IMG/VR virus record: IMGVR_UViG_3300042876_000418
Span: 25,962-89,961 of that record
From: a virus
Reading direction: 5' to 3' (one strand)
DNA length: 64,000 nucleotides
Within the stretch, counting starts at the first letter, position 1. Each line of letters begins with the position of its first letter. Made by a program: the position numbers and the translations under genes. The notes beneath the pieces were generated by a model. That model ran no database searches. It saw nothing but the letters and a program-made list of their open reading frames with translations, and was not told where the DNA came from. Positions 1-64,000 of the stretch are shown here, one piece after another.

Positions 1-46
1 CTAAATCAGTTGAATTTATCAGCGTCTTTACGTCGATATTAGGCAT
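1..46 (-). CDS. N-terminus of an unidentified phage gene (cut by window edge)
   Basis: Only the first 15 codons are visible (reading MPNIDVKTLINSTDL), so no function can be given. The ATG at 46 overlaps the stop of the upstream gene by 8 bp, and a strong purine-rich ribosome site (GAGAGGG) lies 5 bases upstream. This marks a translationally coupled second gene of the operon that starts at 764. Confidence 0.6.
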   Translation of the reverse strand, partial: MPNIDVKTLINSTDL

Positions 47-764
47 TGGTACCCTCTCTGTTTATGTACTCAACCACGTCGAAAGCCGTGATTCCGTGAG
101 AGAAGAAAAATTCATTCCAGTTATCCGGCTTGATCTCTAACCCCCGCTCTTTCCTGATTCCTGCCATACCCATCTCCCACCGTTGCGAATCGGGCAGATC
201 GTACCAATCATCATTATGGTAATCGGCTGATGACTGGTCGGGGAACGAGTCGCCCCCGCTGAAACTCAGTACCACGGGAGAATCGCCGGTCATCTCCAGG
301 AGAGAGATTACCTCTTCCCAGCCCTGATTCGCGCGGTAAATTTTCGATTTCAGTCCAACTTTGATAATCTCAGCCATCCACGCCCGGTTAGGACCCTCCA
401 TAAAACAGTGAAGTTCACATTGACCGTGGATCCGCGTGGCAAGTTTGATAGGATCGCTACCGACTACATAAGCCGTATTGAGCGCGACTTCAAACGTGTC
501 GATATTCTTACCGTTCATAGAGAACCCTTCACGATCAGAACCAACCCTAAGCCACAGTCTGAAATTGCGCTCAAATTCGCGTTCATCGCTCAGCGCTACA
601 TAACTATTTGCCGGGAAAACCTTCTTGTACCGTTCCATATTATGCGAAGAGGGTTGCAATACAGCTAAAGCAATCTCGCTAATCAGGCCCCCAAAATACG
701 CCCGCTCCGATCCTCTTACCCCTATTTCGTCACCTTCGATTGAGTGAAAATAAATTCTGCTCAC
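39..764 (-). CDS. Hypothetical phage protein, 241 aa
   Basis: Unrecognised soluble protein without a signal peptide or membrane segment. It is acidic and rich in aromatic residues, with no catalytic motif I can name. The start follows an AGGAGGATC ribosome site and is GTG or ATG-like (the sequence reads CAGTGAGCAG). It is the first gene of a minus-strand operon transcribed from a promoter at 926-954. A long leader hairpin with a T-run lies just before the ribosome site, so expression may be controlled by attenuation. It overlaps the gene fragment at the window edge. Confidence 0.75.
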   Translation of the reverse strand: MSRIYFHSIEGDEIGVRGSERAYFGGLISEIALAVLQPSSHNMERYKKVFPANSYVALSDEREFERNFRLWLRVGSDREGFSMNGKNIDTFEVALNTAYVVGSDPIKLATRIHGQCELHCFMEGPNRAWMAEIIKVGLKSKIYRANQGWEEVISLLEMTGDSPVVLSFSGGDSFPDQSSADYHNDDWYDLPDSQRWEMGMAGIRKERGLEIKPDNWNEFFFSHGITAFDVVEYINREGTNA

Positions 765-773
765 TGATCCTCC

Positions 774-866
774 TGGTAAATAAAAATTCCCAAACTCTTA
801 GCTGGGGACGACCGAGGGACAACGCCTGGCGGGCTAACACGTCATCCACAGCTAACAGTTTGGGAA
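774..866 (-). terminator. Long leader hairpin with terminator T-run (attenuator candidate)
   Basis: On the minus strand TTCCCAAACT (857-866) pairs with AGTTTGGGAA (787-796). TTAGCTG/CAGCTAA and a GGATGAC/GTCGTCC segment extend the stem inward. The stem is followed by TTTTTATTT and then directly by the ribosome site of the 241-aa gene. A terminator between promoter and first gene implies attenuation or antitermination, though this is inferred from structure alone. Confidence 0.6.
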
Positions 867-925
867 CTGTTCTGTCATCCCTTGGCACCGGCTCCGCCAG
901 AAGCCTCGTATGTTGGTGCGCTTTC

Positions 926-954
926 AGTTTACGGCATTTCGGGATCAAAGTCAA
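926..954 (-). promoter_or_regulatory. Sigma70-like promoter for the minus-strand operon
   Basis: Reading the minus strand, TTGACT (954-949) and TAAACT (931-926) are separated by 17 bp. The promoter is divergent from, and only 4 bp away from, the plus-strand promoter at 958, so the two could share an operator or compete. Confidence 0.65.
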
Positions 955-957
955 TAG

Positions 958-986
958 TTGACGGCACCCGTTTTATAGTGTATTAT
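958..986 (+). promoter_or_regulatory. Sigma70-like promoter with AGTGTATTAT motif
   Basis: TTGACG (958-963), a 17-bp spacer and TATTAT (981-986). The 3' part of the spacer plus the -10 reads ATAGTGTATTATG, a motif recurring in other promoters of this window. It drives the gene at 1030. Confidence 0.7.
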
Positions 987-1029
987 GTTTCCATATCAAC
1001 CTATTCCAAACTAGAGAGGATACCTACTT

Positions 1030-1287
1030 ATGCCCCCTGTAAAAACGTTCAACGCCCAAGCAACATTCCCGCTCACGACCAGCGCGAATGAAGCGCTCCA
1101 AAATATCGCCCTGCGTCACAAGGAAAAGAAGTCAGACACGCTTCGGCGCGCATCGAACCTCGTTATTTTCCTGGACAATGCAGATCGCGATTCCACCCGG
1201 CGACTGCTGGTCACTGACAGTCTGTCCGAAATTGCCGCCCTGCTTCACAAGATCGCCGGCGAAATCGAACAGGCCGCCCAGCCCTAA
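1030..1287 (+). CDS. Small hypothetical protein, 85 aa
   Basis: Unknown small protein with a predicted helical C-terminal half. Residues around KEKKSDTLRRASNL suggest a basic helix that could contact DNA, but no known fold is evident. The start ATG follows GAGAGGAT. It is monocistronic: a clear promoter at 958 and a strong hairpin terminator at 1304. Its position beside a divergent promoter pair would fit a regulator, which is inference only. Confidence 0.6.
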   Translation: MPPVKTFNAQATFPLTTSANEALQNIALRHKEKKSDTLRRASNLVIFLDNADRDSTRRLLVTDSLSEIAALLHKIAGEIEQAAQP

Positions 1288-1303
1288 CCCGGCCCATGCA
1301 GCC

Positions 1304-1336
1304 ACAAAACACCCCGCCAATCGCGGGGTGTTTTGT
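1304..1336 (+). terminator. Intrinsic terminator
   Basis: A 14-bp perfect stem (ACAAAACACCCCGC / GCGGGGTGTTTTGT) with a 5-base loop, followed by TT. It ends the transcript of the 85-aa gene and isolates it from the next promoter. Confidence 0.8.
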
Positions 1337-1344
1337 TTGGGGGC

Positions 1345-1373
1345 TTGTATTACATTGTATATCGTGATATCAT
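1345..1373 (+). promoter_or_regulatory. Promoter-like sequence with GTATTAC motif
   Basis: TTGTAT (1345-1350), a 17-bp spacer and TATCAT (1368-1373). The -35/spacer reads TTGTATTACATTGTATATCG, sharing GTATTAC with other phage promoters in this window. It would drive the operon starting at 1407. Confidence 0.5.
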
Positions 1374-1406
1374 AGGAGAACCTTAGTAAAGCCGGAGGGC
1401 GAAGCA

Positions 1407-2012
1407 ATGCGAGAATTACGCAGTGAACCAGATCGTTCCAAGTGGTACCGCCTGCCTGAGCGGGAATCGGTGAAGCACGTCACCTCCCTGCCCATTGGCA
1501 CGCGGATCACGACTGCCCGCCAGATCGCGCGGGTGGGGTACTACTACGAACCCAACGACGCCCCGATCTTTGATATCGCCAAAATGCGGATTCCGTTCCT
1601 GGAAGGGCGTCTCGATCATACCGTCAACGAACGCGAGATGAACGATCTAATCAAGGCGCTCGGGATCAAGGATGATCAATTCTACCGTTGGGTGGATTAC
1701 CAGAATCGTGGCCGCTGGCAAAGATCGAAATCTGCCGGGCAGGATTATGACGGCATGAGAGTCGCGTGGTATCAGAATTGCGATTACTCCAAAGATTACC
1801 CATTGACAATCACAGGGACGAAAGCGGCATGGCAAGGGGAATACTACGCGCCAGATAGCTGGGTATCCCATACCGAATACGGGGATGAACACGAATATGA
1901 ACCCGGTGGCCTGTCCAATCGGGCATATCTCAAGTATTACATCTGCGAAGAGTCATGGTCGGGGCGAGTCGTTTTCGTCCATCCCCTTGACGCCCGGGAG
2001 GTGAAAAAGTGA
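1407..2012 (+). CDS. Hypothetical phage protein, 201 aa
   Basis: Unknown, soluble, rich in Tyr and Trp and in charged residues. No signal peptide, membrane segment or recognisable catalytic motif. It begins a run of tightly coupled genes: its stop overlaps the start of the next gene (2009). The start follows CCGGAGGGCGAAGCA, a good ribosome site. Confidence 0.65.
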   Translation: MRELRSEPDRSKWYRLPERESVKHVTSLPIGTRITTARQIARVGYYYEPNDAPIFDIAKMRIPFLEGRLDHTVNEREMNDLIKALGIKDDQFYRWVDYQNRGRWQRSKSAGQDYDGMRVAWYQNCDYSKDYPLTITGTKAAWQGEYYAPDSWVSHTEYGDEHEYEPGGLSNRAYLKYYICEESWSGRVVFVHPLDAREVKK

Positions 2013-2332
2013 AAGGTATCGTACCGTCCGAATCGCCTGCCCAATTCGAGCGCGGGCAGAATGAGTTATTCCAGGCCGAGAAGGCCGCCGCGAATCAGTG
2101 GATCGCAAACCTGCGCGCGGTGGGAATCGCAATGGCTACCCCGGCCATCTGGGCGGATGAAAACGATTGCACAATTCACCCGATTCAGCCGTACTTCAAC
2201 GATGGGGTAACAGTCGGATCTATGGTCGCCATTGGGACGCCGGGCAACTTCCGGGTAGTGCAAATCCTGGCTAAGGCGAACGGGTATTATCGCTACGGTC
2301 CGGTAGATGACCAGGACGTGCCGTCTATCTAA
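2009..2332 (+). CDS. Hypothetical phage protein, 107 aa
   Basis: Start codon overlaps the preceding stop by 4 bp (GTGA), so translation is probably coupled; a GGGAGGTG ribosome site precedes it. No domain recognised. The C-terminal half (GVTVGSMVAIGTPGNFRVVQ) looks like a small beta-rich fold. Confidence 0.6.
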   Translation: MKGIVPSESPAQFERGQNELFQAEKAAANQWIANLRAVGIAMATPAIWADENDCTIHPIQPYFNDGVTVGSMVAIGTPGNFRVVQILAKANGYYRYGPVDDQDVPSI

Positions 2333-2351
2333 CCACTCCCCTTTCCCGGCC

Positions 2352-2412
2352 CCCTCTCCAGGAATCACACCCCTCTAGGCTCCCGCAAGCTAGAATCGGG
2401 GTTTGGAGAGGG
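2352..2412 (+). ncRNA. Nested hairpin in intergenic RNA
   Basis: CCCTCTCCA (2352-2360) pairs with TGGAGAGGG (2404-2412). Inside it ACCCC (2369-2373) pairs with GGGGT (2398-2402), and an inner TCTAGGCT/AGCTAGA stem closes on CCCGCA. The element lies between the 107-aa gene and the zinc-binding gene at 2436. It has no T-run, so it is more likely an mRNA stability or translation element than a terminator. Confidence 0.45.
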
Positions 2413-2435
2413 CAGTAGGGGGGTGAAAGGAAACC

Positions 2436-2651
2436 ATGAGACAGAATCGTAAATTCAAGCCACAAATCAGGCCCCGGCGGAAAGCCGTCAAACTGTATTT
2501 CACTCCCACAGGGCGAAGGATAACGGACGCGATTGTCCAGCACGAAGAGCGGGTCATCTGCCCGATCTGCGAGGCGGCGGTTATTCAGGATGAATTCTTG
2601 AGTATCAACGGGCGCGAATTGTGCCTGTATTGTTTTGAGAATGGAGAATAA
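2436..2651 (+). CDS. Small zinc-binding protein, 71 aa
   Basis: The basic N-terminus (RQNRKFKPQIRPRRK) is followed by a CPIC ... CLYC arrangement near residues 47-67, a typical four-cysteine zinc knuckle. A GGGGTGAAAGG ribosome site precedes the ATG. It probably binds nucleic acid or a protein partner; the exact role is unknown. Confidence 0.6.
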   Translation: MRQNRKFKPQIRPRRKAVKLYFTPTGRRITDAIVQHEERVICPICEAAVIQDEFLSINGRELCLYCFENGE

Positions 2652-2655
2652 AAAC

Positions 2656-2877
2656 ATGAATAAACCTTGGTTGCAAAACGTTGATCCGACACAAGAATGC
2701 AATCCCGATGATTCCGCGATTCGGGCGGGATTGCCTGAAATCGACAAGCCGGTATTTGTCAAACTAGAAGGCGACAAAAACAAGAAAGAGTACAACGCCC
2801 GTTATCTGGGCGGTAATTTATGGACGGTTGCAGGTAAGATCGTGTCTACCTGCTCAATCGCAAATTGGCGTTATTAG
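2656..2877 (+). CDS. Hypothetical protein, 73 aa
   Basis: The ATG at 2656 is chosen because GGAG lies about 9 bases upstream; an upstream in-frame ATG at 2641 is inside the ribosome site. No family recognised. It sits immediately upstream of parA and may be co-transcribed with it. Confidence 0.5.
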   Translation: MNKPWLQNVDPTQECNPDDSAIRAGLPEIDKPVFVKLEGDKNKKEYNARYLGGNLWTVAGKIVSTCSIANWRY

Positions 2878-2889
2878 GAGAATTGAACC

Positions 2890-3642
2890 ATGAAAACTAT
2901 CTGTATCACCAACCAAAAAGGCGGGGTAGGAAAGACTACCACTGCCGTTAGTCTGGCCCACGGGCTGGCCCTACTGAAAAAGAAAGTGCTGTTGATCGAC
3001 TTTGACCCCCAGGGTCAAGCCGCAACCTGCCTGAATATGGAGCCGCGCAACGATGTATTCAACTGGCTGATTAGCGAGTCTCCCTACGACTCATGTGCCC
3101 AGGAAACCAGCCGGCCCCGCTTGCACCTGCTGGCAGGTAGCAAGAAAACGGCCACCGCTCAGACGGTCATCACCTCCAATCGTGAGCCGGTTGAATTTAT
3201 CAAGCAAGCCATCCAAGTGCTACTCAAAGGCCGCGGCTTCGATTACGTAATCCTGGACACGGCCCCCAGCCTGGGCGGCATTCAAGAGTTGGCTATTTTC
3301 GCTTCTGACTACCTGGTTATCCCGGCTTCGTGCAATTTCCTCCCGGTCGAGTCCATCGGTAAGACGCTTGAGACCGCCGGCGTCTTACGTGAGCGATTCG
3401 GGTGGGGTGGGCATCTGATTGGAATCCTCCCTACATTCCTTGACGAAAGGACCAACGAGTCGACTACCGTGTACAACGAGATCCGCGCGAAATTCAACGG
3501 GCAGACATTGACCCCGATTCACGCGGCTACTGTCCTTTCCGAGTGCCCGGCTGAAGGGTTGACCATCTTCGAGAAAGCACCCAAGAGTCGGGCGTCCAAC
3601 GAGTATGGCGCTCTTGTGCGCAAAGTCGCTGAGGTGAAATAA
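2890..3642 (+). CDS. parA: ParA/Soj-type partition ATPase
   Basis: ParA-family Walker ATPase that uses ATP-dependent DNA binding to segregate low-copy DNA. The 250-aa protein has the deviant Walker A KGGVGKTT (residues 9-16), LLIDFDPQG (about 35-43) and Walker B VILDTAPSLG (about 120). It lacks the long N-terminal helix-turn-helix of type Ia ParA, so it is the short type Ib/Soj class. It overlaps the downstream ribbon-helix-helix gene (TAATG) and is followed by 11-bp iterons, completing a partition cassette. Confidence 0.93.
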   Translation: MKTICITNQKGGVGKTTTAVSLAHGLALLKKKVLLIDFDPQGQAATCLNMEPRNDVFNWLISESPYDSCAQETSRPRLHLLAGSKKTATAQTVITSNREPVEFIKQAIQVLLKGRGFDYVILDTAPSLGGIQELAIFASDYLVIPASCNFLPVESIGKTLETAGVLRERFGWGGHLIGILPTFLDERTNESTTVYNEIRAKFNGQTLTPIHAATVLSECPAEGLTIFEKAPKSRASNEYGALVRKVAEVK

Positions 3643-3950
3643 TGGCCCGCCGATCTTCCACCGCTGCAATTTCAGATGAACCCGTTTCGGCATTCCTGCC
3701 GCCGGCGGAATCGCGCTCAAAGCGTGATCGTAGTTGGGAAGCCGAACAACGCAAGAAGGGTGTGGTCACCTATCGAGGAATCCCGTCCGATGTCACAGCG
3801 AAAATTCGCGCCGTGTCCGAGGAGTTGGATGTCCCCGTGGGCGACGTGGTGCGCCTGTTTTTGGAGCACGGGTTAGCCCAATACAAGGCAGGTGTGCTGC
3901 CCATGAAACCCCGGCTAATCAAGGGCAAGTATGGTCTCTACGGAAAATGA
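3642..3950 (+). CDS. Ribbon-helix-helix centromere-binding protein candidate
   Basis: 102-aa basic protein with a disordered N-terminus (about 35 aa) and a C-terminal segment VTYRGIPSDV ... followed by two helices ending near LFLEHGL, which fits a ribbon-helix-helix fold. Small RHH proteins (ParG/Omega type) partner short ParA ATPases and bind iteron centromeres. The evidence is the fold pattern, the ATG overlapping the parA stop, and the iterons starting about 25 bp downstream. Confidence 0.65.
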   Translation: MARRSSTAAISDEPVSAFLPPAESRSKRDRSWEAEQRKKGVVTYRGIPSDVTAKIRAVSEELDVPVGDVVRLFLEHGLAQYKAGVLPMKPRLIKGKYGLYGK

Positions 3951-3974
3951 GATATTTTTTTGTCCTCAGCCTTG

Positions 3975-4053
3975 CCGCTTGCGTCAATGTAAGCGGGCTG
4001 TAAGCGGCATGTAAGCGGCGTGAATACTTGACGCTTGCGGAGTGGTAAGCGGT
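3975..4053 (+). repeat. Iterons: probable partition (centromere) site
   Basis: GTAAGCGGSNT occurs three times at exact 11-bp period (3989, 4000, 4011), with a further GTAAGCGG at 4045. CGCTTGCG elements flank the array (about 3977 and 4032). Exact helical-turn spacing directly downstream of parA and an RHH gene is the expected layout of a type Ib centromere. An alternative is a replication-iteron array, but no initiator is adjacent. Confidence 0.75.
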
Positions 4054-4154
4054 AAGACTACAGGACGGGCTGAGACAAAAATTCACGGTATAGACGCAGG
4101 ATTTTACACAGTAGTGAAAATAGGCCCGGAATCTGGTAAAAGGTAGGCGTAAGG

Positions 4155-4682
4155 ATGATGAAGAAAACGAAAGTCGGTAACGGAATATTCACATCGTTTG
4201 AAATTGCGAATGGGGCGTGGTTCACCTGTACCCGATCCGCCTGTGGACATACGGAGTATTCAAGCGGGCGGTATTATCTCAAGCGGGCGAATCGCTGCCC
4301 GGTGTGCAAGTATGGGCTGTTCCTGTCTGAATTCTTTCTGAAAACTTACACCGCCTGGCTGGAAGAAAACGAGCCAACATTGCAACGGATGATTGCAGAT
4401 CATCACCGCTACCTGGCTACCCTGCGCGAAAAGTCGTTTTCCATCATGCTCAACGCCGCCGTGGATTGGCAATACCTGACGGTCAAAGCCGGGCGCATGG
4501 CCCATAAAAGCGAGTGCGATTCGTGGCTGATGACGCGGTACGGAATAGACGAATGCGCCGCGCGGGATATCACCAACACGATCACGTCCGGCCCGCGCCA
4601 CTTTATCACCGGTAACGATGGGGTATCGTGGATCGCTACCCGGCCAGAGCCGAAGGAGGAAGACTACCCAGACTTGAAATAA
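4155..4682 (+). CDS. Zinc-ribbon hypothetical protein, 175 aa
   Basis: Near the N-terminus, CTRSACGH and CPVC (about residues 25-51) form a zinc-ribbon-like cluster; the rest is helical without a known motif. Two adjacent ATGs (4155, 4158) follow GTAAGGATG. It follows the iterons, so it may be transcribed from a promoter inside them (TTGACG at about 4028). Confidence 0.6.
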   Translation: MMKKTKVGNGIFTSFEIANGAWFTCTRSACGHTEYSSGRYYLKRANRCPVCKYGLFLSEFFLKTYTAWLEENEPTLQRMIADHHRYLATLREKSFSIMLNAAVDWQYLTVKAGRMAHKSECDSWLMTRYGIDECAARDITNTITSGPRHFITGNDGVSWIATRPEPKEEDYPDLK

Positions 4683-4692
4683 GGACGATTCT

Positions 4693-4713
4693 CACTGTCC
4701 ATTTATGACAGTG
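4693..4713. repeat. Inverted repeat CACTGTC-7-GACAGTG (operator candidate)
   Basis: Perfect 7-bp arms around CATTTAT; the core TGTCCATTTATGACA recurs at 31670 and 50987 and, with one change, at 19681. It lies 11 bp after a stop codon and upstream of the gene at 4796. Confidence 0.6.
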
Positions 4714-4778
4714 TAAAACGATAATTTTAATCTATTTCTAATATAACGGATGTATTATTGAACTAGAAACAAATTTCA

Positions 4779-4792
4779 GTTCTGGAGGGAAC
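4779..4792 (+). promoter_or_regulatory. Shine-Dalgarno hairpin GTTC-TGGAGG-GAAC
   Basis: The ribosome site TGGAGG forms the loop of a 4-bp GTTC/GAAC stem ahead of the ATG at 4796. The same 14 bases occur at 27702 and, on the minus strand, at 45071-45084. Confidence 0.5.
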
Positions 4793-4795
4793 GAG

Positions 4796-5143
4796 ATGAT
4801 TACAGTAAATTGTCACAGTGGCGGTACGGACTATCAGGCAGAAATTGAACCCGGAAAAAACATCACGGTCAAGGCGACGGTAGTAGTCGGCTATACCAGT
4901 TCACCTATCACCCCGAAAACGCAAGATTTTGAAACCTCTTTCAACCTGGGCGACAAAGCCGAATATGATAGTTATAACTTATCGTATTACGGGACGATTA
5001 CCAAAATTTCCCCTAAGCAGGTTTGGATTGAGGATCACGGCACGACTCGCCGCCTGAAGATCGAAGATTTCTGCTGGCGCAATTATCGGTTCAATCTCAA
5101 GCAAACCATTGAAAGTAATTCCTTGACTCTGCAAAGTATTTAG
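4796..5143 (+). CDS. Hypothetical protein, 115 aa
   Basis: Unrecognised, beta-rich (alternating hydrophobic stretches such as GKNITVKATVVVGYTSS). Its central segment LGDKAEYDSYNLSYYGTITKI followed by VWIEDHGT looks like a small SH3-like barrel. It is the first gene of the operon running to 7379 and has a hairpin-bound ribosome site. Confidence 0.6.
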   Translation: MITVNCHSGGTDYQAEIEPGKNITVKATVVVGYTSSPITPKTQDFETSFNLGDKAEYDSYNLSYYGTITKISPKQVWIEDHGTTRRLKIEDFCWRNYRFNLKQTIESNSLTLQSI

Positions 5144-5156
5144 GTATAGAGGGAAT

Positions 5157-5534
5157 ATGAAACCAATTTTCTATAAAGCCGAATCGCGCTGGATATGTGC
5201 CCCAGGTGGGCTACTTGACCCAACCGAGTGCCGCTTGATCGTGGACGAATTGAACGCTACCGGATTCAAGATCGGGGTCTATGTCCGATTACGGACTGGC
5301 GGCACAATCGGAATTGTTACCGATATTGACGGTTGCAAGCCGGTTGTTAGTTTCGAGAACGGCATTGAGGATACCATAGCCGATTCTCTGCCCGCCACTT
5401 ATTATGAGGTCGTGTCTCAAACGGCCTATGAAGCCGAACTGCAAGCCAACGCCGAATACGTGGAAGAGTGCGCCCGGCGTAATCAGGGAGCCTCCGAAAA
5501 ATGGGGCTTTGTGTTTCAGGAATATGGAGGATGA
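5157..5534 (+). CDS. Hypothetical protein, 125 aa
   Basis: A predicted SH3/KOW-like segment (VYVRLRTGGTIGIVTDIDG, then VVSFENG) resembles those of the paired genes at 32239 and 32591. The start follows TAGAGGGAAT. The next gene starts 2 bp after its stop. Function unknown. Confidence 0.6.
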   Translation: MKPIFYKAESRWICAPGGLLDPTECRLIVDELNATGFKIGVYVRLRTGGTIGIVTDIDGCKPVVSFENGIEDTIADSLPATYYEVVSQTAYEAELQANAEYVEECARRNQGASEKWGFVFQEYGG

Positions 5535-5535
5535 A

Positions 5536-6003
5536 ATGAAAATCGCTGTTATCCTTTTACTCACCGCTGTTATCGCCTTGGGATTGTGGTCTTTGATCCC
5601 GCCACAAAGTACTGCCGCGACTCGTCTTGACGTGGTTGAGGGTTGGGTATCCAGCCTGGACAAGCCGTCTACCAATCGCGGGATCGCTTACCATACCGAA
5701 AACTCAGGCATGACCTACGTTAGCCCGGCGGGCGGGATGGCGATCATGAAATGGGATGTTGACGGCGTGGGTGTTGGATTCGTGCTGCTCCGCAACCGGG
5801 GCGCGTGGTACAACGATAACGGCGGGTTTATCTCCAGCCCGACTACATGGGCCACTATTCGAGATGGAATCGTGGCGCTCGGATGGAGTGAGGCTGAAAC
5901 CGGAAAACAGAATCCCGGTAAAATGTCGGTAATGAAGGACGAAATCGACTCCGATGCAGGCTTGTCAATCTCTGATTTTTTGGCGAAGTTGGAAGGAAAA
6001 TAA
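5536..6003 (+). CDS. Secreted or membrane-anchored hypothetical protein, 155 aa
   Basis: Starts with one hydrophobic segment (IAVILLLTAVIALGLWSLI, residues 3-21), a signal peptide or anchor; the remainder would lie outside the cytoplasm. The ATG at 5536, preceded by TGGAGGATG, is chosen over farther upstream starts because those overlap the previous gene extensively. No enzyme motif is visible. Superinfection exclusion or another envelope function would be a guess. Confidence 0.6.
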   Translation: MKIAVILLLTAVIALGLWSLIPPQSTAATRLDVVEGWVSSLDKPSTNRGIAYHTENSGMTYVSPAGGMAIMKWDVDGVGVGFVLLRNRGAWYNDNGGFISSPTTWATIRDGIVALGWSEAETGKQNPGKMSVMKDEIDSDAGLSISDFLAKLEGK

Positions 6004-6005
6004 AC

Positions 6006-6218
6006 ATGTGGCGCGATGGAATTTTTATCGAACAGGGTGATTACGAATCCGATCTGATTTACTGCTCGGAGTGCGAGGTTCTTTTTAGCGGATCGCCAGA
6101 AATGCGCATTGAGCAGAAAACGGGCGGGAATCCGGGCGAAGAATTCCCGATTGACGTGGTGATTGCAAAGTACGCCTGTACAAATTGCGGGCATACGTGG
6201 GAAGAGGTGCAAGGATGA
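6006..6218 (+). CDS. Zinc-ribbon protein, 70 aa
   Basis: Two CxxC pairs (YCSEC near residue 19, ACTNCG near 58) separated by about 36 residues form a zinc ribbon. Starts 2 bp after the previous stop and overlaps the next start (6215). Confidence 0.6.
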   Translation: MWRDGIFIEQGDYESDLIYCSECEVLFSGSPEMRIEQKTGGNPGEEFPIDVVIAKYACTNCGHTWEEVQG

Positions 6219-6640
6219 AACAATCCGATCTTGATAAGCTGGAAGAGTTGCGCGCCAAAGCGGATATGCCGCGCGTGATGAAATTTAGCCCGGATAGTTT
6301 GAACGGGTGGAACACAATGTATATGCTCGTGCCTGAGTTCGGTAAGGTGCCCGGAATCGGGATTGAAATTTGTGAGCCAGTCCCAGGATTCGGGGATCTG
6401 GAAAAGCAGAAAACCCGCGCTGAGTATGTTGCCCTGGTCTGCAATATCGCCCCTGCCCTGGCTAAATCTAACGCAGCTATGATCGCCATCATGCGTGACG
6501 CTATTGAGCGGGCGATTGAAGCACAAGAGGAATGGGCGGACGTTGAATTGCCCTACGCGCCCGAGTGGGTGTACCCACTCCGCCAGATCGTCAATCTACT
6601 GACGAATGCCGTCGCTCAGGCTGAGGGGGAATCGTCATGA
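6215..6640 (+). CDS. Hypothetical protein, 141 aa
   Basis: Helical acidic protein, unrecognised. The start at 6215 has GTGCAAGG ahead and overlaps the preceding stop (ATGA), so translation is coupled; an upstream in-frame start would overlap the zinc-ribbon gene by 30 bp more. Confidence 0.6.
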   Translation: MKQSDLDKLEELRAKADMPRVMKFSPDSLNGWNTMYMLVPEFGKVPGIGIEICEPVPGFGDLEKQKTRAEYVALVCNIAPALAKSNAAMIAIMRDAIERAIEAQEEWADVELPYAPEWVYPLRQIVNLLTNAVAQAEGESS

Positions 6641-6954
6641 CACAATGGAGATTGGAAATCGACAACGATGATGACGACCCAAAGAAATGCGTAAACGCGC
6701 CGATCATGGCATGGGTCTGGGACGGTGAAAATTCCGTAATTTGTCGCCCAATCCGAGATGAACGCGACCGCAAAAACATGCGCCTGATTACTGCGTCTCC
6801 CAGGCTGCTTGAGGCGTGCAAACTTCAAATTTCATTTCTGCGCACGCTGCGCGATAATTACCCGGACTTATGGGATCAAATCGTCAACATATCATCCGTC
6901 ACAGCATGGGACGAATTGAAAACCGCTATTCGTGAGGCTGAGGCGGAATCATGA
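6637..6954 (+). CDS. Hypothetical protein, 105 aa
   Basis: Acidic N-terminus, then a region (SPRLLEACKLQISFLRTLRD) resembling small phage proteins of unknown role. The ATG overlaps the previous stop (ATGA); the stop overlaps the next gene. Confidence 0.6.
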   Translation: MTQWRLEIDNDDDDPKKCVNAPIMAWVWDGENSVICRPIRDERDRKNMRLITASPRLLEACKLQISFLRTLRDNYPDLWDQIVNISSVTAWDELKTAIREAEAES

Positions 6955-7379
6955 CTATTCGATTTCTTCTCCAGCACATCCGCCGTCCTGTCAAGCCTGA
7001 TGAAACCGTACCTGACTCAGACTGGCATACCATGACCGCGCATACGAGCGAGAGCGCCGCGGATAAGGCGCTCGGTCGTGCTTACGGTAAAATGATGGAA
7101 CGTTGCGGAATCAAATGGGATGACTCGTTCCGGGTTACGCCGGCGAAGGATACCGTAATCTCGTTTTCGTTCATCTGCAAAGGTTACGCGAATCCAGATC
7201 AGCACGAGTTTACCCCATGCCCTGATAACGCGATGGAAGTTACCACGGTGATATGGAAGTCTAAAACCGCAAAACCGCCCATCGTAACGTCACGGCCCTG
7301 GTATTCACAATTGCAATGCGAAAACTGCAATGAACTCGAAAGGCAGTGCTACGAAAATAAAAACCGGGCAGTGAGTTAG
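6951..7379 (+). CDS. Hypothetical protein, 142 aa
   Basis: Last gene of the 4796-7379 operon. No recognised domain; a CxxC near the C-terminus (QCENCNELERQC) may bind metal. Overlaps the preceding stop by 4 bp and is followed by a terminator hairpin shared with the converging minus-strand genes. Confidence 0.6.
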   Translation: MTIRFLLQHIRRPVKPDETVPDSDWHTMTAHTSESAADKALGRAYGKMMERCGIKWDDSFRVTPAKDTVISFSFICKGYANPDQHEFTPCPDNAMEVTTVIWKSKTAKPPIVTSRPWYSQLQCENCNELERQCYENKNRAVS

Positions 7380-7391
7380 GTCACCGCCCGG
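7363..7391. terminator. Hairpin between convergent operons
   Basis: CCGGGC-AG-TGA pairs with TCA-CC-GCCCGG. It overlaps the 3' end of the 142-aa gene and lies downstream of the minus-strand gene ending at 7412. No long T-run, so it is a weak terminator or an mRNA-end-protecting stem. Confidence 0.5.
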
Positions 7392-7411
7392 CCCGCCAGT
7401 TAGGAATTTAG

Positions 7412-7786
7412 TTACGAGGGATCAACGGGGTGGAGTTTGACAATCTCAGCTTCGCCCCGGTCGATTTTGCCCTGGAGTTTAGCTTTCTTCACCACGTCAG
7501 GCAGGGGGGTGATCGCGTAAGCTGCCTGATTGCCGAGCAGGGCGGGGATAAGAATTTGAAGCGCAAACGACAATATTCCATCCTTTGAGCATTGAAGCAC
7601 GACAATCAGCCCGGTACAACTGGCAACGCCACCGATCAGGGCCAGGCCGATCAACAACATTGCCATGATCTGCTTCTTTTCGTCCTCGGGTTTCGATGCA
7701 AACCAGACGTTGAGCTTGGGGACAAAGGTCACAATCAGGGACACCAGGATCCCACACGCCGCCGCAAAAGTTTCAGTAGTCCACAT
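7412..7786 (-). CDS. Membrane protein, holin candidate, 124 aa
   Basis: Two or three hydrophobic segments (TFAAACGILVSLIVTFV; IMAMLLIGLALIGGVA; FALQILIPALLGNQAAYAI) with a charged C-terminal tail, a holin-like layout. The ATG at 7786 is preceded by AGGAAAGG; a longer reading to 7993 would run through the neighbouring gene and is rejected. It lies at the 3' end of the tail operon next to three other small membrane genes. Holin role is inferred. Confidence 0.6.
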   Translation of the reverse strand: MWTTETFAAACGILVSLIVTFVPKLNVWFASKPEDEKKQIMAMLLIGLALIGGVASCTGLIVVLQCSKDGILSFALQILIPALLGNQAAYAITPLPDVVKKAKLQGKIDRGEAEIVKLHPVDPS

Positions 7787-7788
7787 AT

Positions 7789-8085
7789 TTAACCTTTCCT
7801 TTCTGAGTCTAAAATATCGGGGTGGTCTGTCAGGTTGGCAAACACGACTCCACACCCAAATGCCGGGAATGCCAGGAAGTAAGCGAGGGTCAAGCGCTCT
7901 TCGCCCTCGAATTGATTCAATTCCCGAAACGTCAGGTAAATCATCGGGAATGCCGCCAGTACGCCAATCGTGTGCCGGATGATATTGGCCCAACGATCCT
8001 GGAATACCAGGGTTTTACTATACGTTCCTTTCTGTACTGCATACCCCATCGCAATAGCCAGGGCAATCAGCCTCAAATACTTCAT
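7789..8085 (-). CDS. Small membrane protein, 98 aa
   Basis: Three probable membrane segments (LRLIALAIAMGYAVQ; HTIGVLAAFPMIYLTF; LAYFLAFPAFGCGVVFA). Part of the four-gene membrane cluster 7412-8827, probably lysis-related or tail-associated. No family assigned. Confidence 0.6.
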   Translation of the reverse strand: MKYLRLIALAIAMGYAVQKGTYSKTLVFQDRWANIIRHTIGVLAAFPMIYLTFRELNQFEGEERLTLAYFLAFPAFGCGVVFANLTDHPDILDSERKG

Positions 8086-8087
8086 CT

Positions 8088-8537
8088 TTACCAGTCCTTT
8101 CGCCTATCGTTCTGAATTCCGCTTGCCGGGGCGGGCTGCCATACCGGGGTAATCCTGCGGTCCTTGAGTTGCCCAACCAGGTGCCCGATTCCGATTCTCC
8201 ATTCGTCAATGATCCGGTCTTTCGCGTCGATCTCGTGTTGAAGCCGATCTATCTGCTTTTGCATTTCAGCCATTTCAATGCCGTGCTCTTTACGCATGTC
8301 GCCCATTTCTTTGCGCAGGTCTGAAATTTCATCGCTATAACTCTTGATCGCCGTGGCCGCGCTGTTCGATGTTGAGATAGCCATGTTGGTATCTTCGATG
8401 GGGGCCTTCTGATTGGCGCGTTTCTCAGCCCGTTTATCTAAATAAAATTGACGGCCCAACGATCCTAAACCGGTAAGGAATCCGCCGATTCCCATAATCG
8501 TTGCGAAGTTCGCTACAATGAAATCCCATAGATTCAT
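8088..8537 (-). CDS. Membrane protein with coiled coil, 149 aa
   Basis: An N-terminal hydrophobic segment (FIVANFATIMGIGGFLTGLGSL) is followed by a long heptad-rich coiled coil (residues about 65-118). This layout resembles phage hemolysin/XhlA-like or spanin-like accessory lysis proteins, but the match is structural only. Starts 2 bp downstream of the preceding minus-strand gene's stop. Confidence 0.55.
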   Translation of the reverse strand: MNLWDFIVANFATIMGIGGFLTGLGSLGRQFYLDKRAEKRANQKAPIEDTNMAISTSNSAATAIKSYSDEISDLRKEMGDMRKEHGIEMAEMQKQIDRLQHEIDAKDRIIDEWRIGIGHLVGQLKDRRITPVWQPAPASGIQNDRRKDW

Positions 8538-8539
8538 GA

Positions 8540-8827
8540 CTAAATACCCCTTCTTGACATACGAATATAACGCATAATCTCAACCGACAAGAGAGTGGCT
8601 ATCCCCTGGAGATGAACTGCGTTTGACCATAGATTGTAAAGTTTTGCATCAACACCACCGCTAAAATTGTCAATAATAAACGTGAGGATCATAATAAACC
8701 CGTGAATACCGAACATTAGCCATGCCACGGGTTCGCCCCATCGTTTCGTCTTCACGATCTGCATGATCATAAGTACGATCAATCCGGCGTAGGTAATCAG
8801 GCTGAGGTAGATCGAAACGTCAAACAT
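8540..8827 (-). CDS. Small three-TM membrane protein, 95 aa
   Basis: Three hydrophobic segments (SLITYAGLIVLMIMQIV; WLMFGIHGFIMILTFII; LQGIATLLSVEIM). Abuts the LamG gene's stop. Member of the putative lysis or membrane cluster. Confidence 0.6.
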   Translation of the reverse strand: MFDVSIYLSLITYAGLIVLMIMQIVKTKRWGEPVAWLMFGIHGFIMILTFIIDNFSGGVDAKLYNLWSNAVHLQGIATLLSVEIMRYIRMSRRGI

Positions 8828-9658
8828 TTACACTCCAAAGAAATGCCGTGTGACTTTGAATATCCGCGCTAAAATTGCGTCGGGTAGTGCATCCGCGCAC
8901 ACAAAGGCCAGGGTGATATAACCGGAAAGGTAGTTCTTTACATCGTAGCCGCCGATCACGAAGTCTTTGTCAGGGCGATTGATCGAGGCTGGAATACTGG
9001 TCGTGTTTACGACTTTGACTCCGTTGTCGAAAACCGCTATTTCGGTTGACGGTGTAAATCTACCCGCAACAAAATGCCAACTATTGACCGCGACCGTAGT
9101 AGTGTGTACAACTTCCGTATTCCCCACGCCGGTTTCGTCAACCCTGAAAGCGGCATGAGTCAAGTGTGTCGCTGGATCCACGAAGAAATCCATGCCTAAC
9201 CCGGCTTTGTCCTCACCAATGACCGTGCCCCATTTTGATATCAGGCCCTGGTAAGTCCCATCGGCCTGAGCTGCGGTATTGCTGCACCAGCATCCAATCG
9301 TAAGGCCGTAGGTGGGGGCCGGGTACATCTCCGGTTCATCGGGCCGGTTGAACGACTGAGAGGACGCGCGGTCAAATATCCCGTACGGCAAGATGTCATT
9401 CAGAATCCCGTAGGTGGGCGCATTGCGGGCCGCCATGTGCCGTGAATGCCCGGACACGTCCGCAAGATAAGACACGCCGCCTGCGTTGAACACCTGAGAC
9501 GAAAACGGCCAAAACGCACGCAGGGCAGGCAGGAACATATACGCGCTCATGACCTCCCCAATCGACTGCCCGCCATGATCGTAGGTCCGTAATCGCCTAA
9601 TTTCCGATTCCAGATTCGTAATCCTGCGCACAGTGGTGATATCAAGCGGCTCTGGCAT
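8828..9658 (-). CDS. LamG/concanavalin-like tail protein, 276 aa
   Basis: After a helical N-terminus (residues 1-25) the protein reads as a LamG/concanavalin-A-like beta sandwich: GLTIGCWCSN, NSWHFVAGRF and IGGYDVKNYLSGYITLAFV are typical strand motifs (residues about 115-265). Such domains bind glycans. It lies directly after the hub-like tail gene (ATG overlaps the stop), so a receptor-binding or tail-tip decoration role is likely. A second LamG-like gene enters at the right edge of the window. Confidence 0.72.
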   Translation of the reverse strand: MPEPLDITTVRRITNLESEIRRLRTYDHGGQSIGEVMSAYMFLPALRAFWPFSSQVFNAGGVSYLADVSGHSRHMAARNAPTYGILNDILPYGIFDRASSQSFNRPDEPEMYPAPTYGLTIGCWCSNTAAQADGTYQGLISKWGTVIGEDKAGLGMDFFVDPATHLTHAAFRVDETGVGNTEVVHTTTVAVNSWHFVAGRFTPSTEIAVFDNGVKVVNTTSIPASINRPDKDFVIGGYDVKNYLSGYITLAFVCADALPDAILARIFKVTRHFFGV

Positions 9659-10770
9659 TAGAGTACCTTCTCTCCGTATAGGCGTAATGTGATCTGCTCG
9701 CCGTTGTCCTGGTCAAAGCCAATCACCAGGGTATCCAAGCGACAATTCACCGCGTATCCCTTGTACTGAGCGGTCACGAGGTCCCCATAGCGGTAATTGA
9801 TCCCATACATATAGGTTTTGGTGTCCAGCATATTACCGGACAGGATCAGCCGTGGGCGACCCTTGAAAATGATGGTATCCCCAAGATTCTGAAGCGCCAC
9901 CGAGTCCGAACTATCCCCACCGTCCACAAACGTTTCGCAACGGGCGTAGGGTGACGCTGTAGCGCGGATGGTATCCGTGACCGTCTCAATAATCCGAACG
10001 TCACCACTACCCGCGCCACCCACATAAGCGGTATTGATCTCTTCCGAGTAATCGAACAGTAATTCCGGCTGAGACAGATTCCCGTAATCGTAGCCGACAT
10101 ACACCGGGTTGGGACTGCCCGAGGTGTGATCCGTGCCCCGGTAGTAGGGGTAGGTTTTGAATATCAAGTGACCGGGCGTCGATCCCCGTTCCATATCGAA
10201 CACCACACGGATTCCTTCCTGTTCTGAATTAGACGCCAATTGTGCCACCGCGTCCCAAATATTGCGCCAGGCCAAATCCCCGAATACCGCTTCCCCATCC
10301 CCATTATCCGGATCCACGGTAATCCACAGTGAAGCATCACGCTCCGCCTCAATCGCCAGGGTTCCGTAGTTCTCGCGTATCAGCGACTTCATGATATCGC
10401 CGGCCACCCCGGCTTTTAGGGCGTAATCCGTGCCCGCCGCATACGCGATGATCCGCCGCTTCAATATGCTATTGCCGTCCTGGGCTACAATCTCCAACGT
10501 TTCCACGCCGCCCTGGTCAATCTGGTAGCGGATATACACGACAAACCACAAGGCATTTCCAACCAACTCAGAGCGCCCCCCAACCGCGCGCCATACTTCT
10601 ATTGTCCCATCCCGCCTAAAGAATCCAGGGGGATAGACTGCCGGGGGTAGACGCAAAGTCAGAGACCCGATCTGATTTTCTTGCAGGGCCAGATCGAGGG
10701 TGGAAAACTCCAAATCTCTCAGGAATATTCCGCCGGGGTTGTAGTACTTGATCGTGTATACCGCTCCCAC
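9658..10770 (-). CDS. Tail hub / Gp37-like tail protein, 370 aa
   Basis: The N-terminus (VYTIKYYNPGGIFLRDLEF) and the following beta-rich domain match the siphovirus Gp37-like (ReqiPepy6) tail family, which sits at the tail tip after the Dit protein. The central YAAGTDYALKAGVAGDIMK segment and DNGDGEAVFGDLAWRNIWDA are typical of this group. Position between the Dit-like gene and the LamG protein agrees. Confidence 0.7.
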   Translation of the reverse strand: MGAVYTIKYYNPGGIFLRDLEFSTLDLALQENQIGSLTLRLPPAVYPPGFFRRDGTIEVWRAVGGRSELVGNALWFVVYIRYQIDQGGVETLEIVAQDGNSILKRRIIAYAAGTDYALKAGVAGDIMKSLIRENYGTLAIEAERDASLWITVDPDNGDGEAVFGDLAWRNIWDAVAQLASNSEQEGIRVVFDMERGSTPGHLIFKTYPYYRGTDHTSGSPNPVYVGYDYGNLSQPELLFDYSEEINTAYVGGAGSGDVRIIETVTDTIRATASPYARCETFVDGGDSSDSVALQNLGDTIIFKGRPRLILSGNMLDTKTYMYGINYRYGDLVTAQYKGYAVNCRLDTLVIGFDQDNGEQITLRLYGEKVL

Positions 10771-13548
10771 TTAGGGCCTCATTTGGTCAATGGAGAGATA
10801 GGATTCTTGATAGGCCACGAAGATCAATGGGACGTCAATCGTAAACGTTTTGTCTGTGTCGTAAGCGTAGGCAAGTTCGTACAGGCCATAAATTCCACTG
10901 GCGTTCACCTGGTCAATTTGAGTTATTGCGCCCGTGGTAACTGCCCCGGTTTGGGCAACCTCTAGCGTTCTTGCCGCGTCTTTGTAGATGTGAAGTACCG
11001 CCGTTGCTCCGGGCTTTGTGAATGTCGCGTATAGCCGCCCGTTATCGGTGTTATCCTGAGTAAACCCGCTCAACTCAAGCCGCTGGAATATGGCATCATC
11101 ACCGGTAATAGTCGGGAACATAGTTTCGCTCATAGAAAGAAGATTATCTCCAGGAGATAGGTAGAATATTGCGCTACTGTCTGGTGTAACGTAACTGGAT
11201 AGGTTCCCTCTAACGTTAGAAATGATAGAGAAGTTTGAGGGTCCCGTCGTTATCTTTACCAATTCGTCTTTATAAATTTCAAGATCGGTTGCATCAAACT
11301 TAGCGGAGAAGTATATTTTGGATCCGTTCGTTTGATTGATAACCGCGGTCAATCTCGGGATAGGACCCTGGATATAAATCACCGGATAAGTGATTACAGG
11401 AGAATCATTCGCTACGGTGGATGTAAGATTGGCGATATACCCATAACGAGTCCCGCCGCTGTCAACGTCCTGTCCGAAATAAACATCATTTGTATTCGGG
11501 TTCAGCCACTTCGGACCATCGTTATCAAACGAATATGTAACCGAATGGGACAATCCAGGGTGAAACTGACCACGATTATAGATCGCATAATTTGTGCCGT
11601 ATTTCGCCTCTGCTTTGATATTCATCAGAATTTCGCCAGTAGGCAAAGCAACCATTTTTGATCCAGTATAATATGGCGCGGCAAAGTCGGGCGGGTTTAG
11701 ATCAACCCATGACGCTCCATTCCACATAGAGAAATTATCCGCCGCCACTCCGCCGATTGTGGTAAAGTTTCCTCCGGCATAAAGATTACCATCTGCCCCA
11801 AATACGATTGATCTCACGGGAGCATCGGTATTACCATCACCAACAGAACTCCATACTGTACCGTTCCATTTTGCGATTGACGCAGTATTAGCCACGCCGC
11901 CAGCGCTCGTAAATGATCCCGCCACATATAGGTTTCCGATGGAATCTAGTTTCATGTCATAAACCACGCCATCTGGTATCCCGGTTCCAAGAGGAACGTA
12001 TGCCGTCCCGTTCCACCTTGCGATTCTTGTGGTATCCGCCACGCCTCCAGCTAAAGTAAAAGCGCCGGCAAGATAAATCCCGTTTCTTTCTGGAGTTTCG
12101 ACAATCGCATTCACATCCCCGTTTGTGCCTGTTCCTACCGCTATCCAGTTGGACCCATCCGTAAAAGCAATGTGAGCAGTGTTCGCGATTCCGGTAATGG
12201 CTGTAAATTTTCCACCAACAGATAGGCCACCAGAATAACTTTTAGTTATCGCTAATACGGCTCCGTTTGGAGACGTTGCGCCTACGAGCGTATAACTTGA
12301 TCCGTCCCATTTATAGAGATATGGAGCCGCCCTTCCTCCCAAGAATAAATCTCCATTCTCGTTCATAGCGAAAGCTATAGCTTGAATAGCCGCAGAAACT
12401 CCAGGACTAACAAGACTAAAAATGCCGTAGCGATTCATCTGTAGAATTTGCCCGGCTTCCGAGAAATACGCAGGTTTCACATATGACGCGGCATTCGTTT
12501 GGTCGTTTGTAATCAACGGTATGAATTGCCGAAACACAATTCCGCTCCGGTCTTGGTTGAAATTATCAAGACTGCCCTCCAGCCCCGACTCGTACGCGCA
12601 TTCAATATTCCCGGCCAGGGCCTCTTGCCCATCGCCGTCGATGACGTGATATTTCATCAGTAGGGGCTGTTGTTCCCCGAGATTGAACGGGCTGCATAGT
12701 TCGATCAATTCCGAGCGCTGTTTTTGAACTTCGCTCAACGATGTTCCCGTGATCGCCCCGGCCAGGGTAAATTGCCGGGATTGGTACACCGAACGCTGAT
12801 ACATGCCCCCGCCGTTAGCCAGGGGTAATACCGCGTTTATGATTGGGAGCATACCAAATCCTAGTACCGCCATAAGGCGGAAACCCAAATCTAAGAGTCG
12901 CATTTCTCTGCCTCCATTGCCGTTAGCAAGACGTTGAGACCTGCTGGCGTGAGATAATCCTTCCCACCAGTAGGATTGAACATAAGGTAACATCCCCGGT
13001 TCATCACCGTCGATGTAAGTCGTGACGTAGGACTTCGCTTCACTTTGGGCCGCGTCGATGTAGAACGGGTTGACCGTACCGCCCGACTTCCGGGCCACCA
13101 CGAGCGCCCCACCGGCATGACAGGTAATCACCAACCGCTGCCAGCGCCCATTACCCACCACCTCTTTGATCTGGCTGGACACGCTCCGACTACCAAAAGA
13201 GCCGGCGTACAGTTGGTACGTATCGCCGGGGTGCCCGAGCAGGTACACACTCATGGTATTCGGGACGCTTGACGATATCCCCGCCACGGTATAAGACACG
13301 CCCGCCGCGTTTCCGTTGGTCGGGGTGATCTTCAGCGAGTATATCCCGCGGTACTGATAGGTGACGGCCCGCGCTATGGTAGAGTTTTGAGCCGTCCAAC
13401 CCGTGGTGTTGCGTTCAAAACTAGGGTTGGTGATATCGTTCTGTCCGTTCTCGGGCTTGATAATCGAGAACCAGCCCTTGTCGTACTCAAGGAAATATCC
13501 GCCGATTGGATCCGGTACTGTTTGGTATGACTGTTGAGTACGATTCAT
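10771..13548 (-). CDS. Distal tail (Dit-like) protein with carbohydrate module and beta-propeller, 925 aa
   Basis: Structural tail-tip protein. Residues about 38-190 resemble a carbohydrate-binding module (DITNPSFERNTTGW start). Residues about 240-350 look like a Dit domain (RQFTLAGAITGTSLSEVQKQ ... LIELCSPFN). Residues about 390-640 hold at least five repeats of GG.FT..GG...A.IA.WNG..W, a beta-propeller. The C-terminal part is beta-rich. The combination suggests a tip protein that displays a propeller for host binding. It follows the tape-measure gene by 3 bp. Confidence 0.72.
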   Translation of the reverse strand: MNRTQQSYQTVPDPIGGYFLEYDKGWFSIIKPENGQNDITNPSFERNTTGWTAQNSTIARAVTYQYRGIYSLKITPTNGNAAGVSYTVAGISSSVPNTMSVYLLGHPGDTYQLYAGSFGSRSVSSQIKEVVGNGRWQRLVITCHAGGALVVARKSGGTVNPFYIDAAQSEAKSYVTTYIDGDEPGMLPYVQSYWWEGLSHASRSQRLANGNGGREMRLLDLGFRLMAVLGFGMLPIINAVLPLANGGGMYQRSVYQSRQFTLAGAITGTSLSEVQKQRSELIELCSPFNLGEQQPLLMKYHVIDGDGQEALAGNIECAYESGLEGSLDNFNQDRSGIVFRQFIPLITNDQTNAASYVKPAYFSEAGQILQMNRYGIFSLVSPGVSAAIQAIAFAMNENGDLFLGGRAAPYLYKWDGSSYTLVGATSPNGAVLAITKSYSGGLSVGGKFTAITGIANTAHIAFTDGSNWIAVGTGTNGDVNAIVETPERNGIYLAGAFTLAGGVADTTRIARWNGTAYVPLGTGIPDGVVYDMKLDSIGNLYVAGSFTSAGGVANTASIAKWNGTVWSSVGDGNTDAPVRSIVFGADGNLYAGGNFTTIGGVAADNFSMWNGASWVDLNPPDFAAPYYTGSKMVALPTGEILMNIKAEAKYGTNYAIYNRGQFHPGLSHSVTYSFDNDGPKWLNPNTNDVYFGQDVDSGGTRYGYIANLTSTVANDSPVITYPVIYIQGPIPRLTAVINQTNGSKIYFSAKFDATDLEIYKDELVKITTGPSNFSIISNVRGNLSSYVTPDSSAIFYLSPGDNLLSMSETMFPTITGDDAIFQRLELSGFTQDNTDNGRLYATFTKPGATAVLHIYKDAARTLEVAQTGAVTTGAITQIDQVNASGIYGLYELAYAYDTDKTFTIDVPLIFVAYQESYLSIDQMRP

Positions 13549-13551
13549 TGG

Positions 13552-16500
13552 TTATGCACCTAAAATTTGCATAGTCTGGAATCCCTGCCGGACGTTTTCG
13601 GCCTGCATCCGGGTTTGAAGGGTGAGGTTGTACTGATTCGTATTGATGTTTGAATACGTCTGCATCATCATACTTTGGGCTGAGGCAGGCGGGGATATAC
13701 GTTGCTGATTGGCTACGATTCCAGTGCCACTACCGCCGCCGCCCGCCGATCTTGCCCATTCAAGCGCATCTGGAAGATTGACGATATTCTTGGAGTTGTT
13801 CCCCCAAATCCAGCCCCATAGTTTTTCGAGCGCCTTGATAACATCGCCCACCCACGATGAAATGTTGTCGAATGCAGTTTTGAATGGGGATGCAATCGCG
13901 TTCCCGATTTCAATAGCCTTACCGGAGAACGAATCCCACCAACCGCTGATTTTCGTTATGATTCCATCCGGTCCATTCCAAATATTAGTTGCAAACAGTT
14001 TTATTGCATTCCAACTGTTTTGAATGGTATCGCGGATACTTTGGACCGGATTATTAGGACTGTCTACCCAACTTTGGAATGTATCCCATATCCCGGTAAT
14101 TGTGCTTGTGATCCCGTTCCAAATTGTTTCCGCGCTACCTTTTACCGCGTTCCACGCCGTTTCGAGCGCCGTTTTTACCGCGCCCCAAACCGTGCTTGCC
14201 GCAGTCTCAACCCCGTCCCACGCCGTAATGACGGCTGTTTTGATCCCGCCCCACACCGTTTCCGCCGCCGTCTTGATCCCGCCCCAGATCGTCTCAAGGG
14301 AAGTCTTGACATTACCCCAGATCGTTTCGGCGGTAGTCTTGATCCCTGTCCAAATCGAACCAATCGCATCCTTGACTCCACCTAAGATCGTTTCGGCACT
14401 ATTGCTAATGGAGTTCCATGCCGAAATAAGAGCGCTTTTTATTTCCGCCCATTTCTTATCGACTTCCGTAGCAATATCTTTCCACGCTTTGGTCACTTTA
14501 GCGTAGATACTGTTAGGCCCGGTGAAATAATCCACGGCCTTCGACTTGATTTTTTCCCAGACAGAAACGAGATTAGCTACAACTTTATTCCAGGCCGAAA
14601 CCAGCGCGGTTCTGATTTTCTCCCACGCATCGGTGATAACCTTTTTGATCGCGTCCCATGCTTTACCTGTAACTTCGTTGATTTTGTACCAGACTACAAC
14701 CAGCGTTTTCACCAGGTCAATATTTTCAGCGTCGATCCCGATCTGTTTGAACGCGGCGCGAATCGGACGCCCGAATATTTCATCGAACTTTTCCCCGATT
14801 GACTCCCCGAAAATCTTACCTAAATCGTACTTACCGGGATTCCTGAATATCTCTCCGATTACGTCACCAATACGAGAAGCAGTGTCCCGAATCCCCTGCC
14901 AGTTCTCAGACCACGCCTTGACGGAAAAAATGATCCCGCTGATGATAACGCCAATCGCGCCTAATCTCGTGAGCAGTGCGCCCGCGCCGGTAGCCCCGCC
15001 AATCGTCTGAAATACGGCACTTATTTTCGTCCCTACATTCAGGATGAACCCGATGGGCTTTGACGCTAACCATAAGATCGCAACCCACTTACCCGCTGCA
15101 ATCACATTCTCGTTGAGCGCCTTGCCCATTTCGGTCATACCATAGGTGGTCTGCCCGCCCTCGGGTAGCCCTTCGTCCTGGAAGCCGCCTTTTTTCTTTG
15201 CGCCGGGAGTCGTGGTCTTGGTCAGGATTCCCATCTCTACCAGTAAATCCAATACCCGGTAAAGTTGTTTCTCGAATTCCTTGAATACCGGGACCACATG
15301 GGTATTGAAACTATCCGCGACTGGCTGGAAGATGGTCAATAGCCGCTGCTTGAATTCGTCAATCTTATTCTGTAGACTCGTAACCGCGCCGCCGGCCTTC
15401 TCAAATGGGGCTGACGGGTTATTCTTGCCGCCTTCACCTTCGCCGGCCCCCGCGCCCTTGTACGCTTTGGTCATCTCAATCAGAGCGCTAACCAAATCTT
15501 GTTGTAATTTTACTTGCTTTTCAAGTGCATCGGCGTTTTTCTTTGCAACTTCAAGATTCTTTTCGTCCTCTTTGCGCTTGTCAACTGAGTTTTTATACGC
15601 ATCTTTAGCTGCCTTGAATTCAGCCCGTTTCGCCGCCAGTTTCGCCGGGTCCTTCTCCGTTTGAGCCAACTTGTTGTACTCGTTGACCATATCGGTGATA
15701 TTCTGCCCGGCCTCTTTTTCGGCTTCACGTGATTTTTCGAGCGCTTCCTCGGCAGCATTCACTTTCTCGGTAGCATCGGCTAATTGCAACTGTAAGCCAG
15801 CCAGCTTGCCAACTTCGCCGCCGTACTGCCCCAATTGGGCCTGGAGTTGCTTGATAAAATCATCCCCGCCGCCCCCGGACAGGGCCTTCGTCATACTGCC
15901 TGCCAGGTTCTTCCACATCGCGTCTTGACTCGCCGCGTCCCCACCCATCGCGGCAAGTGCGCTCTTGATCGTGCCGCCCAACGACGTGAATACCCCAAAA
16001 TCAGCCTGAGTCATGCCGTCAAGGTAGGCGGTCATAGTTGACGCGCCCCACTTGTCGATGTCAGGCAGTAAGTTCGGTGGTGAATGGGCCTCCAGGAAAT
16101 AACTAATCAGATCGCCAATCCCCTGCATGGATAGGGCCAGGACCGTGCCGGTGCCCTCTGCGATTCCGATGGCGAAGGACGAAATGAGGTTGAAGCCCCA
16201 TTGGGCGGCCTGCCCAATCAGTGACGCGATTCCACTGAACATCGGTCCTGAGAAGAAATTGATTAACGTATTGGCCGCCTCACCCGCGCCACCCTTGACG
16301 ATATCGAAGAATGCGCCGAACGCCGCGCCGGTACTCTCCAGCATGGGAGCTAAACGACCGCCTGTGTTGAATGCGTCTGTAATCCGCTTTGTAAAGTCGG
16401 TAATCGCCTGACCGGCCATCATTGACGCCTTGAGGAATGGGGTGCCGAGGGTCAATTGTAGATCGTTGACCACCCGCTCGTAGCTGCCCCACACCTTAGA

Positions 16501-17211
16501 CGCCGTACCTAATGACGCCTCATAGGAGCCGGCGGATTTCTTTCCCTCTTCCAATACCGCGTTCAATGTAGCCTGAGACCGCTCGGTATTGGTCAGTTGT
16601 TCGGATGATTTATTCAGGCTTTTGGCGTACTTATCGAACGCCTGCTGCATGTTGATATTCAGGCCAGCAGTGCGGAATATCTCCGTATTATAGGTCTGAA
16701 TACCGTACAGGAGTCGTTGTAGAGTCTCACTTGAGTTACTACCCGACACCTGAGCTTGATCTTGGGCCACGCGGGCTAACTGGGTGCTCTTGGCTAAATC
16801 AAGATTGTAGCGGGAAAAGTTGATAACCAGATTCGCCGCCACCCCGGCCTCGATCCCGTACTTACGGATTGAGTTGACGTTCTGGTCAACCGACTCCGCC
16901 GTGGATCCGTTTTGTGCCGCCAGATTGTAAGCGACCTGCTGCAACTGCTCAAACTTAGACGCCACGTCAAGCGAACCACCGACCAGGGCGTCAATCTTCC
17001 CCACAACTTGATCTATCGCGCGGGTCAACTGCTGCCCGAGCGCGTTGTTCAGGATCATCTGAGCAGGGGAAAGGCGGTTGTTGATCGTATTGGTAAGACT
17101 GAGCATAGACTGATTTAGGCTAAGGGTACTTTGATTAGCCGCAGTCTGCCCGCTTTGAAAGGCAGATAACCCGTCCATTACCAGTCTTACGCCTACATCA
17201 ACTAAACCCAT
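13552..17211 (-). CDS. Tail tape measure protein, 1219 aa
   Basis: Sets tail length and is the largest protein here. It has a long N-terminal helical region, hydrophobic segments in the middle (e.g. PIGFILNVGTKISAVFQTI; LLTRLGAIGVIISGIIFSV), a coiled coil (about 480-600) and a run of 11-residue Trp repeats (WGGIKTAVITAW, WGAVKTALETAW; about residues 950-1050), all hallmarks of tape measures. By the usual rule of about 1.5 angstroms per residue the tail would be near 180 nm. Upstream lie the two chaperone frames. Confidence 0.92.
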   Translation of the reverse strand: MGLVDVGVRLVMDGLSAFQSGQTAANQSTLSLNQSMLSLTNTINNRLSPAQMILNNALGQQLTRAIDQVVGKIDALVGGSLDVASKFEQLQQVAYNLAAQNGSTAESVDQNVNSIRKYGIEAGVAANLVINFSRYNLDLAKSTQLARVAQDQAQVSGSNSSETLQRLLYGIQTYNTEIFRTAGLNINMQQAFDKYAKSLNKSSEQLTNTERSQATLNAVLEEGKKSAGSYEASLGTASKVWGSYERVVNDLQLTLGTPFLKASMMAGQAITDFTKRITDAFNTGGRLAPMLESTGAAFGAFFDIVKGGAGEAANTLINFFSGPMFSGIASLIGQAAQWGFNLISSFAIGIAEGTGTVLALSMQGIGDLISYFLEAHSPPNLLPDIDKWGASTMTAYLDGMTQADFGVFTSLGGTIKSALAAMGGDAASQDAMWKNLAGSMTKALSGGGGDDFIKQLQAQLGQYGGEVGKLAGLQLQLADATEKVNAAEEALEKSREAEKEAGQNITDMVNEYNKLAQTEKDPAKLAAKRAEFKAAKDAYKNSVDKRKEDEKNLEVAKKNADALEKQVKLQQDLVSALIEMTKAYKGAGAGEGEGGKNNPSAPFEKAGGAVTSLQNKIDEFKQRLLTIFQPVADSFNTHVVPVFKEFEKQLYRVLDLLVEMGILTKTTTPGAKKKGGFQDEGLPEGGQTTYGMTEMGKALNENVIAAGKWVAILWLASKPIGFILNVGTKISAVFQTIGGATGAGALLTRLGAIGVIISGIIFSVKAWSENWQGIRDTASRIGDVIGEIFRNPGKYDLGKIFGESIGEKFDEIFGRPIRAAFKQIGIDAENIDLVKTLVVVWYKINEVTGKAWDAIKKVITDAWEKIRTALVSAWNKVVANLVSVWEKIKSKAVDYFTGPNSIYAKVTKAWKDIATEVDKKWAEIKSALISAWNSISNSAETILGGVKDAIGSIWTGIKTTAETIWGNVKTSLETIWGGIKTAAETVWGGIKTAVITAWDGVETAASTVWGAVKTALETAWNAVKGSAETIWNGITSTITGIWDTFQSWVDSPNNPVQSIRDTIQNSWNAIKLFATNIWNGPDGIITKISGWWDSFSGKAIEIGNAIASPFKTAFDNISSWVGDVIKALEKLWGWIWGNNSKNIVNLPDALEWARSAGGGGSGTGIVANQQRISPPASAQSMMMQTYSNINTNQYNLTLQTRMQAENVRQGFQTMQILGA

Positions 17212-17214
17212 AAA

Positions 17215-17436
17215 CTAACCGCCTTTCCTGCCTGCTTTGATTTTATCGTTCTGGACTTTCGCCAGTACCGCTTCTACTTGATTGTGCGATCTATAAGCCG
17301 CCACGAGCAGAGATTGGCGCTCGCCTTCCAGGGCTTCAAAGTCTTCAAGTTTGTAATTCGCCCATTGCGCCACGAATATTTTCTCCAGGATTGGGTCGTA
17401 ACTTATCCCGCTCCTGGAGACCGGGATCCCGAACAC
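17215..17436 (-). CDS. Tail assembly chaperone, second frame (gpT-like)
   Basis: 73-aa reading frame from a GTG at 17436. No good ribosome site precedes it, and its frame is open upstream to about 17468, overlapping the end of the first chaperone gene. In siphoviruses this position holds the frameshift extension of the tail chaperone, so it is probably made as a fusion to the 17453-17941 product rather than alone. Confidence 0.6.
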   Translation of the reverse strand: MFGIPVSRSGISYDPILEKIFVAQWANYKLEDFEALEGERQSLLVAAYRSHNQVEAVLAKVQNDKIKAGRKGG

Positions 17437-17452
17437 GTCTTCGCCGTGATAC

Positions 17453-17941
17453 TCAACTCTGAAACGTGTCTAGCGCCTCTTGGGTCGCTCCCTCCGTAAC
17501 GCCAGAGCGGCGCATGATCGCTTCGATCAATTCCATCAGGTCGGAATCCGTGCCTACGCACAAATCCTTGATATAGATCGCCTTGTCGGATCCCTTCAGT
17601 TCAACCCCGATTTCCAGCATGTCCGCCCGCAGGGCTTCGATCTCCGCTTTAATTTCATCGGTGATTTCAACTACCACACCCCGCGCCACGACCAAATCCT
17701 GCAATTTTTCATTGACAAGCTCTTCATTCGCGGCAAGCGATTTGATGTAATCCGGGTGGGCACGATTCTCTTCTTGCACGACCGTGCCGTCAGGATAGGT
17801 CACGCTTTGAACGGGCGGCATTGGGATCGGGAAAGACTTCCGGATCTCTTGGGCCAGGTAGGGGGAAACTTTGCGGATAAGGACGGTCTTGCCGGTGTCC
17901 TTGAATGTGAACGGGACCAAACCAGGATTTCTTGTAGACAC
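17453..17941 (-). CDS. Tail assembly chaperone, first frame (gpG-like), 162 aa
   Basis: Lies between the tail tube and the tape measure, the conserved place of gpG-type chaperones that keep the tape measure soluble. The sequence (FTFKDTGKTVLIRKVSPYLAQEIRK at the N-terminus, then acidic helices) fits the small phage tail-assembly family. Ends LDTFQS-stop, with a TTT-C stretch just before the stop that could allow a +1 shift. Confidence 0.7.
   Translation of the reverse strand: MSTRNPGLVPFTFKDTGKTVLIRKVSPYLAQEIRKSFPIPMPPVQSVTYPDGTVVQEENRAHPDYIKSLAANEELVNEKLQDLVVARGVVVEITDEIKAEIEALRADMLEIGVELKGSDKAIYIKDLCVGTDSDLMELIEAIMRRSGVTEGATQEALDTFQS
17456..17468 (-). other. Possible +1 frameshift site in tail chaperone
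   Basis: Minus-strand ACG TTT CAG AGT TGA. The downstream frame opens just after a TAG at about 17470, so any shift must occur in roughly 12 bases. A Phe tRNA could slip from TTT to TTC, giving a 0-to-+1 change (equivalent to -2). Confidence 0.4.
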
Positions 17942-17967
17942 AATCTCACCTCATCAATATGAATTTT

Positions 17968-17995
17968 CCGGGCGGGAATGGGATTCCCCGCCCGG
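17968..17995. other. Intergenic hairpin upstream of tail chaperone
   Basis: 9-bp perfect stem CCGGGCGGG/CCCGCCCGG with a 10-base loop between the tail tube and chaperone genes. No T-run follows on the minus strand. It may be a processing or partial-termination stem that lowers chaperone expression relative to the tube. Confidence 0.45.
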
Positions 17996-18002
17996 TTTGG
18001 AT

Positions 18003-19550
18003 TTACATCTTGACGGCGCTGCCAATTAGGAGGATACCGTCAGTGCCATTGCCAGCCAGCCCGGCCACGATAATGTTATTCGCGTCGGCTGAGGGGTCCG
18101 AGGTCACAGGGACAACCAGCCGCCCGGCCTTGTCGAAAGTGGGTAGATTGTTGATCCGGGGTGCCGAGTTGGTCCAATCCGCGCCACCGTTGAAGGTAGC
18201 GAAGATTCGCGCAGCCGGCCCGGTTGTGCTGTGGGACACATAGCCCACTTCATCGGTAGCGAAAGTAATGTCCCAGACGGTGCCGGTGCCAGAGCCTGAG
18301 AACGCCTTCTCTACCCAGGTCTTGCCACCGTTGAGGGTGTAGTACAGCTTGCCCCCGGTAGCGGTGCCAACCCAATAACGCAGATCGTCCATCACTGCTA
18401 CCGCCTGAATGGTATTTGCCGCGTCTGGTGTTGCGACTGTGGTAGACCAGGTAATGCCGCGATTGATTGACTTGATAATCGTGCCGGTAGCACCCACGGC
18501 TACCAGGGTGTTTCTCGACTCATTGCCGTCAATCCGGTACAAATCGTTGGTGGTAGCGTCACCCGCGCTCAGTACAGTAGCGCCACTCGGGACGTCGGTA
18601 ATCTTGTAGATGTACCCGCCCGCCGCGGCGATGTACGCTTCATTCGAGTTGAAGACCACGATGTCATTGCCGGATTTACCGGAAACGAACCCGGTTGAAA
18701 CTTTGGTGAATGCGCCGGGAATACCGGTATCGGTGTCAATCTCAGCGTAGAAATACGCCTCGCTGCCCAGGATCACCAGGTAATTACCAATCAGGTCGAT
18801 TGCCGTGATTACCTCAGCGGCCCCGAGTCCAGAGATGTCTACCGCGGTCCAGGTGGCCCCCTTGTTGACCGTGTAGTGTAGTTGTCCGGGCAGGCCCGGA
18901 GAACCAGCCCCGGACGGCGCGGTAATGGCATAAGCGCGATTGGTACCATCATCTTGCTCACCGCACGACCCACACGATTCACGATTGGCGTAGACCGCGT
19001 CAACAACCTCGCGGTTGACCTGAGTCGCGGCCTTCTCCCCAAAACTAATCGCGCCGATGGGGTACACCTCACTCAGGATCACCGACACCCGAGTCTCAAG
19101 CGCTTCATCCGAGTCGAACGAGGTCCGCTGCCCGGCGTCTTTGTCGGTGACTTTCGCCCCGCTGTAGATCAAGACGTAATCTGACCAGCCGCGCTGAAAA
19201 TCCGCCAGATCGCCGCAAACGCCGCTCACTTCGTAGAAGGTGAACGGGCATCCAATTTTGGTCAGAGGAAGGGGGATTGAGGCGTGTTTTTCGCGGAAAA
19301 CTAACTCCGCCTTAGCCAGATCAGCCGGGGCAATCGTGGTCCCTGCCAGATGGAAGGTTTTGGCCCGCTTGCCAGGTACCCAGATCGGGGTGATTGAGCC
19401 GGATTCCGGAATGGTCAGGCCGTTGATAGACGCATACTGACTGTTCTGCCCTGCGAATAGAACGGGGTTGTTTGGCCGGGCGGACCCAATCTGTATGTAT
19501 ACCCGCTTATTCTGTCGGGTAATCAATTCATCGTTTTTTAAGTCAGGCAT
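18003..19550 (-). CDS. Major tail (tube) protein with C-terminal beta-propeller, 515 aa
   Basis: The N-terminal ~200 residues fit a tail-tube protein: DLADFQRGWSDYVLIYSGAKV and DEALETRVSVILSEVYPIG resemble tube beta-barrel strands. From about residue 215 to the end come repeats containing YTVNKGATWTAV, KSINRGITWSTT, YTLNGGKTWVEK and ATFNGGADWTN, typical of BNR/Ycf48-like propellers. A propeller on each tube subunit would give a decorated tail. A CGSCG motif (about residue 196) joins the two parts. It is preceded by a promoter-leader-terminator unit at 19571. Confidence 0.72.
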   Translation of the reverse strand: MPDLKNDELITRQNKRVYIQIGSARPNNPVLFAGQNSQYASINGLTIPESGSITPIWVPGKRAKTFHLAGTTIAPADLAKAELVFREKHASIPLPLTKIGCPFTFYEVSGVCGDLADFQRGWSDYVLIYSGAKVTDKDAGQRTSFDSDEALETRVSVILSEVYPIGAISFGEKAATQVNREVVDAVYANRESCGSCGEQDDGTNRAYAITAPSGAGSPGLPGQLHYTVNKGATWTAVDISGLGAAEVITAIDLIGNYLVILGSEAYFYAEIDTDTGIPGAFTKVSTGFVSGKSGNDIVVFNSNEAYIAAAGGYIYKITDVPSGATVLSAGDATTNDLYRIDGNESRNTLVAVGATGTIIKSINRGITWSTTVATPDAANTIQAVAVMDDLRYWVGTATGGKLYYTLNGGKTWVEKAFSGSGTGTVWDITFATDEVGYVSHSTTGPAARIFATFNGGADWTNSAPRINNLPTFDKAGRLVVPVTSDPSADANNIIVAGLAGNGTDGILLIGSAVKM

Positions 19551-19570
19551 CTTGTACTCCTTATCGAAAT

Positions 19571-19657
19571 AAAAACAGCCACTCCTAAGATTTAGGAGCG
19601 GCTGCCAAAGTCCGCCACGATTGGGATTCCAATCCGGCCTACGATTTCATTATAGCA
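19571..19657 (-). ncRNA. Leader element A: extended -10 promoter, short RNA, terminator
   Basis: On the minus strand TGC-TATAAT (19657-19649) is followed by a short RNA with hairpin GATTGG-AATC-CCAATC, the sequence GGCGGA, then a terminator stem (CAGCC.CTCCTAA, 19576-19604) and TTTTT. The ribosome site and ATG of the tail tube gene follow. Shares architecture and GGCCGG / GCGGA blocks with elements B, D and E. Confidence 0.6.
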
Positions 19658-19670
19658 CAACTAGCAAAGC

Positions 19671-19705
19671 CGTTTCATAGTGTCAATTTATGACACTGTA
19701 AAACG
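19671..19705. repeat. Extended inverted repeat with TGTCAATTTATGACA core
   Basis: AGTGTCA (19679-19685) and TGACACT (19691-19697) are perfect arms; CGTTT and AAACG flank them symmetrically at 19671 and 19701. It lies 9 bp beyond the stop of the 439-aa gene. Second member of the four-copy TGTCNATTTATGACA family. Confidence 0.6.
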
Positions 19706-21025
19706 TTAGGGCATATACGCCGTGAGTACCCGATTCGGCTTGACAAACTTCCATGCTTCCACCTGCCCGCGCCGCGTTCCGAACGGGTTGCCTAAATCCT
19801 CACGGCTGATGTACCCATAAGCTTCATCATTTGCGCCGGCGGAGCGGGCCAGATCGAACTGCCAGCGTGCAAGCTCACGGTTGGAGGAATCGCACGCGCA
19901 AATACGATTGGGCATTTCCGCCGCCGCCAGACGGCTTACCGCGGTGGCATAGTTGGAACTCATGCGCCCGGATTTATCCAGGGGGAATCCCGCCAAATAA
20001 CGCACAATCACACGATCCGGCTGCCTGAATTTGTAGATCGAAGAGTACCAGGGTACCGCGTCCCAGGCCCCGGTGGTGGCGTTGTAGCACGACTCCCCAA
20101 TCCCCAATACGCCATTGACGCTATCGGTCAGAGTGGCCCGCCCAATCGCCCAGGCGTAGCCAGCCGGATCGGTTGACGCGAAAACAATATTGTAGTTGAT
20201 CATGGGGTAAGGCGGGGTTTGCCAGATGAAGATCAATGACGCATCGGCAAGGGTGGTGCCCTCGGTATAGGGATACCTCCAGCACACGTCAAGGGTAGAG
20301 GCGTAGTTAGTCGTGTCCGCCGCGTCAAGGGGATTGAGTGCCATCGATTCGTACAGGATGGGCTTGACCAGAAGCCACGCCGGGCCTGTGATTGTCAACA
20401 CGCCGCCAGATAGGGACGTCCGAATTGGGGCGATACGCCATCTTTCCTCGAAACTATCCCCGGTAAAACGATCCGCCGCGCTGAAGTACACCACGATCTG
20501 AGTGAGATCCACCAGTCCCACAGGGGCGTTGGCGGTCACCGTGAATTTATCCACCAGCCCATCCCCATTGGCGTCACTGAGCGTCACGACTGAGGCCAGG
20601 CCCACCGCCACGATCTTCTCTACCCCCACCGTTTGAACGTGCTTATGCGGGACGTTGACAGTCAACCATCTATCGTTTGCCCCCGCATACCCCAAGCGGT
20701 GTACATCTACTTTCGGATAGGCCGGCCACGCCACGGTGTCCTCGCAGTAGCGCGGGGCCGGGTAGAATCCCAAGTGTGGCTCGATCCTTTCCTCCGCCGT
20801 CTGAATCGCGCTCCGAATCCCATGCCGCCCGACTACGTCCGCCTGTTGGTAGCCGTACTGAGGCACGATTGAGTTGCAGTTCGATGTTACCGGCACAATC
20901 TGCCCGCCCAAGCCCCAGAAGTGGTACGGGTGGTAGTTGATCGAATCGCGCCACGATTCCAGCGGCAATAAATTCCAGTCAGGCAGGGGTGTTTGAATTA
21001 TCGCGCCTACGCCAGTATTGGTCAT
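19706..21025 (-). CDS. Structural protein, possible head-tail connector or tail completion protein, 439 aa
   Basis: Not assigned to a family. The sequence has a globular N-terminus, a central beta-rich part containing DANGDGLVDKF (calcium-loop-like, about residue 155), and a C-terminus with LAAAEMPNRICACDSSNRELARWQFDLARS. Position next to the tail tube and its own promoter-leader-terminator unit indicate a virion or assembly protein made in large amounts. Confidence 0.5.
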   Translation of the reverse strand: MTNTGVGAIIQTPLPDWNLLPLESWRDSINYHPYHFWGLGGQIVPVTSNCNSIVPQYGYQQADVVGRHGIRSAIQTAEERIEPHLGFYPAPRYCEDTVAWPAYPKVDVHRLGYAGANDRWLTVNVPHKHVQTVGVEKIVAVGLASVVTLSDANGDGLVDKFTVTANAPVGLVDLTQIVVYFSAADRFTGDSFEERWRIAPIRTSLSGGVLTITGPAWLLVKPILYESMALNPLDAADTTNYASTLDVCWRYPYTEGTTLADASLIFIWQTPPYPMINYNIVFASTDPAGYAWAIGRATLTDSVNGVLGIGESCYNATTGAWDAVPWYSSIYKFRQPDRVIVRYLAGFPLDKSGRMSSNYATAVSRLAAAEMPNRICACDSSNRELARWQFDLARSAGANDEAYGYISREDLGNPFGTRRGQVEAWKFVKPNRVLTAYMP

Positions 21026-21037
21026 GAAACCTCCAAC

Positions 21038-21110
21038 AAAAAACCCGCCATGAGGCGGGCGTCAATTCCGTAAGATTCCGGCTAACCGGTCAGACAGTTA
21101 GATTATAGCA
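21038..21110 (-). ncRNA. Leader element B: extended -10 promoter, short RNA, terminator
   Basis: Minus strand TGC-TATAAT (21110-21102), then CCGGTTAGCCGG hairpin, CGGAATTGAC, terminator CCCGCC-TCAT-GGCGGG and TTTTTT, then GGAGG and the ATG of the 439-aa gene. Same plan as elements A, D and E. Confidence 0.6.
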
Positions 21111-21128
21111 TATCTCGCAAATGACCCC

Positions 21129-21157
21129 TTGACAAGAAACGTTTTACAGTGTAGAAT
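21129..21157 (+). promoter_or_regulatory. Sigma70-like promoter
   Basis: TTGACA (21129-21134), 17-bp spacer, TAGAAT (21152-21157). Spacer contains ACGTTTTACAGTGT, which also occurs in reverse at the 19671-19705 inverted repeat. Drives the 21192-22800 operon. Confidence 0.7.
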
Positions 21158-21191
21158 AAATTATATCAGATTGACAGTTTCGGAGGGAGCA

Positions 21192-21398
21192 ATGACGGTA
21201 ATCATTCACGTAATCGAGCGAACGGATAGCAAACCAGAGGGGCGGCTATTTGACGGTTGGATCGAAAACGGCTCCAACCTGGAAACTCAGCTTGTCGCTC
21301 AGTCTAGCCGCAACACAATCGCGTGGTGCTGCCGGGTAGAGAAGGCCGCTTTCATTCGCGGCTACGATTGCAGCCGGTCTATGGATTTACGGTTTTAG
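21192..21398 (+). CDS. Hypothetical protein, 68 aa
   Basis: First gene of a plus-strand operon, beginning at the ATG after CGGAGGGAGCA. No recognised domain; contains the pair CC and a later Cys. A longer upstream reading would run into the promoter and is rejected. Confidence 0.55.
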   Translation: MTVIIHVIERTDSKPEGRLFDGWIENGSNLETQLVAQSSRNTIAWCCRVEKAAFIRGYDCSRSMDLRF

Positions 21399-21407
21399 GA
21401 GGAAATA

Positions 21408-21623
21408 ATGAAAATCAGCAAAGCAGTGGGCTCGTCGCCTTTCAAGGTGGTTGTCGTGAAACTTTCTGACGGAATCTACCAGGGGAAAGCGAGTGGATAC
21501 GAGGTTGAAATCACGGAAGGGAAGTACACAGGCACCATTGTAAAAATGGCTAATGGGGTTCGTGGCATGAATATTCCTGCGACCATTACCGTTGAAAACG
21601 GGGATATCTCCATCACAATTTGA
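21408..21623 (+). CDS. Hypothetical protein, 71 aa
   Basis: Small beta-rich protein (FKVVVVKLSDGIYQGKASG; ATITVENGDISITI). Preceded by AGGAGGAAATA. Function unknown. Confidence 0.55.
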   Translation: MKISKAVGSSPFKVVVVKLSDGIYQGKASGYEVEITEGKYTGTIVKMANGVRGMNIPATITVENGDISITI

Positions 21624-21646
21624 TGCGAATTTCAAAGGGAGCGATC

Positions 21647-21901
21647 ATGTAAAACATCACCATCAAAATCGTAATGCCGTTCGATAAGTTCAACACCCAA
21701 AAATCTACCGTCAACGAGCAGATTGGGATCGCCGCTGGATCCGATGTCTACGCCACCGCGCGCGGCACGGCAAAGAAAATGATCCGCGCCCTCAATTCCC
21801 TACCGTAGGCGTGGGGGAATCTGTTCATCGAAGGCGGTCCGAGTTATCATATTTATAAGAATGCTGGAGTTTGGAAAGTGGAGGAATTGAAACATGCCTG
21901 A
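21647..21901 (+). pseudogene. Operon gene with two in-frame stop codons (84 codons)
   Basis: After AAAGGGAGCGATC, ATG is immediately followed by TAA (21650), then 51 open codons starting NITIKIVMPFDKFNTQKST, a TAG (21806), and a further open stretch AWGNLFIEGGPSYHIYKNAG to TGA at 21899. That TGA overlaps the ATG of the next gene, as expected of an intact operon member. Both stops are one substitution from sense codons (AAA, CAG). Either a recently inactivated gene, sequencing errors, or stop recoding. Confidence 0.6.
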
Positions 21902-22262
21902 ATTCATGGTTGAATTATTTGACGGCTCCGAAAACGGGATGGTTATCACCGACACGCAGCGCAAAGTCGGGTTAGCCAACTGCCTGCAAAATTCCGACTT
22001 CATCGCGCGGGCATGGAACCAAGCAAACGGAATCGGATTCATGATCGCGCCCGGATCGGTTGACGCCCGTGCCGCTGTGACTCGTGAGGTCGCACAGTTC
22101 TTTGGGTGGCACGTCACCACGCCGCCGAATTTCATCATGGTCAAAGCGATGGTAGCGGGCGGAGAGGTGATGACCGGGCAAAGAGAAGTTGAGCGGTTTC
22201 GGTTCGACAATGGCCTGTCGGTCATCCCGATTGAGAGTGTGGTGGCCTGGAGGGTATCATGA
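21894..22262 (+). CDS. Hypothetical protein, 122 aa
   Basis: Unrecognised soluble protein. Start ATG overlaps the end of the preceding decayed frame, with GTGGAGGAATTG ahead. Its stop overlaps the ATG at 22259. Confidence 0.55.
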   Translation: MPEFMVELFDGSENGMVITDTQRKVGLANCLQNSDFIARAWNQANGIGFMIAPGSVDARAAVTREVAQFFGWHVTTPPNFIMVKAMVAGGEVMTGQREVERFRFDNGLSVIPIESVVAWRVS

Positions 22263-22465
22263 TCTGGGAACGCCGTGATGGTTGGGTTATCCGCTACATT
22301 TATGCCTACGATCCATTTGGCCTGTCATCTCGCATGGATGGACGCCGGGGTAGCGCCGGGCGTCACCGGGGCACTCCTGGAGTCCGCGACTCCGGTCGGG
22401 GCGGTGGGCGGTATACGAAACGATACGCCGATAAACGTAATCGTCAACCGCGAAAGCGGAATTAG
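22259..22465 (+). CDS. Uncertain small gene, 68 aa
   Basis: Begins at an ATGA overlap with the preceding stop and starts plausibly (MIWERRDGWVIRYIYAYDPFG), but its C-terminal half is Arg/Gly-rich in a way typical of an out-of-frame reading. A second frame (22275-22469) reads naturally there instead (GVAPGVTGALLESATPVGAVG). A frameshift within the gene would reconcile both. Confidence in either single reading is low. Confidence 0.35.
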   Translation: MIWERRDGWVIRYIYAYDPFGLSSRMDGRRGSAGRHRGTPGVRDSGRGGGRYTKRYADKRNRQPRKRN

Positions 22466-22479
22466 ATAAGGGAGTAACG

Positions 22480-22800
22480 ATGAAAACACTGCAAGAATGT
22501 ATTCGTGAGGACCAAGAAAGCCCCGCGTCCCAATTGATTAGCCGGATGGAACGCGAAACAGGCCAGCGGGTTGACGATCCTGGAAGTAACGCACTCGCCG
22601 GCCTGTTCGGTGCAATGGCGCGAATGATGGGTAAAACGAATTACCCCCCCCAGGATGATGTGGTGGCGGGCCTGTTGATCCTGCATCAGATGACACCGGA
22701 ATACCAGAACGATCAACGCAGTAAAGAAATGATCACAGGTATGCTTACCGCTGGAATGTCGCCCGATGATATCCGTGCCATGTTTGGGAAAGGTAGTTGA
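22480..22800 (+). CDS. Hypothetical protein, 106 aa
   Basis: Helical protein with a Met-rich stretch (LFGAMARMMGKT) and a C-terminal MLTAGMSPDDIRAMFG segment resembling a small UBA/CUE-like or DUF helix pair. Preceded by AAGGGAGTAACG. Its stop codon overlaps the -35 of the first small-RNA unit. Confidence 0.55.
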   Translation: MKTLQECIREDQESPASQLISRMERETGQRVDDPGSNALAGLFGAMARMMGKTNYPPQDDVVAGLLILHQMTPEYQNDQRSKEMITGMLTAGMSPDDIRAMFGKGS

Positions 22801-22825
22801 CATCCTGCCCGCGTGGTGCTAATAT
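22797..22825 (+). promoter_or_regulatory. Promoter of small RNA unit 1
   Basis: TTGACA (22797-22802), 17 bp, TAATAT (22820-22825) with TGC ahead of the -10. The -35 overlaps the stop codon of the 106-aa gene. Confidence 0.7.
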
Positions 22826-22831
22826 AAAAAC

Positions 22832-22905
22832 ACCTCCTAACGGTTTTTGAGCCTGAGTTCCATTCTCCACGGAAAGACCCCGACACGACGCGGGGTCTTT
22901 CTCGT
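22832..22905 (+). ncRNA. Small RNA candidate 1 (about 75 nt)
   Basis: Bounded by a consensus promoter and an intrinsic terminator: stem GAAAGACCCCG (22872-22882) / CGGGGTCTTTC (22891-22901). No reading frame with a ribosome site fits inside. The predicted 5' end carries CACCTCCT, complementary to Shine-Dalgarno sequences like AGGAGG, so it could regulate translation; this is inferred. Confidence 0.6.
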
Positions 22906-22907
22906 TA

Positions 22908-22936
22908 TTGACAATCTGATTGTGTCGTGCTAAACT
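22908..22936 (+). promoter_or_regulatory. Promoter of small RNA unit 2
   Basis: TTGACA (22908-22913), 17 bp, TAAACT (22931-22936), extended by TGC. Begins 7 bp after the terminator stem of unit 1. Confidence 0.72.
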
Positions 22937-22941
22937 GAATG

Positions 22942-23012
22942 CACTCCCTTAGTGCTGCTCCACCCCATTCTTGCCCCACGAAAGAGCGCCGCCCACCCCG
23001 GCGCTCTTTCAA
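22942..23012 (+). ncRNA. Small RNA candidate 2 (about 70 nt)
   Basis: Hairpin GCACT-CCCTT-AGTGC near the 5' end exposes a C-rich loop; then a C-rich single-stranded run and a 12-bp terminator GAAAGAGCGCCG/CGGCGCTCTTTC (22980-22991, 22999-23010). No coding potential. The terminator also serves the minus-strand gene ending at 23015. Confidence 0.6.
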
Positions 23013-23014
23013 TT

Positions 23015-23332
23015 TCACGTCCGATACAGCGTCAAGTGAAGCATGATCGTAACGCACGACAACGCCGCCCCGATCACGCCCCACTCTACGATTCCCGCCA
23101 GGGTAAACGAAAACGGGAACATCAGTGCCGCCGCGATCAAGCCCAGCCAGAACGACTGGCAGATTGGGCAACGTGAAAATTCGGCCTGCCACGATTTATA
23201 ACCGTAACGCGCGATTAGCCATTCCCGCGCTCGGTCAAAGATAGCGAACGGCCCGGTCATCACTGCGAATGCATGGGCGAAGGTGTAGACTGCCAGTGCC
23301 GTGATGATAAACCTCACTGTGAAGTTGTCCAT
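23015..23332 (-). CDS. Membrane protein with SRCPICQSFWLG motif, 105 aa
   Basis: Three to four hydrophobic segments with a central CPIC motif beside the membrane (FSRCPICQSFWLGLIAAALM), resembling the DUF1360-type phage/bacterial membrane family. Its start overlaps the stop of the large glycosyltransferase gene. Possible role in the surface-sugar cassette, inferred from position. Confidence 0.6.
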   Translation of the reverse strand: MDNFTVRFIITALAVYTFAHAFAVMTGPFAIFDRAREWLIARYGYKSWQAEFSRCPICQSFWLGLIAAALMFPFSFTLAGIVEWGVIGAALSCVTIMLHLTLYRT

Positions 23333-26253
23333 TATTTCGCCTTACGGGTGCCGCGTTTGGGGGCTGAGGTAGGCTCTGCCGGGGTGACAGTCGCGGGTTT
23401 GACTGGTTCGGGTGGCTTGACAGGCTCCGGCTCCGGGATCTTATCCACCACCTTCGCTAACGGACGCTCGAACACCTTTTCTTGATCTTTCCACATTTCA
23501 TCAAACTCCGCACGCGCCTTCATAATAGCGTCCTGCGCTTGCTGAGGGGTGATGGGCGCGGGTTCTGGGGCTGGGGTGGGCATAGTTACCGGCGCAGCCT
23601 GTTGCACTGCCTGAGCGGGCGGGGGAGGCGTGGGGCGCGATACGACCCGGAATAACTCGGTACGCATCAACTCGTTTACGTCCTCGGGCAGGCAGTCCAC
23701 AAAGCGCTCAAACTGATTGTTGCCCGCGCGGTACTGATGACCATTGGCGACAAACGTTCTGGCCCCAACCGTGGTGCCGGTGAACTCAAGGCGCACTTTA
23801 GACGCCGGCGGGGTGGATGGTACATACTGGATATCTTCCTGGTTGCCCCCGGCCCGTTTCGCTTTCAGAATTTCATTGGCGGCTTCACTGCCACCACAAG
23901 ATGCACATGGACTCATTGTCTTTTCTCCTGTGAAGTAACTCCCGTAACGTTCGCTCAGAACAGCCAGGATCCGCGATCCTTGATCGTTCGTAGTTCCGTC
24001 CGGGTTGATAGCTTTCATTCTGCGGAAGCCAGAGCCTAACCGGTAAATCAATAGTGGCTCTGCAATCCGCTTTCCACAAACGCCGCGCGTCGCCAGATTG
24101 AGGAATAACTCCCAATCCTCCCACGACTCCAACTCTTCATCGAAAGGATATTGCTTCATCGTTTCTGTTGGAATCAGCACCGAAACCGGGTGGTACATTT
24201 TCCACTCGTTGCGGTTCGGCTCTCCCGCCTCTCCCGTTGTCCACTTCCCTTTATCCAGCGCCAGCCAATCCGAGTACACATACCCGCCGTCAAAAGCCGC
24301 AGTCATCTTCTCCAGGCAGGTTGCGTCAAGTAGATCGTCAACGTCAAGAAAGAACACCAACGGCGCACGGGCCGCGCGTATCCCAATGTTTCGCGCTACG
24401 CCGGCCCCGCCACGTCTGCTCTTGTTGTCGATCACCCTTGCGAATGGGTAGCAAGATGGAATCTCTAGTTTATGCCCGGTGTCGTTGACAATCACGACTT
24501 CCCATGGGTAAAACGTCTGCCCGAGCAGGGTATCCACCGCGCTGGACACGTAACCCTCATGCCCAGGCCCTACCGGAACAATCACACTTACCGCCGGCTG
24601 GACATTGGCCCGCACCAACGGACGCGCCACGGGTGCCCCCATCGGATAATTCTTGCTTACCATCCAAGGATTTCCAACCTCAATCGAACGGTAAACCTTC
24701 GTTCTTGACGCCGATCCCTCATGACCGCGGTAAAGGAACAGTGGATCTGACGTCACCTTTTTGGCCCGGAATCCAACCGATAACCCGCGCGTCCAAAATT
24801 CCGCATCCTCACCTGGCGCGTACTCCTGTTTGTACCCACCTGCCCGTCGCCACATTTCGCGCCGAAACATACAGGCTGAGGGGATGCAGTTGGAGGGAGG
24901 ATTGCTTACCGCCGATTGAATCTTCCAATCGAAGTTAGGCGGCCAATGTGATACCGATTGTATGTCCCCGTCCGGGTTGGTGATAGCCAGGCCAGAATAA
25001 GCGATTCCCAATCCGCGATCACCCGCTAACGCCGGCTGTAGCACCTGAATGAAGCGCTTATCCAGACGATCATCCGCGTCAAGACTGACGATGAATTCAG
25101 CCTTTGCCGCCGCGATCCCATTATTCCGCGCCCCGGCTACCCCGGTATTAGTCTGATAGATTCCGGTGAATGCGATTCCCGCGCTTCTAACTTTATCTTC
25201 CATCCCTTGAATCGCCACCACACTATCATCCGTTGACCCGTCATCTACCACGATCAACTCAGCGGGCTTCACTGCCTGGCTGATGACACTATCTATCGCC
25301 GCGCCCACCCAACCCGCGTAATTGTGGCATGTGATTACCACCGCCACGTCGTGCCGCTGTGGGTAGCGGGCGATCACATCGAACAGGCGGGCATACCGTT
25401 CCATCACGCGCGGCCACGTGTAGCGCTCCGCTGTAGCCCGCGCCCCGGCAGATAGGGCCGCACGATTCGCGCGGATGTACTCCACCCCTTCCACCAGACC
25501 CGCCACGTCGCCCGGCTTGACCAGGTACCCGGACTCGCCGTGCTTGACAATATCCGAAGTGCCGCCCCAATCCCACCCGAGTACCGGAATCCCACACGCC
25601 ATTGCTTCAAGAGTCCCGATTCCGAAGGTCTCCATCGTGGTAGCAAGGTAGATGTCTGCCCCCGCAATAATCCCTTTCATCTGCTCAAACGGGATATTGC
25701 CGGTCAGGCGCATGGAGTCGGGTACGGGCAGTTTGTCAGGGGAGAAGGTAGACGTAACCTTGATTCCTCTATTCGCTAACTCCCATGCTGGTTGAGATTG
25801 ACACACATCCCCCTCACGATTCTTGTTGTAGAGGATGTAACCCCCATTTTCGCCCGGTCTGAATTCGTCAAGCTCAATCCCGTGGGGAATCACCACCGGG
25901 TTGAAGCGCATATCACGCCGGAAAGGCTCACCTACCCACGAGGAAGGCACGGTCACGGCGATAGACTGGCGCACGGATTCGACAATGCTGCCGTTAGCAT
26001 CGTGGTGCCAGGCTGAAAATTGATTGTGGGGGGTATCTTGCCAGTATAGCCCGTGTACCATCGTCAAGTCGATTCGGGGCCAATACGAAGGTTTGCCGAT
26101 ATGGGCCGCGTACACGTCCACATTGTCGCCCGGTTCTGATATCAGATCAATTCCTAATCCAGGTAGATATTTCCATTGCGCCAATACCACCTGGCCTATG
26201 CCGGTATTCCGGGTAACTTGATCAGGGGACAGGCTAAGGCAAACTTTCATCAT
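23332..26253 (-). CDS. Multidomain glycosyltransferase (GT4 + two GT2) with virion-like C-terminus, 973 aa
   Basis: Residues about 1-290 form a GT4-type (GT-B) transferase, including IVPHG-like VVIPHGIELDEF and the C-terminal GIGTLEAMACGIPVLGWD nucleotide-sugar motif. Two GT2 (GT-A) domains follow: about 300-545 (VVITCHNYAGWV, LIVVDDGSTDDS, SLDADDRLD) and about 555-780 (VSVIVPVGPGHE, FFLDVDDLLD). After a CASCGG motif comes a ~170-residue Pro/Ala-rich tail ending KRGTRKAK, more like a structural phage protein. Likely modifies virion or host surface glycans with the two downstream-acting partners. Confidence 0.85.
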   Translation of the reverse strand: MMKVCLSLSPDQVTRNTGIGQVVLAQWKYLPGLGIDLISEPGDNVDVYAAHIGKPSYWPRIDLTMVHGLYWQDTPHNQFSAWHHDANGSIVESVRQSIAVTVPSSWVGEPFRRDMRFNPVVIPHGIELDEFRPGENGGYILYNKNREGDVCQSQPAWELANRGIKVTSTFSPDKLPVPDSMRLTGNIPFEQMKGIIAGADIYLATTMETFGIGTLEAMACGIPVLGWDWGGTSDIVKHGESGYLVKPGDVAGLVEGVEYIRANRAALSAGARATAERYTWPRVMERYARLFDVIARYPQRHDVAVVITCHNYAGWVGAAIDSVISQAVKPAELIVVDDGSTDDSVVAIQGMEDKVRSAGIAFTGIYQTNTGVAGARNNGIAAAKAEFIVSLDADDRLDKRFIQVLQPALAGDRGLGIAYSGLAITNPDGDIQSVSHWPPNFDWKIQSAVSNPPSNCIPSACMFRREMWRRAGGYKQEYAPGEDAEFWTRGLSVGFRAKKVTSDPLFLYRGHEGSASRTKVYRSIEVGNPWMVSKNYPMGAPVARPLVRANVQPAVSVIVPVGPGHEGYVSSAVDTLLGQTFYPWEVVIVNDTGHKLEIPSCYPFARVIDNKSRRGGAGVARNIGIRAARAPLVFFLDVDDLLDATCLEKMTAAFDGGYVYSDWLALDKGKWTTGEAGEPNRNEWKMYHPVSVLIPTETMKQYPFDEELESWEDWELFLNLATRGVCGKRIAEPLLIYRLGSGFRRMKAINPDGTTNDQGSRILAVLSERYGSYFTGEKTMSPCASCGGSEAANEILKAKRAGGNQEDIQYVPSTPPASKVRLEFTGTTVGARTFVANGHQYRAGNNQFERFVDCLPEDVNELMRTELFRVVSRPTPPPPAQAVQQAAPVTMPTPAPEPAPITPQQAQDAIMKARAEFDEMWKDQEKVFERPLAKVVDKIPEPEPVKPPEPVKPATVTPAEPTSAPKRGTRKAK

Positions 26254-26813
26254 TTCGCCTTTCGCGTCACCATCGTGGTGTCAACCAGATAGACAAATTC
26301 CAGTTTTCCCGATCCGATCCATTCGTCAATCACGCGCTTTACATCCGCCCAATTGATGGAGTCGTAATCATGGAAGGCCATGAAGCCCCCTGGTTTGAGG
26401 TGGGGGTACCATGCCTCAATATCCCCACGGCAGCCAGCTTCACTATGATCCGCGTCAATAAAGATGCAATCCGCTTTCGGCCCGGCATAATCACGCCCGG
26501 CTTTATGACTGTCACTGTGGATCTGCTTTGGGTAGGGCAGCCCGGCTTGATCGAAGGCATTGCGCTCGTTGCCCAGGCCACCGAACGGGTTGCCCTCGTT
26601 GGTGATATCCACGGTGGTGAGATTAAGCCCGCGCCCGGCTTCAGCAAAGCACAGGCCCGAGGTACCGAACCCCGCGCCCACGTTGATCACCACCCCGCCC
26701 TCCGGGACCATCGCGGCAAGGGTATACATGCCGAAGCATTCAATATCATGCAGCATTCCGAACGCCTTGCTCAGTTCAAAGGCTTGATAGGTCTTCATAG
26801 GCTTATACGACAT
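26250..26813 (-). CDS. SAM-dependent methyltransferase, 187 aa
   Basis: Class I Rossmann methyltransferase: motif I VINVGAGFGTSG (about residues 38-49), acidic motif II TTVDI, motif IV DCIFIDADHSEAG (about 112-124), then LKPGGFMAFHDYDSINW. The FIDADH signature is typical of cephalosporin-hydroxylase/O-methyltransferase-like sugar or small-molecule methyltransferases. Overlaps the glycosyltransferase start and the upstream gene, so it belongs to the same cassette. Confidence 0.8.
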   Translation of the reverse strand: MSYKPMKTYQAFELSKAFGMLHDIECFGMYTLAAMVPEGGVVINVGAGFGTSGLCFAEAGRGLNLTTVDITNEGNPFGGLGNERNAFDQAGLPYPKQIHSDSHKAGRDYAGPKADCIFIDADHSEAGCRGDIEAWYPHLKPGGFMAFHDYDSINWADVKRVIDEWIGSGKLEFVYLVDTTMVTRKAK

Positions 26814-27516
26814 AATTCAAACTCTCCAGTTCTTGATAATCTTGATTGCTCAATTGCCGCGCCGGGTTCATCCAATCGCCGCCGCGCTCAAACTTACCGC
26901 CCCGCACCATGATCTGATATTGAAGCGGCCATTGACGGGTTCCGAATACCCGCAACTGCGGGAATTCATCCTTCAGCCGCGATCCCCCTGCGATCTCGCA
27001 TTGCCAGGGGTCCCAATTGGAATGGAGCAGGGCCGAAAGGTGATCTGCATTCCATATGGATGCCTGGAAGCTCACCTGATACGGACTCTCTAACCCCTCT
27101 ATGATATCCACCCGCCCAATCGCCCCCACCGGCGCGATATTGCCGGAATACAGGCGATCCGTGGTGATGTCGAATCGTAGCGCGTTGGGGTTGCTCTGCA
27201 TGAATTCAGTGCACACCCCAAGCGCCCAGATATCAGCCCGCCGGGTTAGCCAGTAGTCCTCCAGCAGAATCGCAACGTGCCCGCCTGCGTAGCCCCTGAG
27301 CAGTTCCTTTAGCGCGTTACTCCACTTCCCAATCGGATAATTCGCCATGTCACCGATTGAGACGAAATCAAATCCTTCCAGTAGATCGAACTGAGGCTGA
27401 CGGAATCCAGCGATTGTGACCGGAATCTCAGGCGCGTATTTGCGCCACTGGTGCATAAAGCCGGGAATCATATGGTCGTGCTTATCAGACGTAAGGCAGA
27501 TGTAAGGAATGGTCAT
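26803..27516 (-). CDS. Glycosylation-cassette protein, possible glycosyltransferase, 237 aa
   Basis: N-terminus TIPYICLTSDKHDHMIPGFMHQW and HVAILLEDYWLTRRAD (about residue 80) resemble GT-A-fold proteins that lack a classical DxD; no certain family. First gene of the minus-strand sugar cassette (overlaps the methyltransferase). Divergent from the 27546 promoter. Role as a sugar-related enzyme is inferred from context. Confidence 0.5.
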   Translation of the reverse strand: MTIPYICLTSDKHDHMIPGFMHQWRKYAPEIPVTIAGFRQPQFDLLEGFDFVSIGDMANYPIGKWSNALKELLRGYAGGHVAILLEDYWLTRRADIWALGVCTEFMQSNPNALRFDITTDRLYSGNIAPVGAIGRVDIIEGLESPYQVSFQASIWNADHLSALLHSNWDPWQCEIAGGSRLKDEFPQLRVFGTRQWPLQYQIMVRGGKFERGGDWMNPARQLSNQDYQELESLNYVV

Positions 27517-27545
27517 GATTTGATTATATCACGATGGACAACCGC

Positions 27546-27574
27546 TTGACTTTTAGTGTATTACGATGTAGAAT
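27546..27574 (+). promoter_or_regulatory. Sigma70-like promoter with AGTGTATTACG motif
   Basis: TTGACT (27546-27551), 17 bp, TAGAAT (27569-27574). The spacer holds TTTAGTGTATTACGATG. Drives the early operon from 27717, through a structured leader. Confidence 0.72.
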
Positions 27575-27583
27575 AAGTGTCAT

Positions 27584-27689
27584 ACAGATTGAGCGCGGCA
27601 GAAACGCAATGTTGAAACCTGCGTTTTACAACCATAGCGGACAACCGCTGTGATAGCGATCCCTGGTTAAAGCATGGCGCTCAATCTGT
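27584..27689 (+). ncRNA. Structured leader RNA, 13-bp closing stem with two inner hairpins
   Basis: ACAGATTGAGCGC (27584-27596) pairs perfectly with GCGCTCAATCTGT (27677-27689). Inside, AAACGCA/TGCGTTT (27602/27620) forms one hairpin; AACCA/TGGTT (27630/27664) encloses an AGCGG-ACAA-CCGCT hairpin. The result is a three-way junction just upstream of the GTTC-TGGAGG-GAAC ribosome site. No riboswitch class recognised and not a tRNA. Confidence 0.65.
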
Positions 27690-27701
27690 AACTTTCTGAA
27701 T

Positions 27702-27715
27702 GTTCTGGAGGGAAC
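27702..27715 (+). promoter_or_regulatory. Shine-Dalgarno hairpin GTTC-TGGAGG-GAAC
   Basis: Second copy of the 14-base ribosome-site hairpin (others at 4779 and 45071-45084). Precedes ATG 27717 by one base. Confidence 0.5.
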
Positions 27716-27716
27716 A

Positions 27717-27986
27717 ATGACGCGATTAGAGGCTTTACGAGCAGCAAAAGACGCCGGATTTACCCATGCGGTTTTGCACCCATACACGTATCACGCCCGG
27801 ACGATTGAATCGCATATCCAGGAGGCGCAAACCGGGCAGAATGATATCTCTTATCCAGGATCAAGCGCCGCGTCCGAAGTGTGGACTTTCGACGTAAACG
27901 AAAATGCAGTTAACGGAGACAGCGCGTGGTACTCTCTTTCTATCAAAGATGCCGCCGTGTTTGATAATTCTGGAGGGAACGAATGA
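27717..27986 (+). CDS. Hypothetical protein, 89 aa
   Basis: First gene of an early operon. No recognised domain; the N-terminus (TRLEALRAAKDAGFTHAVLHP) looks like a helix-strand unit. Its stop overlaps the next start (27983). Confidence 0.6.
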   Translation: MTRLEALRAAKDAGFTHAVLHPYTYHARTIESHIQEAQTGQNDISYPGSSAASEVWTFDVNENAVNGDSAWYSLSIKDAAVFDNSGGNE

Positions 27987-28528
27987 GTTACGACATCGAC
28001 ACAGGAACAATAACGCACGAATGCTCCGGGTGCGGAGCGGTTTTTTCTATTGGGCCGAAAGAAAGTTTCACCGTGTTTTGCCCGGTATGCACAGAGAAGC
28101 GCGAAACGACTAGCCGCAAACTTTCTTTGCGGAGTTATTTGAATGCGCTGAAAGTTCAACGTCAAAAGATCGTAGACGGGAAAAAGCTATCCGGCTTCGA
28201 TGACACGACCGTCGGGGATAAGGACACTCAAGTGACTTGGGGTATGTGCCACGAAGATCCCGACTTATTCCCAGACCCAGAAGATCATCGCTGGCCTTAC
28301 GAATTTAAATCAAGAGGAAGATACGCGCCGAAAAGTATGCCCCATAGATGCCCATTTCGACGTGTTCCCAGATTCAACAAGGGCGAAGTCGATAAAACAT
28401 CGCCTGATGGGTGCTTTTATGAGTGCGCGTTTTTCAGGGGGCAAAAGCCTCAAAAAGAGCAGGCGTTAGCATGGTATGACGAAATTATCCTTGAAGTAGA
28501 AGCAAGAATATCAAAGGGGGAGTCGTAA
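27983..28528 (+). CDS. Zinc-binding hypothetical protein, 181 aa
   Basis: CSGCGAVFSIGPKE ... FCPVC (residues about 12-35) is a zinc ribbon; further Cys (GMCHEDPD, RCPF, CFYECAF) may bind a second metal. Overlaps genes on both sides by 1-4 bp. TTCTGGAGGGAACGA precedes it, a variant of the repeated ribosome site. Confidence 0.6.
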   Translation: MSYDIDTGTITHECSGCGAVFSIGPKESFTVFCPVCTEKRETTSRKLSLRSYLNALKVQRQKIVDGKKLSGFDDTTVGDKDTQVTWGMCHEDPDLFPDPEDHRWPYEFKSRGRYAPKSMPHRCPFRRVPRFNKGEVDKTSPDGCFYECAFFRGQKPQKEQALAWYDEIILEVEARISKGES

Positions 28529-29331
28529 TGCTTGACGATAAGATTATCAGCCGTCAAACTGTATCCGGCATGGTGGGCGCGTACAAACAAGCCTGTGACG
28601 AAATAGACCGCGGTTATGCCCTGCTCTGGCAGGCCCAACAGCGCTTGGTAGCGGCATTCTCGGATAAGTACAGCACGTTTACGGTGATCAACGATCATCA
28701 CCACCGTCTGGAAGGCGAGGAAGCGCGAATCGCAAAGTTGCGGATTCGCAAGGCCGCGTGGCGTCAAGTCATATCCCTGCTCGAAATTCACAAAGTCATG
28801 ACTGCGAAGGCATGGGACGATATGATTGAAAAGTTGAATAGCGATAGCGTGCCCGAGCTAACCGAGGAAGAGGTATTCAGCACGTTAGAGACGCTACGCC
28901 AGAATGCCAGGGAATACGCCAAAGCCGCGATCATTGAGACTTACAATTTCCTAATGCGTGGTCAGGATGATTGGAATCGGCACAAAACCAACACAAAAAA
29001 CGCCCGGCGCTCCCTGGGAGAAAAGATAATTATCCCTGGGATATTGGAACACGACTACGGTGAGGGTATGCGCGTCAAGTCTTATTATGATAACGACGTG
29101 GTCGGAATCGACAAGGTGTTTTCGGCCCTTGACGGTTGCGGCATTCCAGACGGCTATAAATCGCCCCTGGTCGATGCAATCAATACCAGCAAGGGCGCGA
29201 TGGGCGGATCGACCACTTATTTTTCGTTTCGTTGCCACCACAACGGGAACCTTCATCTTGTTTTCAAGCGCATGGATCTGGTTGACCTGCTCAATCGCAA
29301 AGCGGGCTATAGCGGGAAATTACCTGATTGA
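28528..29331 (+). CDS. DUF4942-like phage protein, 267 aa
   Basis: C-terminal features (LGEKIIIPGILEHDYG, TYFSFRCHHNGNLHLVFKRMDLVDLLN) agree with the DUF4942 family, often found alone or fused to methyltransferases in phages and mobile elements. The N-terminal half is helical. Biochemical role not established. Last gene before the 29328 promoter. Confidence 0.65.
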   Translation: MLDDKIISRQTVSGMVGAYKQACDEIDRGYALLWQAQQRLVAAFSDKYSTFTVINDHHHRLEGEEARIAKLRIRKAAWRQVISLLEIHKVMTAKAWDDMIEKLNSDSVPELTEEEVFSTLETLRQNAREYAKAAIIETYNFLMRGQDDWNRHKTNTKNARRSLGEKIIIPGILEHDYGEGMRVKSYYDNDVVGIDKVFSALDGCGIPDGYKSPLVDAINTSKGAMGGSTTYFSFRCHHNGNLHLVFKRMDLVDLLNRKAGYSGKLPD

Positions 29332-29355
29332 CAGAACTGTAATACAATGTATAAT
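29328..29355 (+). promoter_or_regulatory. Sigma70-like promoter
   Basis: TTGACA (29328-29333), 16 bp, TATAAT (29350-29355). The spacer holds CTGTAATACAATG. The transcript begins with AGTGTCATACA, also seen after the 27546 promoter, and then ACGCC-TGG...CCG-GGCGT hairpin. Confidence 0.75.
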
Positions 29356-29419
29356 AGAAAGTGTCATACAAAACGCCTGGAGGGAAACCGGGCGTACCTA
29401 TCAAATGAAAGGATGAACG

Positions 29420-30123
29420 ATGGAAGATAAACCTACCTGGGACTACACCCCCGCCCCGGTCCCATACCCCAATCGGGTGATGGAGTTGGCCTGCGAATTG
29501 CGCCGGATGCGCGATGTGTTGGCCGAAACTCGCCTGTTGATTGGCGATTACGACTTGATCATTGAGCATACCGAACTCAGCCTCACGCCCGCCGAAGGCT
29601 GGCCTGGAAAGAACGAAGCCGAGAGCAAAGTCAGTCAGGCCCGCGTGTACGCTGAGTATCCACCCCTGCGCGAATACCGCAATAACCGCTCCGGGCATAT
29701 CTCGATTGCCGAACGGTTGGAAGCGTCAATCCAATCCGCCCGTGATGAACTGCGGGCCTGGGAATTGTCCATTCAGGATAATCTGACTGCGGTCCTGGGC
29801 GGCGTGTTCGCCTTCGCTTACGCCGCGCAATTGGCGGGGAAACAGGCCGCGAAGATCAAGCCGCGGTCAAAGAAGATGAGTTTATCGCGTCTCAACCCGA
29901 ACCGGACTCAGACTGGCCCGGAAGCGGGATTCCGGTATCGGACAACACGATTACGCATTGCAACGGCTGTGATCTTTGCGATCCCGATCTGGACTTCGAT
30001 AATTTGCCCGGTACGGATATCCCGATTGAGGCGGGTGATTGTACGATGATCCACGACCCCGCCGCGGGCAAGTCAACGTCCAACCCGAACACCACCGATC
30101 CATTTGGCGAACTGCCATTCTAA
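29420..30123 (+). CDS. Phage protein with SSB-like acidic tail, joined by a -1 frameshift
   Basis: The 29420 frame reads naturally for about 145 residues (helical, EASIQSARDELRAWELSIQD) and then turns Arg-rich. From about 29869 the -1 frame reads as an acidic protein (EDEFIASQPEPDSDW; HCNGCDLCDPDLDFDNLPG) ending DPFGELPF at TAA 30121. That ending mimics the acidic Phe tail of single-strand-binding proteins that recruits replication partners. There is no start codon in the -1 frame. Slip candidate: TCA AAG AAG at 29867-29875. Programmed shift or an indel. Confidence 0.55.
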
Positions 30124-30167
30124 CAGACGCCGGAAGGGGGCCGGCGTATCATTCAACTGGAGGAAAT

Positions 30168-30344
30168 ATGCTCTGGAAACTTATCCCGCCCGCGGTTATC
30201 GCGGCTATTTGCGCCCTGTTTTGGGCGGGGCTGTTGTCCCTGCTCAAAGCGCCCGCCGCTATCACGTGGGGAGTCGCCGCGCTCACCTTCGTGGTGATGT
30301 TCCCTACCCTAATTGCCATGCAGATTGCAAAGAGGACGCAATGA
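30168..30344 (+). CDS. Two-TM membrane protein, 58 aa
   Basis: Two hydrophobic helices (LIPPAVIAAICALFWAGLLSLL; WGVAALTFVVMFPTLIAM) and a short basic tail. ATG follows CTGGAGGAAAT. Overlaps the next gene by 4 bp (ATGA). Confidence 0.65.
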   Translation: MLWKLIPPAVIAAICALFWAGLLSLLKAPAAITWGVAALTFVVMFPTLIAMQIAKRTQ

Positions 30345-30910
30345 GTAAAACTCGCACTGAGCAAATCTCAGCCCGCCTGCCTGACTTTATGGCGGAATGG
30401 TTGCGGTTGGGTACCGATGGTTTGACCGGGGAATTGAAAGACTCCGTTCGCCGCGCCATGATCACCCGCGATTTTGACCGCTACCGGGATATCTACGCCG
30501 GGGACCTCGATCTTATCCAGGTGCTCAATATCACCCCGACCATGATCGAGTCGGAGAACCCGGACGAAAGTACCGCGATGGTCGCTTACATCCTGGTGCA
30601 GGGGGCCGCCGCAAAGCTGGCTGAGGCTGTGTCCAGTATGGTCCGCACAGGCGCGGTTGATCCGAAAGTTACCGAGCGGATTCGATTATGGCTGCTGGCA
30701 GATCGCGCTACATTCAACAATCAGGGTGAAGATATTGTCATCTACCTATCACGCCGCTGGCGGAATCACGTTGCGGTAGAAAACGGGGCGGCATCTCTGA
30801 AATCCGCTATCAGCAATTTTATTCACGCGGGGATCAAGATTGACGCAGGAGAATACCCCGGCATTGAATCCGTGGTCACCACCGGAAAGGAAAACGACAA
30901 TGCCGCCTAA
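30341..30910 (+). CDS. Hypothetical phage protein, 189 aa
   Basis: The start ATGAGTAAAACTCG overlaps the stop of the membrane gene. The first 40 residues (TEQISARLPDFMAEWLRLG) could form a ribbon-helix-helix-like DNA-binding segment, with an all-helical remainder. Unassigned. Confidence 0.55.
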   Translation: MSKTRTEQISARLPDFMAEWLRLGTDGLTGELKDSVRRAMITRDFDRYRDIYAGDLDLIQVLNITPTMIESENPDESTAMVAYILVQGAAAKLAEAVSSMVRTGAVDPKVTERIRLWLLADRATFNNQGEDIVIYLSRRWRNHVAVENGAASLKSAISNFIHAGIKIDAGEYPGIESVVTTGKENDNAA

Positions 30911-31163
30911 ACCGCCAATCCACGTTTTCGATTTACAGCGCTATCAGCGCGGCTGGTCATTCGTGGTGGAATTCCACCGTCACGGGCAGGGGATGAAGGT
31001 CTACTACTGTACCGGACCGGATGGAGTCGGGCTGTGGGCGGGCAAGCGCCCCGGCACCTTACCCGAATCGTGCATCGCGCCCGAGTTGACCGTGCCGTCT
31101 CACCACCAGGGGGCACTGAAAGTTATCCGCGATTACTTTTCAAATAGGAAGGCGGAAGGATGA
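30900..31163 (+). CDS. Hypothetical protein, 87 aa
   Basis: Starts at the ATG overlapping the preceding stop region. Reads as a small beta-rich domain (GWSFVVEFHRHGQGMKVYYC). Preceded by CCGGAAAGGAAA. Function unknown. Confidence 0.55.
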   Translation: MPPKPPIHVFDLQRYQRGWSFVVEFHRHGQGMKVYYCTGPDGVGLWAGKRPGTLPESCIAPELTVPSHHQGALKVIRDYFSNRKAEG

Positions 31164-31669
31164 ACCTGGGCGACCTGACGATTGGCGCGATTATCATCTT
31201 CCTGATTCTATTCGGGCTGAGTAAAGCGCGGTACGAAACGATCAAAGAGTCGCGCATTCGTCAGGCCCGCGCCACCTATGCCCGCGAATCCCCGTTCAAC
31301 AAAAGCGCCGCCCTTTACGCCCCCGGCGAATATTGGGAAGAGCAGAGAAAATACGGGTTGACACCAGAGGAATCGGAGAACATCAAATTTCTACTTGAGG
31401 CCGAAGAGCGCGGGCGGCAAGAGATTGAGCAGGTGCGCACGGTGGTCCGAGAGAACAACCGGGCCGAACAGTTAGCGCGACTCGAATCACAAAGCGTATT
31501 CAACCGTATGCGCCAGGACTCGGGTGGCAGTGTTATCTCGAAATACGACCGGGAGCACCTACCGCCAGAGACGATGGAAGAGGTTATGGACGCGAAAGTG
31601 AACGAGGATATGGAGTCCAGGCGGCAAGAAGAGGCCGAAGGACGAAGAAAAGCATATCAAGAATGGTAA
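31160..31669 (+). CDS. Membrane-anchored charged protein, 169 aa
   Basis: One N-terminal membrane segment (LTIGAIIIFLILFGLS), then a long highly charged helical/coiled-coil region. Could be an inner-membrane effector or lysis accessory, not determinable. Ends 1 bp before the TGTCCATTTATGACA site. Confidence 0.6.
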   Translation: MNLGDLTIGAIIIFLILFGLSKARYETIKESRIRQARATYARESPFNKSAALYAPGEYWEEQRKYGLTPEESENIKFLLEAEERGRQEIEQVRTVVRENNRAEQLARLESQSVFNRMRQDSGGSVISKYDREHLPPETMEEVMDAKVNEDMESRRQEEAEGRRKAYQEW

Positions 31670-31684
31670 TGTCCATTTATGACA
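31670..31684. repeat. TGTCCATTTATGACA inverted repeat (copy 3)
   Basis: Identical to the core at 4696 and 50987. Immediately follows the stop of the preceding gene, upstream of the phased ATTCCGAG repeats. Confidence 0.6.
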
Positions 31685-31697
31685 ATGGGAAACAATA

Positions 31698-31733
31698 AAC
31701 TCGGATTCCGAGTTATTCCGAGATAATTCCGAG
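31698..31733 (+). repeat. Palindrome and three phased ATTCCGAG repeats
   Basis: ATTCCGAG starts at 31705, 31715 and 31726 (10 and 11 bp apart). The first forms the right arm of AACTCGG-ATT-CCGAGTT. Helical phasing directly before the ribosome site at 31737 suggests a repressor or activator binding array. Confidence 0.55.
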
Positions 31734-31746
31734 ATTGGAGGGAACA

Positions 31747-31965
31747 ATGCAAACAGGCATGTTATGGTTCGACAATGACCCCAAGACCGATATCCCCACA
31801 AAAGTGCGCCGGGCGGCGGGGTACTACGAACACAAGTACGGCAAGGCCCCCACGATCTGTTTTGCCGCTCCGAATTTCACCAACCCGCCTGACAACGTAG
31901 ACGGGATCACCGTCAAGACGAACCGGGCGATCATGGCGAGTCACCTTTGGATTGGGGTGGAATAG
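31747..31965 (+). CDS. Small conserved-type protein MQTGMLWFDNDPKTD, 72 aa
   Basis: Begins at the ATG after ATTGGAGGGAACA. The sequence (MLWFDNDPKTDIPTKVRRA, then YYEHKYGKAPTICF) recalls small unnamed proteins I associate with Chloroflexota genomes; function unknown. It is under its own control region of phased repeats. Confidence 0.6.
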   Translation: MQTGMLWFDNDPKTDIPTKVRRAAGYYEHKYGKAPTICFAAPNFTNPPDNVDGITVKTNRAIMASHLWIGVE

Positions 31966-32039
31966 CAAACTCCGCCGAAGGGGCGGCGGAGTCCGATCTA
32001 CTTGTGCGCATGGCACATAGGGCTAAGTAGATTATAGCA
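31965..32039 (-). ncRNA. Leader-like element C, antisense in the early operon
   Basis: Minus strand TGC-TATAAT (32039-32031), stem CTACTT/AAGTAG around a GTGC hairpin, ATCGGA, then a 9-bp stem ACTCCGCCG/CGGCGGAGT (31969-31992) and TTT. Same plan as elements A, B, D and E but antisense to the plus-strand genes around it, so it may be a stand-alone small RNA. Confidence 0.45.
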
Positions 32040-32051
32040 CTTGGAGGATGG

Positions 32052-32261
32052 ATGGGAAAACCAACTTTAGCGCAATATCTAGCGATTCAATCGGCTTATG
32101 ATTATTGCGTTTCGGCTGAAGGCATGGAAGGCGGAAAGCACGCAACGCTAATCACTGTTTTAGGGGACGCCGGAATCAGAACAAATTCAAGGGAGCAGGC
32201 ATTCAAAGCCGCTCGCAAAATTTTGAAGGGAGATTGGCGTGACGAAAAAACAGAACGGTAA
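32052..32261 (+). CDS. Hypothetical protein, 69 aa
   Basis: Small helical protein, unrecognised. ATG follows TTGGAGGATGG. Its 3' end overlaps the next start by 22 bp. Confidence 0.5.
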   Translation: MGKPTLAQYLAIQSAYDYCVSAEGMEGGKHATLITVLGDAGIRTNSREQAFKAARKILKGDWRDEKTER

Positions 32262-32598
32262 GCCAGTTTATGCCCCTAAACGTGGTGATATTTTCAAGAC
32301 GACCTCCAGCGTGGGCGTGATTGTGGATACCTACATCAGCCCGGACACCGGGGATGTGGTCCTAAAGGTTTATTCCCCCAATCGTGTCCTTCGCCTGCAA
32401 GAGCCTGAGCTTGTCACACTCGAATCGTTGCGAGAGGTTGACCTTCGCCCGGCGGCTCAAGACGATCTCGAAAAGCAACTGCGCTTTATATTCGATTTTC
32501 AGTCCGGGCAGTATCAAACCAGAATCAACGAAGTGCTGAGCGCCGCCGGATTGCCGCCAGTTGAAGTCAAGTCGATTTTGGGAGGGACTCATGGGTAG
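32239..32598 (+). CDS. KOW/SH3-like small protein, paralogue 1, 119 aa
   Basis: GTG start after GGGAGATTGGC. Pattern YAPKRGDIFKTTSSVGVIVDTYISPDTGDVVLKVY is shared with the gene at 32591 (YIPKRGDIVKS.VGVGVVVDVY.S.DTGR), so the two arose by tandem duplication. The fold is probably a small barrel followed by a helical C-terminus. Role unknown. Confidence 0.6.
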   Translation: MTKKQNGKPVYAPKRGDIFKTTSSVGVIVDTYISPDTGDVVLKVYSPNRVLRLQEPELVTLESLREVDLRPAAQDDLEKQLRFIFDFQSGQYQTRINEVLSAAGLPPVEVKSILGGTHG

Positions 32599-32950
32599 AA
32601 CCACGACAATGAACGAATGGGATTTATGCTCTGACTACATCCCAAAACGCGGGGATATCGTCAAGAGCCATGTAGGTGTGGGAGTCGTGGTGGATGTGTA
32701 CACCAGCCATGACACCGGGCGGATTCTGTTAGAGATCCACTATGCCAAGAACGCCGCTCAAGGTCAACGCCCTGAATTCTCACCGTTGGGGCTGATGCAA
32801 GGAATTGATCTTGCCCCGGCCACTACCGAGGAATTCCAGGCGGAAATGAAATTGATCTTCAAGCGCCGGACAAAACAGTACCGCGCTAAAGTCAAAGAAC
32901 TGCTGGCCTACGCCGGAATGGAGCCGATCCGTGTTAATTCCTGTCTCTAA
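32591..32950 (+). CDS. KOW/SH3-like small protein, paralogue 2, 119 aa
   Basis: Tandem paralogue of the 32239 gene with the same length, the same RGDI..VGVGVVVDVYTSHDTG core and the same C-terminal helical end (KRRTKQYRAKVKELLAYAGM). ATG after GGGAGGGACTC. Its end overlaps the ParB remnant. Confidence 0.6.
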   Translation: MGRTTTMNEWDLCSDYIPKRGDIVKSHVGVGVVVDVYTSHDTGRILLEIHYAKNAAQGQRPEFSPLGLMQGIDLAPATTEEFQAEMKLIFKRRTKQYRAKVKELLAYAGMEPIRVNSCL

Positions 32951-33113
32951 AGTCCTCCCCAATCCCGAGCAACCCCGCCGCAAATTCGACAAAACCCAAC
33001 TGCGCGAATTGGCGGATAGTATTCTGATTCATGGTGTGCTTACACCGATATTAGTTTACAAGGTAGGGGATAACTACGTGCTGAAGGACGGCGAACGTAG
33101 ACTCCGGGCGTGA
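32931..33113 (+). pseudogene. ParB N-terminal fragment, interrupted by TnpB element
   Basis: From a GTG at 32931, 60 residues match the ParB/Srx fold start: IPVSKVLPNPEQPRRKF, LADSILIHGVLTPILV, YVLKDGERRLRA. The frame ends at a TGA created by the end of the TnpB element exactly after the conserved GERRLRA motif. The HTH and dimerisation domains are not found on the other side, so the gene is truncated. Whether the fragment still folds is unknown. Confidence 0.8.
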
Positions 33114-33119
33114 CGCTCC

Positions 33120-34274
33120 CTACTCTTGCGAGAGGGGTTCTTCGGACAGCCTTATCCCAATGGATGTGCTTTTGTCCGAACGGGCACGTCCTGCCCGGTA
33201 AAGAATGTTTATTGCAGCGTTTATGTCTCTGTCCATAGACAGGCCACAATCGCATTTCACCCAACGAGCAGAAAGATCGAGATGTTCAAAAATCGTGCCA
33301 CACGAACTGCAAGTACGAGACGTATAGGCCGGGTTTACTGCGACGACTACTCTGCCAGCTTCTACCGCTTTGCTGAGTAGTCGTTCTTTGAAGTAACCCC
33401 AACCGGCGTCAAGTATGCTTTTCGCTAGACAATGATTCCGAACCATGTTCACGATCTGTAAATCTTCCAGGGCAATAAGATCGTAACCCTGAATGAACTT
33501 GTACACCAACTTATTGAGATAATCTTCTCTCTGGTTGGTGACGTGCTGATAATGTCTTTGAATCGCTATCACAGCTTTACGGCGGTTGGATCCGCCTTTC
33601 TTTCGCCTTGATAGGGTTCTATTCAATATTCTGAGTTTCTTCTGACTGGCCCGGTAATACTTCGGGTTCTCAATCGTTTCACCTTCACTCGTGGCAATCA
33701 GGTGGTGAATACCAACGTCGATTCCGATTGCTTTACCGGCCTCAGGAAGTGCGGGTTTTTCGGGAATTTCGCAAGTAAAACAAGCGTACCATTCTCCGGC
33801 CTGCTTGCAGATTCGGATGGTTTTTATTTTTCCCTCCATCTGTCTATGCCAACGAACACGGATTCGGCCAATACCTGAAACCTTCAGCCTGCGCCCGTCA
33901 ACACGAAATCCATTCCCGTATTCTTTCAGGCCAAAACTATTGAATCGCCCCTTTCCTTTGAATCGTGGGTATCCGGGAGCGCCCCCAGACTTTACCCGCC
34001 TAAAGAAAGCCTGAAAAGCCTTGTCTAAATCAGCCACCACCACCTGGAGAATGTGGCTATGAACCCGGAAAGCATAAGGATTCTCTTTTCGGTAGTCCTT
34101 GATCTTGGCAGCTTGTTCAAACTTGCTAACGCTTCTTTTTTCTTTCTCCCAGACATTCTTTCGATCTTCAAGACACACGTTATACCAGCGACGGCACGTT
34201 TCAACCGTCTCGTCCATCAGTGACGCTTGTTTCTTGGAAGGGTATAACCTATACTTGAAATCCTTGAATGACAT
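33120..34274 (-). CDS. tnpB: TnpB RNA-guided nuclease (OrfB), 384 aa
   Basis: Transposon-associated RuvC nuclease. RuvC residues: D186 (AIGIDVGIHH), E270 (IALEDL), D348/D350 (MDRDINAAIN). The zinc-finger cysteines are C322, C325, C341, C343 (TCSSCG ... CDCG). N-terminal helix-turn domain starts YRLYPSKKQ. Full length for the family (about 380 aa), so probably active. Own promoter upstream at 34281-34308. Confidence 0.93.
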   Translation of the reverse strand: MSFKDFKYRLYPSKKQASLMDETVETCRRWYNVCLEDRKNVWEKEKRSVSKFEQAAKIKDYRKENPYAFRVHSHILQVVVADLDKAFQAFFRRVKSGGAPGYPRFKGKGRFNSFGLKEYGNGFRVDGRRLKVSGIGRIRVRWHRQMEGKIKTIRICKQAGEWYACFTCEIPEKPALPEAGKAIGIDVGIHHLIATSEGETIENPKYYRASQKKLRILNRTLSRRKKGGSNRRKAVIAIQRHYQHVTNQREDYLNKLVYKFIQGYDLIALEDLQIVNMVRNHCLAKSILDAGWGYFKERLLSKAVEAGRVVVAVNPAYTSRTCSSCGTIFEHLDLSARWVKCDCGLSMDRDINAAINILYRAGRARSDKSTSIGIRLSEEPLSQE

Positions 34275-34280
34275 AAATCA

Positions 34281-34308
34281 ATTATAATCCATATCTTGTA
34301 TTTGTCAA
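34281..34308 (-). promoter_or_regulatory. Promoter for tnpB
   Basis: Minus strand TTGACA (34308-34303), 16 bp, TATAAT (34286-34281), about 7 bp before the tnpB ATG. Overlaps the divergent promoter at 34296-34324. The transcript would be almost leaderless. Confidence 0.6.
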
Positions 34309-34324
34309 TGATTTATAGTACAAT
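34296..34324 (+). promoter_or_regulatory. Promoter for the HTH gene
   Basis: TTGTAT (34296-34301), 17 bp, TACAAT (34319-34324). Overlaps the tnpB promoter on the other strand. Drives the gene at 34344 and the methyltransferase. Confidence 0.6.
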
Positions 34325-34343
34325 GCAAAAAAGGAGCGAAACG

Positions 34344-34574
34344 ATGTTAGAAGTCATTCAAAAGTACATGAAACTCAAAGGGGTGAGCATGTCTGGCCTA
34401 TCAATGCTACTCGGTATCTCCCCTCCTACGATGTGGCGCTGGTACGCGGGGCAACAGTTCCCCGGCGGTCGCTACATATCGCAATGGTACTGCTCGGACA
34501 CCTGGACTCACCAGTTCGCTATCGACATGATGGAAGCGATAAAAGCGGCGAATGGCACTATTACTGAACGCTAA
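34344..34574 (+). CDS. Helix-turn-helix regulator, 76 aa
   Basis: XRE/Cro-like segment MKLKGVSMSGLSMLLGISPPTMWRW (about residues 8-34) is a helix-turn-helix. ATG follows AAAAGGAGCGAAACG. A candidate repressor for the shared promoter motifs, but nothing proves it. Its end overlaps the start of the methyltransferase. Confidence 0.65.
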   Translation: MLEVIQKYMKLKGVSMSGLSMLLGISPPTMWRWYAGQQFPGGRYISQWYCSDTWTHQFAIDMMEAIKAANGTITER

Positions 34575-35802
34575 CGCACTGCATCTCCCAATCGCTGATA
34601 ACTCAGTCCAGATGTGCGTGACTAGCCCGCCGTATTGGGGGTTGCGCGATTACAATGTAGACGGGCAACTTGGGTTAGAGCGCGTCCCTGATTGTCTAGG
34701 ATGGGCTACGGGTGCGCCGTGTGGAAAATGTTATGTCTGTGATATGGTAGCCGCGTTTCGTGAGGTACGCCGGATACTGAGAAACGACGGGGTTCTATTT
34801 CTCAACTTGGGCGATTCTTACGCTGGAAGTTGGGGCAATTATCATCCCAATAGTCCTCCTGGAAAGCACGGTCAACGGGTAGCAATAGAGGCAAGATGGA
34901 ATAGGCCGGCCTATGAAAGCCAGGAATTTTTACCTCCAACCTCTCAAAAAATCGCCGGTCTAAAGCCAAAAGACCTCTGCATGATTCCTGCCCGCGTAGC
35001 CCTGGCGCTTCAGGCTGACGGCTGGTGGTTGCGATCCGGGATAACGTGGGTAAAATTAAACCCGCTACCGGAATCGGTTACAGACCGGCCCACGAAGTCA
35101 ACTGAGATGGTTTACGTTCTCACGAAGTCGGAAAGCTACGTTTGGGACCAACAGGCAGTACGAGAGCCGAATAGCCCCACGTCTGGAAAATGGGGCAAGA
35201 GTGTGATACCGAAAACCGCACAAGCACAAGGTGACGGTAGACATGGTAAATCTGGATTCATGGGCGGCGAAATCAGCCAGGAAGAAATAACAGAAAAGTA
35301 TTACACAAATGGCCGCAACATGCGAGATGTGATCGTCCTGGCGACTCAGCCCACCAAAGAAGCGCACTTTGCCACGATGCCAGAGGCGCTAGTGGATAAG
35401 TGTATACGCGCCGGGACAAGTGAGGGCGGGTGCTGTCCTGCTTGCGGCAAAGCGTGGGAGAGGGTGACTCAGGACGGCGATAAAGTACAACAGCATTGGG
35501 CACCAGAAACGCAAGAGAAAATAGACATTGCGCAGGGTAATCACGGCAAAACAAGTGTCATGAATACCGGATTTACCACCACAAAAGAAACCCTCGGCTT
35601 CCGCCAATCCTGCACCTGCCCGCCTCAGCCGCCGGTCGGTTGCCTAGTTTTTGACCCATTCACAGGATCGGGCACGTCTGGCAGAGTCGCAACGAAGCTG
35701 AATCGGCGCTTTGTTGGGACTGAGTTGAGTCTCAAGTATCTACTCGAAATCGCAAAGAAGCGAACCAGTGAGATACAGCCTAAGATGATAGGGATGGAAT
35801 AA
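34552..35802 (+). CDS. DNA methyltransferase (N4-cytosine/N6-adenine), 416 aa
   Basis: Beta-class amino-methyltransferase order: catalytic TSPPYW (residues 24-29) first, SAM-binding FDPFTGSGT (367-375) last. A middle target-recognition region carries CGKCYVC and CCPACGKAW Cys clusters that may bind zinc. Full length. Likely protects phage DNA from host restriction or marks replication regions. No cognate restriction enzyme is adjacent. Confidence 0.9.
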   Translation: MALLLNANALHLPIADNSVQMCVTSPPYWGLRDYNVDGQLGLERVPDCLGWATGAPCGKCYVCDMVAAFREVRRILRNDGVLFLNLGDSYAGSWGNYHPNSPPGKHGQRVAIEARWNRPAYESQEFLPPTSQKIAGLKPKDLCMIPARVALALQADGWWLRSGITWVKLNPLPESVTDRPTKSTEMVYVLTKSESYVWDQQAVREPNSPTSGKWGKSVIPKTAQAQGDGRHGKSGFMGGEISQEEITEKYYTNGRNMRDVIVLATQPTKEAHFATMPEALVDKCIRAGTSEGGCCPACGKAWERVTQDGDKVQQHWAPETQEKIDIAQGNHGKTSVMNTGFTTTKETLGFRQSCTCPPQPPVGCLVFDPFTGSGTSGRVATKLNRRFVGTELSLKYLLEIAKKRTSEIQPKMIGME

Positions 35803-35807
35803 ACCGC

Positions 35808-36014
35808 ATGAATAACACCGAAGAAATTATCCAGACGGTAAAGAAAACAATTCCCGCCGAATCTTGCCCGACCGTATTTTATGGGTACGATCCAAAATCG
35901 AATAAATATGGTTGGCACGTTCGGCTTTCACGCTGGCCTGACGCCCGCTTCATGGGAAACGGCATTGACAAGGCCCTTGAATTCGCCGCCAATCCGGCTA
36001 ACTTTGCTACTTGA
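35808..36014 (+). CDS. Hypothetical protein, 68 aa
   Basis: Small protein with a helix then FYGYDPKSNKYGWHVRLSRWPDARF. Unrecognised. Lies between the methyltransferase and the 36011 promoter, which overlaps its stop. Confidence 0.5.
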   Translation: MNNTEEIIQTVKKTIPAESCPTVFYGYDPKSNKYGWHVRLSRWPDARFMGNGIDKALEFAANPANFAT

Positions 36015-36132
36015 TCTATAGTGTAATACGTGCTATACTGTATGACAGATTAGTAAATCGGCACCGGATTGCGCCCGGTAAATACCCCGCCCGAAATTGA
36101 TGTGAGATTGCGCAATAGGGCGGGGTGTTTTT
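36011..36132 (+). promoter_or_regulatory. Promoter and leader with internal terminator (element G)
   Basis: TTGATC (36011-36016), 17 bp containing AGTGTAATACG, TATACT (36034-36039). The leader holds ACCGG/CCGGT and then stem ACCCCGCCC (36084-36092) / GGGCGGGGT (36118-36126) followed by TTTTTTTT, directly before the ribosome site at 36135. Promoter-leader-terminator plan like the minus-strand elements, here on the plus strand. Confidence 0.65.
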
Positions 36133-36145
36133 TTTGGAGGGAAGT

Positions 36146-36415
36146 ATGAACCGAAAACAAGCCTTTGATTTTCTGGCCGATATCGCCACGGTTTGCGGGT
36201 GCGAGATCGAGAATCGCATTCGGACCAACGGGGATTGGTTTGTTACCTCGCTATCCTGTTTCCGGGCTGTACACGGTGACGCCGGCGAAACGTTGATCTT
36301 CCTGGGACCCCACCGGGTAGCCGCCGTAATTTCACAAGAACGGGATCACGTCAAATTAGCCGAGATGATTGTATCCAAAGCCAACCAGCACAAAATGCAG
36401 GCCGACCATGTCTGA
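36146..36415 (+). CDS. Hypothetical protein, 89 aa
   Basis: Starts at the ATG after TTGGAGGGAAGT and behind the attenuator-like leader. Unrecognised mixed alpha/beta protein. Overlaps the next gene. Confidence 0.55.
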   Translation: MNRKQAFDFLADIATVCGCEIENRIRTNGDWFVTSLSCFRAVHGDAGETLIFLGPHRVAAVISQERDHVKLAEMIVSKANQHKMQADHV

Positions 36416-36842
36416 CTTCGATAAAATGACCCTGGCTGAGCTGAGAATGGCAATCGCAGAGGTGCAAGGCTGGCAGAATATCCGCACGGTTGATGGCCCG
36501 ACTCCCGAAGGATTGATCATCGCTGAAACGCCTGATTTTGAGGGTTGTGATATCCAGCAATTCGACACGGTGACTCTGCCCGATTGGCCGAATAGCGATT
36601 CAGACTGCGCGGCGCTGGTCAATGACATCGTTGGAACCGATAGAAATTCAATTCAAACTGGGCTGAAATGGGTGGGAGAAAAATATCGTCCGGGTTACTA
36701 TGAAGCATGGGCATTGATCTCATGGAAAAATGCACCTATTCTGTCTAGTTGCTCAACTGAGCAGGGCGCAACCGCAAACCTGCGCGTGGCAATCTGCAAG
36801 GCTTATCTGCAATGGAGGAAAGCGAACGATGGACAAAGATAG
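36408..36842 (+). CDS. Phage ABA-sandwich-like protein 1, 144 aa
   Basis: Pattern LAELRMAIAEVQGW ... TLPDWPNSDSDCAALVNDI matches two other proteins here (42609, 42935): LR.xIA....GW then LPDWP.D..AA..L. It resembles the small phage ABA-sandwich domain. Function not known. Overlaps neighbours on both sides. Confidence 0.6.
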   Translation: MSDFDKMTLAELRMAIAEVQGWQNIRTVDGPTPEGLIIAETPDFEGCDIQQFDTVTLPDWPNSDSDCAALVNDIVGTDRNSIQTGLKWVGEKYRPGYYEAWALISWKNAPILSSCSTEQGATANLRVAICKAYLQWRKANDGQR

Positions 36843-37242
36843 ACGCGCCGAACTACTGAAGTTTATTGCCGAACAGGTTGATACCCACGGCCAATCGCAA
36901 GAGCGGTTTGATACCGAATTGGATATCAAAGTCGATAAATTTTACGTTGACGAAATTGTGATTATGCACAGCCCCTACACCGGCGAAGATGTACCCATGA
37001 GTTACCGGGGCAGCCCCGAGTACGGCAAAGCCGTCGTATTCAATATCGAGAATGGCTACCAAATGACCGTGCCTGTGGAATGGCTACGGAAACGGTTCAT
37101 TCCAGGAGAGAACGTGATCATCGACAATGACGCTATTGCTATATACGTAAGTTGCGACGGCGGCTCCTGTACGGTTTATACCCCTGAAAAAGGTGAATTT
37201 AAAGTATCCGCGAATCGTATCCGCAAAGTTGAGGCGAAATGA
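36829..37242 (+). CDS. Hypothetical protein, 137 aa
   Basis: Start at 36829 follows AATGGAGGAAAGCGAACG. The C-terminal half (VIIDNDAIAIYVSCDGGSCTVYTPEKG) looks beta-rich. No family. Confidence 0.55.
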   Translation: MDKDRRAELLKFIAEQVDTHGQSQERFDTELDIKVDKFYVDEIVIMHSPYTGEDVPMSYRGSPEYGKAVVFNIENGYQMTVPVEWLRKRFIPGENVIIDNDAIAIYVSCDGGSCTVYTPEKGEFKVSANRIRKVEAK

Positions 37243-37517
37243 CCATCACGCTTGACGACAAAAACAAAGTTCGCAAAATAGCCCGCGACTCCTTCGGGGA
37301 ATTGCTTGACCTGTCTGAAAACGACAAGGCACGGCTGAAAGAGGCGCTAAAGGATAACAAGACCCTGCGTCTGGTTGAAATGGTGATCGTGGCGCACGAA
37401 CTTGAGATTGACGACAACGCGCGCGGCCTGCTGAAATTGCGGGCCGAAATCCTCCAGGAACGCATGGGTGAAATGATGAAATCAGCAAGAGAGGTGAAGT
37501 ATGCCAACCAGCAATAA
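37239..37517 (+). CDS. Hypothetical helical protein, 92 aa
   Basis: Charged helical protein (DDKNKVRKIARDSFGELL). Overlaps the previous stop (ATGA) and the next start. Unassigned. Confidence 0.55.
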   Translation: MTITLDDKNKVRKIARDSFGELLDLSENDKARLKEALKDNKTLRLVEMVIVAHELEIDDNARGLLKLRAEILQERMGEMMKSAREVKYANQQ

Positions 37518-38184
37518 GACCCGCGCCTATTGGATCGACAAAGCGAAGGGATGGGCCGAAGGATTCCTAACCCACCCGGACTACGGCGGATCGCCGCAAT
37601 TGGATGAATTCAACGCCGTCATGGATGAACTCATGGCGCTGTCCAATCAGCCCGTGACCACAATGCGCGTCAAGCTCAATTCGGATGATGTCAAGAATAT
37701 TGACGCCGCGATTGAGAAGGAATTCGACAAAATTGTGACCCCCGAGTTGAGAGAGGCGATCCGCGCGATTCCCGCTCCAATCCTCAATGTAGTCCAGGAA
37801 ATCCTGGCTACCATCCCGGACGCGTTCAATGATCAAGAGTCGCTGGATACCATTGTAGCCGCCATGAGAGACGGGCGCGGGGCGTACCAGTGGTATCAAG
37901 TCGCCAATAAGCGAAAAATTCAGCCGGCCATTTTGAAACTTGCCGCCCGGTTGTTGGAGGACGCCGCCGAATCGTATGGATCCCACGGCTGCAACGATTT
38001 TCACATGGAAGATACCCCGGAAAACCTCAGCCTTGTCAGTGAAGTTGCAAAACAAAACGGGTGGGACATTGACCCGCAAAACTTCAGGACAAAAAGATCA
38101 AACGGGGAAACTGTAATCATCGCAATGGATTATGAACTTATGGCCTATTGCGCCCATATTCTGAAAGAGGCCGCGAATGTCTGA
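37501..38184 (+). CDS. Hypothetical protein, 227 aa
   Basis: Mostly helical with PILNVVQEILATIPDAFNDQE and a C-terminal HGCNDFHMEDTPENLSLVSE segment. No enzyme motif. Overlaps genes on both sides by 8-17 bp. Confidence 0.6.
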   Translation: MPTSNKTRAYWIDKAKGWAEGFLTHPDYGGSPQLDEFNAVMDELMALSNQPVTTMRVKLNSDDVKNIDAAIEKEFDKIVTPELREAIRAIPAPILNVVQEILATIPDAFNDQESLDTIVAAMRDGRGAYQWYQVANKRKIQPAILKLAARLLEDAAESYGSHGCNDFHMEDTPENLSLVSEVAKQNGWDIDPQNFRTKRSNGETVIIAMDYELMAYCAHILKEAANV

Positions 38185-39121
38185 TGAACGCCCCGAAACA
38201 TGCCCGAACTGCCATGCGCCTGTAGTGTGCTGCAAGTGCCTGGAAGAGTTAGAGTCGCTGATTGCTACGCTTCAGGGTGGAGTAAGCAACGAATCGAACT
38301 TGACGCTTATCCTAAACGATATCGAAAGCACATCGGATGATCTATTGACTTACTCGGACGGTGACGTTACCGCAAAAGTTTACGGCAATATGGGCCTGGG
38401 GATCGACGCCGAAACCTACGCCCGTTATCTGGCCCTGTGTGCGACTCTCGTGCCGTCCCTGCTGAAAGAGCGGGAAAGTACGCTTACTTTTCGGGATGCG
38501 CTTACTACGCAATTTGAACAAATGACCGCTGAAAAAGACGGGGCGTATCACGAGCGCAATCAGGTTGTAGCCTTCCTGTCCAAGCTATTCCCCGCCAGTT
38601 TAGAGCGCCACACCGGCGCGGATTGGGGGCCGGATTGGCAGTGGGTGGTTATCATCGACACGCCAGCGGGGCAGGTAAGTTGGCACGTCAAAAGCGATGA
38701 ATTGGGGTTGTTCGATCACCTTCAACGTGAGGCCGGGCGTACTTGGGACGGGCACACCACTGACGAAAAGTACGCAAGATTGGTCGGGATGGGGCCGCAA
38801 CCGTTGACCCTCGGCACGCCAGTCATGACCGCCCAAGAGTGGGGCAGCCTGAGTGCACAGGCCCGGCACAATCTCAACGTGTGGGCGATGAACGCGAATC
38901 GCACGTCCGAGGAATTGGAGCGGGCACAAGACAAGCTGAATCGAATCCTTGAGATATGCAAAACCTCTCTCAGCTTCCAAATGCGCGATGTTGAGCGTAT
39001 TATCACCGGGCAAAGCACAGACCCAATAGATATCGAGCAGATTGTCAACGGCAGCGACGCTACGCCGGGAGATATTAGGCAGGTAGTGGAGGGGATGAAG
39101 CGGGCGGTAGATCATGAGTGA
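38177..39121 (+). CDS. Hypothetical protein with N-terminal zinc motif, 314 aa
   Basis: CPNCHAPVVCCKC at residues about 9-21 forms a zinc cluster, followed by helical and coiled-coil regions. Resembles other large hypothetical early phage proteins. Preceded by AAAGAGGCCGCG. Function unknown. Confidence 0.6.
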   Translation: MSDERPETCPNCHAPVVCCKCLEELESLIATLQGGVSNESNLTLILNDIESTSDDLLTYSDGDVTAKVYGNMGLGIDAETYARYLALCATLVPSLLKERESTLTFRDALTTQFEQMTAEKDGAYHERNQVVAFLSKLFPASLERHTGADWGPDWQWVVIIDTPAGQVSWHVKSDELGLFDHLQREAGRTWDGHTTDEKYARLVGMGPQPLTLGTPVMTAQEWGSLSAQARHNLNVWAMNANRTSEELERAQDKLNRILEICKTSLSFQMRDVERIITGQSTDPIDIEQIVNGSDATPGDIRQVVEGMKRAVDHE

Positions 39122-39434
39122 AAAGCCTAAGCCAGAATGGACCCCGACTCGCCCAATCGTGACGGCGATTGAAGCGAGCCACCCGATATACTGGCTGTAC
39201 TTCCATACCGGGCGTCAATTCGTACTGCGGGCCACGACCTACACATTTGAGAACGGGCGCTACTATTCCCGTAAACTTTATGCCACCTATTCGGGCGCAC
39301 AGGCTTACCGGGTGCATCAATACTTGTTGAGTTATCCGAATTACAATCAAACAACCTGGAGTCAAGCAAAGAATGAGTATTGGCTTGATACTGGAATCGT
39401 TATCGGTAAAGAAACAACGGAGAGTAAATCATGA
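39114..39434 (+). CDS. Hypothetical protein, 106 aa
   Basis: Small protein (HPIYWLYFHTGRQFVLRATT). Overlaps the previous stop and the start of the DndC-like gene (39431), so it may be translated with it. Confidence 0.55.
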   Translation: MSEKPKPEWTPTRPIVTAIEASHPIYWLYFHTGRQFVLRATTYTFENGRYYSRKLYATYSGAQAYRVHQYLLSYPNYNQTTWSQAKNEYWLDTGIVIGKETTESKS

Positions 39435-40621
39435 GTCGATCACAAGAAAGCCTATTTGAAGGTGCGCGTATGTCGTTAGATGACAGTATCGAGTATACCG
39501 TCATGTCAATCCTGGCCTATGCCACCACCCATAAACACTGGTCAATCTCATTCAGTGGAGGCAAAGATTCGAGCGCCACCCTTGCGATCGTCCTGTACCT
39601 GATTGAGACCGGGCGCGTGCCTAAGCCTGAGACATTGACCGTCCTCTATGCCGATACCGGGCTGGAGTTGTTGCCCCTGCATCATTCGGCTATGCTGATT
39701 TTGGATGAAGTGAAACGACGCGGGTACCGGGTGCGGATTGTCAAGACCGATCTTGACCGCCGCTTTTTCGTGTATATGTTCGGGCGGGGGATTCCGCCGC
39801 CCAGCCCGACGTTTCGTTATTGCGTTGGAAACTTGAAGATCGTGCCGATGGTAGCTGCCCTAAATGAACTGCGGGCCGAAACGGGCGAGAAATTCCTGAG
39901 TATGATTGGCGTCCGGTTGGGCGAAAGCGCCGCGCGTGACGCTCGAATCTCAATCGCCTGTGGCAAGGATGCCGAATGCGGGCAGGGCTACTATCAAGAG
40001 ACAACCCCGGCGTCTGTAGCTGACGTCATGGCCCCGATCATCCATTGGCGGGTGTGCCACGTGTGGGATCTACTGGAAGGCTATGGCCCCAATCACGGCT
40101 TGCCAACGCAAGGAATATCGTCAATCTACGGGCAGGGTACCGACCTGGAGGACAAAGACTCCCGCACGGGATGTACTGAATGCAACGTTGCGAGTAAAGA
40201 CGTTGCGCTTGATCGAATCCTGGTGCAGAAAGACTGGCAGTACCTAACTCCGCTCAAACGGCTGAAACCGATCTATGCGGAATTGAGAACCCCGCCGCGC
40301 CGTCTACGCAAGGTACAGGCAGAGCGCAAAGCGGATGGCAGTCTGGTATCCAACCTTCACCGGATTGGCCCGCTCACGATTGACGCCCGGCTATGGGGAT
40401 TGTCCGAAGTCCTCAGAATCCAGGACGAAATCAACACCTATGCCCAGGCCAATGACCGCCCGGTAATCTCGCTAATCGACCCCGAAGAGCACGCCCGAAT
40501 CTTGGAGCTTATCGCCGCAAATACCTGGCCTGACAAATGGACAGGAGAAGAGGAATCGGGTGACGTTCCATTTGACCGGGTGATTAGCGAAGGTATCATT
40601 CAACCGTTGTTAATAAAGTGA
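39431..40621 (+). CDS. DndC/PAPS-reductase-like sulfur protein, 396 aa
   Basis: SGGKDS P-loop-like motif (residues 42-47) and ADTGLE (about 74-79) of the PAPS reductase/alpha-hydrolase fold. RGIPPPSPTFRYCVGNLKI with C131, C177 and C183, and GCTEC (C248, C251) closely follow DndC, which activates sulfur for DNA phosphorothioation using a 4Fe-4S cluster. No dndA/B/D/E neighbours are visible. It could work with host DndA or IscS, or interfere with host phosphorothioation. Confidence 0.75.
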   Translation: MSRSQESLFEGARMSLDDSIEYTVMSILAYATTHKHWSISFSGGKDSSATLAIVLYLIETGRVPKPETLTVLYADTGLELLPLHHSAMLILDEVKRRGYRVRIVKTDLDRRFFVYMFGRGIPPPSPTFRYCVGNLKIVPMVAALNELRAETGEKFLSMIGVRLGESAARDARISIACGKDAECGQGYYQETTPASVADVMAPIIHWRVCHVWDLLEGYGPNHGLPTQGISSIYGQGTDLEDKDSRTGCTECNVASKDVALDRILVQKDWQYLTPLKRLKPIYAELRTPPRRLRKVQAERKADGSLVSNLHRIGPLTIDARLWGLSEVLRIQDEINTYAQANDRPVISLIDPEEHARILELIAANTWPDKWTGEEESGDVPFDRVISEGIIQPLLIK

Positions 40622-40627
40622 GGGCAC

Positions 40628-40951
40628 ATGGCAATAGAAAGCAGAGAAATTGAAGTCGATAATCGCATACTCAAGTTGTTCGGGGAATGCGTGGCGGTGT
40701 GCTGGCGCTTCAGAACCGTCAAGAAAACGCTTATCCAGGATGGTATTGAATTTACAGCCAACATACATGAGAAGGAAAACGACCCGTTCATAGATTTTGT
40801 TGCGATCAATCGTGATGTTGATTCCGGTCTGTGGTACAAAGACGACGATTCCCCCGTGTCCGGCGGGCTGAGTGTCGAATTTGCGGAGCAGATCGCCGCC
40901 GAACTGGCCGCCGCGATTGCATACATAAGGGAACTGGAGAAGAAAGCATGA
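40628..40951 (+). CDS. Hypothetical protein, 107 aa
   Basis: Small mixed alpha/beta protein directly after the DndC-like gene. No recognised motif. Ends in a helical EQIAAELAAAIAYIRELEKKA. Confidence 0.55.
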   Translation: MAIESREIEVDNRILKLFGECVAVCWRFRTVKKTLIQDGIEFTANIHEKENDPFIDFVAINRDVDSGLWYKDDDSPVSGGLSVEFAEQIAAELAAAIAYIRELEKKA

Positions 40952-41589
40952 CTCAAACCTGTAGATGTGGGCACAAAGAATCCTGTCATTTTCCCCGCCG
41001 CAATACGCCTGGTCAATGCGAATTCTGCGACTGCCGGGAGTTCGTTGACGTAACCGACACCCTGACCGCCGGCGAACAGGCGCAAATCCTGGCCTATATC
41101 CGCCGTCAACCGGGGGAACCCGCCGATATGAATAGCCTGCCCGCCTGGCTGCTGGAGTTGGAGCGCACACGGTTGCAGCACAATCTGACCGCCGAAGAGA
41201 ATCGCCGGCTCAATGTCCAGGTAACCGAGCTTGTCACCACGATCAACGGCATGGTAGAGGGCCGCAACGCCGAACGCGCCGGGCTGAAGAATGAAATAGC
41301 CGACCTCACCGCCCAGCACGAGCGCGAAATTCAGCGGTACAACGAGCAGGCAGAGAAAATCAAGTCTCAATCCGAAACGATTGAATACTTCAAGCAGTCT
41401 ATAGAGGAGGACGCGCTTGTTAGTTCTAGTCATCAAAACACGATCAAGTCACAGGCCGCGCAAATCGCGGAATTCGAGAAAGCCCTGAGCGGGGCCGGGT
41501 TTGAAATCTACCACGACCCGGACGGTCGAATCGGGTTGAAAAATCACGAGTGTATTTATGTTCCGTTACCGGAGGTGAAGAATGGATGA
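40948..41589 (+). CDS. Zinc-knuckle and coiled-coil protein, 213 aa
   Basis: Starts at the ATG overlapping the previous stop. N-terminal CRCGHKESCHF and CEFCDC form a zinc cluster (residues about 5-27), followed by a long coiled coil (about 80-180). May be a scaffold or nucleic-acid-binding protein; role unknown. Confidence 0.6.
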   Translation: MTQTCRCGHKESCHFPRRNTPGQCEFCDCREFVDVTDTLTAGEQAQILAYIRRQPGEPADMNSLPAWLLELERTRLQHNLTAEENRRLNVQVTELVTTINGMVEGRNAERAGLKNEIADLTAQHEREIQRYNEQAEKIKSQSETIEYFKQSIEEDALVSSSHQNTIKSQAAQIAEFEKALSGAGFEIYHDPDGRIGLKNHECIYVPLPEVKNG

Positions 41590-42616
41590 ACCGAAACCGT
41601 GTCCATCTTGCGGCAAACAACCCGTAAAAGATGAAACAGACAAAGGGATTTATGTGCATTGCGGGAACAAGGGATGCCCGCTCAGGATGATTGAGTTTGT
41701 TTTCGATGCGTGGCAATCGCGCCCGATTGAGGACGCCCAGGCAGAACAGATCAAGCGGCAGGTGGGGCGAATATCTGAACTCGAATCCGATCTTGCCAAC
41801 CTGCGCGATACCCGCAATGCCGAGCCGGGCGCGTCCCTGGCTAATAGCCTGAATGCCTGCAACGTTGAATGGGCGTTTAGTCTCAAGAATCGCGTAGCTG
41901 AGTTGGAACAGTTGATCGAGATGCAGCACAGGCGCACGGTTGAGGCTGATAAGCGCTATCAGGCCGCGAATAAGGTAGACTACCTGCCCGACTTGGGCGA
42001 TCTGGTGCGGTGGCTAATGGAGCAGGCGGATAAGGCAGAGGCAAGGACGGTGGAGTTGGATCGAATCGTAGCCGTAGCCAACGACACCGCCTCTTGCTAT
42101 CTTGAATTACCGGACGCCACGACTCAGCAAGCATGGCGCGATTCGATGTGGCGACTCACTCAGGCCCTGCGCGGGGCAGGGTACCAGTACAAGCACAATA
42201 ACTTAGATTGGCGCGGCTCAATCTTCAAGGAACTGAATGACGCCGGATTTTACCCCAACTCAGCCAATGCTTACGACGCCGGCGCGCGTTTCGTTTATGA
42301 TCCTAACGCCGATAAGGATAACCCCGCGCGGGTGTTCGGGAACGCCACGGGGCCGACAATCGCTGAGATTGTCAAAGAGTGGCTGGCAGGAAAGTGGACT
42401 CCGATCTGGGACGGTAAACCAAAGAAAGAGGACGCCTATAAAGACTTCTTGGTTATTGGGCACGGTATGAAGGGCGGGCATTGGGGCGAATACTCCATTC
42501 AAAAAGTCGAATGGGACGGGTTAGACTTTTCTGAAAGGGCGTGGATTGGCGCTGAAAGCGTAGAAATATTCTATTGGATGGCACTGCCAAAACTACCGGA
42601 GGACATCAATGCCTAA
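41582..42616 (+). CDS. Lar-like zinc-finger and coiled-coil protein, 344 aa
   Basis: N-terminal CPSCGKQPV ... CGNKGCPLR resembles the Lar/restriction-alleviation zinc ribbon seen in prophages; a coiled coil follows, and the C-terminal third (FLVIGHGMKGGHWGEYSIQK) is globular. The restriction-alleviation link is by motif only. Overlaps genes on both sides. Confidence 0.6.
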   Translation: MDEPKPCPSCGKQPVKDETDKGIYVHCGNKGCPLRMIEFVFDAWQSRPIEDAQAEQIKRQVGRISELESDLANLRDTRNAEPGASLANSLNACNVEWAFSLKNRVAELEQLIEMQHRRTVEADKRYQAANKVDYLPDLGDLVRWLMEQADKAEARTVELDRIVAVANDTASCYLELPDATTQQAWRDSMWRLTQALRGAGYQYKHNNLDWRGSIFKELNDAGFYPNSANAYDAGARFVYDPNADKDNPARVFGNATGPTIAEIVKEWLAGKWTPIWDGKPKKEDAYKDFLVIGHGMKGGHWGEYSIQKVEWDGLDFSERAWIGAESVEIFYWMALPKLPEDINA

Positions 42617-42938
42617 ATTTTCCCGTGAGCAGATCGAACGAATGGACCCCGCCGCGCTGAGGCTGGAGATTGCGGCGTGTCTAAATTTCAAGGCGCACGA
42701 CGAAAGCGGATTGCCGAACGTGATGCCCGATTGGCCCGCCGATCTCAATGCAGTATCCGAACTGTTCAAAGATATTCCGGCCTGGCAAAGTGGCAAGGCC
42801 CCGAACAGTATGTATTGGTGTGAGATTTATAACCCTATCGTCAATCCAGTCAACGAGGTACCTAATAGGCTTTACTACTCAAAAACAGAGGCGTTAGCCC
42901 GGTGTAAAGCATGGTTATGGAGGGCTATCAACAAATGA
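42609..42938 (+). CDS. Phage ABA-sandwich-like protein 2, 109 aa
   Basis: Shares AALRLEIAACLNF ... VMPDWPADLNAVSELF with the 36408 and 42935 proteins. Family function unknown. Overlaps the next gene by 4 bp. Confidence 0.6.
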   Translation: MPKFSREQIERMDPAALRLEIAACLNFKAHDESGLPNVMPDWPADLNAVSELFKDIPAWQSGKAPNSMYWCEIYNPIVNPVNEVPNRLYYSKTEALARCKAWLWRAINK

Positions 42939-43339
42939 AACCTATCAACGAACTTACGCCTAACGAATTGCGACTTGAGATTGCCGCGCGGTTTGGATGG
43001 TACAAGCGAGACTGCGAGAGTAGCGTTATTCCTGGATATGTCCGAAAGGATGAATGGTATCACCCCGATCATGGATACGACAATCTGCCCGACTGGCCCG
43101 GCGATAACTCCGCCTACGATCTGGCTGAGAAAATGCGCGGCATGGGCTATAGTGTCTCAATCGAAATGTTGCAAGGGATGGACGCGCCATGCTCCGATAT
43201 TTGCCGGGCGATCAAGAACGGGAAGATGGTCTACCAATTCGCGGAAACATCCCGAATCGCCGTGTGTCGGTGCTTCCTGGAGGTTATGGAGCAGGCGTTA
43301 GGCGGGCGGGCTGAGTTTTACAGTGTGGTGAAAGAATAA
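42935..43339 (+). CDS. Phage ABA-sandwich-like protein 3, 134 aa
   Basis: NELRLEIAARFGWYKRD and NLPDWPGDNSAYDLAEKM give the family pattern; starts at ATG 42935 after GGAGGGCTATCAACAA. Last gene of the long plus-strand region, followed by a convergent terminator. Confidence 0.6.
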   Translation: MKPINELTPNELRLEIAARFGWYKRDCESSVIPGYVRKDEWYHPDHGYDNLPDWPGDNSAYDLAEKMRGMGYSVSIEMLQGMDAPCSDICRAIKNGKMVYQFAETSRIAVCRCFLEVMEQALGGRAEFYSVVKE

Positions 43340-43370
43340 AGGCAGGTCCATTACGGACCACCCTAGAATC

Positions 43371-43397
43371 AAAAGAGCGCCAATCCGGCGCTCTTTT
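43371..43397. terminator. Bidirectional intrinsic terminator
   Basis: AAAAGAGCGCC (43371-43381) / GGCGCTCTTTT (43387-43397), 11 bp with A- and T-rich ends. It separates the plus-strand early region from the converging minus-strand genes. A second small hairpin GGTCC-ATTAC-GGACC lies at 43345. Confidence 0.8.
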
Positions 43398-43400
43398 CGT

Positions 43401-43706
43401 TTACCCATTCAGATTGTAGATTATCCCGACTCGCCTTTCGTTCTCCGCCTCTCTCTGCTCCCTTGCCTCTTCGCCTTCCCCCTCATCCGGTGGAATCATA
43501 CTGGAAATGATGACCGTCCCTACAGGCACCCAATCCGCGATCATAACGCGCACGCCGCAATACAGTTCGACTGGCGACCGTCCGGGCAGGGAGTACACGT
43601 CAACGGGCACGCGTGGGGCCAAGCCAATCAGGCGGGCCAGGCGTCCGAGTTGTTCATCAGCCTGGCTGGGGTTGAGGGGGATTGAACCTGTGATTGAGTC
43701 GTTCAT
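43401..43706 (-). CDS. Hypothetical protein, 101 aa
   Basis: N-terminal half hydrophobic-patterned, C-terminal Glu-rich helix (EGEGEEAREQREAENERR). Overlaps the upstream gene by 4 bp. Unassigned. Confidence 0.5.
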   Translation of the reverse strand: MNDSITGSIPLNPSQADEQLGRLARLIGLAPRVPVDVYSLPGRSPVELYCGVRVMIADWVPVGTVIISSMIPPDEGEGEEAREQREAENERRVGIIYNLNG

Positions 43707-44338
43707 TTCCCCGCCTCGAATTCCAGAACAAAAACCCAGTCATTTTGTGCCCATGGGTACCCCCTGGCTGAGTTGATCTCATTCCATAGCATACAGTAGG
43801 AATACCGGTATCCTTGGCTTGTATGATGGACTCCCTCAGCCCTTGCGTCCTCTTCGCTGATATCCTGCAACCGCTCCAACCGGATGTTAGTAATCACCCG
43901 GCTAATCCGGCTGGCCCACCGCGGCATGAAGATCGAGGGTCGCCAGTCATAGTGAGAGTCGCGGGAATCGCCGGGGGTAATATCCGCGCGGTAGATAATC
44001 TTGCCCCGGAATCGTTCGGGGTCAAGGTTGGACGGTTTGGCGCTGGAGAAGGGAGTCGCCCACGTCTCTCGAAACCATAGGGTGTCACCAACTTTTCCGT
44101 ATGGACATTTGAACCCGGTTGCGGTAGGGTAAAGTTTTATCGTAGCCTCAGCCAAGTCGGGCGCGTCGTAACTCCATCCGATCCAATTCCCGCCGCCATC
44201 CTGGTGGAAAGACTTCGTTTCGGCCAATTCAACCGGATTCAGGCCGGGAAATTTAGCGACACGCCGGGTTTGTACTTTTGTGCCCGCAAGAATCGCGCGG
44301 ATCATTTCACCTGAGAATAAAATTGGGTGCTCTGTCAT
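43703..44338 (-). CDS. ASCH-domain-like phage protein, 211 aa
   Basis: PILFSGEMIRAILAGTKVQTRRV at the N-terminus and the GDTLWFRETWATPF segment are the hallmarks of phage ASCH-like proteins, which have an RNA-binding (PUA-related) fold. Function not established. Overlaps neighbours. Confidence 0.7.
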   Translation of the reverse strand: MTEHPILFSGEMIRAILAGTKVQTRRVAKFPGLNPVELAETKSFHQDGGGNWIGWSYDAPDLAEATIKLYPTATGFKCPYGKVGDTLWFRETWATPFSSAKPSNLDPERFRGKIIYRADITPGDSRDSHYDWRPSIFMPRWASRISRVITNIRLERLQDISEEDARAEGVHHTSQGYRYSYCMLWNEINSARGYPWAQNDWVFVLEFEAGK

Positions 44339-44556
44339 ACTGCCTCACTTTCTATTTGCCCTGTGCTTACATTCAACTTGACGCCCTGGCATTCCAGGTA
44401 CTTGACAATCATATTAGGTCGCGTCTCAGTCCAATTCCAGCGTTTGGCGTAGTCCAGGCTTTGCCTCAAAGCAGACTCCGGCGATTCCGCCCATTCTTTG
44501 AGACAGATAACCGCTCGGGCCGGGCTATTGCGATGATACACATCGAATTCGCGCAT
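44335..44556 (-). CDS. Hypothetical protein, 73 aa
   Basis: The start at 44556 (MREFDVYHRNSPA) is chosen for the AAGGGAG ribosome site; a further upstream start is possible. Small mixed protein without a known motif. Confidence 0.55.
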   Translation of the reverse strand: MREFDVYHRNSPARAVICLKEWAESPESALRQSLDYAKRWNWTETRPNMIVKYLECQGVKLNVSTGQIESEAV

Positions 44557-44807
44557 GTTTCTCCCTTCAACTTTCGCCACCATATAATCCCCTTACGCGG
44601 GGTTGATCCGACATTGTGGTACCCGTTCCTTTCCTCCATCGGAATCGCGGGGATGTAGGATAAGCGCCGGTTACGTTTGAGCAGGCATCCCGCGCACACA
44701 AGCTCAAAGTGAAACGAGCGGTAGGGTCTGAATAAGCGAACGTTACTCCGTTTGCATTCGCAGCAGGTGTAACTTTTGTTGGTGATGTTGGGGCGGTAGT
44801 CATTCAT
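44466..44807 (-). CDS. Zinc-finger protein, 113 aa
   Basis: Two CxxC pairs (YTCCECKRS; LVCAGCLLK; residues about 14-43) predict zinc binding. The last 30 residues overlap the 44335-44556 gene in another frame and read less naturally, so the functional end could be earlier. Start overlaps the upstream gene. Confidence 0.5.
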   Translation of the reverse strand: MNDYRPNITNKSYTCCECKRSNVRLFRPYRSFHFELVCAGCLLKRNRRLSYIPAIPMEERNGYHNVGSTPRKGIIWWRKLKGETCANSMCIIAIARPERLSVSKNGRNRRSLL

Positions 44808-45066
44808 GAAAGGTACCGTTTTCCTCTACGCCCGCTATGACCTTGATCCCGCCCAAGAATTTCACTTTCGAGTCAAACCACTTCTTGACGAATTCGTCAG
44901 TGGCGTCCTTCAGCGATGGGGCCAACGAAACGGCATAAGCCCGCTTTGCGTCGATATTGCGATCATGGGTGCCGTACTCAGGGTGATAGATCCAAGTGGG
45001 GATTGAGTGACCGGATTCGTCCTTGATATACTTTTGAAGCGCGATAGCATATTTTTTATTTGGCAT
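44800..45066 (-). CDS. Hypothetical protein, 88 aa
   Basis: First gene of a minus-strand operon. Starts after the GTTC-TGGAGG-GAAC ribosome hairpin and the 45093-45121 promoter. No recognised domain. Confidence 0.55.
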   Translation of the reverse strand: MPNKKYAIALQKYIKDESGHSIPTWIYHPEYGTHDRNIDAKRAYAVSLAPSLKDATDEFVKKWFDSKVKFLGGIKVIAGVEENGTFHE

Positions 45067-45070
45067 AGGT

Positions 45071-45084
45071 GTTCCCTCCAGAAC
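45071..45084 (-). promoter_or_regulatory. Shine-Dalgarno hairpin GTTC-TGGAGG-GAAC
   Basis: Minus-strand copy of the 14-base ribosome-site hairpin found at 4779 and 27702, upstream of the ATG at 45066. Confidence 0.5.
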
Positions 45085-45092
45085 ATGAATTC

Positions 45093-45121
45093 AGTGTATC
45101 ATAATATACACTGTAAATCAA
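45093..45121 (-). promoter_or_regulatory. Promoter with AGTGTATATTATG motif
   Basis: Minus strand TTGATT (45121-45116), 17 bp, TACACT (45098-45093). The -35 overlaps the stop codon of the HNH endonuclease gene. The spacer carries ACAGTGTATATTATGA. Confidence 0.65.
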
Positions 45122-46035
45122 GAGGATTTCGCTTTGATCTGCAATGATTCCTCTTCCTTCATCTCAGCCAATTTAGCGTCGCGGGCGATTATGGCTTCTT
45201 CCAGTGTAGCGTGCCTACCCGCGCTTGTAGGCTTTCCGTTTATACGAATAATAACTCTCCACTTTTTAGGCTTCTTACTGGTGGCTTCGTAATAAATATA
45301 GCGATACCCGGACGTGTTGTTTTGATGAATATCAATTTTTTGATACTGAATCGATTCTAAGTCGTCTATATTTTTAGCGGCTTTCGCATAAGCTAATCCG
45401 GCCTCTTCCATAGTATCGAAATGACCTAATTTTTTTCTTTTATTATTTCTCGATATCTCAGCAAACCACTTTTTTGTGATTTTGTTGAAATAAACCCCGG
45501 TCGGAATATTACTATCTCTTTTTGGCTTTATCTTTTTTTGCGGTACAACAACACTATTTACGGTTTCCGAATCCATTCCGTTCCCAATAAAAAATTCACC
45601 TTGCATTTCTTTTGCAACCTTATCGTAAGCGGCGGCGGCAAGTTCTGCGGATTCGTAAGATCCAATATGGGTATATTTACCGTTTATTTTTATGCGGGCA
45701 GTCCATTTATTATGTCTCTTTGAATAATCAACCCCTCTGTAACCAGATGTGTTATTCGATTGTAAAGGACGGTTTATTTTGTTCTGACTGGAAGTAGATA
45801 GACGTAAATTTTCACGCTGGTTGTCGTGTCGAATTCTGTTTTTATGATCTGTTTCTTCGCCGTCTAGCAACTCCCTTCCTAGCTTTCTTGCAAGGATTAT
45901 CCTATGCATCAGCCCAACCCGCTGATTGTAAGCATAGCCCACTGTACTAACGGACCACCCCCAATCAGCCATATCCAAATCTTCGTCGCTTATAAATATA
46001 ACTTTTCCCGTTCTTTTTGTTTTTATTTCAATCAT
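45118..46035 (-). CDS. HNH homing endonuclease with three AP2 domains, 305 aa
   Basis: The start at 46035 follows AAAGGAGCGG; a longer reading would pass through the terminator at 46091. The N-terminal HNH core includes LDGEETDHKNRIRHDNQREN (residues about 55-75). Three AP2 repeats follow: NTSGYRGVDY...W.ARI...GKYTHIGSY; IPTGVYFNKITKKWFAEIS; NTSGYRYIYYEAT...W.VIIR. AP2 domains give DNA specificity in such free-standing homing nucleases. Inserted between the capsid gene and the next minus-strand operon. Confidence 0.85.
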   Translation of the reverse strand: MIEIKTKRTGKVIFISDEDLDMADWGWSVSTVGYAYNQRVGLMHRIILARKLGRELLDGEETDHKNRIRHDNQRENLRLSTSSQNKINRPLQSNNTSGYRGVDYSKRHNKWTARIKINGKYTHIGSYESAELAAAAYDKVAKEMQGEFFIGNGMDSETVNSVVVPQKKIKPKRDSNIPTGVYFNKITKKWFAEISRNNKRKKLGHFDTMEEAGLAYAKAAKNIDDLESIQYQKIDIHQNNTSGYRYIYYEATSKKPKKWRVIIRINGKPTSAGRHATLEEAIIARDAKLAEMKEEESLQIKAKSS

Positions 46036-46090
46036 AACTCCGCTCCTTTTAGTGTTATTTTCTCCCTTTATTTTACCACATATATATAAA

Positions 46091-46122
46091 AAAAAGGTAC
46101 TCCATTTCTGGAGTACCTTTTT
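46091..46122. terminator. Strong bidirectional terminator
   Basis: 14-bp perfect stem AAAAAGGTACTCCA / TGGAGTACCTTTTT with a 4-base loop and flanking A/T runs. It ends the capsid operon. Confidence 0.85.
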
Positions 46123-46148
46123 TTGAAAAAATTTTATCAAACGCGTTG

Positions 46149-47615
46149 TTACGCGGTCGGACTGTAATACGACGGGCTTGTGGTGTCTCCCTGCGTCTTT
46201 CCCCCGTTGACATAGTACGAACTCGAACTAAATGGCGAACGCTGGTGCATCAAGGGGGAATATCGGATGGACGACAACCGCCCGGCCAGGTACGGAGTGA
46301 GCAGGATCAAGCGCGGCTCGGTTTTGGCTAACAACTGCACGCAGAAGTTAGTCGGTGGCTTTTTATGCCACAAAAACCGCCCGTTATCCGTGGTATAGAA
46401 CGAGTCGTTCGGGGCGAACACCTTCGCCATATCCACGGGGCCGCCCGGCACGTCGTAGTTGAAGTATTCCATGAAGGTCACGACCTGCCCGCCCAAGACG
46501 GTCATGGGGATGAAGTACAGGTCGGCGGTAAACGTGCCGTCCTGATTTTCGGTCTCGGGGATACCGTCGTCAATCTTCACGGGCACTTTCATGCCGTCGA
46601 TCAAGAGGTACTGGCCTTCGTACTTCTCCAGATCGCCGCGCATCGCTTCACGCATGGCTTCCATGTCGCTGGCGGTGACGTAGTTGGTGGACCCGGTCGG
46701 GACCAGACCCTGAGCGCGGTAGGTCATGTAGGCAATCGGCCACACTTCCGTGATTTCATAAAACATCCCGTAAGGCATGGTGATGACCCAAGTAACCGGA
46801 GCGAGGCCGGACTTCTGGGCGATGTACCGCAGGTTACGAAACATATAGGTCACGTTCCGAATGAAGCCGGCGGCATTGGTACTGAGCAGGGCATTACCGA
46901 AACTGGTGATGTAGCTATCGGACGCCGGGCAGGCCGTGCCGGTCTCAGCGTCGCGGTAGCCGGTATTGACCAGGGTTTCCAGGCCGTAAAACTCTTTGTA
47001 CCCACCCTGCGCGGTGTTGTTGCTGGTTGCGCCGGTGTAGAGCTTTTTGGCGAAGTCACGGGACCAGGAAACGCCCATTTCATACAGCGCTTTGCTCACT
47101 TCGTTCTGAGCGATGGCATTGGCATTGAAGCCGGGCATGTTCGGCACGTTCGGGTTCGGAGCGCTGCCATTCAGGGCGTTACCGTAGACGTTGAAGTCCA
47201 GGAACTCACCCCGGTTGACAGTCTTGCCGGCCCGGTCGATATCATAGACCCGGCTCATGCGGCTGAAGCGCCCCAACACAAACTGGTGGGTGCATAGCTT
47301 CATGGTGCCCGCAGTCGGGGGATCATCGCAAACGCCGGTAGCCTCGCTACCAGCCGACGCGGTGACCCCGGTGATGATCCCGAACAGCGGGTTGGTCTCG
47401 TTGGTCGGGCGCACTTCCAGAATACCCTGGAGGCCCATCGTGGGGAGGACCATTGCCGAGAACAGCGGTTTGGACAGGCCGGGCGAAGAGAACAGGCCGG
47501 CAGGGCCGTGACCGTAGGACGCGGACGGAGTCGAGGAGACACCCTTGTACCGGGTGCCGGCCTGCTCCAACATAGCCATTGCTAATTTCTGATAATCGAG
47601 GTCTTTCGGATCCAT
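46149..47615 (-). CDS. Major capsid protein, 488 aa
   Basis: Identified by size, by its place right after the protease/scaffold gene and by its own strong terminator. N-terminal segment SASYGHGPAGLFSSPGLSK (residues 31-49) may be part of the maturation region. The central part (EMGVSWSRDFAKKLYTG; TWVITMPYGMFYEI; QYLLIDGMKVPVKIDDGIPE) fits an HK97-fold capsid with P-domain and E-loop. C-terminus ends with a Ser/Tyr-rich tail. Confidence 0.82.
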   Translation of the reverse strand: MDPKDLDYQKLAMAMLEQAGTRYKGVSSTPSASYGHGPAGLFSSPGLSKPLFSAMVLPTMGLQGILEVRPTNETNPLFGIITGVTASAGSEATGVCDDPPTAGTMKLCTHQFVLGRFSRMSRVYDIDRAGKTVNRGEFLDFNVYGNALNGSAPNPNVPNMPGFNANAIAQNEVSKALYEMGVSWSRDFAKKLYTGATSNNTAQGGYKEFYGLETLVNTGYRDAETGTACPASDSYITSFGNALLSTNAAGFIRNVTYMFRNLRYIAQKSGLAPVTWVITMPYGMFYEITEVWPIAYMTYRAQGLVPTGSTNYVTASDMEAMREAMRGDLEKYEGQYLLIDGMKVPVKIDDGIPETENQDGTFTADLYFIPMTVLGGQVVTFMEYFNYDVPGGPVDMAKVFAPNDSFYTTDNGRFLWHKKPPTNFCVQLLAKTEPRLILLTPYLAGRLSSIRYSPLMHQRSPFSSSSYYVNGGKTQGDTTSPSYYSPTA

Positions 47616-47616
47616 G

Positions 47617-48918
47617 TTAGACTCCTTGTTTCATGGCAAAATCATTGATAAACGTCGCGATGGGATCCGAGTGAGGACCCTGGGCGAGCGGGTTGTCTTC
47701 CTTGATTACGGTACCCTCATCTTCCGATGCGCGGTACCCTTTCGCGGCCTTCGGCATATCGCCGGTAATCGCCTTCAACTTCTGGCGGGTGTCAATCGTA
47801 GCTTTGGTGAGAGTGGCGGCGGCCTCTTCCAGGTGGGCGATCTGCGCCTGAGTCGCGGCCTCTTTGGTCGTGGTGGTCTCGTTGAGTTGTTCCTTCAGTT
47901 CCTTGATACTCGTGACCAGTTGTTGCTGAGTTTCAAAAAACGGTTGGAACGCGCCGGCAATCGCGCTGGCTAACATCCCCGCAAATTGGGAGGTGGGCAT
48001 GTCACCCAAAAACTCGGGCAGGCGCATCTCTTTGGATTCGCTGGCGGGTTCGGCGTCTTCCTCTTCCAGTTCGGCAAGCAGGGCGTCAAGTTCATCGGTG
48101 TCGGAATCGGACTCGGTTTCATCCGCTTCCTTTTTGACGACTGCCTTGCCCTTAGCGAGCTTACCTTTGACCGGCGTTTCGACTTCCACTTCGGCGGCTT
48201 CTTCCTCGGGGGTTTCGTCACCGTCGATTTGCAGGGCGTCCGCTACCTCGGGGGGCATCTTGCCCTTGCCCTCGTTTTTCTTTTGCAGGGCCGCTAAAAC
48301 TTCCGGGGGCATCTTGCCTTTGGTAGTTTCGTCCTCGGCGTCAGTTTCCTTGAAAGCTGTACCCGCTTCCACTGCGCCCTTTTCGCGGCTGGCGGCCTCG
48401 GTCAGTACCTTGTCAGCGAGGTCATCACCAACCAGATCGCGCAACACGCCTTCTTTTTCTTTTTGCGTTGCCATATCGTCAACTCCTTTGACTAAAAATG
48501 CGGTCAATCCGTTGGAGGCTCTGCCAGACGGCAGTAATGACCGTTCAAACCTTCTTATGTGATGAAACACGCCCGCAACCGGTTCGGTGGGGGGGTGCTT
48601 GAATCCAATAGATACTTGATGATCCGCGCCCGATTCCTTGATGGCCTGGCCGATCCGCTCATCCCGGAAGGTGCCTGATTCGATCAGCATCCGCCCGTAC
48701 AGCATATTGAAGTCACAGTCGCCAATATCCGCGCCTGGCAGGTGCCACCAGCGGAGCGGGCCGTAATCGCCTTCTTTATCCGCCCGGTCTACATCCTCTT
48801 CTAGCGCTTTCGTGCTTACGATCTCACGATCTGAGTCCTGAAACGCATTCGAGGACAGGGATACCCAACGGTAGCGCCCGGTCTTATCTTTGAAAACGGA
48901 TAAGCCAATATCAGGCAT
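47617..48918 (-). CDS. Prohead protease fused to scaffold, 433 aa
   Basis: Residues 1-150 fit the HK97/herpesvirus-type prohead protease: H59 in RWWHLPG and S103 in HQVSIGFKHPP are the expected catalytic pair. From about 170 to 380 the protein is highly charged and helical (acidic EDAEPASESKE, coiled coil LKEQLNETTTTKEAATQAQIA), as in scaffold proteins. It starts 1 bp after its upstream neighbour overlaps and precedes the capsid gene by 1 bp. Confidence 0.82.
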   Translation of the reverse strand: MPDIGLSVFKDKTGRYRWVSLSSNAFQDSDREIVSTKALEEDVDRADKEGDYGPLRWWHLPGADIGDCDFNMLYGRMLIESGTFRDERIGQAIKESGADHQVSIGFKHPPTEPVAGVFHHIRRFERSLLPSGRASNGLTAFLVKGVDDMATQKEKEGVLRDLVGDDLADKVLTEAASREKGAVEAGTAFKETDAEDETTKGKMPPEVLAALQKKNEGKGKMPPEVADALQIDGDETPEEEAAEVEVETPVKGKLAKGKAVVKKEADETESDSDTDELDALLAELEEEDAEPASESKEMRLPEFLGDMPTSQFAGMLASAIAGAFQPFFETQQQLVTSIKELKEQLNETTTTKEAATQAQIAHLEEAAATLTKATIDTRQKLKAITGDMPKAAKGYRASEDEGTVIKEDNPLAQGPHSDPIATFINDFAMKQGV

Positions 48919-49390
48919 GAGTCGCGGCCTCTTTGAACGCGGCGGCGAAAAGTTCGCCCCATTCTTTGCGGGATTGCTTCTTTTTACCGATCCGCGCTTT
49001 CACCAACTTGCCGCCCAATCCGGGGGTGCTGAACAATCCACTAGGGCCGTGAGCGGGGATACCGGTGGGGGCGGCGCTAACTTCTTTCGCTTTGGGGGCC
49101 GGGGCCTCTGTTTCTTCGGCGTCTTCGATCTCACCTTCACCTGCGCTTTCCAATTCATCTTTGAGAAATGACGCGAATCGCTGGAGAACATCAGCCGGGG
49201 CCGTGATCTGGAAGGTGACGGTTTCCATATCCGCCGCCTCTTTTGCTTTGGCGTCCGGGGCGAATGCGTACAATGCCCGCAATTGGCCCAATGCCCGCTT
49301 CTTTGCGAGTGGCTTTTTGCTCTTGCGTTCACCGGTGTCCGAGTTGACGACAAACCAGCCGCCCTCAGCCTCTTCCAACTTATACGGCAT
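48911..49390 (-). CDS. Head-associated protein with HGPSGLFSTPG motif, 159 aa
   Basis: The start at 49390 (MPYKLEEAEGGWFVV) overlaps the upstream stop by 11 bp; GGTGGTG is the ribosome site. An acidic middle (EGEIEDAEETEAPA) leads to HGPSGLFSTPGLGGKL (residues 114-129), nearly the same as in the major capsid N-terminus (residues 36-50). Likely a head assembly or decoration protein. Confidence 0.55.
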   Translation of the reverse strand: MPYKLEEAEGGWFVVNSDTGERKSKKPLAKKRALGQLRALYAFAPDAKAKEAADMETVTFQITAPADVLQRFASFLKDELESAGEGEIEDAEETEAPAPKAKEVSAAPTGIPAHGPSGLFSTPGLGGKLVKARIGKKKQSRKEWGELFAAAFKEAATHA

Positions 49391-49691
49391 TCGGCACCAC
49401 CTTTTCAATCCAAGCCATTTCAACGGGAATGGGGCCGGAGTCAATCTTCACTTCATCCCATTCCCAATGGTAGTTCACTTTGAAATGTTCGCCGTCTTTA
49501 CATGCGATGGCATAGGTGGGGTAAATCTCTCGGACCCAATAGGCGTTCATCTGGTCGGGGCCGGCTGGAATCGAGAAGTAATTGACGGGGGTGGGATTGA
49601 GACTGTCAGTTACAGCCTTGCGAATGCGCCCGGCCTTATCGTCAAGCGACATTTCTTTGGTAGTGAAGATCCAATCTAATTGTGGTTTCAT
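49380..49691 (-). CDS. Hypothetical head-region protein, 103 aa
   Basis: Small protein in the head gene block; ends WIEKVVPNAV. Starts overlapping the ferritin stop by 4 bp. No domain recognised. Possibly translated together with ferritin and the downstream head protein. Confidence 0.55.
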   Translation of the reverse strand: MKPQLDWIFTTKEMSLDDKAGRIRKAVTDSLNPTPVNYFSIPAGPDQMNAYWVREIYPTYAIACKDGEHFKVNYHWEWDEVKIDSGPIPVEMAWIEKVVPNAV

Positions 49692-50209
49692 GATCCCAGT
49701 TCCTTATCAAGCATCAGGATGGCCGCGCCGTTACCCTCAGCCAGACTGAATTTAGTGATAATTTCCTCAAGCGTGCGCTCTTCTTCCACCTGCTCAGGCA
49801 GGTAGAAGTCCAGGAATTCGCGGGTACGCTGGTCGCCCAGACGGGCCGCAAGCGCGGATAGCTCTTCAATCCTCACCGTGACCTTGTGCTCGTGATCGAG
49901 TGCCGCCTGAAAGGACACGCGACCCGCGGTCATGGGATTGAGATCCGCAATCTCATCCGGGCGGGACAGAGCGTCCACAATCAGTTCGGCGTTGCGGTCA
50001 ATGATGTACTCACGGAATCGCTTAGCGTGGCTTTCCTCTTCTCCGGCGCGTTTGTACAGGTAGCCGGCCATGCCCACCATATTGAGCATATCGAGGTGGG
50101 CCGCTAAGGACAGATAAACGGCGCTCGAATAGCGCTCGAAGTTGAACTGGTTATTCAGCGCCACCTGTAAGGTAGCGTCAAGCGCGGTAGAAGGAACAGA
50201 TTCGGGCAT
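49688..50209 (-). CDS. Ferritin, 173 aa
   Basis: Non-heme ferritin of the FtnA class: a four-helix bundle with ferroxidase residues E25 (FNFERYSS), E58 and H61 (AGEEESHAKRF), E107 (LDHEHKVT) and Q140/E143 (PEQVEEER). Full length with a C-terminal LMLDKELG helix. Stores or oxidises iron. Start at 50209 chosen because AGGAG lies 8 bases upstream; it is directly behind element D's terminator. Unusual among phage head genes. Confidence 0.93.
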   Translation of the reverse strand: MPESVPSTALDATLQVALNNQFNFERYSSAVYLSLAAHLDMLNMVGMAGYLYKRAGEEESHAKRFREYIIDRNAELIVDALSRPDEIADLNPMTAGRVSFQAALDHEHKVTVRIEELSALAARLGDQRTREFLDFYLPEQVEEERTLEEIITKFSLAEGNGAAILMLDKELGS

Positions 50210-50224
50210 GGCATCTCCTGATAA

Positions 50225-50304
50225 CAAAAAAGGCAACCTCTCCAATCGGAGCGGTTGCCAATATCCGCGGGTGAGATAATCACCGGCCTAAGTACATTAT
50301 AGCA
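50225..50304 (-). ncRNA. Leader element D: extended -10 promoter, short RNA, terminator
   Basis: Minus strand TGC-TATAAT (50304-50296), GGCCGG, GGTGA/TCACC hairpin, CGCGGA, terminator GGCAACC/GGTTGCC (50232-50259) and TTTTTT. It sits immediately before the ferritin ribosome site, so ferritin expression would depend on read-through or a separate signal. Confidence 0.65.
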
Positions 50305-50320
50305 TAATAGTCAAATACCG

Positions 50321-50581
50321 TTATCTCAGCCCAACCGGCCTCCACTTTACGGTGTTACCACACTTACCACAGATCAGCGTAACCATGAGGGGGAATATCA
50401 GCCAGTTAGCCGAGTCGTTGCGTACATTCAATCGTACCCCGTCAGTTTGCCCTATAACCGAATGGCACTTACGGCAATGAAAATCTTTGCACTTGTCCAG
50501 GCTTACGGGGACCTCGATTTGATCTTCTGTGCCTGGGTATTGATCGAACGTTGGAGAAGTTGAGGGAATCGTTTGGTCCAT
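50321..50581 (-). CDS. Com-like zinc-finger protein, 86 aa
   Basis: CKDFHCRKCHSVIGQ and LICGKCGNTVKWRPV are the two zinc knuckles of Com-type small proteins known from Mu-like phages as translational activators of the mom gene. No mom gene is seen nearby. Overlaps the 50503 gene's 3' end by 79 bp. Confidence 0.65.
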   Translation of the reverse strand: MDQTIPSTSPTFDQYPGTEDQIEVPVSLDKCKDFHCRKCHSVIGQTDGVRLNVRNDSANWLIFPLMVTLICGKCGNTVKWRPVGLR

Positions 50582-50976
50582 TTATCACCTATGACTTGAT
50601 CGAAATTACGGGCCTTTATACCCGGTCTTGGATGCTTTTTACTGATAAAAACTACGCCGCCCTTACCCTGGACACTGCCAATGTGGCCGGGGGTGGTCTT
50701 TGCTGAGAAATCCCCACTCATGGTTGCATAGCGTATAGCTGTACCATGAGACACGAAACGGTAAATATCCGAATCGGTCCCGATCCACCGTTCGGCGTCA
50801 CCCTTATTGATAATCTTGAATAGGGGCTTGCCCTTCCATGTCTGAGTCGTAACCTGGAAATCAATGCGGATATCCTCAGCCGTCATATCCATAGCCCGTT
50901 CCACGGCTTCATCCCATTCAGGTTTATTGAATAGGATGAAAGAGGGAATCGTGAGGGTGTAGGCGTGGGGGGGCAT
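50503..50976 (-). CDS. Head-closure/tail-completion-like protein, 157 aa
   Basis: The start at 50976 (MPPHAYTLTIPSF) is preferred because a longer reading would run through the next gene. The stretch KTTPGHIGSVQGKGGVVF and PRPGIKARNFDQVIGDKW are reminiscent of HK97 gp10-like completion proteins. Ends with a basic helical tail. Low family confidence. Confidence 0.5.
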   Translation of the reverse strand: MPPHAYTLTIPSFILFNKPEWDEAVERAMDMTAEDIRIDFQVTTQTWKGKPLFKIINKGDAERWIGTDSDIYRFVSHGTAIRYATMSGDFSAKTTPGHIGSVQGKGGVVFISKKHPRPGIKARNFDQVIGDKWTKRFPQLLQRSINTQAQKIKSRSP

Positions 50977-50986
50977 GGTTATGCAG

Positions 50987-51001
50987 TGTCCATTTATGAC
51001 A
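50987..51001. repeat. TGTCCATTTATGACA inverted repeat (copy 4)
   Basis: Same core as 4696 and 31670. It lies 7 bp after the stop of the 85-aa gene and 11 bp before the ATG at 50976, where no clear ribosome site is visible. Confidence 0.6.
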
Positions 51002-51007
51002 GTGTGA

Positions 51008-51265
51008 TTAGTATACCCGCCCCTCAACCGCGGGTTCTTCCGGCATGAGGTGGACAACCTTACCCTCCACCCGCACCGCCGCTTGGGTGGCCTCTTCGTT
51101 GAGCGGATAGGGGGCGTAGCCCGTAAACGGATTGAGCAGTCGATCAAGCTCCATAAGCTGCTGGACAAGATCGTTATCAGACTTCCACCCGTCCGGGGTG
51201 AGGGTGACGGGCACCTTGTGAACTTCGATTACAGGGTAATTATCCATAGGATTATTATACTCCAT
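51008..51265 (-). CDS. Hypothetical protein, 85 aa
   Basis: Unrecognised; contains VPVTLTPDGWKSDNDLV. Starts 12 bp after the upstream stop with CTAAGATGG ahead. May be a small head-tail protein by position. Confidence 0.5.
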   Translation of the reverse strand: MEYNNPMDNYPVIEVHKVPVTLTPDGWKSDNDLVQQLMELDRLLNPFTGYAPYPLNEEATQAAVRVEGKVVHLMPEEPAVEGRVY

Positions 51266-51276
51266 CTTAGAATAGC

Positions 51277-52797
51277 CTAAACCCGCCCGATATGAAGCAG
51301 GGCATACATAAAATCGAAGTATTCAGGGTCTTTGGTGGCAAGCTCCCACCGTCCGGCGCTCGTGGCGAATTGGCCCATGCCCATAGAGACGATCTCGGTA
51401 GAGCCGTGATCGTAGATTTTACCCATATAGGCGTTGATAAACTTATCCTGTTTTGCGTACTCACTGGATCCATAAGCGCGATTGCCGGTAATTTGTTTAA
51501 GTGGGCGTTGCGATTCGCCTCCCGTTCTACTTGACAAAAACGCCTTAGCTGATTGGCGCACTAACGGATCCCTGTCCTCTAAGATGTGGCCTAGCTCGTG
51601 AGCCACGACTCCGGCAGAATCATGCTTAGAAATATTGATTTGCGTTCCATCGGCGTTTGCGCTCGCCCGCCCTGTAATCGCTTTCACAATAACCGACGTG
51701 CGCTCCATAAGGGGATTGCTACCAGCCACTTTGTTGAACACGGTAAATCCATCAGCTACGCTTGAATTTATATTTGATGGCGATTCAGGATGGGCATTGC
51801 CTGGGCTGCCGTGATCAAGGAAAGAATCTCCGCCTTTCATGATGTTATCAATCGCATAAGTGCGATCTGTTAATTCAGATAATTTGGTATGCATCTCCAT
51901 GTATTCATCATACTCTTTATCACTAAGCCCTGCGATTCCCCTGTCAATATATTTCTGTACAATCGGAATAAGGGCTTTCGCCTCTCTTTGGTTTTCTTCA
52001 CGAAATTTTCCGATAGCGCCGGTCGCTTTTTGCGGCATTGCCCTATCTCTGGCTTTCGCCGCTGCATCCATTGCGATCTCAAGCGCCCGCCGCCCATCTG
52101 TTTCAGAAATTATCTTATACTCCACCTCAGCCTTTATGGCGTCAAGATCCGCCGCTTTGGCGTCATCAGTTTTCGGGGTATTGGCGTCAAGTTTGATGTG
52201 CGCCAGTTTGCTTTTTAGATTCCGCTTGTAATCTTCGTACTCGAAAAACTTTTTATAATACGCATCGCTTTTCGCGTCATACTCGCTTTGCGCTTCCAAG
52301 TATTTCGGATCATCTAAGGACGCTTTTTGTTCTATGTAGATTTCGCGTTTCTTGGCTGAAGCGGTGTCCTTCTCTGCTTTCCTTTGCGCCAGTTCTTTTC
52401 TTAAGTCAGTCCCTTGTTTCTTTATCGCCTTGATTTGATCCTCTACACTAACCGTCCGAGTCGCGGCCTTCGCCTTTTCCGCCCTGGATTGCGTTTCTAC
52501 CACCTTAGCCCGGCCCGCCTTTACCTTCTCTTGTGCTGCCATGAATTCAGGATTTGCCCGCAATTCTGACTTGAATCGCTCCGCCGCCTGCCGCCCGCGT
52601 TTCTCGAATCCCGCCTGTAGTCGGGCGTATTTCACCTTGTCGTATGATTCGCCCGCCGCCGCGTCTGTAAATGCGCTTGACTGCGGAGCGCTGCCCCCAT
52701 GCTTGCCAGGCCGCCCGGAATGGCCGAAATTGCCGCTGCCGGGGCCACCCTTGAGGGATTGGATAAAGTATTCTGCGAACTGGTCGGTGATGGTCAT
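51277..52797 (-). CDS. Zincin-like head-associated protein, paralogue 2, 506 aa
   Basis: Begins with SLKGGPGSGNFGHSGRPGKH, then a long coiled coil (about residues 45-330) and a C-terminal VVAHELGHILEDRDP (HExxH zinc site; about 400) followed by GSTEIVSMGMGQF, whose Glu could be the third ligand. Almost the same architecture as the C-terminal part of the preceding head-morphogenesis protein. Likely a tandem duplicate; function may be proteolysis during or after assembly. Confidence 0.72.
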   Translation of the reverse strand: MTITDQFAEYFIQSLKGGPGSGNFGHSGRPGKHGGSAPQSSAFTDAAAGESYDKVKYARLQAGFEKRGRQAAERFKSELRANPEFMAAQEKVKAGRAKVVETQSRAEKAKAATRTVSVEDQIKAIKKQGTDLRKELAQRKAEKDTASAKKREIYIEQKASLDDPKYLEAQSEYDAKSDAYYKKFFEYEDYKRNLKSKLAHIKLDANTPKTDDAKAADLDAIKAEVEYKIISETDGRRALEIAMDAAAKARDRAMPQKATGAIGKFREENQREAKALIPIVQKYIDRGIAGLSDKEYDEYMEMHTKLSELTDRTYAIDNIMKGGDSFLDHGSPGNAHPESPSNINSSVADGFTVFNKVAGSNPLMERTSVIVKAITGRASANADGTQINISKHDSAGVVAHELGHILEDRDPLVRQSAKAFLSSRTGGESQRPLKQITGNRAYGSSEYAKQDKFINAYMGKIYDHGSTEIVSMGMGQFATSAGRWELATKDPEYFDFMYALLHIGRV

Positions 52798-55700
52798 TTG
52801 ATTCTCCCGAGGTGGAGTAAAGCATAAGTGAAGTTGAAATATTCGGGGTCGCGCTTTGACATGTAAAATCTACTCTCGGAATCCATCATATACTGGATAC
52901 CCATCGACACAATCTCGGTAGCCGCCGGGTGATCGCGATTCCCGTAAATCTTACCAACGTAAGGGGACATAAAACTATCTTTGATGGCTACTTCGTCATC
53001 TCGATATGGGTATCCGGTAAGGTCTCTTAGTTTTTCAACTGGCTGGTATTCCGTTCTCCACCTGAGAAATTCGGTAGCCAGCACGTTTATTGCGGGGTCG
53101 CGAGACTCAAGAGCATGGCCTAATTCATGGGTGACGTGCCACGGTGCCACCTGAGAATTGACAGATATGCCCGCGCCATTGAAATAAGCCCGGTCGCTAT
53201 TGTCGTAAGTAACTTTTATAGGGGATCGTTCCATGAGTGGGTTATGTCCAGCCAGGCGATTGAATGCGTCGAATCCCTCGTTGACTTTATCTTTGAAAAT
53301 CACAGCGGAGTCGACATCACTCCTGGCCTGCCCGGCCTCATTCTGAGAGAACAGCGATTCGCCCATTGCATCCCCAAGACGATTCGCCGCCTGTATACGC
53401 CCTTTTAATTCAATTTCCCGATCATGAAGTTTAGCCCATTTATCGCGCGTTTTTTCCGTATCAAGTAGCGGTCCCGTAACAAGCAACGGAAGGATACTAT
53501 CAAGTTCTGCCTGATGTTCTGCTTTGATCTTCGCAATAGCGCCGCCTACGCTTTCACTCATAACTTTTTGACGCAACTTATCAGCCGCTCGCATTGCAAT
53601 AGTCAGCGCCTTTTGCCCGTCCGTTCTGGCAATCTGTTCGTAGTCGCTTTTTGCCGTGTGAAAATCAGCAAGAGCTTGCTTAGATTCGTTTGAGATTTCG
53701 TCCTCACGGGCCATGATTGCATACGCTCTTGGAGCAGATACCGTTTTCTTGTACTCTCTGGTTTCGGCTTCAGCTTGCTTGATTTCTTCCAACTTTGCCG
53801 CGTGCTCAGTTGTTAGCTTGTCTAATTTGTTCTTGAGTCGGGTGTCATCAGGAGCGGCAAGGTGTTTGATTCGTGCCTCTACCATTTTCGCGGATAATGC
53901 ACTTTCTTCTTTTCGCTTTGTCAGTTCGTTTCTACTCAATTCGTCAACGCGGCTTACCATTGCGGCACGCTCTTTATCAAGCGCCCGCCTCTCTGCATTG
54001 AACACCTCCAACTTTGCGCCCGCCTCTACGATTCGCGCCCGCCCCTCATTGATCCGCCCCTGCGCTTGCATATACTCAGGATTGGATCGCAAGGTATCCT
54101 GAAACTTCGCCGCTAACTTTTCGCCGCGCCGCTTCAGCCCGGCCTCCAGCCGCGCATACTTGGCTTTGTCGCCCAGCGATTCGCCCTGTGGTGCAGAGCC
54201 GCCGTGTTTACCGGGCCGGCCTGAGTGCCCAAAGTTACCGCTCCCCTTGCCGCCCTTTAGCGCTTCGATCAATTCAGATTCTAGCCGCTCTTTCACCTGG
54301 TAGGAATAGTTGGGGAGGACCAATTCCCAACCGCGAATCTTGAGAGGATTCCATTCGATTCCTCTTTGGATACATTGCTGGCAATTGTGAACGACAAACC
54401 CGTTAGCGATATAGTGATGAACGTCTTCAACCTCAAAATTGTAAACGTAGACTCTTTCGTGTTTATTGGGTATAATATATCTATGATTAACACTGTCAAG
54501 ACGCAATTCATTTGTAACTTTTGCGGGAAAGAGTTCATCCCGCATTCGAGAGGGGGCAAGCATATGTACTGCTCTATCTTGTGCCGAAACTATGCGAATT
54601 CCAAGAAAAACGTAGCAAAGATTGGAAGGTGCTGCGTAAAATGCGGGCGTTATATGGTTCATCGCATTTACGATACTTGCCCAACCTGTGGAGGCCCAAG
54701 AAGAAACCCGCGCCCAACGTCTAAACCAAGAGTTATAAGAAATAAACGACATAGTCGCTGGACAGATTCCCAGATTGAGTATCTTATGTCTCACTACACT
54801 ACAGATGGATGCAAAGAGGTCGGAAAAGCTCTTGGGCTTGATCCTATAAAAGTCAGGACCAAAGCGAACAACTTGCATCTTACAATCAGCAAAGAGACGG
54901 CAAAAAGAATAGTTTATGAAACCTCCAGGGTTCGCATGACGGAATCCAACCCAATGAAAAACAAAGAATCTCTCGATAAGATGAACAAGTTTTGGGAAGA
55001 TCATCCCGAGAAAGATAGGCAGAGATTTGAGAGTTTCCGCGCATCGTCTTGCGAATACCAAAAGACTCATCCAAGCAAACTTGAAATAAAGTTCATGACG
55101 ATTCTTGACCAAATTGGAATCAGGTACGAGTCCTATTTTATGATCAAGGCTAAATTTATTGTCGATGTAAAAATCGAAAATTTTATTATTCAGGTTGACG
55201 GCGGATACTGGCATGGTCACCCGCGATTCAATCCACTTACCGAAAGGCAAGCGAAACAGCAAGCCAGGGATCGCGCCCAGGACGCCTATCTTACCGCCTG
55301 TGGATACACCGTCATTCGTATTTGGGATGAAGACGTTACTAAAGATAAAGTTATCGCTACTCTCAAGCAATACGGATTGATCTGAAGGCTTTAATTCGTC
55401 TGCTCTAATCCATCCTCTTTGGGTCAAAAAGGGGTGATTGGGAGTACAGGAAACAGACTTGTTACCAGATTTTACGGTAACAAGTTTTCCTTTATACTCT
55501 CTCTTGAATACCGTGATAACTTTTTTGGGACCGTTCATAGTGGTCACGATATCGCCAGTCCGAATTAATTCTATCGGCTTTTTACCGGACGGAGTCTCAA
55601 TCGTTGTCCCTTTCGGGAAACAATGCTCTACTTTTGGAGATGGATCTAGCACCCAATAGCAGTCGTAATCCCCGTCCGCTCCCTCTGGCTTTGCCATGTC

Positions 55701-56210
55701 TGCCCCCTGGACAGGAACGATCCTCCAGGAACAGCGGTCGTTTTGCCCACAGGAGCTTGAGAGGTCTCCAGGAATTGCCGGTAGTGGCAAACTTCCAATT
55801 GTACCCGCCCAATACGGCTCCACAATTGCGCCGGTGTACATCTCTGCCCGATTCTTCCACGCCTTCCAGGGTGCCCCCTCGTAATCAAACCACGTCTTTG
55901 GGGTGTACCCTGCCGCCGTGGCGTTGGCCACTTCGATATTGATCGTGTCCTTGAACCCAGCCAGGAAGTCAAGTTGCTTGCGTAGTTGATCCGCCGCCCG
56001 CTTGAATTCAGTCTCAGCCAAGGTACCCTTACCCGATCCGAGCATATAGGCCGCCGCGATGTGCCGGGATAGAGACAGTCTCATCGCCGTGTGCCACTGG
56101 TCAAGGGTGATGTTCCCATATTGGAACGCATCGAATAACTTGACGATATCCGCCTGGAATCCGTCGAACAACGGAATCAGGTCAGCGGGCAGGCCGGCGC
56201 TACTGGTCAT
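52794..56210 (-). CDS. Head morphogenesis protein with intein and C-terminal zincin domain, 1138 aa
   Basis: The N-extein (residues 1-196) and the start of the C-extein resemble Mu F-like/SPP1 gp7-like minor head proteins, with SSCGQNDRCSWRI and EHC|QQC as a putative zinc site. The intein is residues 197-609. After splicing the 725-aa product continues with LKGGKGSGNFGHSGRPGKH, a coiled coil and THELGHALESRDP (HExxH) ... ATEIVSMGIQ. Directly after the portal gene, overlapping it by 11 bp. Confidence 0.85.
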   Translation of the reverse strand: MTSSAGLPADLIPLFDGFQADIVKLFDAFQYGNITLDQWHTAMRLSLSRHIAAAYMLGSGKGTLAETEFKRAADQLRKQLDFLAGFKDTINIEVANATAAGYTPKTWFDYEGAPWKAWKNRAEMYTGAIVEPYWAGTIGSLPLPAIPGDLSSSCGQNDRCSWRIVPVQGADMAKPEGADGDYDCYWVLDPSPKVEHCFPKGTTIETPSGKKPIELIRTGDIVTTMNGPKKVITVFKREYKGKLVTVKSGNKSVSCTPNHPFLTQRGWIRADELKPSDQSVLLESSDNFIFSNVFIPNTNDGVSTGGKIGVLGAIPGLLFRLPFGKWIESRVTMPVSAVNLNNKIFDFYIDNKFSLDHKIGLVPDSNLVKNRHELYFKFAWMSLLVFARRCAETLKSLPIFLGMIFPKLVHLIERFFVFHWVGFRHANPGGFINYSFCRLFADCKMQVVRFGPDFYRIKPKSFSDLFASICSVVRHKILNLGICPATMSFISYNSWFRRWARVSSWASTGWASIVNAMNHITPAFYAAPSNLCYVFLGIRIVSAQDRAVHMLAPSRMRDELFPAKVTNELRLDSVNHRYIIPNKHERVYVYNFEVEDVHHYIANGFVVHNCQQCIQRGIEWNPLKIRGWELVLPNYSYQVKERLESELIEALKGGKGSGNFGHSGRPGKHGGSAPQGESLGDKAKYARLEAGLKRRGEKLAAKFQDTLRSNPEYMQAQGRINEGRARIVEAGAKLEVFNAERRALDKERAAMVSRVDELSRNELTKRKEESALSAKMVEARIKHLAAPDDTRLKNKLDKLTTEHAAKLEEIKQAEAETREYKKTVSAPRAYAIMAREDEISNESKQALADFHTAKSDYEQIARTDGQKALTIAMRAADKLRQKVMSESVGGAIAKIKAEHQAELDSILPLLVTGPLLDTEKTRDKWAKLHDREIELKGRIQAANRLGDAMGESLFSQNEAGQARSDVDSAVIFKDKVNEGFDAFNRLAGHNPLMERSPIKVTYDNSDRAYFNGAGISVNSQVAPWHVTHELGHALESRDPAINVLATEFLRWRTEYQPVEKLRDLTGYPYRDDEVAIKDSFMSPYVGKIYGNRDHPAATEIVSMGIQYMMDSESRFYMSKRDPEYFNFTYALLHLGRIK
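54384..55622 (-). other. Intein in head morphogenesis gene with antisense endonuclease
   Basis: 413 residues from Cys (55622-55620) to Asn (54386-54384), followed by the +1 Cys. N-block: CFPKGTTIETPSGKKPIEL and SVSCTPNHPFLTQRGWI (TxxH block B). C-block: YVYNFEVEDVHHYIANGFVVHN. Residues 1-79 and 381-413 are the splicing domain. Residues 80-380 are the antisense of a plus-strand endonuclease gene and do not resemble a protein domain. The frame stays open throughout. Confidence 0.9.
54483..55385 (+). CDS. Vsr/DUF559-type homing endonuclease, antisense inside the intein, 300 aa
   Basis: The start at 54483 (MINTVKTQFICNFCGKEF) is chosen because TATAAT lies just upstream (54471-54476). N-terminal zinc knuckles (CNFCGKEF, CCVKCG, CPTCGG), a Myb/SANT-like helix region (WTDSQIEYLMSHY), a NUMOD3-like NPMKNKESLDKMNKFWED, and a C-terminal PD-(D/E)xK/Vsr nuclease: HPSKLEIKFMTILDQ, KFIVDVKIENFIIQVDGGYWHG, TACGYTVIRIWDEDV. 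Its codons match the intein's codons triplet for triplet. Stop at 55385 falls opposite intein residue 80. Confidence 0.88.
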   Translation: MINTVKTQFICNFCGKEFIPHSRGGKHMYCSILCRNYANSKKNVAKIGRCCVKCGRYMVHRIYDTCPTCGGPRRNPRPTSKPRVIRNKRHSRWTDSQIEYLMSHYTTDGCKEVGKALGLDPIKVRTKANNLHLTISKETAKRIVYETSRVRMTESNPMKNKESLDKMNKFWEDHPEKDRQRFESFRASSCEYQKTHPSKLEIKFMTILDQIGIRYESYFMIKAKFIVDVKIENFIIQVDGGYWHGHPRFNPLTERQAKQQARDRAQDAYLTACGYTVIRIWDEDVTKDKVIATLKQYGLI

Positions 56211-58887
56211 TGTGTACCGTCGCTATCGCTTTGGATTTGATCGCCAGTTTACGCGCCGCTGCAAGTTGAGAGCGGAGCAGGGTGTCAATGTCGTCAGTCG
56301 GCCTCCCTTTCGCCTCTTTCGCCGTAGAGCGTGGTTTGACGGTCACCTTGTCAATTACATCTTGAATGTCTAATTTTTGCGTAGCGGGCACCGTAGAGGC
56401 TGGAGGGGCCATTGTAGCCGGGGTGGTAGTCTGCGATTGCCGCTGTAATTCGGTATCCACTTCATCGTCCGGGTCTTCGGTATCACTCAAGTTTTCCTCA
56501 GCCGTGTGGGCGGTGGTCTGGAATTCCTTTGGCAACTCATCCGCGTCGATCATGATCTGCATTTCCTGTTGAGCTGTGGTAATGCCCTTGTCAATTCTGA
56601 CGCCGGCTACATCGGCCCGCTGTTTGCTAATCTTGATCTGCTGGTCAATATCGCGGTAGTCCTTCTCTGTCCACTCGAATTCCACACCATCAGGTAACAC
56701 GTAATGATTGAGGGCATGGGTGAACGCCTGCCGAAACGCAACGAGTCCCTTACCCTGGGCTTTGTCAGCCAGGACCGTTGACTGAGTGCCGCCGCTCAGG
56801 CCCTGCCCGGATAGGGGCTGTAGCTCCTGGATATCCAACCCAATCGCGTTGGCATAAGTGAGCACCGCGATATCGAATTCTTCTTTCCGGTTGAACCGAT
56901 CCGGGATTTCAGCCAGGGGGATTGAAACCAATGAGGGCTGTTGGTCCTGGGGCACGCCCACGATAACCGCGCCCATGTAGGCCGTGATACCGCGCGATAC
57001 CTGGTCGCTCTTGACGGCTTCAACCGCGCCCGAGATTTGCTTATCCAGCACGCCGTTGACAATGTGAATAGCCAGGGGATGAAGGCCGCCCACCTTTTCG
57101 CGTAAGTACCATTCGATTGTAGCCAGTTTGTAGATAGCGAAGTATGCTCTTGAAGCGGCTGAAAGTCCCACCCCGTAATACGTCTCGCCGGGGTCCGGCA
57201 TATCTGCAAACATGATGATCTGATAGTCCTTCATCTCGTGCAATCGCCCGTCCCGACTCCGGTAGATAACCGGAATGTCAGGATTGCCCGTGCGTTGACA
57301 ACGGATGGAGTCTAAGTGACGCAAGCCGATGATCTTGGATCCAATAGATTTGGTTTCGCGTATGATCTCAATAAACGCTCCATTGTCGGTACAGTTATGC
57401 ACAACCATATTGGCGGCTATGAAATTTTCAGTTTCCTCAACCCCAATATTGAAAGTTGTTTTTTGATAAGAAATGCCAGTCGTTGGATTTTTTTGACAAC
57501 TATAAACAACTTTATCATAAGCTGCACTTGCGGGATTTACAAACTTCGTAGATTCGTCATAGGCGGGCGCGTCTTTGGGAAGTTTATAACGCATAGGGTC
57601 GGGGATATAAGATCCCATGTATTGAACTAACCGCCGCGTTCCTTCGGCTGTAACATAAATGACAGGATATTTTTTACCATTCTTCATCCCCATCATAGTC
57701 AAATGGCAAGGAAATCCTTTTTCTGATAGGAAATTTGCAAGCCATTCCACGTCATCAACAGTAAACCCATTTGTATAAAGGTTCATCGTTGGGGTGGTAA
57801 AATTTCCAGCGCGCGTTTTATGTGTAAGGAAAGACCCATCATCACAGAACCACGCCGCCATCATTCTTGGAGAGAAGTATTTCTGAATATATTCGCGCGG
57901 TACAATCTTTTTCCCTTCTGGGTACCATGCTTGATACCACGGGATCAAAGCAGTGCTGCCGCGACTATTCACTGTAACGGATACGGAATGCCCTTTTCCG
58001 TATCCTCGAGTGTTTGGGTTTACCTTATAGCCCGTCCATTGAAACCCAGACAGGATTTCTTGCTTGTACTGCAACCATACTTCTTGGGCAAGGCAATGTC
58101 CAAAACGAAGAACGGCGCGTTTTTTTATCATACTCATGCTTGCGTCCCCAAGCATGGTGCCTGTCATGAGTTGAGCTTGTTCTTCTGACGGATCAAAATC
58201 TCCAGTTGCAACCATCATTCCAGGAGTGATGTCTTTTGCTTCCACCCATCCATCCGTTGTTAGGAACGGGTGATTATCGGTTGCAAATATACCGCCCGGA
58301 TTAGTGCGCCCATGATTTGAATTTTCAAGAGATATCCACCACCATTTTCGATCCCCAAGTGGATTTTTAAACCAATTATTGATTGGTCTTTCGACTATCC
58401 TGCCATTGGAATCAACGCTCAAAACCGGGCCTGGGTCTCTTTCCTGGACGATATCTCGAATCGATTTTGTTTGCCCGATTCTATCTCCGCCCATCTTGAT
58501 TCTTGCTTCGCCAGAAAGACACAGGAAATCCCTAAGTGTCTTGCTGATGAACCCTACCCACCCCACCCGCGATCCATCCGCGCCGATTAGAAGCTGTTGG
58601 GCTTCCTTCGCTTTGCGGGGGTGCTTCGTTTTGATATTGAACGCCTGGCTTGCCACCTTTGTGATTGCAATCCCAATAGCGCCGGCCCACATGGCCTCGT
58701 GATGAACAGTAGCACGAAGCACAGCATCCCGGCTGTAACTCCAATACGGCGGGGGTACCGGGGGCAGTGCGATTCTATCGTAGCCGGCATAATACGGCAC
58801 GATGAAGTTGATCACCGCGCCGTTGGATACACCGGGGATCTCTTTTGCGGTTACGCTTTTCTGTAGGAAATCGTCTTCTTCAGCCAT
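56200..58887 (-). CDS. Portal protein with intein, 895 aa (519 aa after splicing)
   Basis: The spliced product fits a phage portal: N-terminal Pro-rich entry (LPPVPPPYWSYSRDAVL), TLRDFL|CTDNGAFIEIIRET, the conserved-looking GLRHLDSIRCQRTGNPDIPVIY stretch, PGETYYGVGLSAASRAYFAI, and IQELQPLSGQGLSGGTQST, with a helical C-terminus. The intein (residues 123-498) separates L and C. Preceded by GTGAGGTAAC. Next to the minor head gene, the usual portal neighbourhood. Confidence 0.88.
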   Translation of the reverse strand: MAEEDDFLQKSVTAKEIPGVSNGAVINFIVPYYAGYDRIALPPVPPPYWSYSRDAVLRATVHHEAMWAGAIGIAITKVASQAFNIKTKHPRKAKEAQQLLIGADGSRVGWVGFISKTLRDFLCLSGEARIKMGGDRIGQTKSIRDIVQERDPGPVLSVDSNGRIVERPINNWFKNPLGDRKWWWISLENSNHGRTNPGGIFATDNHPFLTTDGWVEAKDITPGMMVATGDFDPSEEQAQLMTGTMLGDASMSMIKKRAVLRFGHCLAQEVWLQYKQEILSGFQWTGYKVNPNTRGYGKGHSVSVTVNSRGSTALIPWYQAWYPEGKKIVPREYIQKYFSPRMMAAWFCDDGSFLTHKTRAGNFTTPTMNLYTNGFTVDDVEWLANFLSEKGFPCHLTMMGMKNGKKYPVIYVTAEGTRRLVQYMGSYIPDPMRYKLPKDAPAYDESTKFVNPASAAYDKVVYSCQKNPTTGISYQKTTFNIGVEETENFIAANMVVHNCTDNGAFIEIIRETKSIGSKIIGLRHLDSIRCQRTGNPDIPVIYRSRDGRLHEMKDYQIIMFADMPDPGETYYGVGLSAASRAYFAIYKLATIEWYLREKVGGLHPLAIHIVNGVLDKQISGAVEAVKSDQVSRGITAYMGAVIVGVPQDQQPSLVSIPLAEIPDRFNRKEEFDIAVLTYANAIGLDIQELQPLSGQGLSGGTQSTVLADKAQGKGLVAFRQAFTHALNHYVLPDGVEFEWTEKDYRDIDQQIKISKQRADVAGVRIDKGITTAQQEMQIMIDADELPKEFQTTAHTAEENLSDTEDPDDEVDTELQRQSQTTTPATMAPPASTVPATQKLDIQDVIDKVTVKPRSTAKEAKGRPTDDIDTLLRSQLAAARKLAIKSKAIATVHNDQ
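57394..58521 (-). other. LAGLIDADG intein in portal gene
   Basis: 376 residues from CLSGEARIKMGG to NFIAANMVVHN|C. Block B ATDNHPFLTTDGWVEAKDI. Two LAGLIDADG motifs (MTGTMLGDASMSM and MMAAWFCDDGSFL) indicate a conventional in-frame homing endonuclease. It interrupts the conserved portal region after RDFL. Confidence 0.93.
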
Positions 58888-58933
58888 GTTACCTCACAAA
58901 TTCATAATAACCCATCAGGGCGTAACTTTCAAT

Positions 58934-60709
58934 CTACACCGCCGCTTTCAGGCCGGCAATGAGTTTAGCTACCTGCGATTCAAGCGCCGCCAGTCGGGCG
59001 ATTACTGCGGCTAAATCCGGATCGGTGACGGGCGGCTCAATCGGGGGTTCAATGGGCGGGGTGATAGTAGCGCCCAAGAAGTTGCCCATTGCTGCCTGCG
59101 TGTCATTCCACAAGTTGAGGGATACCGTAACCGAGCCGCCATTCGCATCTGTCAATTGTCCCTTCACTTTGAGGGATTGGTCACTGTACTCGTGCGCCAG
59201 AATGCGCTCAAAGTATAGATCGGGGTAGGATGTGAACTTGAAACTATCGGCGGGCCGAAACTCCCACAGTTCTGACAGCGTTGGAAATTCACGGGTGTTG
59301 GTTTGCGTCCACTCTCCAAGATGCAACCACAGCCATTCTTTCGCGTTGTTGAGCATCATGGTGAAGTCATTCTGGTACAACCATAGCCACCACGGGCCGG
59401 TATACAGGATGATGGGGACATTCGGGATGTAGCCACGTAGCATCAGCCAGCGTAGCGGGTTGGCTGTGTGATTGAAGCTCAGGGTTTGCCAGAAGTCATT
59501 GACTGGCTGGTCTTTGAATCCGATTGTTTTAGTCGATCCAATCTCAATCGCCTTGACATCCAACCACTTGAGAGTTTTGGCAAAGAGGCCATCCATACTG
59601 AAATTACCGTCACACCAGGACGATAACAAACCAGGAAGGGCAAGGTTCTGGCGGACGGAATCCTGCTTTTGCGCTTCATCGAAATTGCCAGGGCACGATT
59701 GAAACTCAATCGGTTCCTTACCGAATTGCTCAATACCCCATCTTCCCCCATGAATATTGAAACGCCCAATCACAGGGATACCAGCGGTTGCCAGTTGCTT
59801 GAAGCGGCCTTTGAAGGTTGGATCACTGTAAACCGGCATGTGCTTGTGTCCGGCGTCCCATTCATCATAACCGCCCATGCGAAGAATAACGGCATTCGCG
59901 CCCAATTCGGTGGGGGCGACTTTTAGCGCCTGGTCACTACGCCAGGTAAACAGAGTCGCGCGATCCGCCTGCTTGACGGTTGTCTTGTAAAGTAAAGTTG
60001 CCATAGGAGTTGTTACCTTCTTTCCAAAGAATTCAATCATTTGATCCTGGGTACCATTGTAACTGTCCAGGTCCACAGGCCCGGCGATTCCGTCTTGCCG
60101 CCCGGTACCGCCCTCGTACTGCCAAACCTTCCATGTAGTCCAGTCTTTCGGCATACGGATGTCGCTGGAATAGTTTGTCCAGGACGCCACCCATAACCAG
60201 TAATGGGACCAATTGGGTAAGGTGTAGTCGATACCCTTGTAGTTTACTTTGGCCCCGGATCGTCTCACCCATTCATCCCAGTAGTTTTGTCTGGTATATA
60301 TTCCGGGCGTGATTCCCGTCGCCTTCTCAACCGCGGATAGCCACTGCATCAACCAAACGGAATGAATCTCGGGTGAGGGGGGCAAGATGTTGATCTTTGT
60401 TCCATTTGCGTCGGTATACGCGATGTTCTCAACGTCAAGCGAGATTACTTTAGGCTTGACTGCCAGGCCGTTGTAGATTCTTAGGAATTCAGTGATTTGA
60501 ACTTCCGGGCCTAAGTTGGGCTGGAAGAAAAAATAAATTCCCACGGGCACGCCTGCTGCCAGCGCATTTGCGTAGTGCTCCTGAAAGCGCCCGTCCTCGA
60601 AATTAGACTGTCCACAGCGGACGATGATTCCGACTCCTAACTCCGCCAGTCGGGGCCAATCTATCACAGGTTGATATTCTGAAATGTCACAAATTTTAGG
60701 ATAGGTCAT
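58934..60709 (-). CDS. GH25 lysozyme endolysin with second GH25-like domain, 591 aa
   Basis: Residues about 1-225 match GH25 lysozymes (catalytic D8 in CDISEYQP, D92/E94 in SLDVEN, and GPVDLDSYNG near the end), cleaving bacterial peptidoglycan. Residues about 240-520 read like a degenerate TIM-barrel repeat (AVILRMGGYDEWDAGHKH; IPVIGRFNIHGGRWGIEQF; LYTGPWWLWLYQND) without the same acid pair. A C-terminal Pro-rich linker and coiled coil (IEPPIEPPVTDPDLAAVIARL) may bind the wall or oligomerise. Confidence 0.85.
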   Translation of the reverse strand: MTYPKICDISEYQPVIDWPRLAELGVGIIVRCGQSNFEDGRFQEHYANALAAGVPVGIYFFFQPNLGPEVQITEFLRIYNGLAVKPKVISLDVENIAYTDANGTKINILPPSPEIHSVWLMQWLSAVEKATGITPGIYTRQNYWDEWVRRSGAKVNYKGIDYTLPNWSHYWLWVASWTNYSSDIRMPKDWTTWKVWQYEGGTGRQDGIAGPVDLDSYNGTQDQMIEFFGKKVTTPMATLLYKTTVKQADRATLFTWRSDQALKVAPTELGANAVILRMGGYDEWDAGHKHMPVYSDPTFKGRFKQLATAGIPVIGRFNIHGGRWGIEQFGKEPIEFQSCPGNFDEAQKQDSVRQNLALPGLLSSWCDGNFSMDGLFAKTLKWLDVKAIEIGSTKTIGFKDQPVNDFWQTLSFNHTANPLRWLMLRGYIPNVPIILYTGPWWLWLYQNDFTMMLNNAKEWLWLHLGEWTQTNTREFPTLSELWEFRPADSFKFTSYPDLYFERILAHEYSDQSLKVKGQLTDANGGSVTVSLNLWNDTQAAMGNFLGATITPPIEPPIEPPVTDPDLAAVIARLAALESQVAKLIAGLKAAV

Positions 60710-60720
60710 ATTTTTCCTGT

Positions 60721-62409
60721 TTATTTTGCCGAAAGTTGTCTTGATCCTGGCGTGTCTTTCTGGTAATGGACGCCGTAAGTCAACACGACCACGTCACCAG
60801 CATTGCCGCCAGTCCTTGATATTGTACAGGCAAGTTGCGCGCCTAATTCGGCTGCACCCGCGAATCCAGTCGAATCGTAGATATCGAGCTTGTACCCACC
60901 TACGGCGCTGGCAAGTTGAACGCTTGTCGCGGATAATGGAACGCTGCCGCTCGTTATTCCGGTAGACTGACGTAACTCCCAATAAAAGGTAAATGTCACC
61001 CCGGTCGTGCCCGCGGATTCGCCAGCCTTCAGAAAAAAGTGGGTGTGTGGGTACACCGTAACCGAAAGTTTTGCATGGTGCGGTATTTCTTGTACGCCGC
61101 CGCAAAACTGATTATTGGCGCTCGTAAACTCACGATGCACACAGCTATTGATAATGACGAAATCAGGCTGAGACGCCGCAGGCCCACCCGAACGAGCAAC
61201 ATCAAAATTCAAATCTTCGTAGACTGGCGTATCGTATACAAGAGTTTTGGCCGCGCCGGTTGCAACGTGCAAATCACTTGCCGCAATAAGGTTAGTTTTG
61301 ATCTCCCCCTTCGTGCCGTCATATCCAATCGACATATCCTGGCCGGCTCCGAATTGAACCGTTTTATTGTCAGCGTCGATGATGATATTCTCGTTTGTGG
61401 TCAGATCGCCTGTCAATGGGTCGTTGGTAGCGTCAAGGCGTAAATATACGCTATCCAATACGGTTGACAGCGGCCCCTCTACCCACGCCCCGTTATCCGC
61501 GTAGATCCCGTTCCCATCTGTAGTTGGTCGGGGTGTGTGCCTGACAAGCGCCGCGTCCCGGATGTCCTCAGCGTGCTCAGTATCGTGCGCCGCAGTGGTC
61601 AAGAATCCGGCACTCATACCTATGAACGCCCAATAATCCGAGTTCTTTTGCACATCGCGCTGGTCCCAGGTCGTGCCGTCGTAAATTTCAAGATCGACAT
61701 AGGCGTCCTGAGTAATAACCCCGGTCACGTTTGAATTTATAAGTTGTACGAGCAGGGTACCCGCAGTCTTGACACTCTCAACCGCGTATCCCTCGGCTTG
61801 GATTACGGACTGATCAATAATAACCGTTACCGTATCCGCACCATCTGGCACATAGATACTCGTGCCACCAGTAGCAAATGCACAATGTTTTCCTGTGAAG
61901 GTTGATCCATTGCCAACAGTAACCGGGCCAACTACATAGCAGTTTTCTATCGTAAATCTGCACCCATCCCATACATTGAACCGCCCTACCAGCGTGCAGT
62001 GGTAAATAAGATAGTTAGTATCGGATTGCGCGCCCGGTAGAGATCCGGAAATACGGACGTTTTTATCAACTTCAATTTCCGTACCCACAATCACAACGGG
62101 CGGGATTGTGATTACCGCGTCAAGCGCAGGATCAAAGGCCCCGATTGCAGAGGTCAATCCGGCCCAGGTGGGCGCGTATTGGGATGGTGTTGAGGCGTTA
62201 CGGTGATAGATAAGAATAGATTGAACCGTGCCCCCACCACCGGGTGACCATATCCACGTAGAGGCAAGATCATCGTAATACCCGTACTCGCCCGTGTCCG
62301 TAGCGAAGGCCAGCATAGTTGACATAGGACTGACAATCGCCTCAATATTAGCTTTGAGGTCCTTGTATACGGGGGATGGAATGCCGAGCGGGTCGTTACG
62401 TCCTGTCAT
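60721..62409 (-). CDS. Tail fibre/appendage protein, 562 aa
   Basis: N-terminal helical segment and TGEYGYYDDLASTWIW, then a repetitive beta-helix-like region (VVIVGTEIEVDKNVRISG; CHTLVGRFNVWDGC-type turns; residues about 105-230) and a beta-rich C-terminus (GVTFTFYWELRQSTGITSG) as in receptor-binding appendages. Leader element E lies immediately upstream. No chaperone or enzyme motif visible. Confidence 0.6.
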   Translation of the reverse strand: MTGRNDPLGIPSPVYKDLKANIEAIVSPMSTMLAFATDTGEYGYYDDLASTWIWSPGGGGTVQSILIYHRNASTPSQYAPTWAGLTSAIGAFDPALDAVITIPPVVIVGTEIEVDKNVRISGSLPGAQSDTNYLIYHCTLVGRFNVWDGCRFTIENCYVVGPVTVGNGSTFTGKHCAFATGGTSIYVPDGADTVTVIIDQSVIQAEGYAVESVKTAGTLLVQLINSNVTGVITQDAYVDLEIYDGTTWDQRDVQKNSDYWAFIGMSAGFLTTAAHDTEHAEDIRDAALVRHTPRPTTDGNGIYADNGAWVEGPLSTVLDSVYLRLDATNDPLTGDLTTNENIIIDADNKTVQFGAGQDMSIGYDGTKGEIKTNLIAASDLHVATGAAKTLVYDTPVYEDLNFDVARSGGPAASQPDFVIINSCVHREFTSANNQFCGGVQEIPHHAKLSVTVYPHTHFFLKAGESAGTTGVTFTFYWELRQSTGITSGSVPLSATSVQLASAVGGYKLDIYDSTGFAGAAELGAQLACTISRTGGNAGDVVVLTYGVHYQKDTPGSRQLSAK

Positions 62410-62420
62410 GAGTTCTCCAT

Positions 62421-62495
62421 AAAAAATTGGCTACCATACGCGGTAGCCAATCTCCGCCCATCCATCGAATTTGGACCGGCGTTTACATTATAGCA
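62421..62495 (-). ncRNA. Leader element E: extended -10 promoter, short RNA, terminator
   Basis: Minus strand TGC-TATAAT (62495-62487), GCCGGTCC...GGAT hairpin, GGGCGGAGA, 9-bp terminator TTGGCTACC/GGTAGCCAA (62427-62450), TTTTTT, then ATGGAG and the fibre ATG. Same block order as A, B and D. Confidence 0.62.
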
Positions 62496-62502
62496 CATCG
62501 GG

Positions 62503-63495
62503 TTATAGGCTGATTTTGAACATCTCTTCCAACTCTAATTCGGACGTGTCGGGCAGGTAACTCTGGGTTGTCCCAACCGAATCGTGGTGAGCAATCAGGC
62601 GTAGCTTTTCGATTGGGAAGCCGGTCCGGCCCAACTCTCGGCAAACATAATGGGATCCATCTCCGTAATTGGTTAGCGCGGAATGGCGCATTGAATGGGG
62701 CGTGAAATCTTCGCCGGGGCCGCCTAACTCTGTAATCAATGGACGCATTTCTGTGAACCACTGGTACAAGTTATCTGTATTGGCCGCGCGCTTATTAGCC
62801 CCTGTCCCAATCACCCACAGCGATTCGATATCATCCGCCCCGCGCACCCGTAACCACGACTCCACCGCTTTCTGGGTGCCTGAGAAATATAGCAAGGTAA
62901 AACTCTTTTTACCCTTCCCTTTCACTTTGTTGGTGCTGTTCTTTGGCGCAGAAAGGAAAGACCCCTTTTCAACGAGCGCCAATTCACCCCGACGGCCCGC
63001 CGAATCGTAGGCCAGCATAAGTAATGCGGATTTCTGGTATTCCGCACGTTCGGTGAGCCTATCGCGCAATCTCAAGATTAGATCATCGCTCAGGAATACA
63101 ATCTCCCGGACGGGTTCGGCACTCAGACCTTTCACTTTGCGAACCGCGTTGTTCTGATAGTCCAGATCATCATCCGATTCCGCGTAATCCATCATGGATC
63201 GGATCGAAGTCATTAGCCGATTATGCCGCGCATTGGATACCCCACAATCATCAATTAGGTGCAGGGAGTATCGCCTAAAATCCTTCTTACCTAACTCTAG
63301 TACGCTTCGATTCCCCCATTCTCTGCATACATAGCACAGGAACCCCCGGATATCAGCGCGGTACTGATGTATCGTCTTTGGGCTTCTCTTTTGTTGTCTG
63401 AGTTCTAACAGGAAGTCGTCAAGCAGAGACTTGCTTGCCGGGTTGACTTTTACCCACGTCTCTTCATCGAATACGGAATTGTAGATTCTTTTCAT
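62503..63495 (-). CDS. int: Tyrosine recombinase (phage integrase), 330 aa
   Basis: Site-specific recombinase for integration or resolution. Core residues: R168/R169 (SAGRRGELAL), H267 and R270 (TPHSMRHSAL), H303 (LIAHHDSVGTT) and nucleophile Y313 (TQSYLPD). N-terminal SAM-like core-binding domain (KTIHQYRADIRGFLCY). Own promoter at 63533-63561 and TTTCTGGAGGGAAA ribosome site. attP was not identified. Confidence 0.92.
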   Translation of the reverse strand: MKRIYNSVFDEETWVKVNPASKSLLDDFLLELRQQKRSPKTIHQYRADIRGFLCYVCREWGNRSVLELGKKDFRRYSLHLIDDCGVSNARHNRLMTSIRSMMDYAESDDDLDYQNNAVRKVKGLSAEPVREIVFLSDDLILRLRDRLTERAEYQKSALLMLAYDSAGRRGELALVEKGSFLSAPKNSTNKVKGKGKKSFTLLYFSGTQKAVESWLRVRGADDIESLWVIGTGANKRAANTDNLYQWFTEMRPLITELGGPGEDFTPHSMRHSALTNYGDGSHYVCRELGRTGFPIEKLRLIAHHDSVGTTQSYLPDTSELELEEMFKISL

Positions 63496-63532
63496 TTTTC
63501 CCTCCAGAAAAATTGAAATATTGAAATTTTGT

Positions 63533-63561
63533 TCTATACTGTATTATATCATACTAAATAA
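63533..63561 (-). promoter_or_regulatory. Integrase promoter with GATATAATACAG motif
   Basis: Minus strand TTATTT (63561-63556), 17 bp (AGTATGATATAATACAG), TATAGA (63538-63533). A partial palindrome (GTAT..ATAC) spans the spacer and -10, as in the other regulated promoters. Confidence 0.55.
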
Positions 63562-63563
63562 AA

Positions 63564-63587
63564 ACACCCGGTTTTATCCAGGTGTTT
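63564..63587 (-). terminator. Intrinsic terminator of the partial LamG gene
   Basis: Minus strand AACACCTGG / CCGGGTGTT with a 6-base loop followed by TTTATTT, 20 bp after the stop at 63608 and just upstream of the integrase promoter. Confidence 0.75.
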
Positions 63588-63607
63588 GTGGTCAGCAAGC
63601 TAGCAAT

Positions 63608-64000
63608 TTATTGGCCAACCGTCAAGGCCTCGCTTGCGGATAGTTCAACATCCCAAAACGCAGCGTGCTGCATTCCACCAATTTGACGATCTACACCAGC
63701 TTTCGCCGCAAGTTGCACCTGAAAAACTGGATATGTCCATGCCGCGACGGTCGGATCAATAGACATGGCGTTATCTAATAATCCGTTTAGATAGCTAGTC
63801 AGCCTGTTTTCCGCTATGTTCCATGCATATATCAAACTAAACCAGTTGTTGCCTACCTTTGCGGCAAGGTTTGGATTTGCTCCATATCCAGGCCATCGCT
63901 GTGTGCTGGTCCATACCGGGTTATTTAAAAACGATTCTCCGCCGCATTTATACGAAAAAGATTGGTCTTCCGTGCTCCCGTCCCCATCAACTGCGCCGAT
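63608..64000 (-). CDS. LamG-like tail protein, C-terminal 130 aa (cut by window edge)
   Basis: The frame is open from the window edge: ...GDGSTEDQSFSYKCGG, KVGNNWFSLIYAWNIAENRL, SYLNGLLDNAMSIDPTVAAW and MQHAAFWDVELSASEALTVGQ, a pattern typical of LamG/concanavalin-like domains. It probably belongs to a tail or fibre protein encoded beyond the window. No start is visible inside. Confidence 0.65.
   Translation of the reverse strand: MGAVDGDGSTEDQSFSYKCGGESFLNNPVWTSTQRWPGYGANPNLAAKVGNNWFSLIYAWNIAENRLTSYLNGLLDNAMSIDPTVAAWTYPVFQVQLAAKAGVDRQIGGMQHAAFWDVELSASEALTVGQ

Follow-up and report, generated by a model that had tools for sequence, protein, structure and literature searches.

A putative head gene in the stretch of viral DNA analysed here, termed the window (64 kb of an 89,961-bp IMG/VR virus record), in all likelihood carries a mobile cis-splicing intein whose homing endonuclease is overprinted on it in antisense. 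This was the first interpretation of the locus, namely an intein with a homing-type endonuclease in antisense codon register, and the sequence evidence supports it. The layout is no one-off: 15 further full-length antisense copies were found, and it proves to be recurrent and mostly unannotated. Intein splicing, use of the promoter, cleavage and homing are inferred.

The host gene and its intein

The minus strand of the window holds one long gene that spans an intein:

52794..56210, minus strand: host gene, putative minor head protein (open frame; Intein_splicing match, 7.2e-15)
54384..55622, minus strand: intein of 413 residues, class 1 type (sequence motifs and modelled HINT fold)
55362..55622, minus strand: N-terminal splicing half of the intein, residues 1-87 (in blocks of ten residues, pLDDT is about 73-89 as far as residue 80 and drops past 87)
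55434-55445, minus strand: block B TxxH of the intein
54459..55361, minus strand: linker, residues 88-388 (301 residues), which is the nuclease gene read antisense; no confident fold
54384..54458, minus strand: C-terminal splicing half of the intein, residues 389-413, with the His-Asn end
54381..54383, minus strand: Cys +1 of the C-extein, the first Cys of the host CxxC and the insertion point of the intein

The reading frame comprises 1138 codons with a single, terminal stop and runs unbroken through the intein, in which Cys1, the TxxH of block B and a C-terminal His412-Asn413 followed by Cys +1 make up the full set of sequence marks of a class 1 intein. Frame and motifs together confirm the earlier statement that the gene is open on the minus strand across a 413-codon intein with both splicing blocks. 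Modelling of the intein ends with AlphaFold2 gave a HINT fold, for which the best PDB match (Foldseek) was the gp41-1 intein (6qaz, E 1.6e-6), and the two halves are accordingly predicted to have the fold that defines class 1 inteins. The model is confident for residues 1-87 and 389-413 only, with pLDDT below 50 throughout the linker (residues 88-388).

The product of the host gene is putatively MuF/SPP1-gp7-like, judged by its position and its CxxC site: the gene immediately upstream of it, 56200-58887, also contains an intein and is taken as the portal gene. The original designation as a head gene holds for the relatives, whose exteins at like sites match Phage_Mu_F or VG15 (Pfam), whereas a Pfam search with the window exteins themselves gave no head-protein match; the putative head-protein identity of the latter is drawn from gene position and from those relatives. 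The upstream neighbour 56200-58887 (minus strand), portal-like by position, contains an ordinary in-frame LAGLIDADG intein (LAGLIDADG_2, 3.2e-25), so that adjoining genes hold inteins of differing architecture.

The antisense endonuclease gene

The plus strand carries a second gene between the splicing blocks:

54483..55385, plus strand: endonuclease gene, 300 aa (DUF559, 2.1e-5; PDB profile and Foldseek matches)
54513..54689, plus strand: N-terminal zinc-ribbon region (C11, C14, C30, C34, C51, C54 and C69 invariant in 8 relatives)
55077..55370, plus strand: EDxHD catalytic domain (E201, D228, D239, W243-H244 and D263 invariant; alignments, predicted fold, Foldseek)

As first described, this 300-codon gene has its ATG (at 54483) opposite intein residue 380 and its stop (55383-55385) opposite residue 80, and its triplets coincide exactly with those of the host gene (register 0). 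Under the genetic code, coinciding codons should give rise to host-frame stops solely from nuclease TTA, CTA and TCA codons; as Leu and Ser have alternative codons, an inserted nuclease could lose all host-frame stops with its own protein unchanged. That every antisense case found lies in register 0 fits this reasoning. A recount agreed with the earlier figures for codons coinciding on both strands: none of the 13 Leu or the 16 Ser codons is TTA, CTA or TCA. When the avoidance was set against phage codon usage, as had been proposed, the probability of zero forbidden codons in the window nuclease gene was 0.0036, falling to 1.6e-5 under the gene's own third-base composition. A sequencing error affecting the minus frame, which had been named as a point that would count against the interpretation, is implausible because the same layout recurs in many independent records.

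The product is predicted to be a zinc-finger, Vsr-like homing-type endonuclease, in which zinc ribbons and a helical DNA-binding region accompany a Vsr-like EDxHD catalytic domain. Its earlier assignment as a Vsr/DUF559-type nuclease was borne out by Pfam (DUF559, 2.1e-5; among 8 aligned relatives DUF559 was matched in 7 and Vsr in 4), by PDB profile searches (3r3p, the I-Bth0305I catalytic domain, 4.8e-8; Vsr 1cw0, 0.035) and by the predicted model (mean pLDDT 80), for which Foldseek placed 3r3p first (8.6e-5) and Vsr 1vsr third (1.7e-3). D239-G240 is also among the invariant residues of the catalytic domain, and in the alignment the catalytic and zinc residues of the window nuclease are all intact. 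Both hallmarks of EDxHD-type enzymes are present, namely a Vsr-like fold with E, D, xH and D, and a seat in the intervening sequence of a conserved gene.

Recurrence of antisense nucleases

Viral contigs were scanned for an intein C-end next to a CxxC and, separately, by alignment to the nuclease, and one genome scan was added. Counting the window, 16 full-length antisense cases within inteins were found, all in register 0. Three close relatives lie in head genes at the same xAEH/CxxC site as the window (L190, GQAEH/CDDC; L195, GMAEH/CSSC; L196, GRAEH/CIDC; the slash marks the insertion point), and L036 and its near-copies have an antisense nuclease at a similar site, GDTDH/CNDC. Other antisense holders of the same family are L035/L048 and near-copies, L039, L049, L055, L064 and L067, together with L183, L243, L267 and L274, the last being the genome of a bacterium (Gordonibacillus kamchatkensis VKM B-2647). 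The nuclease stop falls 49-81 residues into the intein (66-81 in 15 of the 16), at or close to the place where inteins usually carry their endonuclease. Across the 16 full-length cases, no TTA, CTA or TCA was observed against about 122 expected, a total that describes selection in these cases and is not an unbiased sample, as open frames were part of what led to their recognition; under the same model, 68 stand-alone relatives have 886 forbidden codons against 1019 expected, each with at least 3. In the HEN tree the starred branches require at least 4 label changes, a figure that comes from few columns and long branches and in which the changes may be losses.

Some candidates were set aside or reclassified. 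L048 was at one point considered to have a broken nuclease, but was found intact on closer inspection. L191 was rejected as an antisense-intein case as there are stops in its flanks; it is a stand-alone gene (3464-4427, 40% identity) with 357 codons of its antisense frame still free of stops, and it is perhaps a nuclease that has recently left an intein. L042 (4093-5505) is a 162-aa mini-intein in which 101 antisense codons are left of the nuclease; it is likely a decayed stage of the element.

Antisense nucleases were also found in phages that are named laboratory isolates and in other nuclease classes. Gp5 of Gordonia phage Malisha (L277, OP434458.1) is a VG15 head protein (1.4e-30) with an intein (7.9e-6) and an in-register, antisense Vsr-like nuclease (profile E 3e-14), and the head protein of Edwardsiella phage MSW-3 (L287, ORF-6) probably has one as well (1.2e-7); in both, catalytic residues seem to have been lost and the intein frame is still open. 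In Gordonia phages Barsten (gp15, with Phage_Mu_F at 1.3e-10) and Lennon (gp16), the antisense frame reads ..YVAAFIDGEGTVTV.., which by eye has a LAGLIDADG-like pattern, though with no Pfam match, whilst the antisense product in L135 is an HNH_3 protein (8.6e-9). In the records examined, none of the antisense genes in these named phages or of these other classes is annotated.

Selection on the two reading frames

The alternative that survives best, although improbable, is that of a canonical or remnant endonuclease intein, in which the antisense gene no longer functions or does not matter, and what selection maintains is the minus-strand linker. The linker is indeed open in every copy, and decay does occur, since Malisha and MSW-3 have lost some catalytic residues and L042 keeps a remnant only. 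Against this, natural sequence pairs reveal which frame is conserved. L035 and L048 hold the same gene in two phages and differ by about 1% in exteins and splicing halves but by 10% in the nuclease region, which suggests a segment that looks as if it had been exchanged. The 86 changes in this region comprise, in the nuclease frame, 34 nonsynonymous (64.2 expected) and 52 synonymous (21.9 expected), giving an omega of about 0.22. The host frame has 65 nonsynonymous changes where 62.9 were expected and 21 synonymous where 23.2 were, which gives an omega of about 1.1. Barsten and Lennon, with another nuclease, repeat the result independently: the antisense frame has 35 nonsynonymous (65.3 expected) and 54 synonymous (23.7 expected) changes (omega about 0.24), and the host frame 69 (63.7 expected) and 20 (25.3 expected), respectively (omega about 1.4). 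The selection test concerns relatives rather than the window locus. Identities point the same way, both between the window and its relatives (34-44% in the nuclease frame, 20-25% in the linker) and among distant pairs (34-51% and 19-28%, respectively). From the opposite omegas and this contrast in identity it follows that selection keeps the nuclease sequence and, on the other strand, only the absence of stops; in the two natural pairs there is purifying selection on the nuclease frame and not on the intein linker. The changes therefore spare the amino acids of the nuclease and not those of the linker, and a dead gene also sits poorly with the intact catalytic and zinc residues of the window nuclease and with a linker that has no predicted fold.

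The insertion site and its empty alleles

Relatives of the locus were found through the neighbouring gene 56200-58887, used as a portal query (45-60% identity), and two of them have an empty site in the next head gene, which reads ..AEHCQTCVERHRAWNPL.. (..AEHCQTC..) in L030 and ..AEHCVDCLQRAKDWNPL.. (..AEHCVDC..) in L033. At the corresponding place the window reads ..VEH, then the intein, then CQQCIQRGIEWNPL.., and deletion of the 413 intein residues restores collinearity with both, at the first Cys of the CxxC. The comparison of empty and occupied alleles that had been suggested has thus yielded both kinds, with L190, L195 and L196 as the occupied relatives at like sites. Exteins were less informative as queries: no relatives were found with the C-extein, the joined exteins matched only through a GSGNFGHxGRPG repeat motif, and a search of INPHARED with the exteins gave no match. 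The repeat motif GKGSGNFGHSGRPGKHGGSA occurs in the window at 51277-52797 and 52794-54383 and in loci L004-L026; many phage proteins of structural or toxin-like type share it, and a single genome often has several copies.

These sites bear on a further reading, again with little probability and slightly less than the last, in which the nuclease is a stand-alone enzyme directed at another target (such as a rival phage or a gene nearby) and the intein is merely a safe seat. Stand-alone relatives do exist (L191; mycobacteriophage Kari), and specificity is not readable from sequence; however, the closest relatives are found repeatedly at like head-gene sites, and empty sites exist, as homing predicts.

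Predicted expression of the nuclease gene

As the nuclease gene lies opposite the head-gene strand, it needs a transcript of its own. A candidate promoter is found immediately upstream:

54448..54476, plus strand: sigma-70-like promoter, TAGACT-17-TATAAT (TATAAT at 54471-54476, 6 nt before the ATG)

The TATAAT had been noticed at the outset as a possible promoter element; with TAGACT 17 nt upstream of it, it probably forms part of a promoter, one of moderate score (shuffle p 0.037). No Shine-Dalgarno sequence was seen upstream of the window ATG, and the transcript is possibly leaderless. Better promoters precede the gene in relatives (TTGACA-16-TATAAT in L190; TTGACT-17-TATAAT in L035 and L183), and AGGAG or AAGGA follows the promoter in L039, L183, L243 and L267. 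A promoter score of at least 10/12 was reached in 6 of 15 upstream regions, compared with 0.66% of same-strand control windows (binomial 4e-10); these promoters may be in use.

Proposed mechanism and comparison with known systems

In the model that we favour, a nuclease gene would have entered an intein in reverse orientation, at the place where endonucleases usually sit, taking the register in which codons coincide, the sole antisense one where synonymous choice alone could avoid host-frame stops. The head precursor would be translated through the antisense copy of the nuclease, yielding some 300 linker residues that appear to be unfolded, and intein and linker would then be excised together by the two HINT halves. 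The nuclease, expressed from a promoter of its own on the opposite strand, would cut the empty head-gene site in co-infecting phages, and repair would copy the whole element.

Canonical large inteins carry their endonuclease (LAGLIDADG or HNH) in frame. The window element resembles them in that two HINT halves flank an endonuclease at the usual position and homing mobility is expected, but its endonuclease is encoded on the other strand and lies outside the intein polypeptide. The nuclease itself shares its catalytic fold and the residues E, D, xH and D with I-Bth0305I (3r3p) and Vsr (1vsr), and differs from them in being longer, in having N-terminal zinc ribbons and a helical DNA-binding region, and in lying antisense to an intein.

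A closer parallel is offered by the 'fractured genes' that Dassa et al. reportedly described in 2009, in which split inteins are associated with homing endonucleases of the EDxHD/Vsr-like type. These reportedly also combine a phage gene, a gp41-1-like intein and an I-Bth0305I-type nuclease between the intein halves with control signals of its own, and a separate endonuclease gene does lie between the halves here, though on the opposite strand. This resemblance of modules is what lends some credit to a split intein or fractured gene, with halves acting in trans and a long minus frame that is coincidental. Such a reading is nevertheless improbable, a shade more so than a nuclease with some other target: fractured genes are two ORFs and the window host gene is a single one, and the host frame is unbroken in the window and the 15 further cases, with zero forbidden codons. 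With an unbroken host, one precursor and a nuclease gene overprinted codon for codon on the other strand, the window element is best read as a continuous counterpart of 'fractured' genes. As for a chance antisense open frame, codon-biased genes do yield such frames: in 26 other window genes the longest antisense-open runs are 44-176 codons, except in the capsid-like gene 46149-47615, where strong codon bias explains a run of 321. Chance is practically impossible, though, for an ORF that belongs to a real protein family, has invariant catalytic residues and recurs across independent genomes. The 310-codon plus-strand ORF in that capsid-like gene (46365-47297, opposite 46149-47615 on the minus strand) was considered as a second antisense pair and rejected as a codon-bias artefact of the sense gene.

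In the ShiLan element, an out-of-frame HNH gene lies on the same strand within a phage methylase and no intein splicing domain was found (PMC11855218). The window element likewise has a homing-type nuclease overlapping an unbroken host frame, but here the nuclease is antisense and an intein is present. The same paper cites Gosselin, Arsenault and Gogarten 2025 (bioRxiv 2025.01.02.630785), 'Actinobacteriophage inteins: ... non-canonical architecture', which, as far as that citation goes, may cover inteins whose endonucleases lie in other frames, the Gordonia phages named here perhaps among their hosts, and so overlap in part with the present work. Endonuclease-bearing inteins as such are known; the antisense overprinted endonuclease may be a new variation on them, subject to that possible overlap.

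On balance, we lean towards regarding antisense in-register inteins as a distinct recurrent class, in which at least three nuclease families (EDxHD, HNH and LAGLIDADG-like) would have entered backwards, each with its own promoter, the genetic code channelling the invasion; such overprints could precede gene fracture. Standard annotation removes overlapping genes of this class, in which one strand encodes a linker that would be spliced out and the opposite strand the nuclease that would mobilise the element. The layout provides a testable route for the entry of endonucleases into inteins, natural inteins with a 300-residue linker that is free to vary save for stops, and a clean natural system for the evolution of two antisense reading frames, whilst the named Gordonia phages make bench tests possible.

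Other nuclease orientations in phage inteins

The sequence-only reading held that inteins normally carry their endonuclease in frame, which was not the case among 82 phage inteins collected by one C-end motif, a motif-biased sample with some classes assigned by eye: the nuclease was out of frame in 64 (60 sense, 4 antisense), in frame in 10 and absent in 8. Relatives in sense orientation, which that reading had named as grounds for rejecting it, do exist, and the antisense case stands beside them: inteins of L236/L271 and L259 carry the same nuclease family in frame, those of L237/L241 and L249 carry it out of frame on the sense strand, and stand-alone genes of the family occur in L191, in mycobacteriophage Kari (convergent with a methyltransferase gene) and in others. 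The in-frame and sense out-of-frame relatives indicate that this family enters inteins in every orientation. Same-strand HNH genes in phase 2 within an unbroken host gene were seen in L003 (3842-6625, with 5734-6351) and in many of L074-L187, the phase-2 cases sitting in terminase-like and other phage inteins. Helicase inteins, including those of Vibrio phages CP-T1 and 1.194.O and Corynebacterium phage phi673, hold EDxHD-type nucleases in phase 1.
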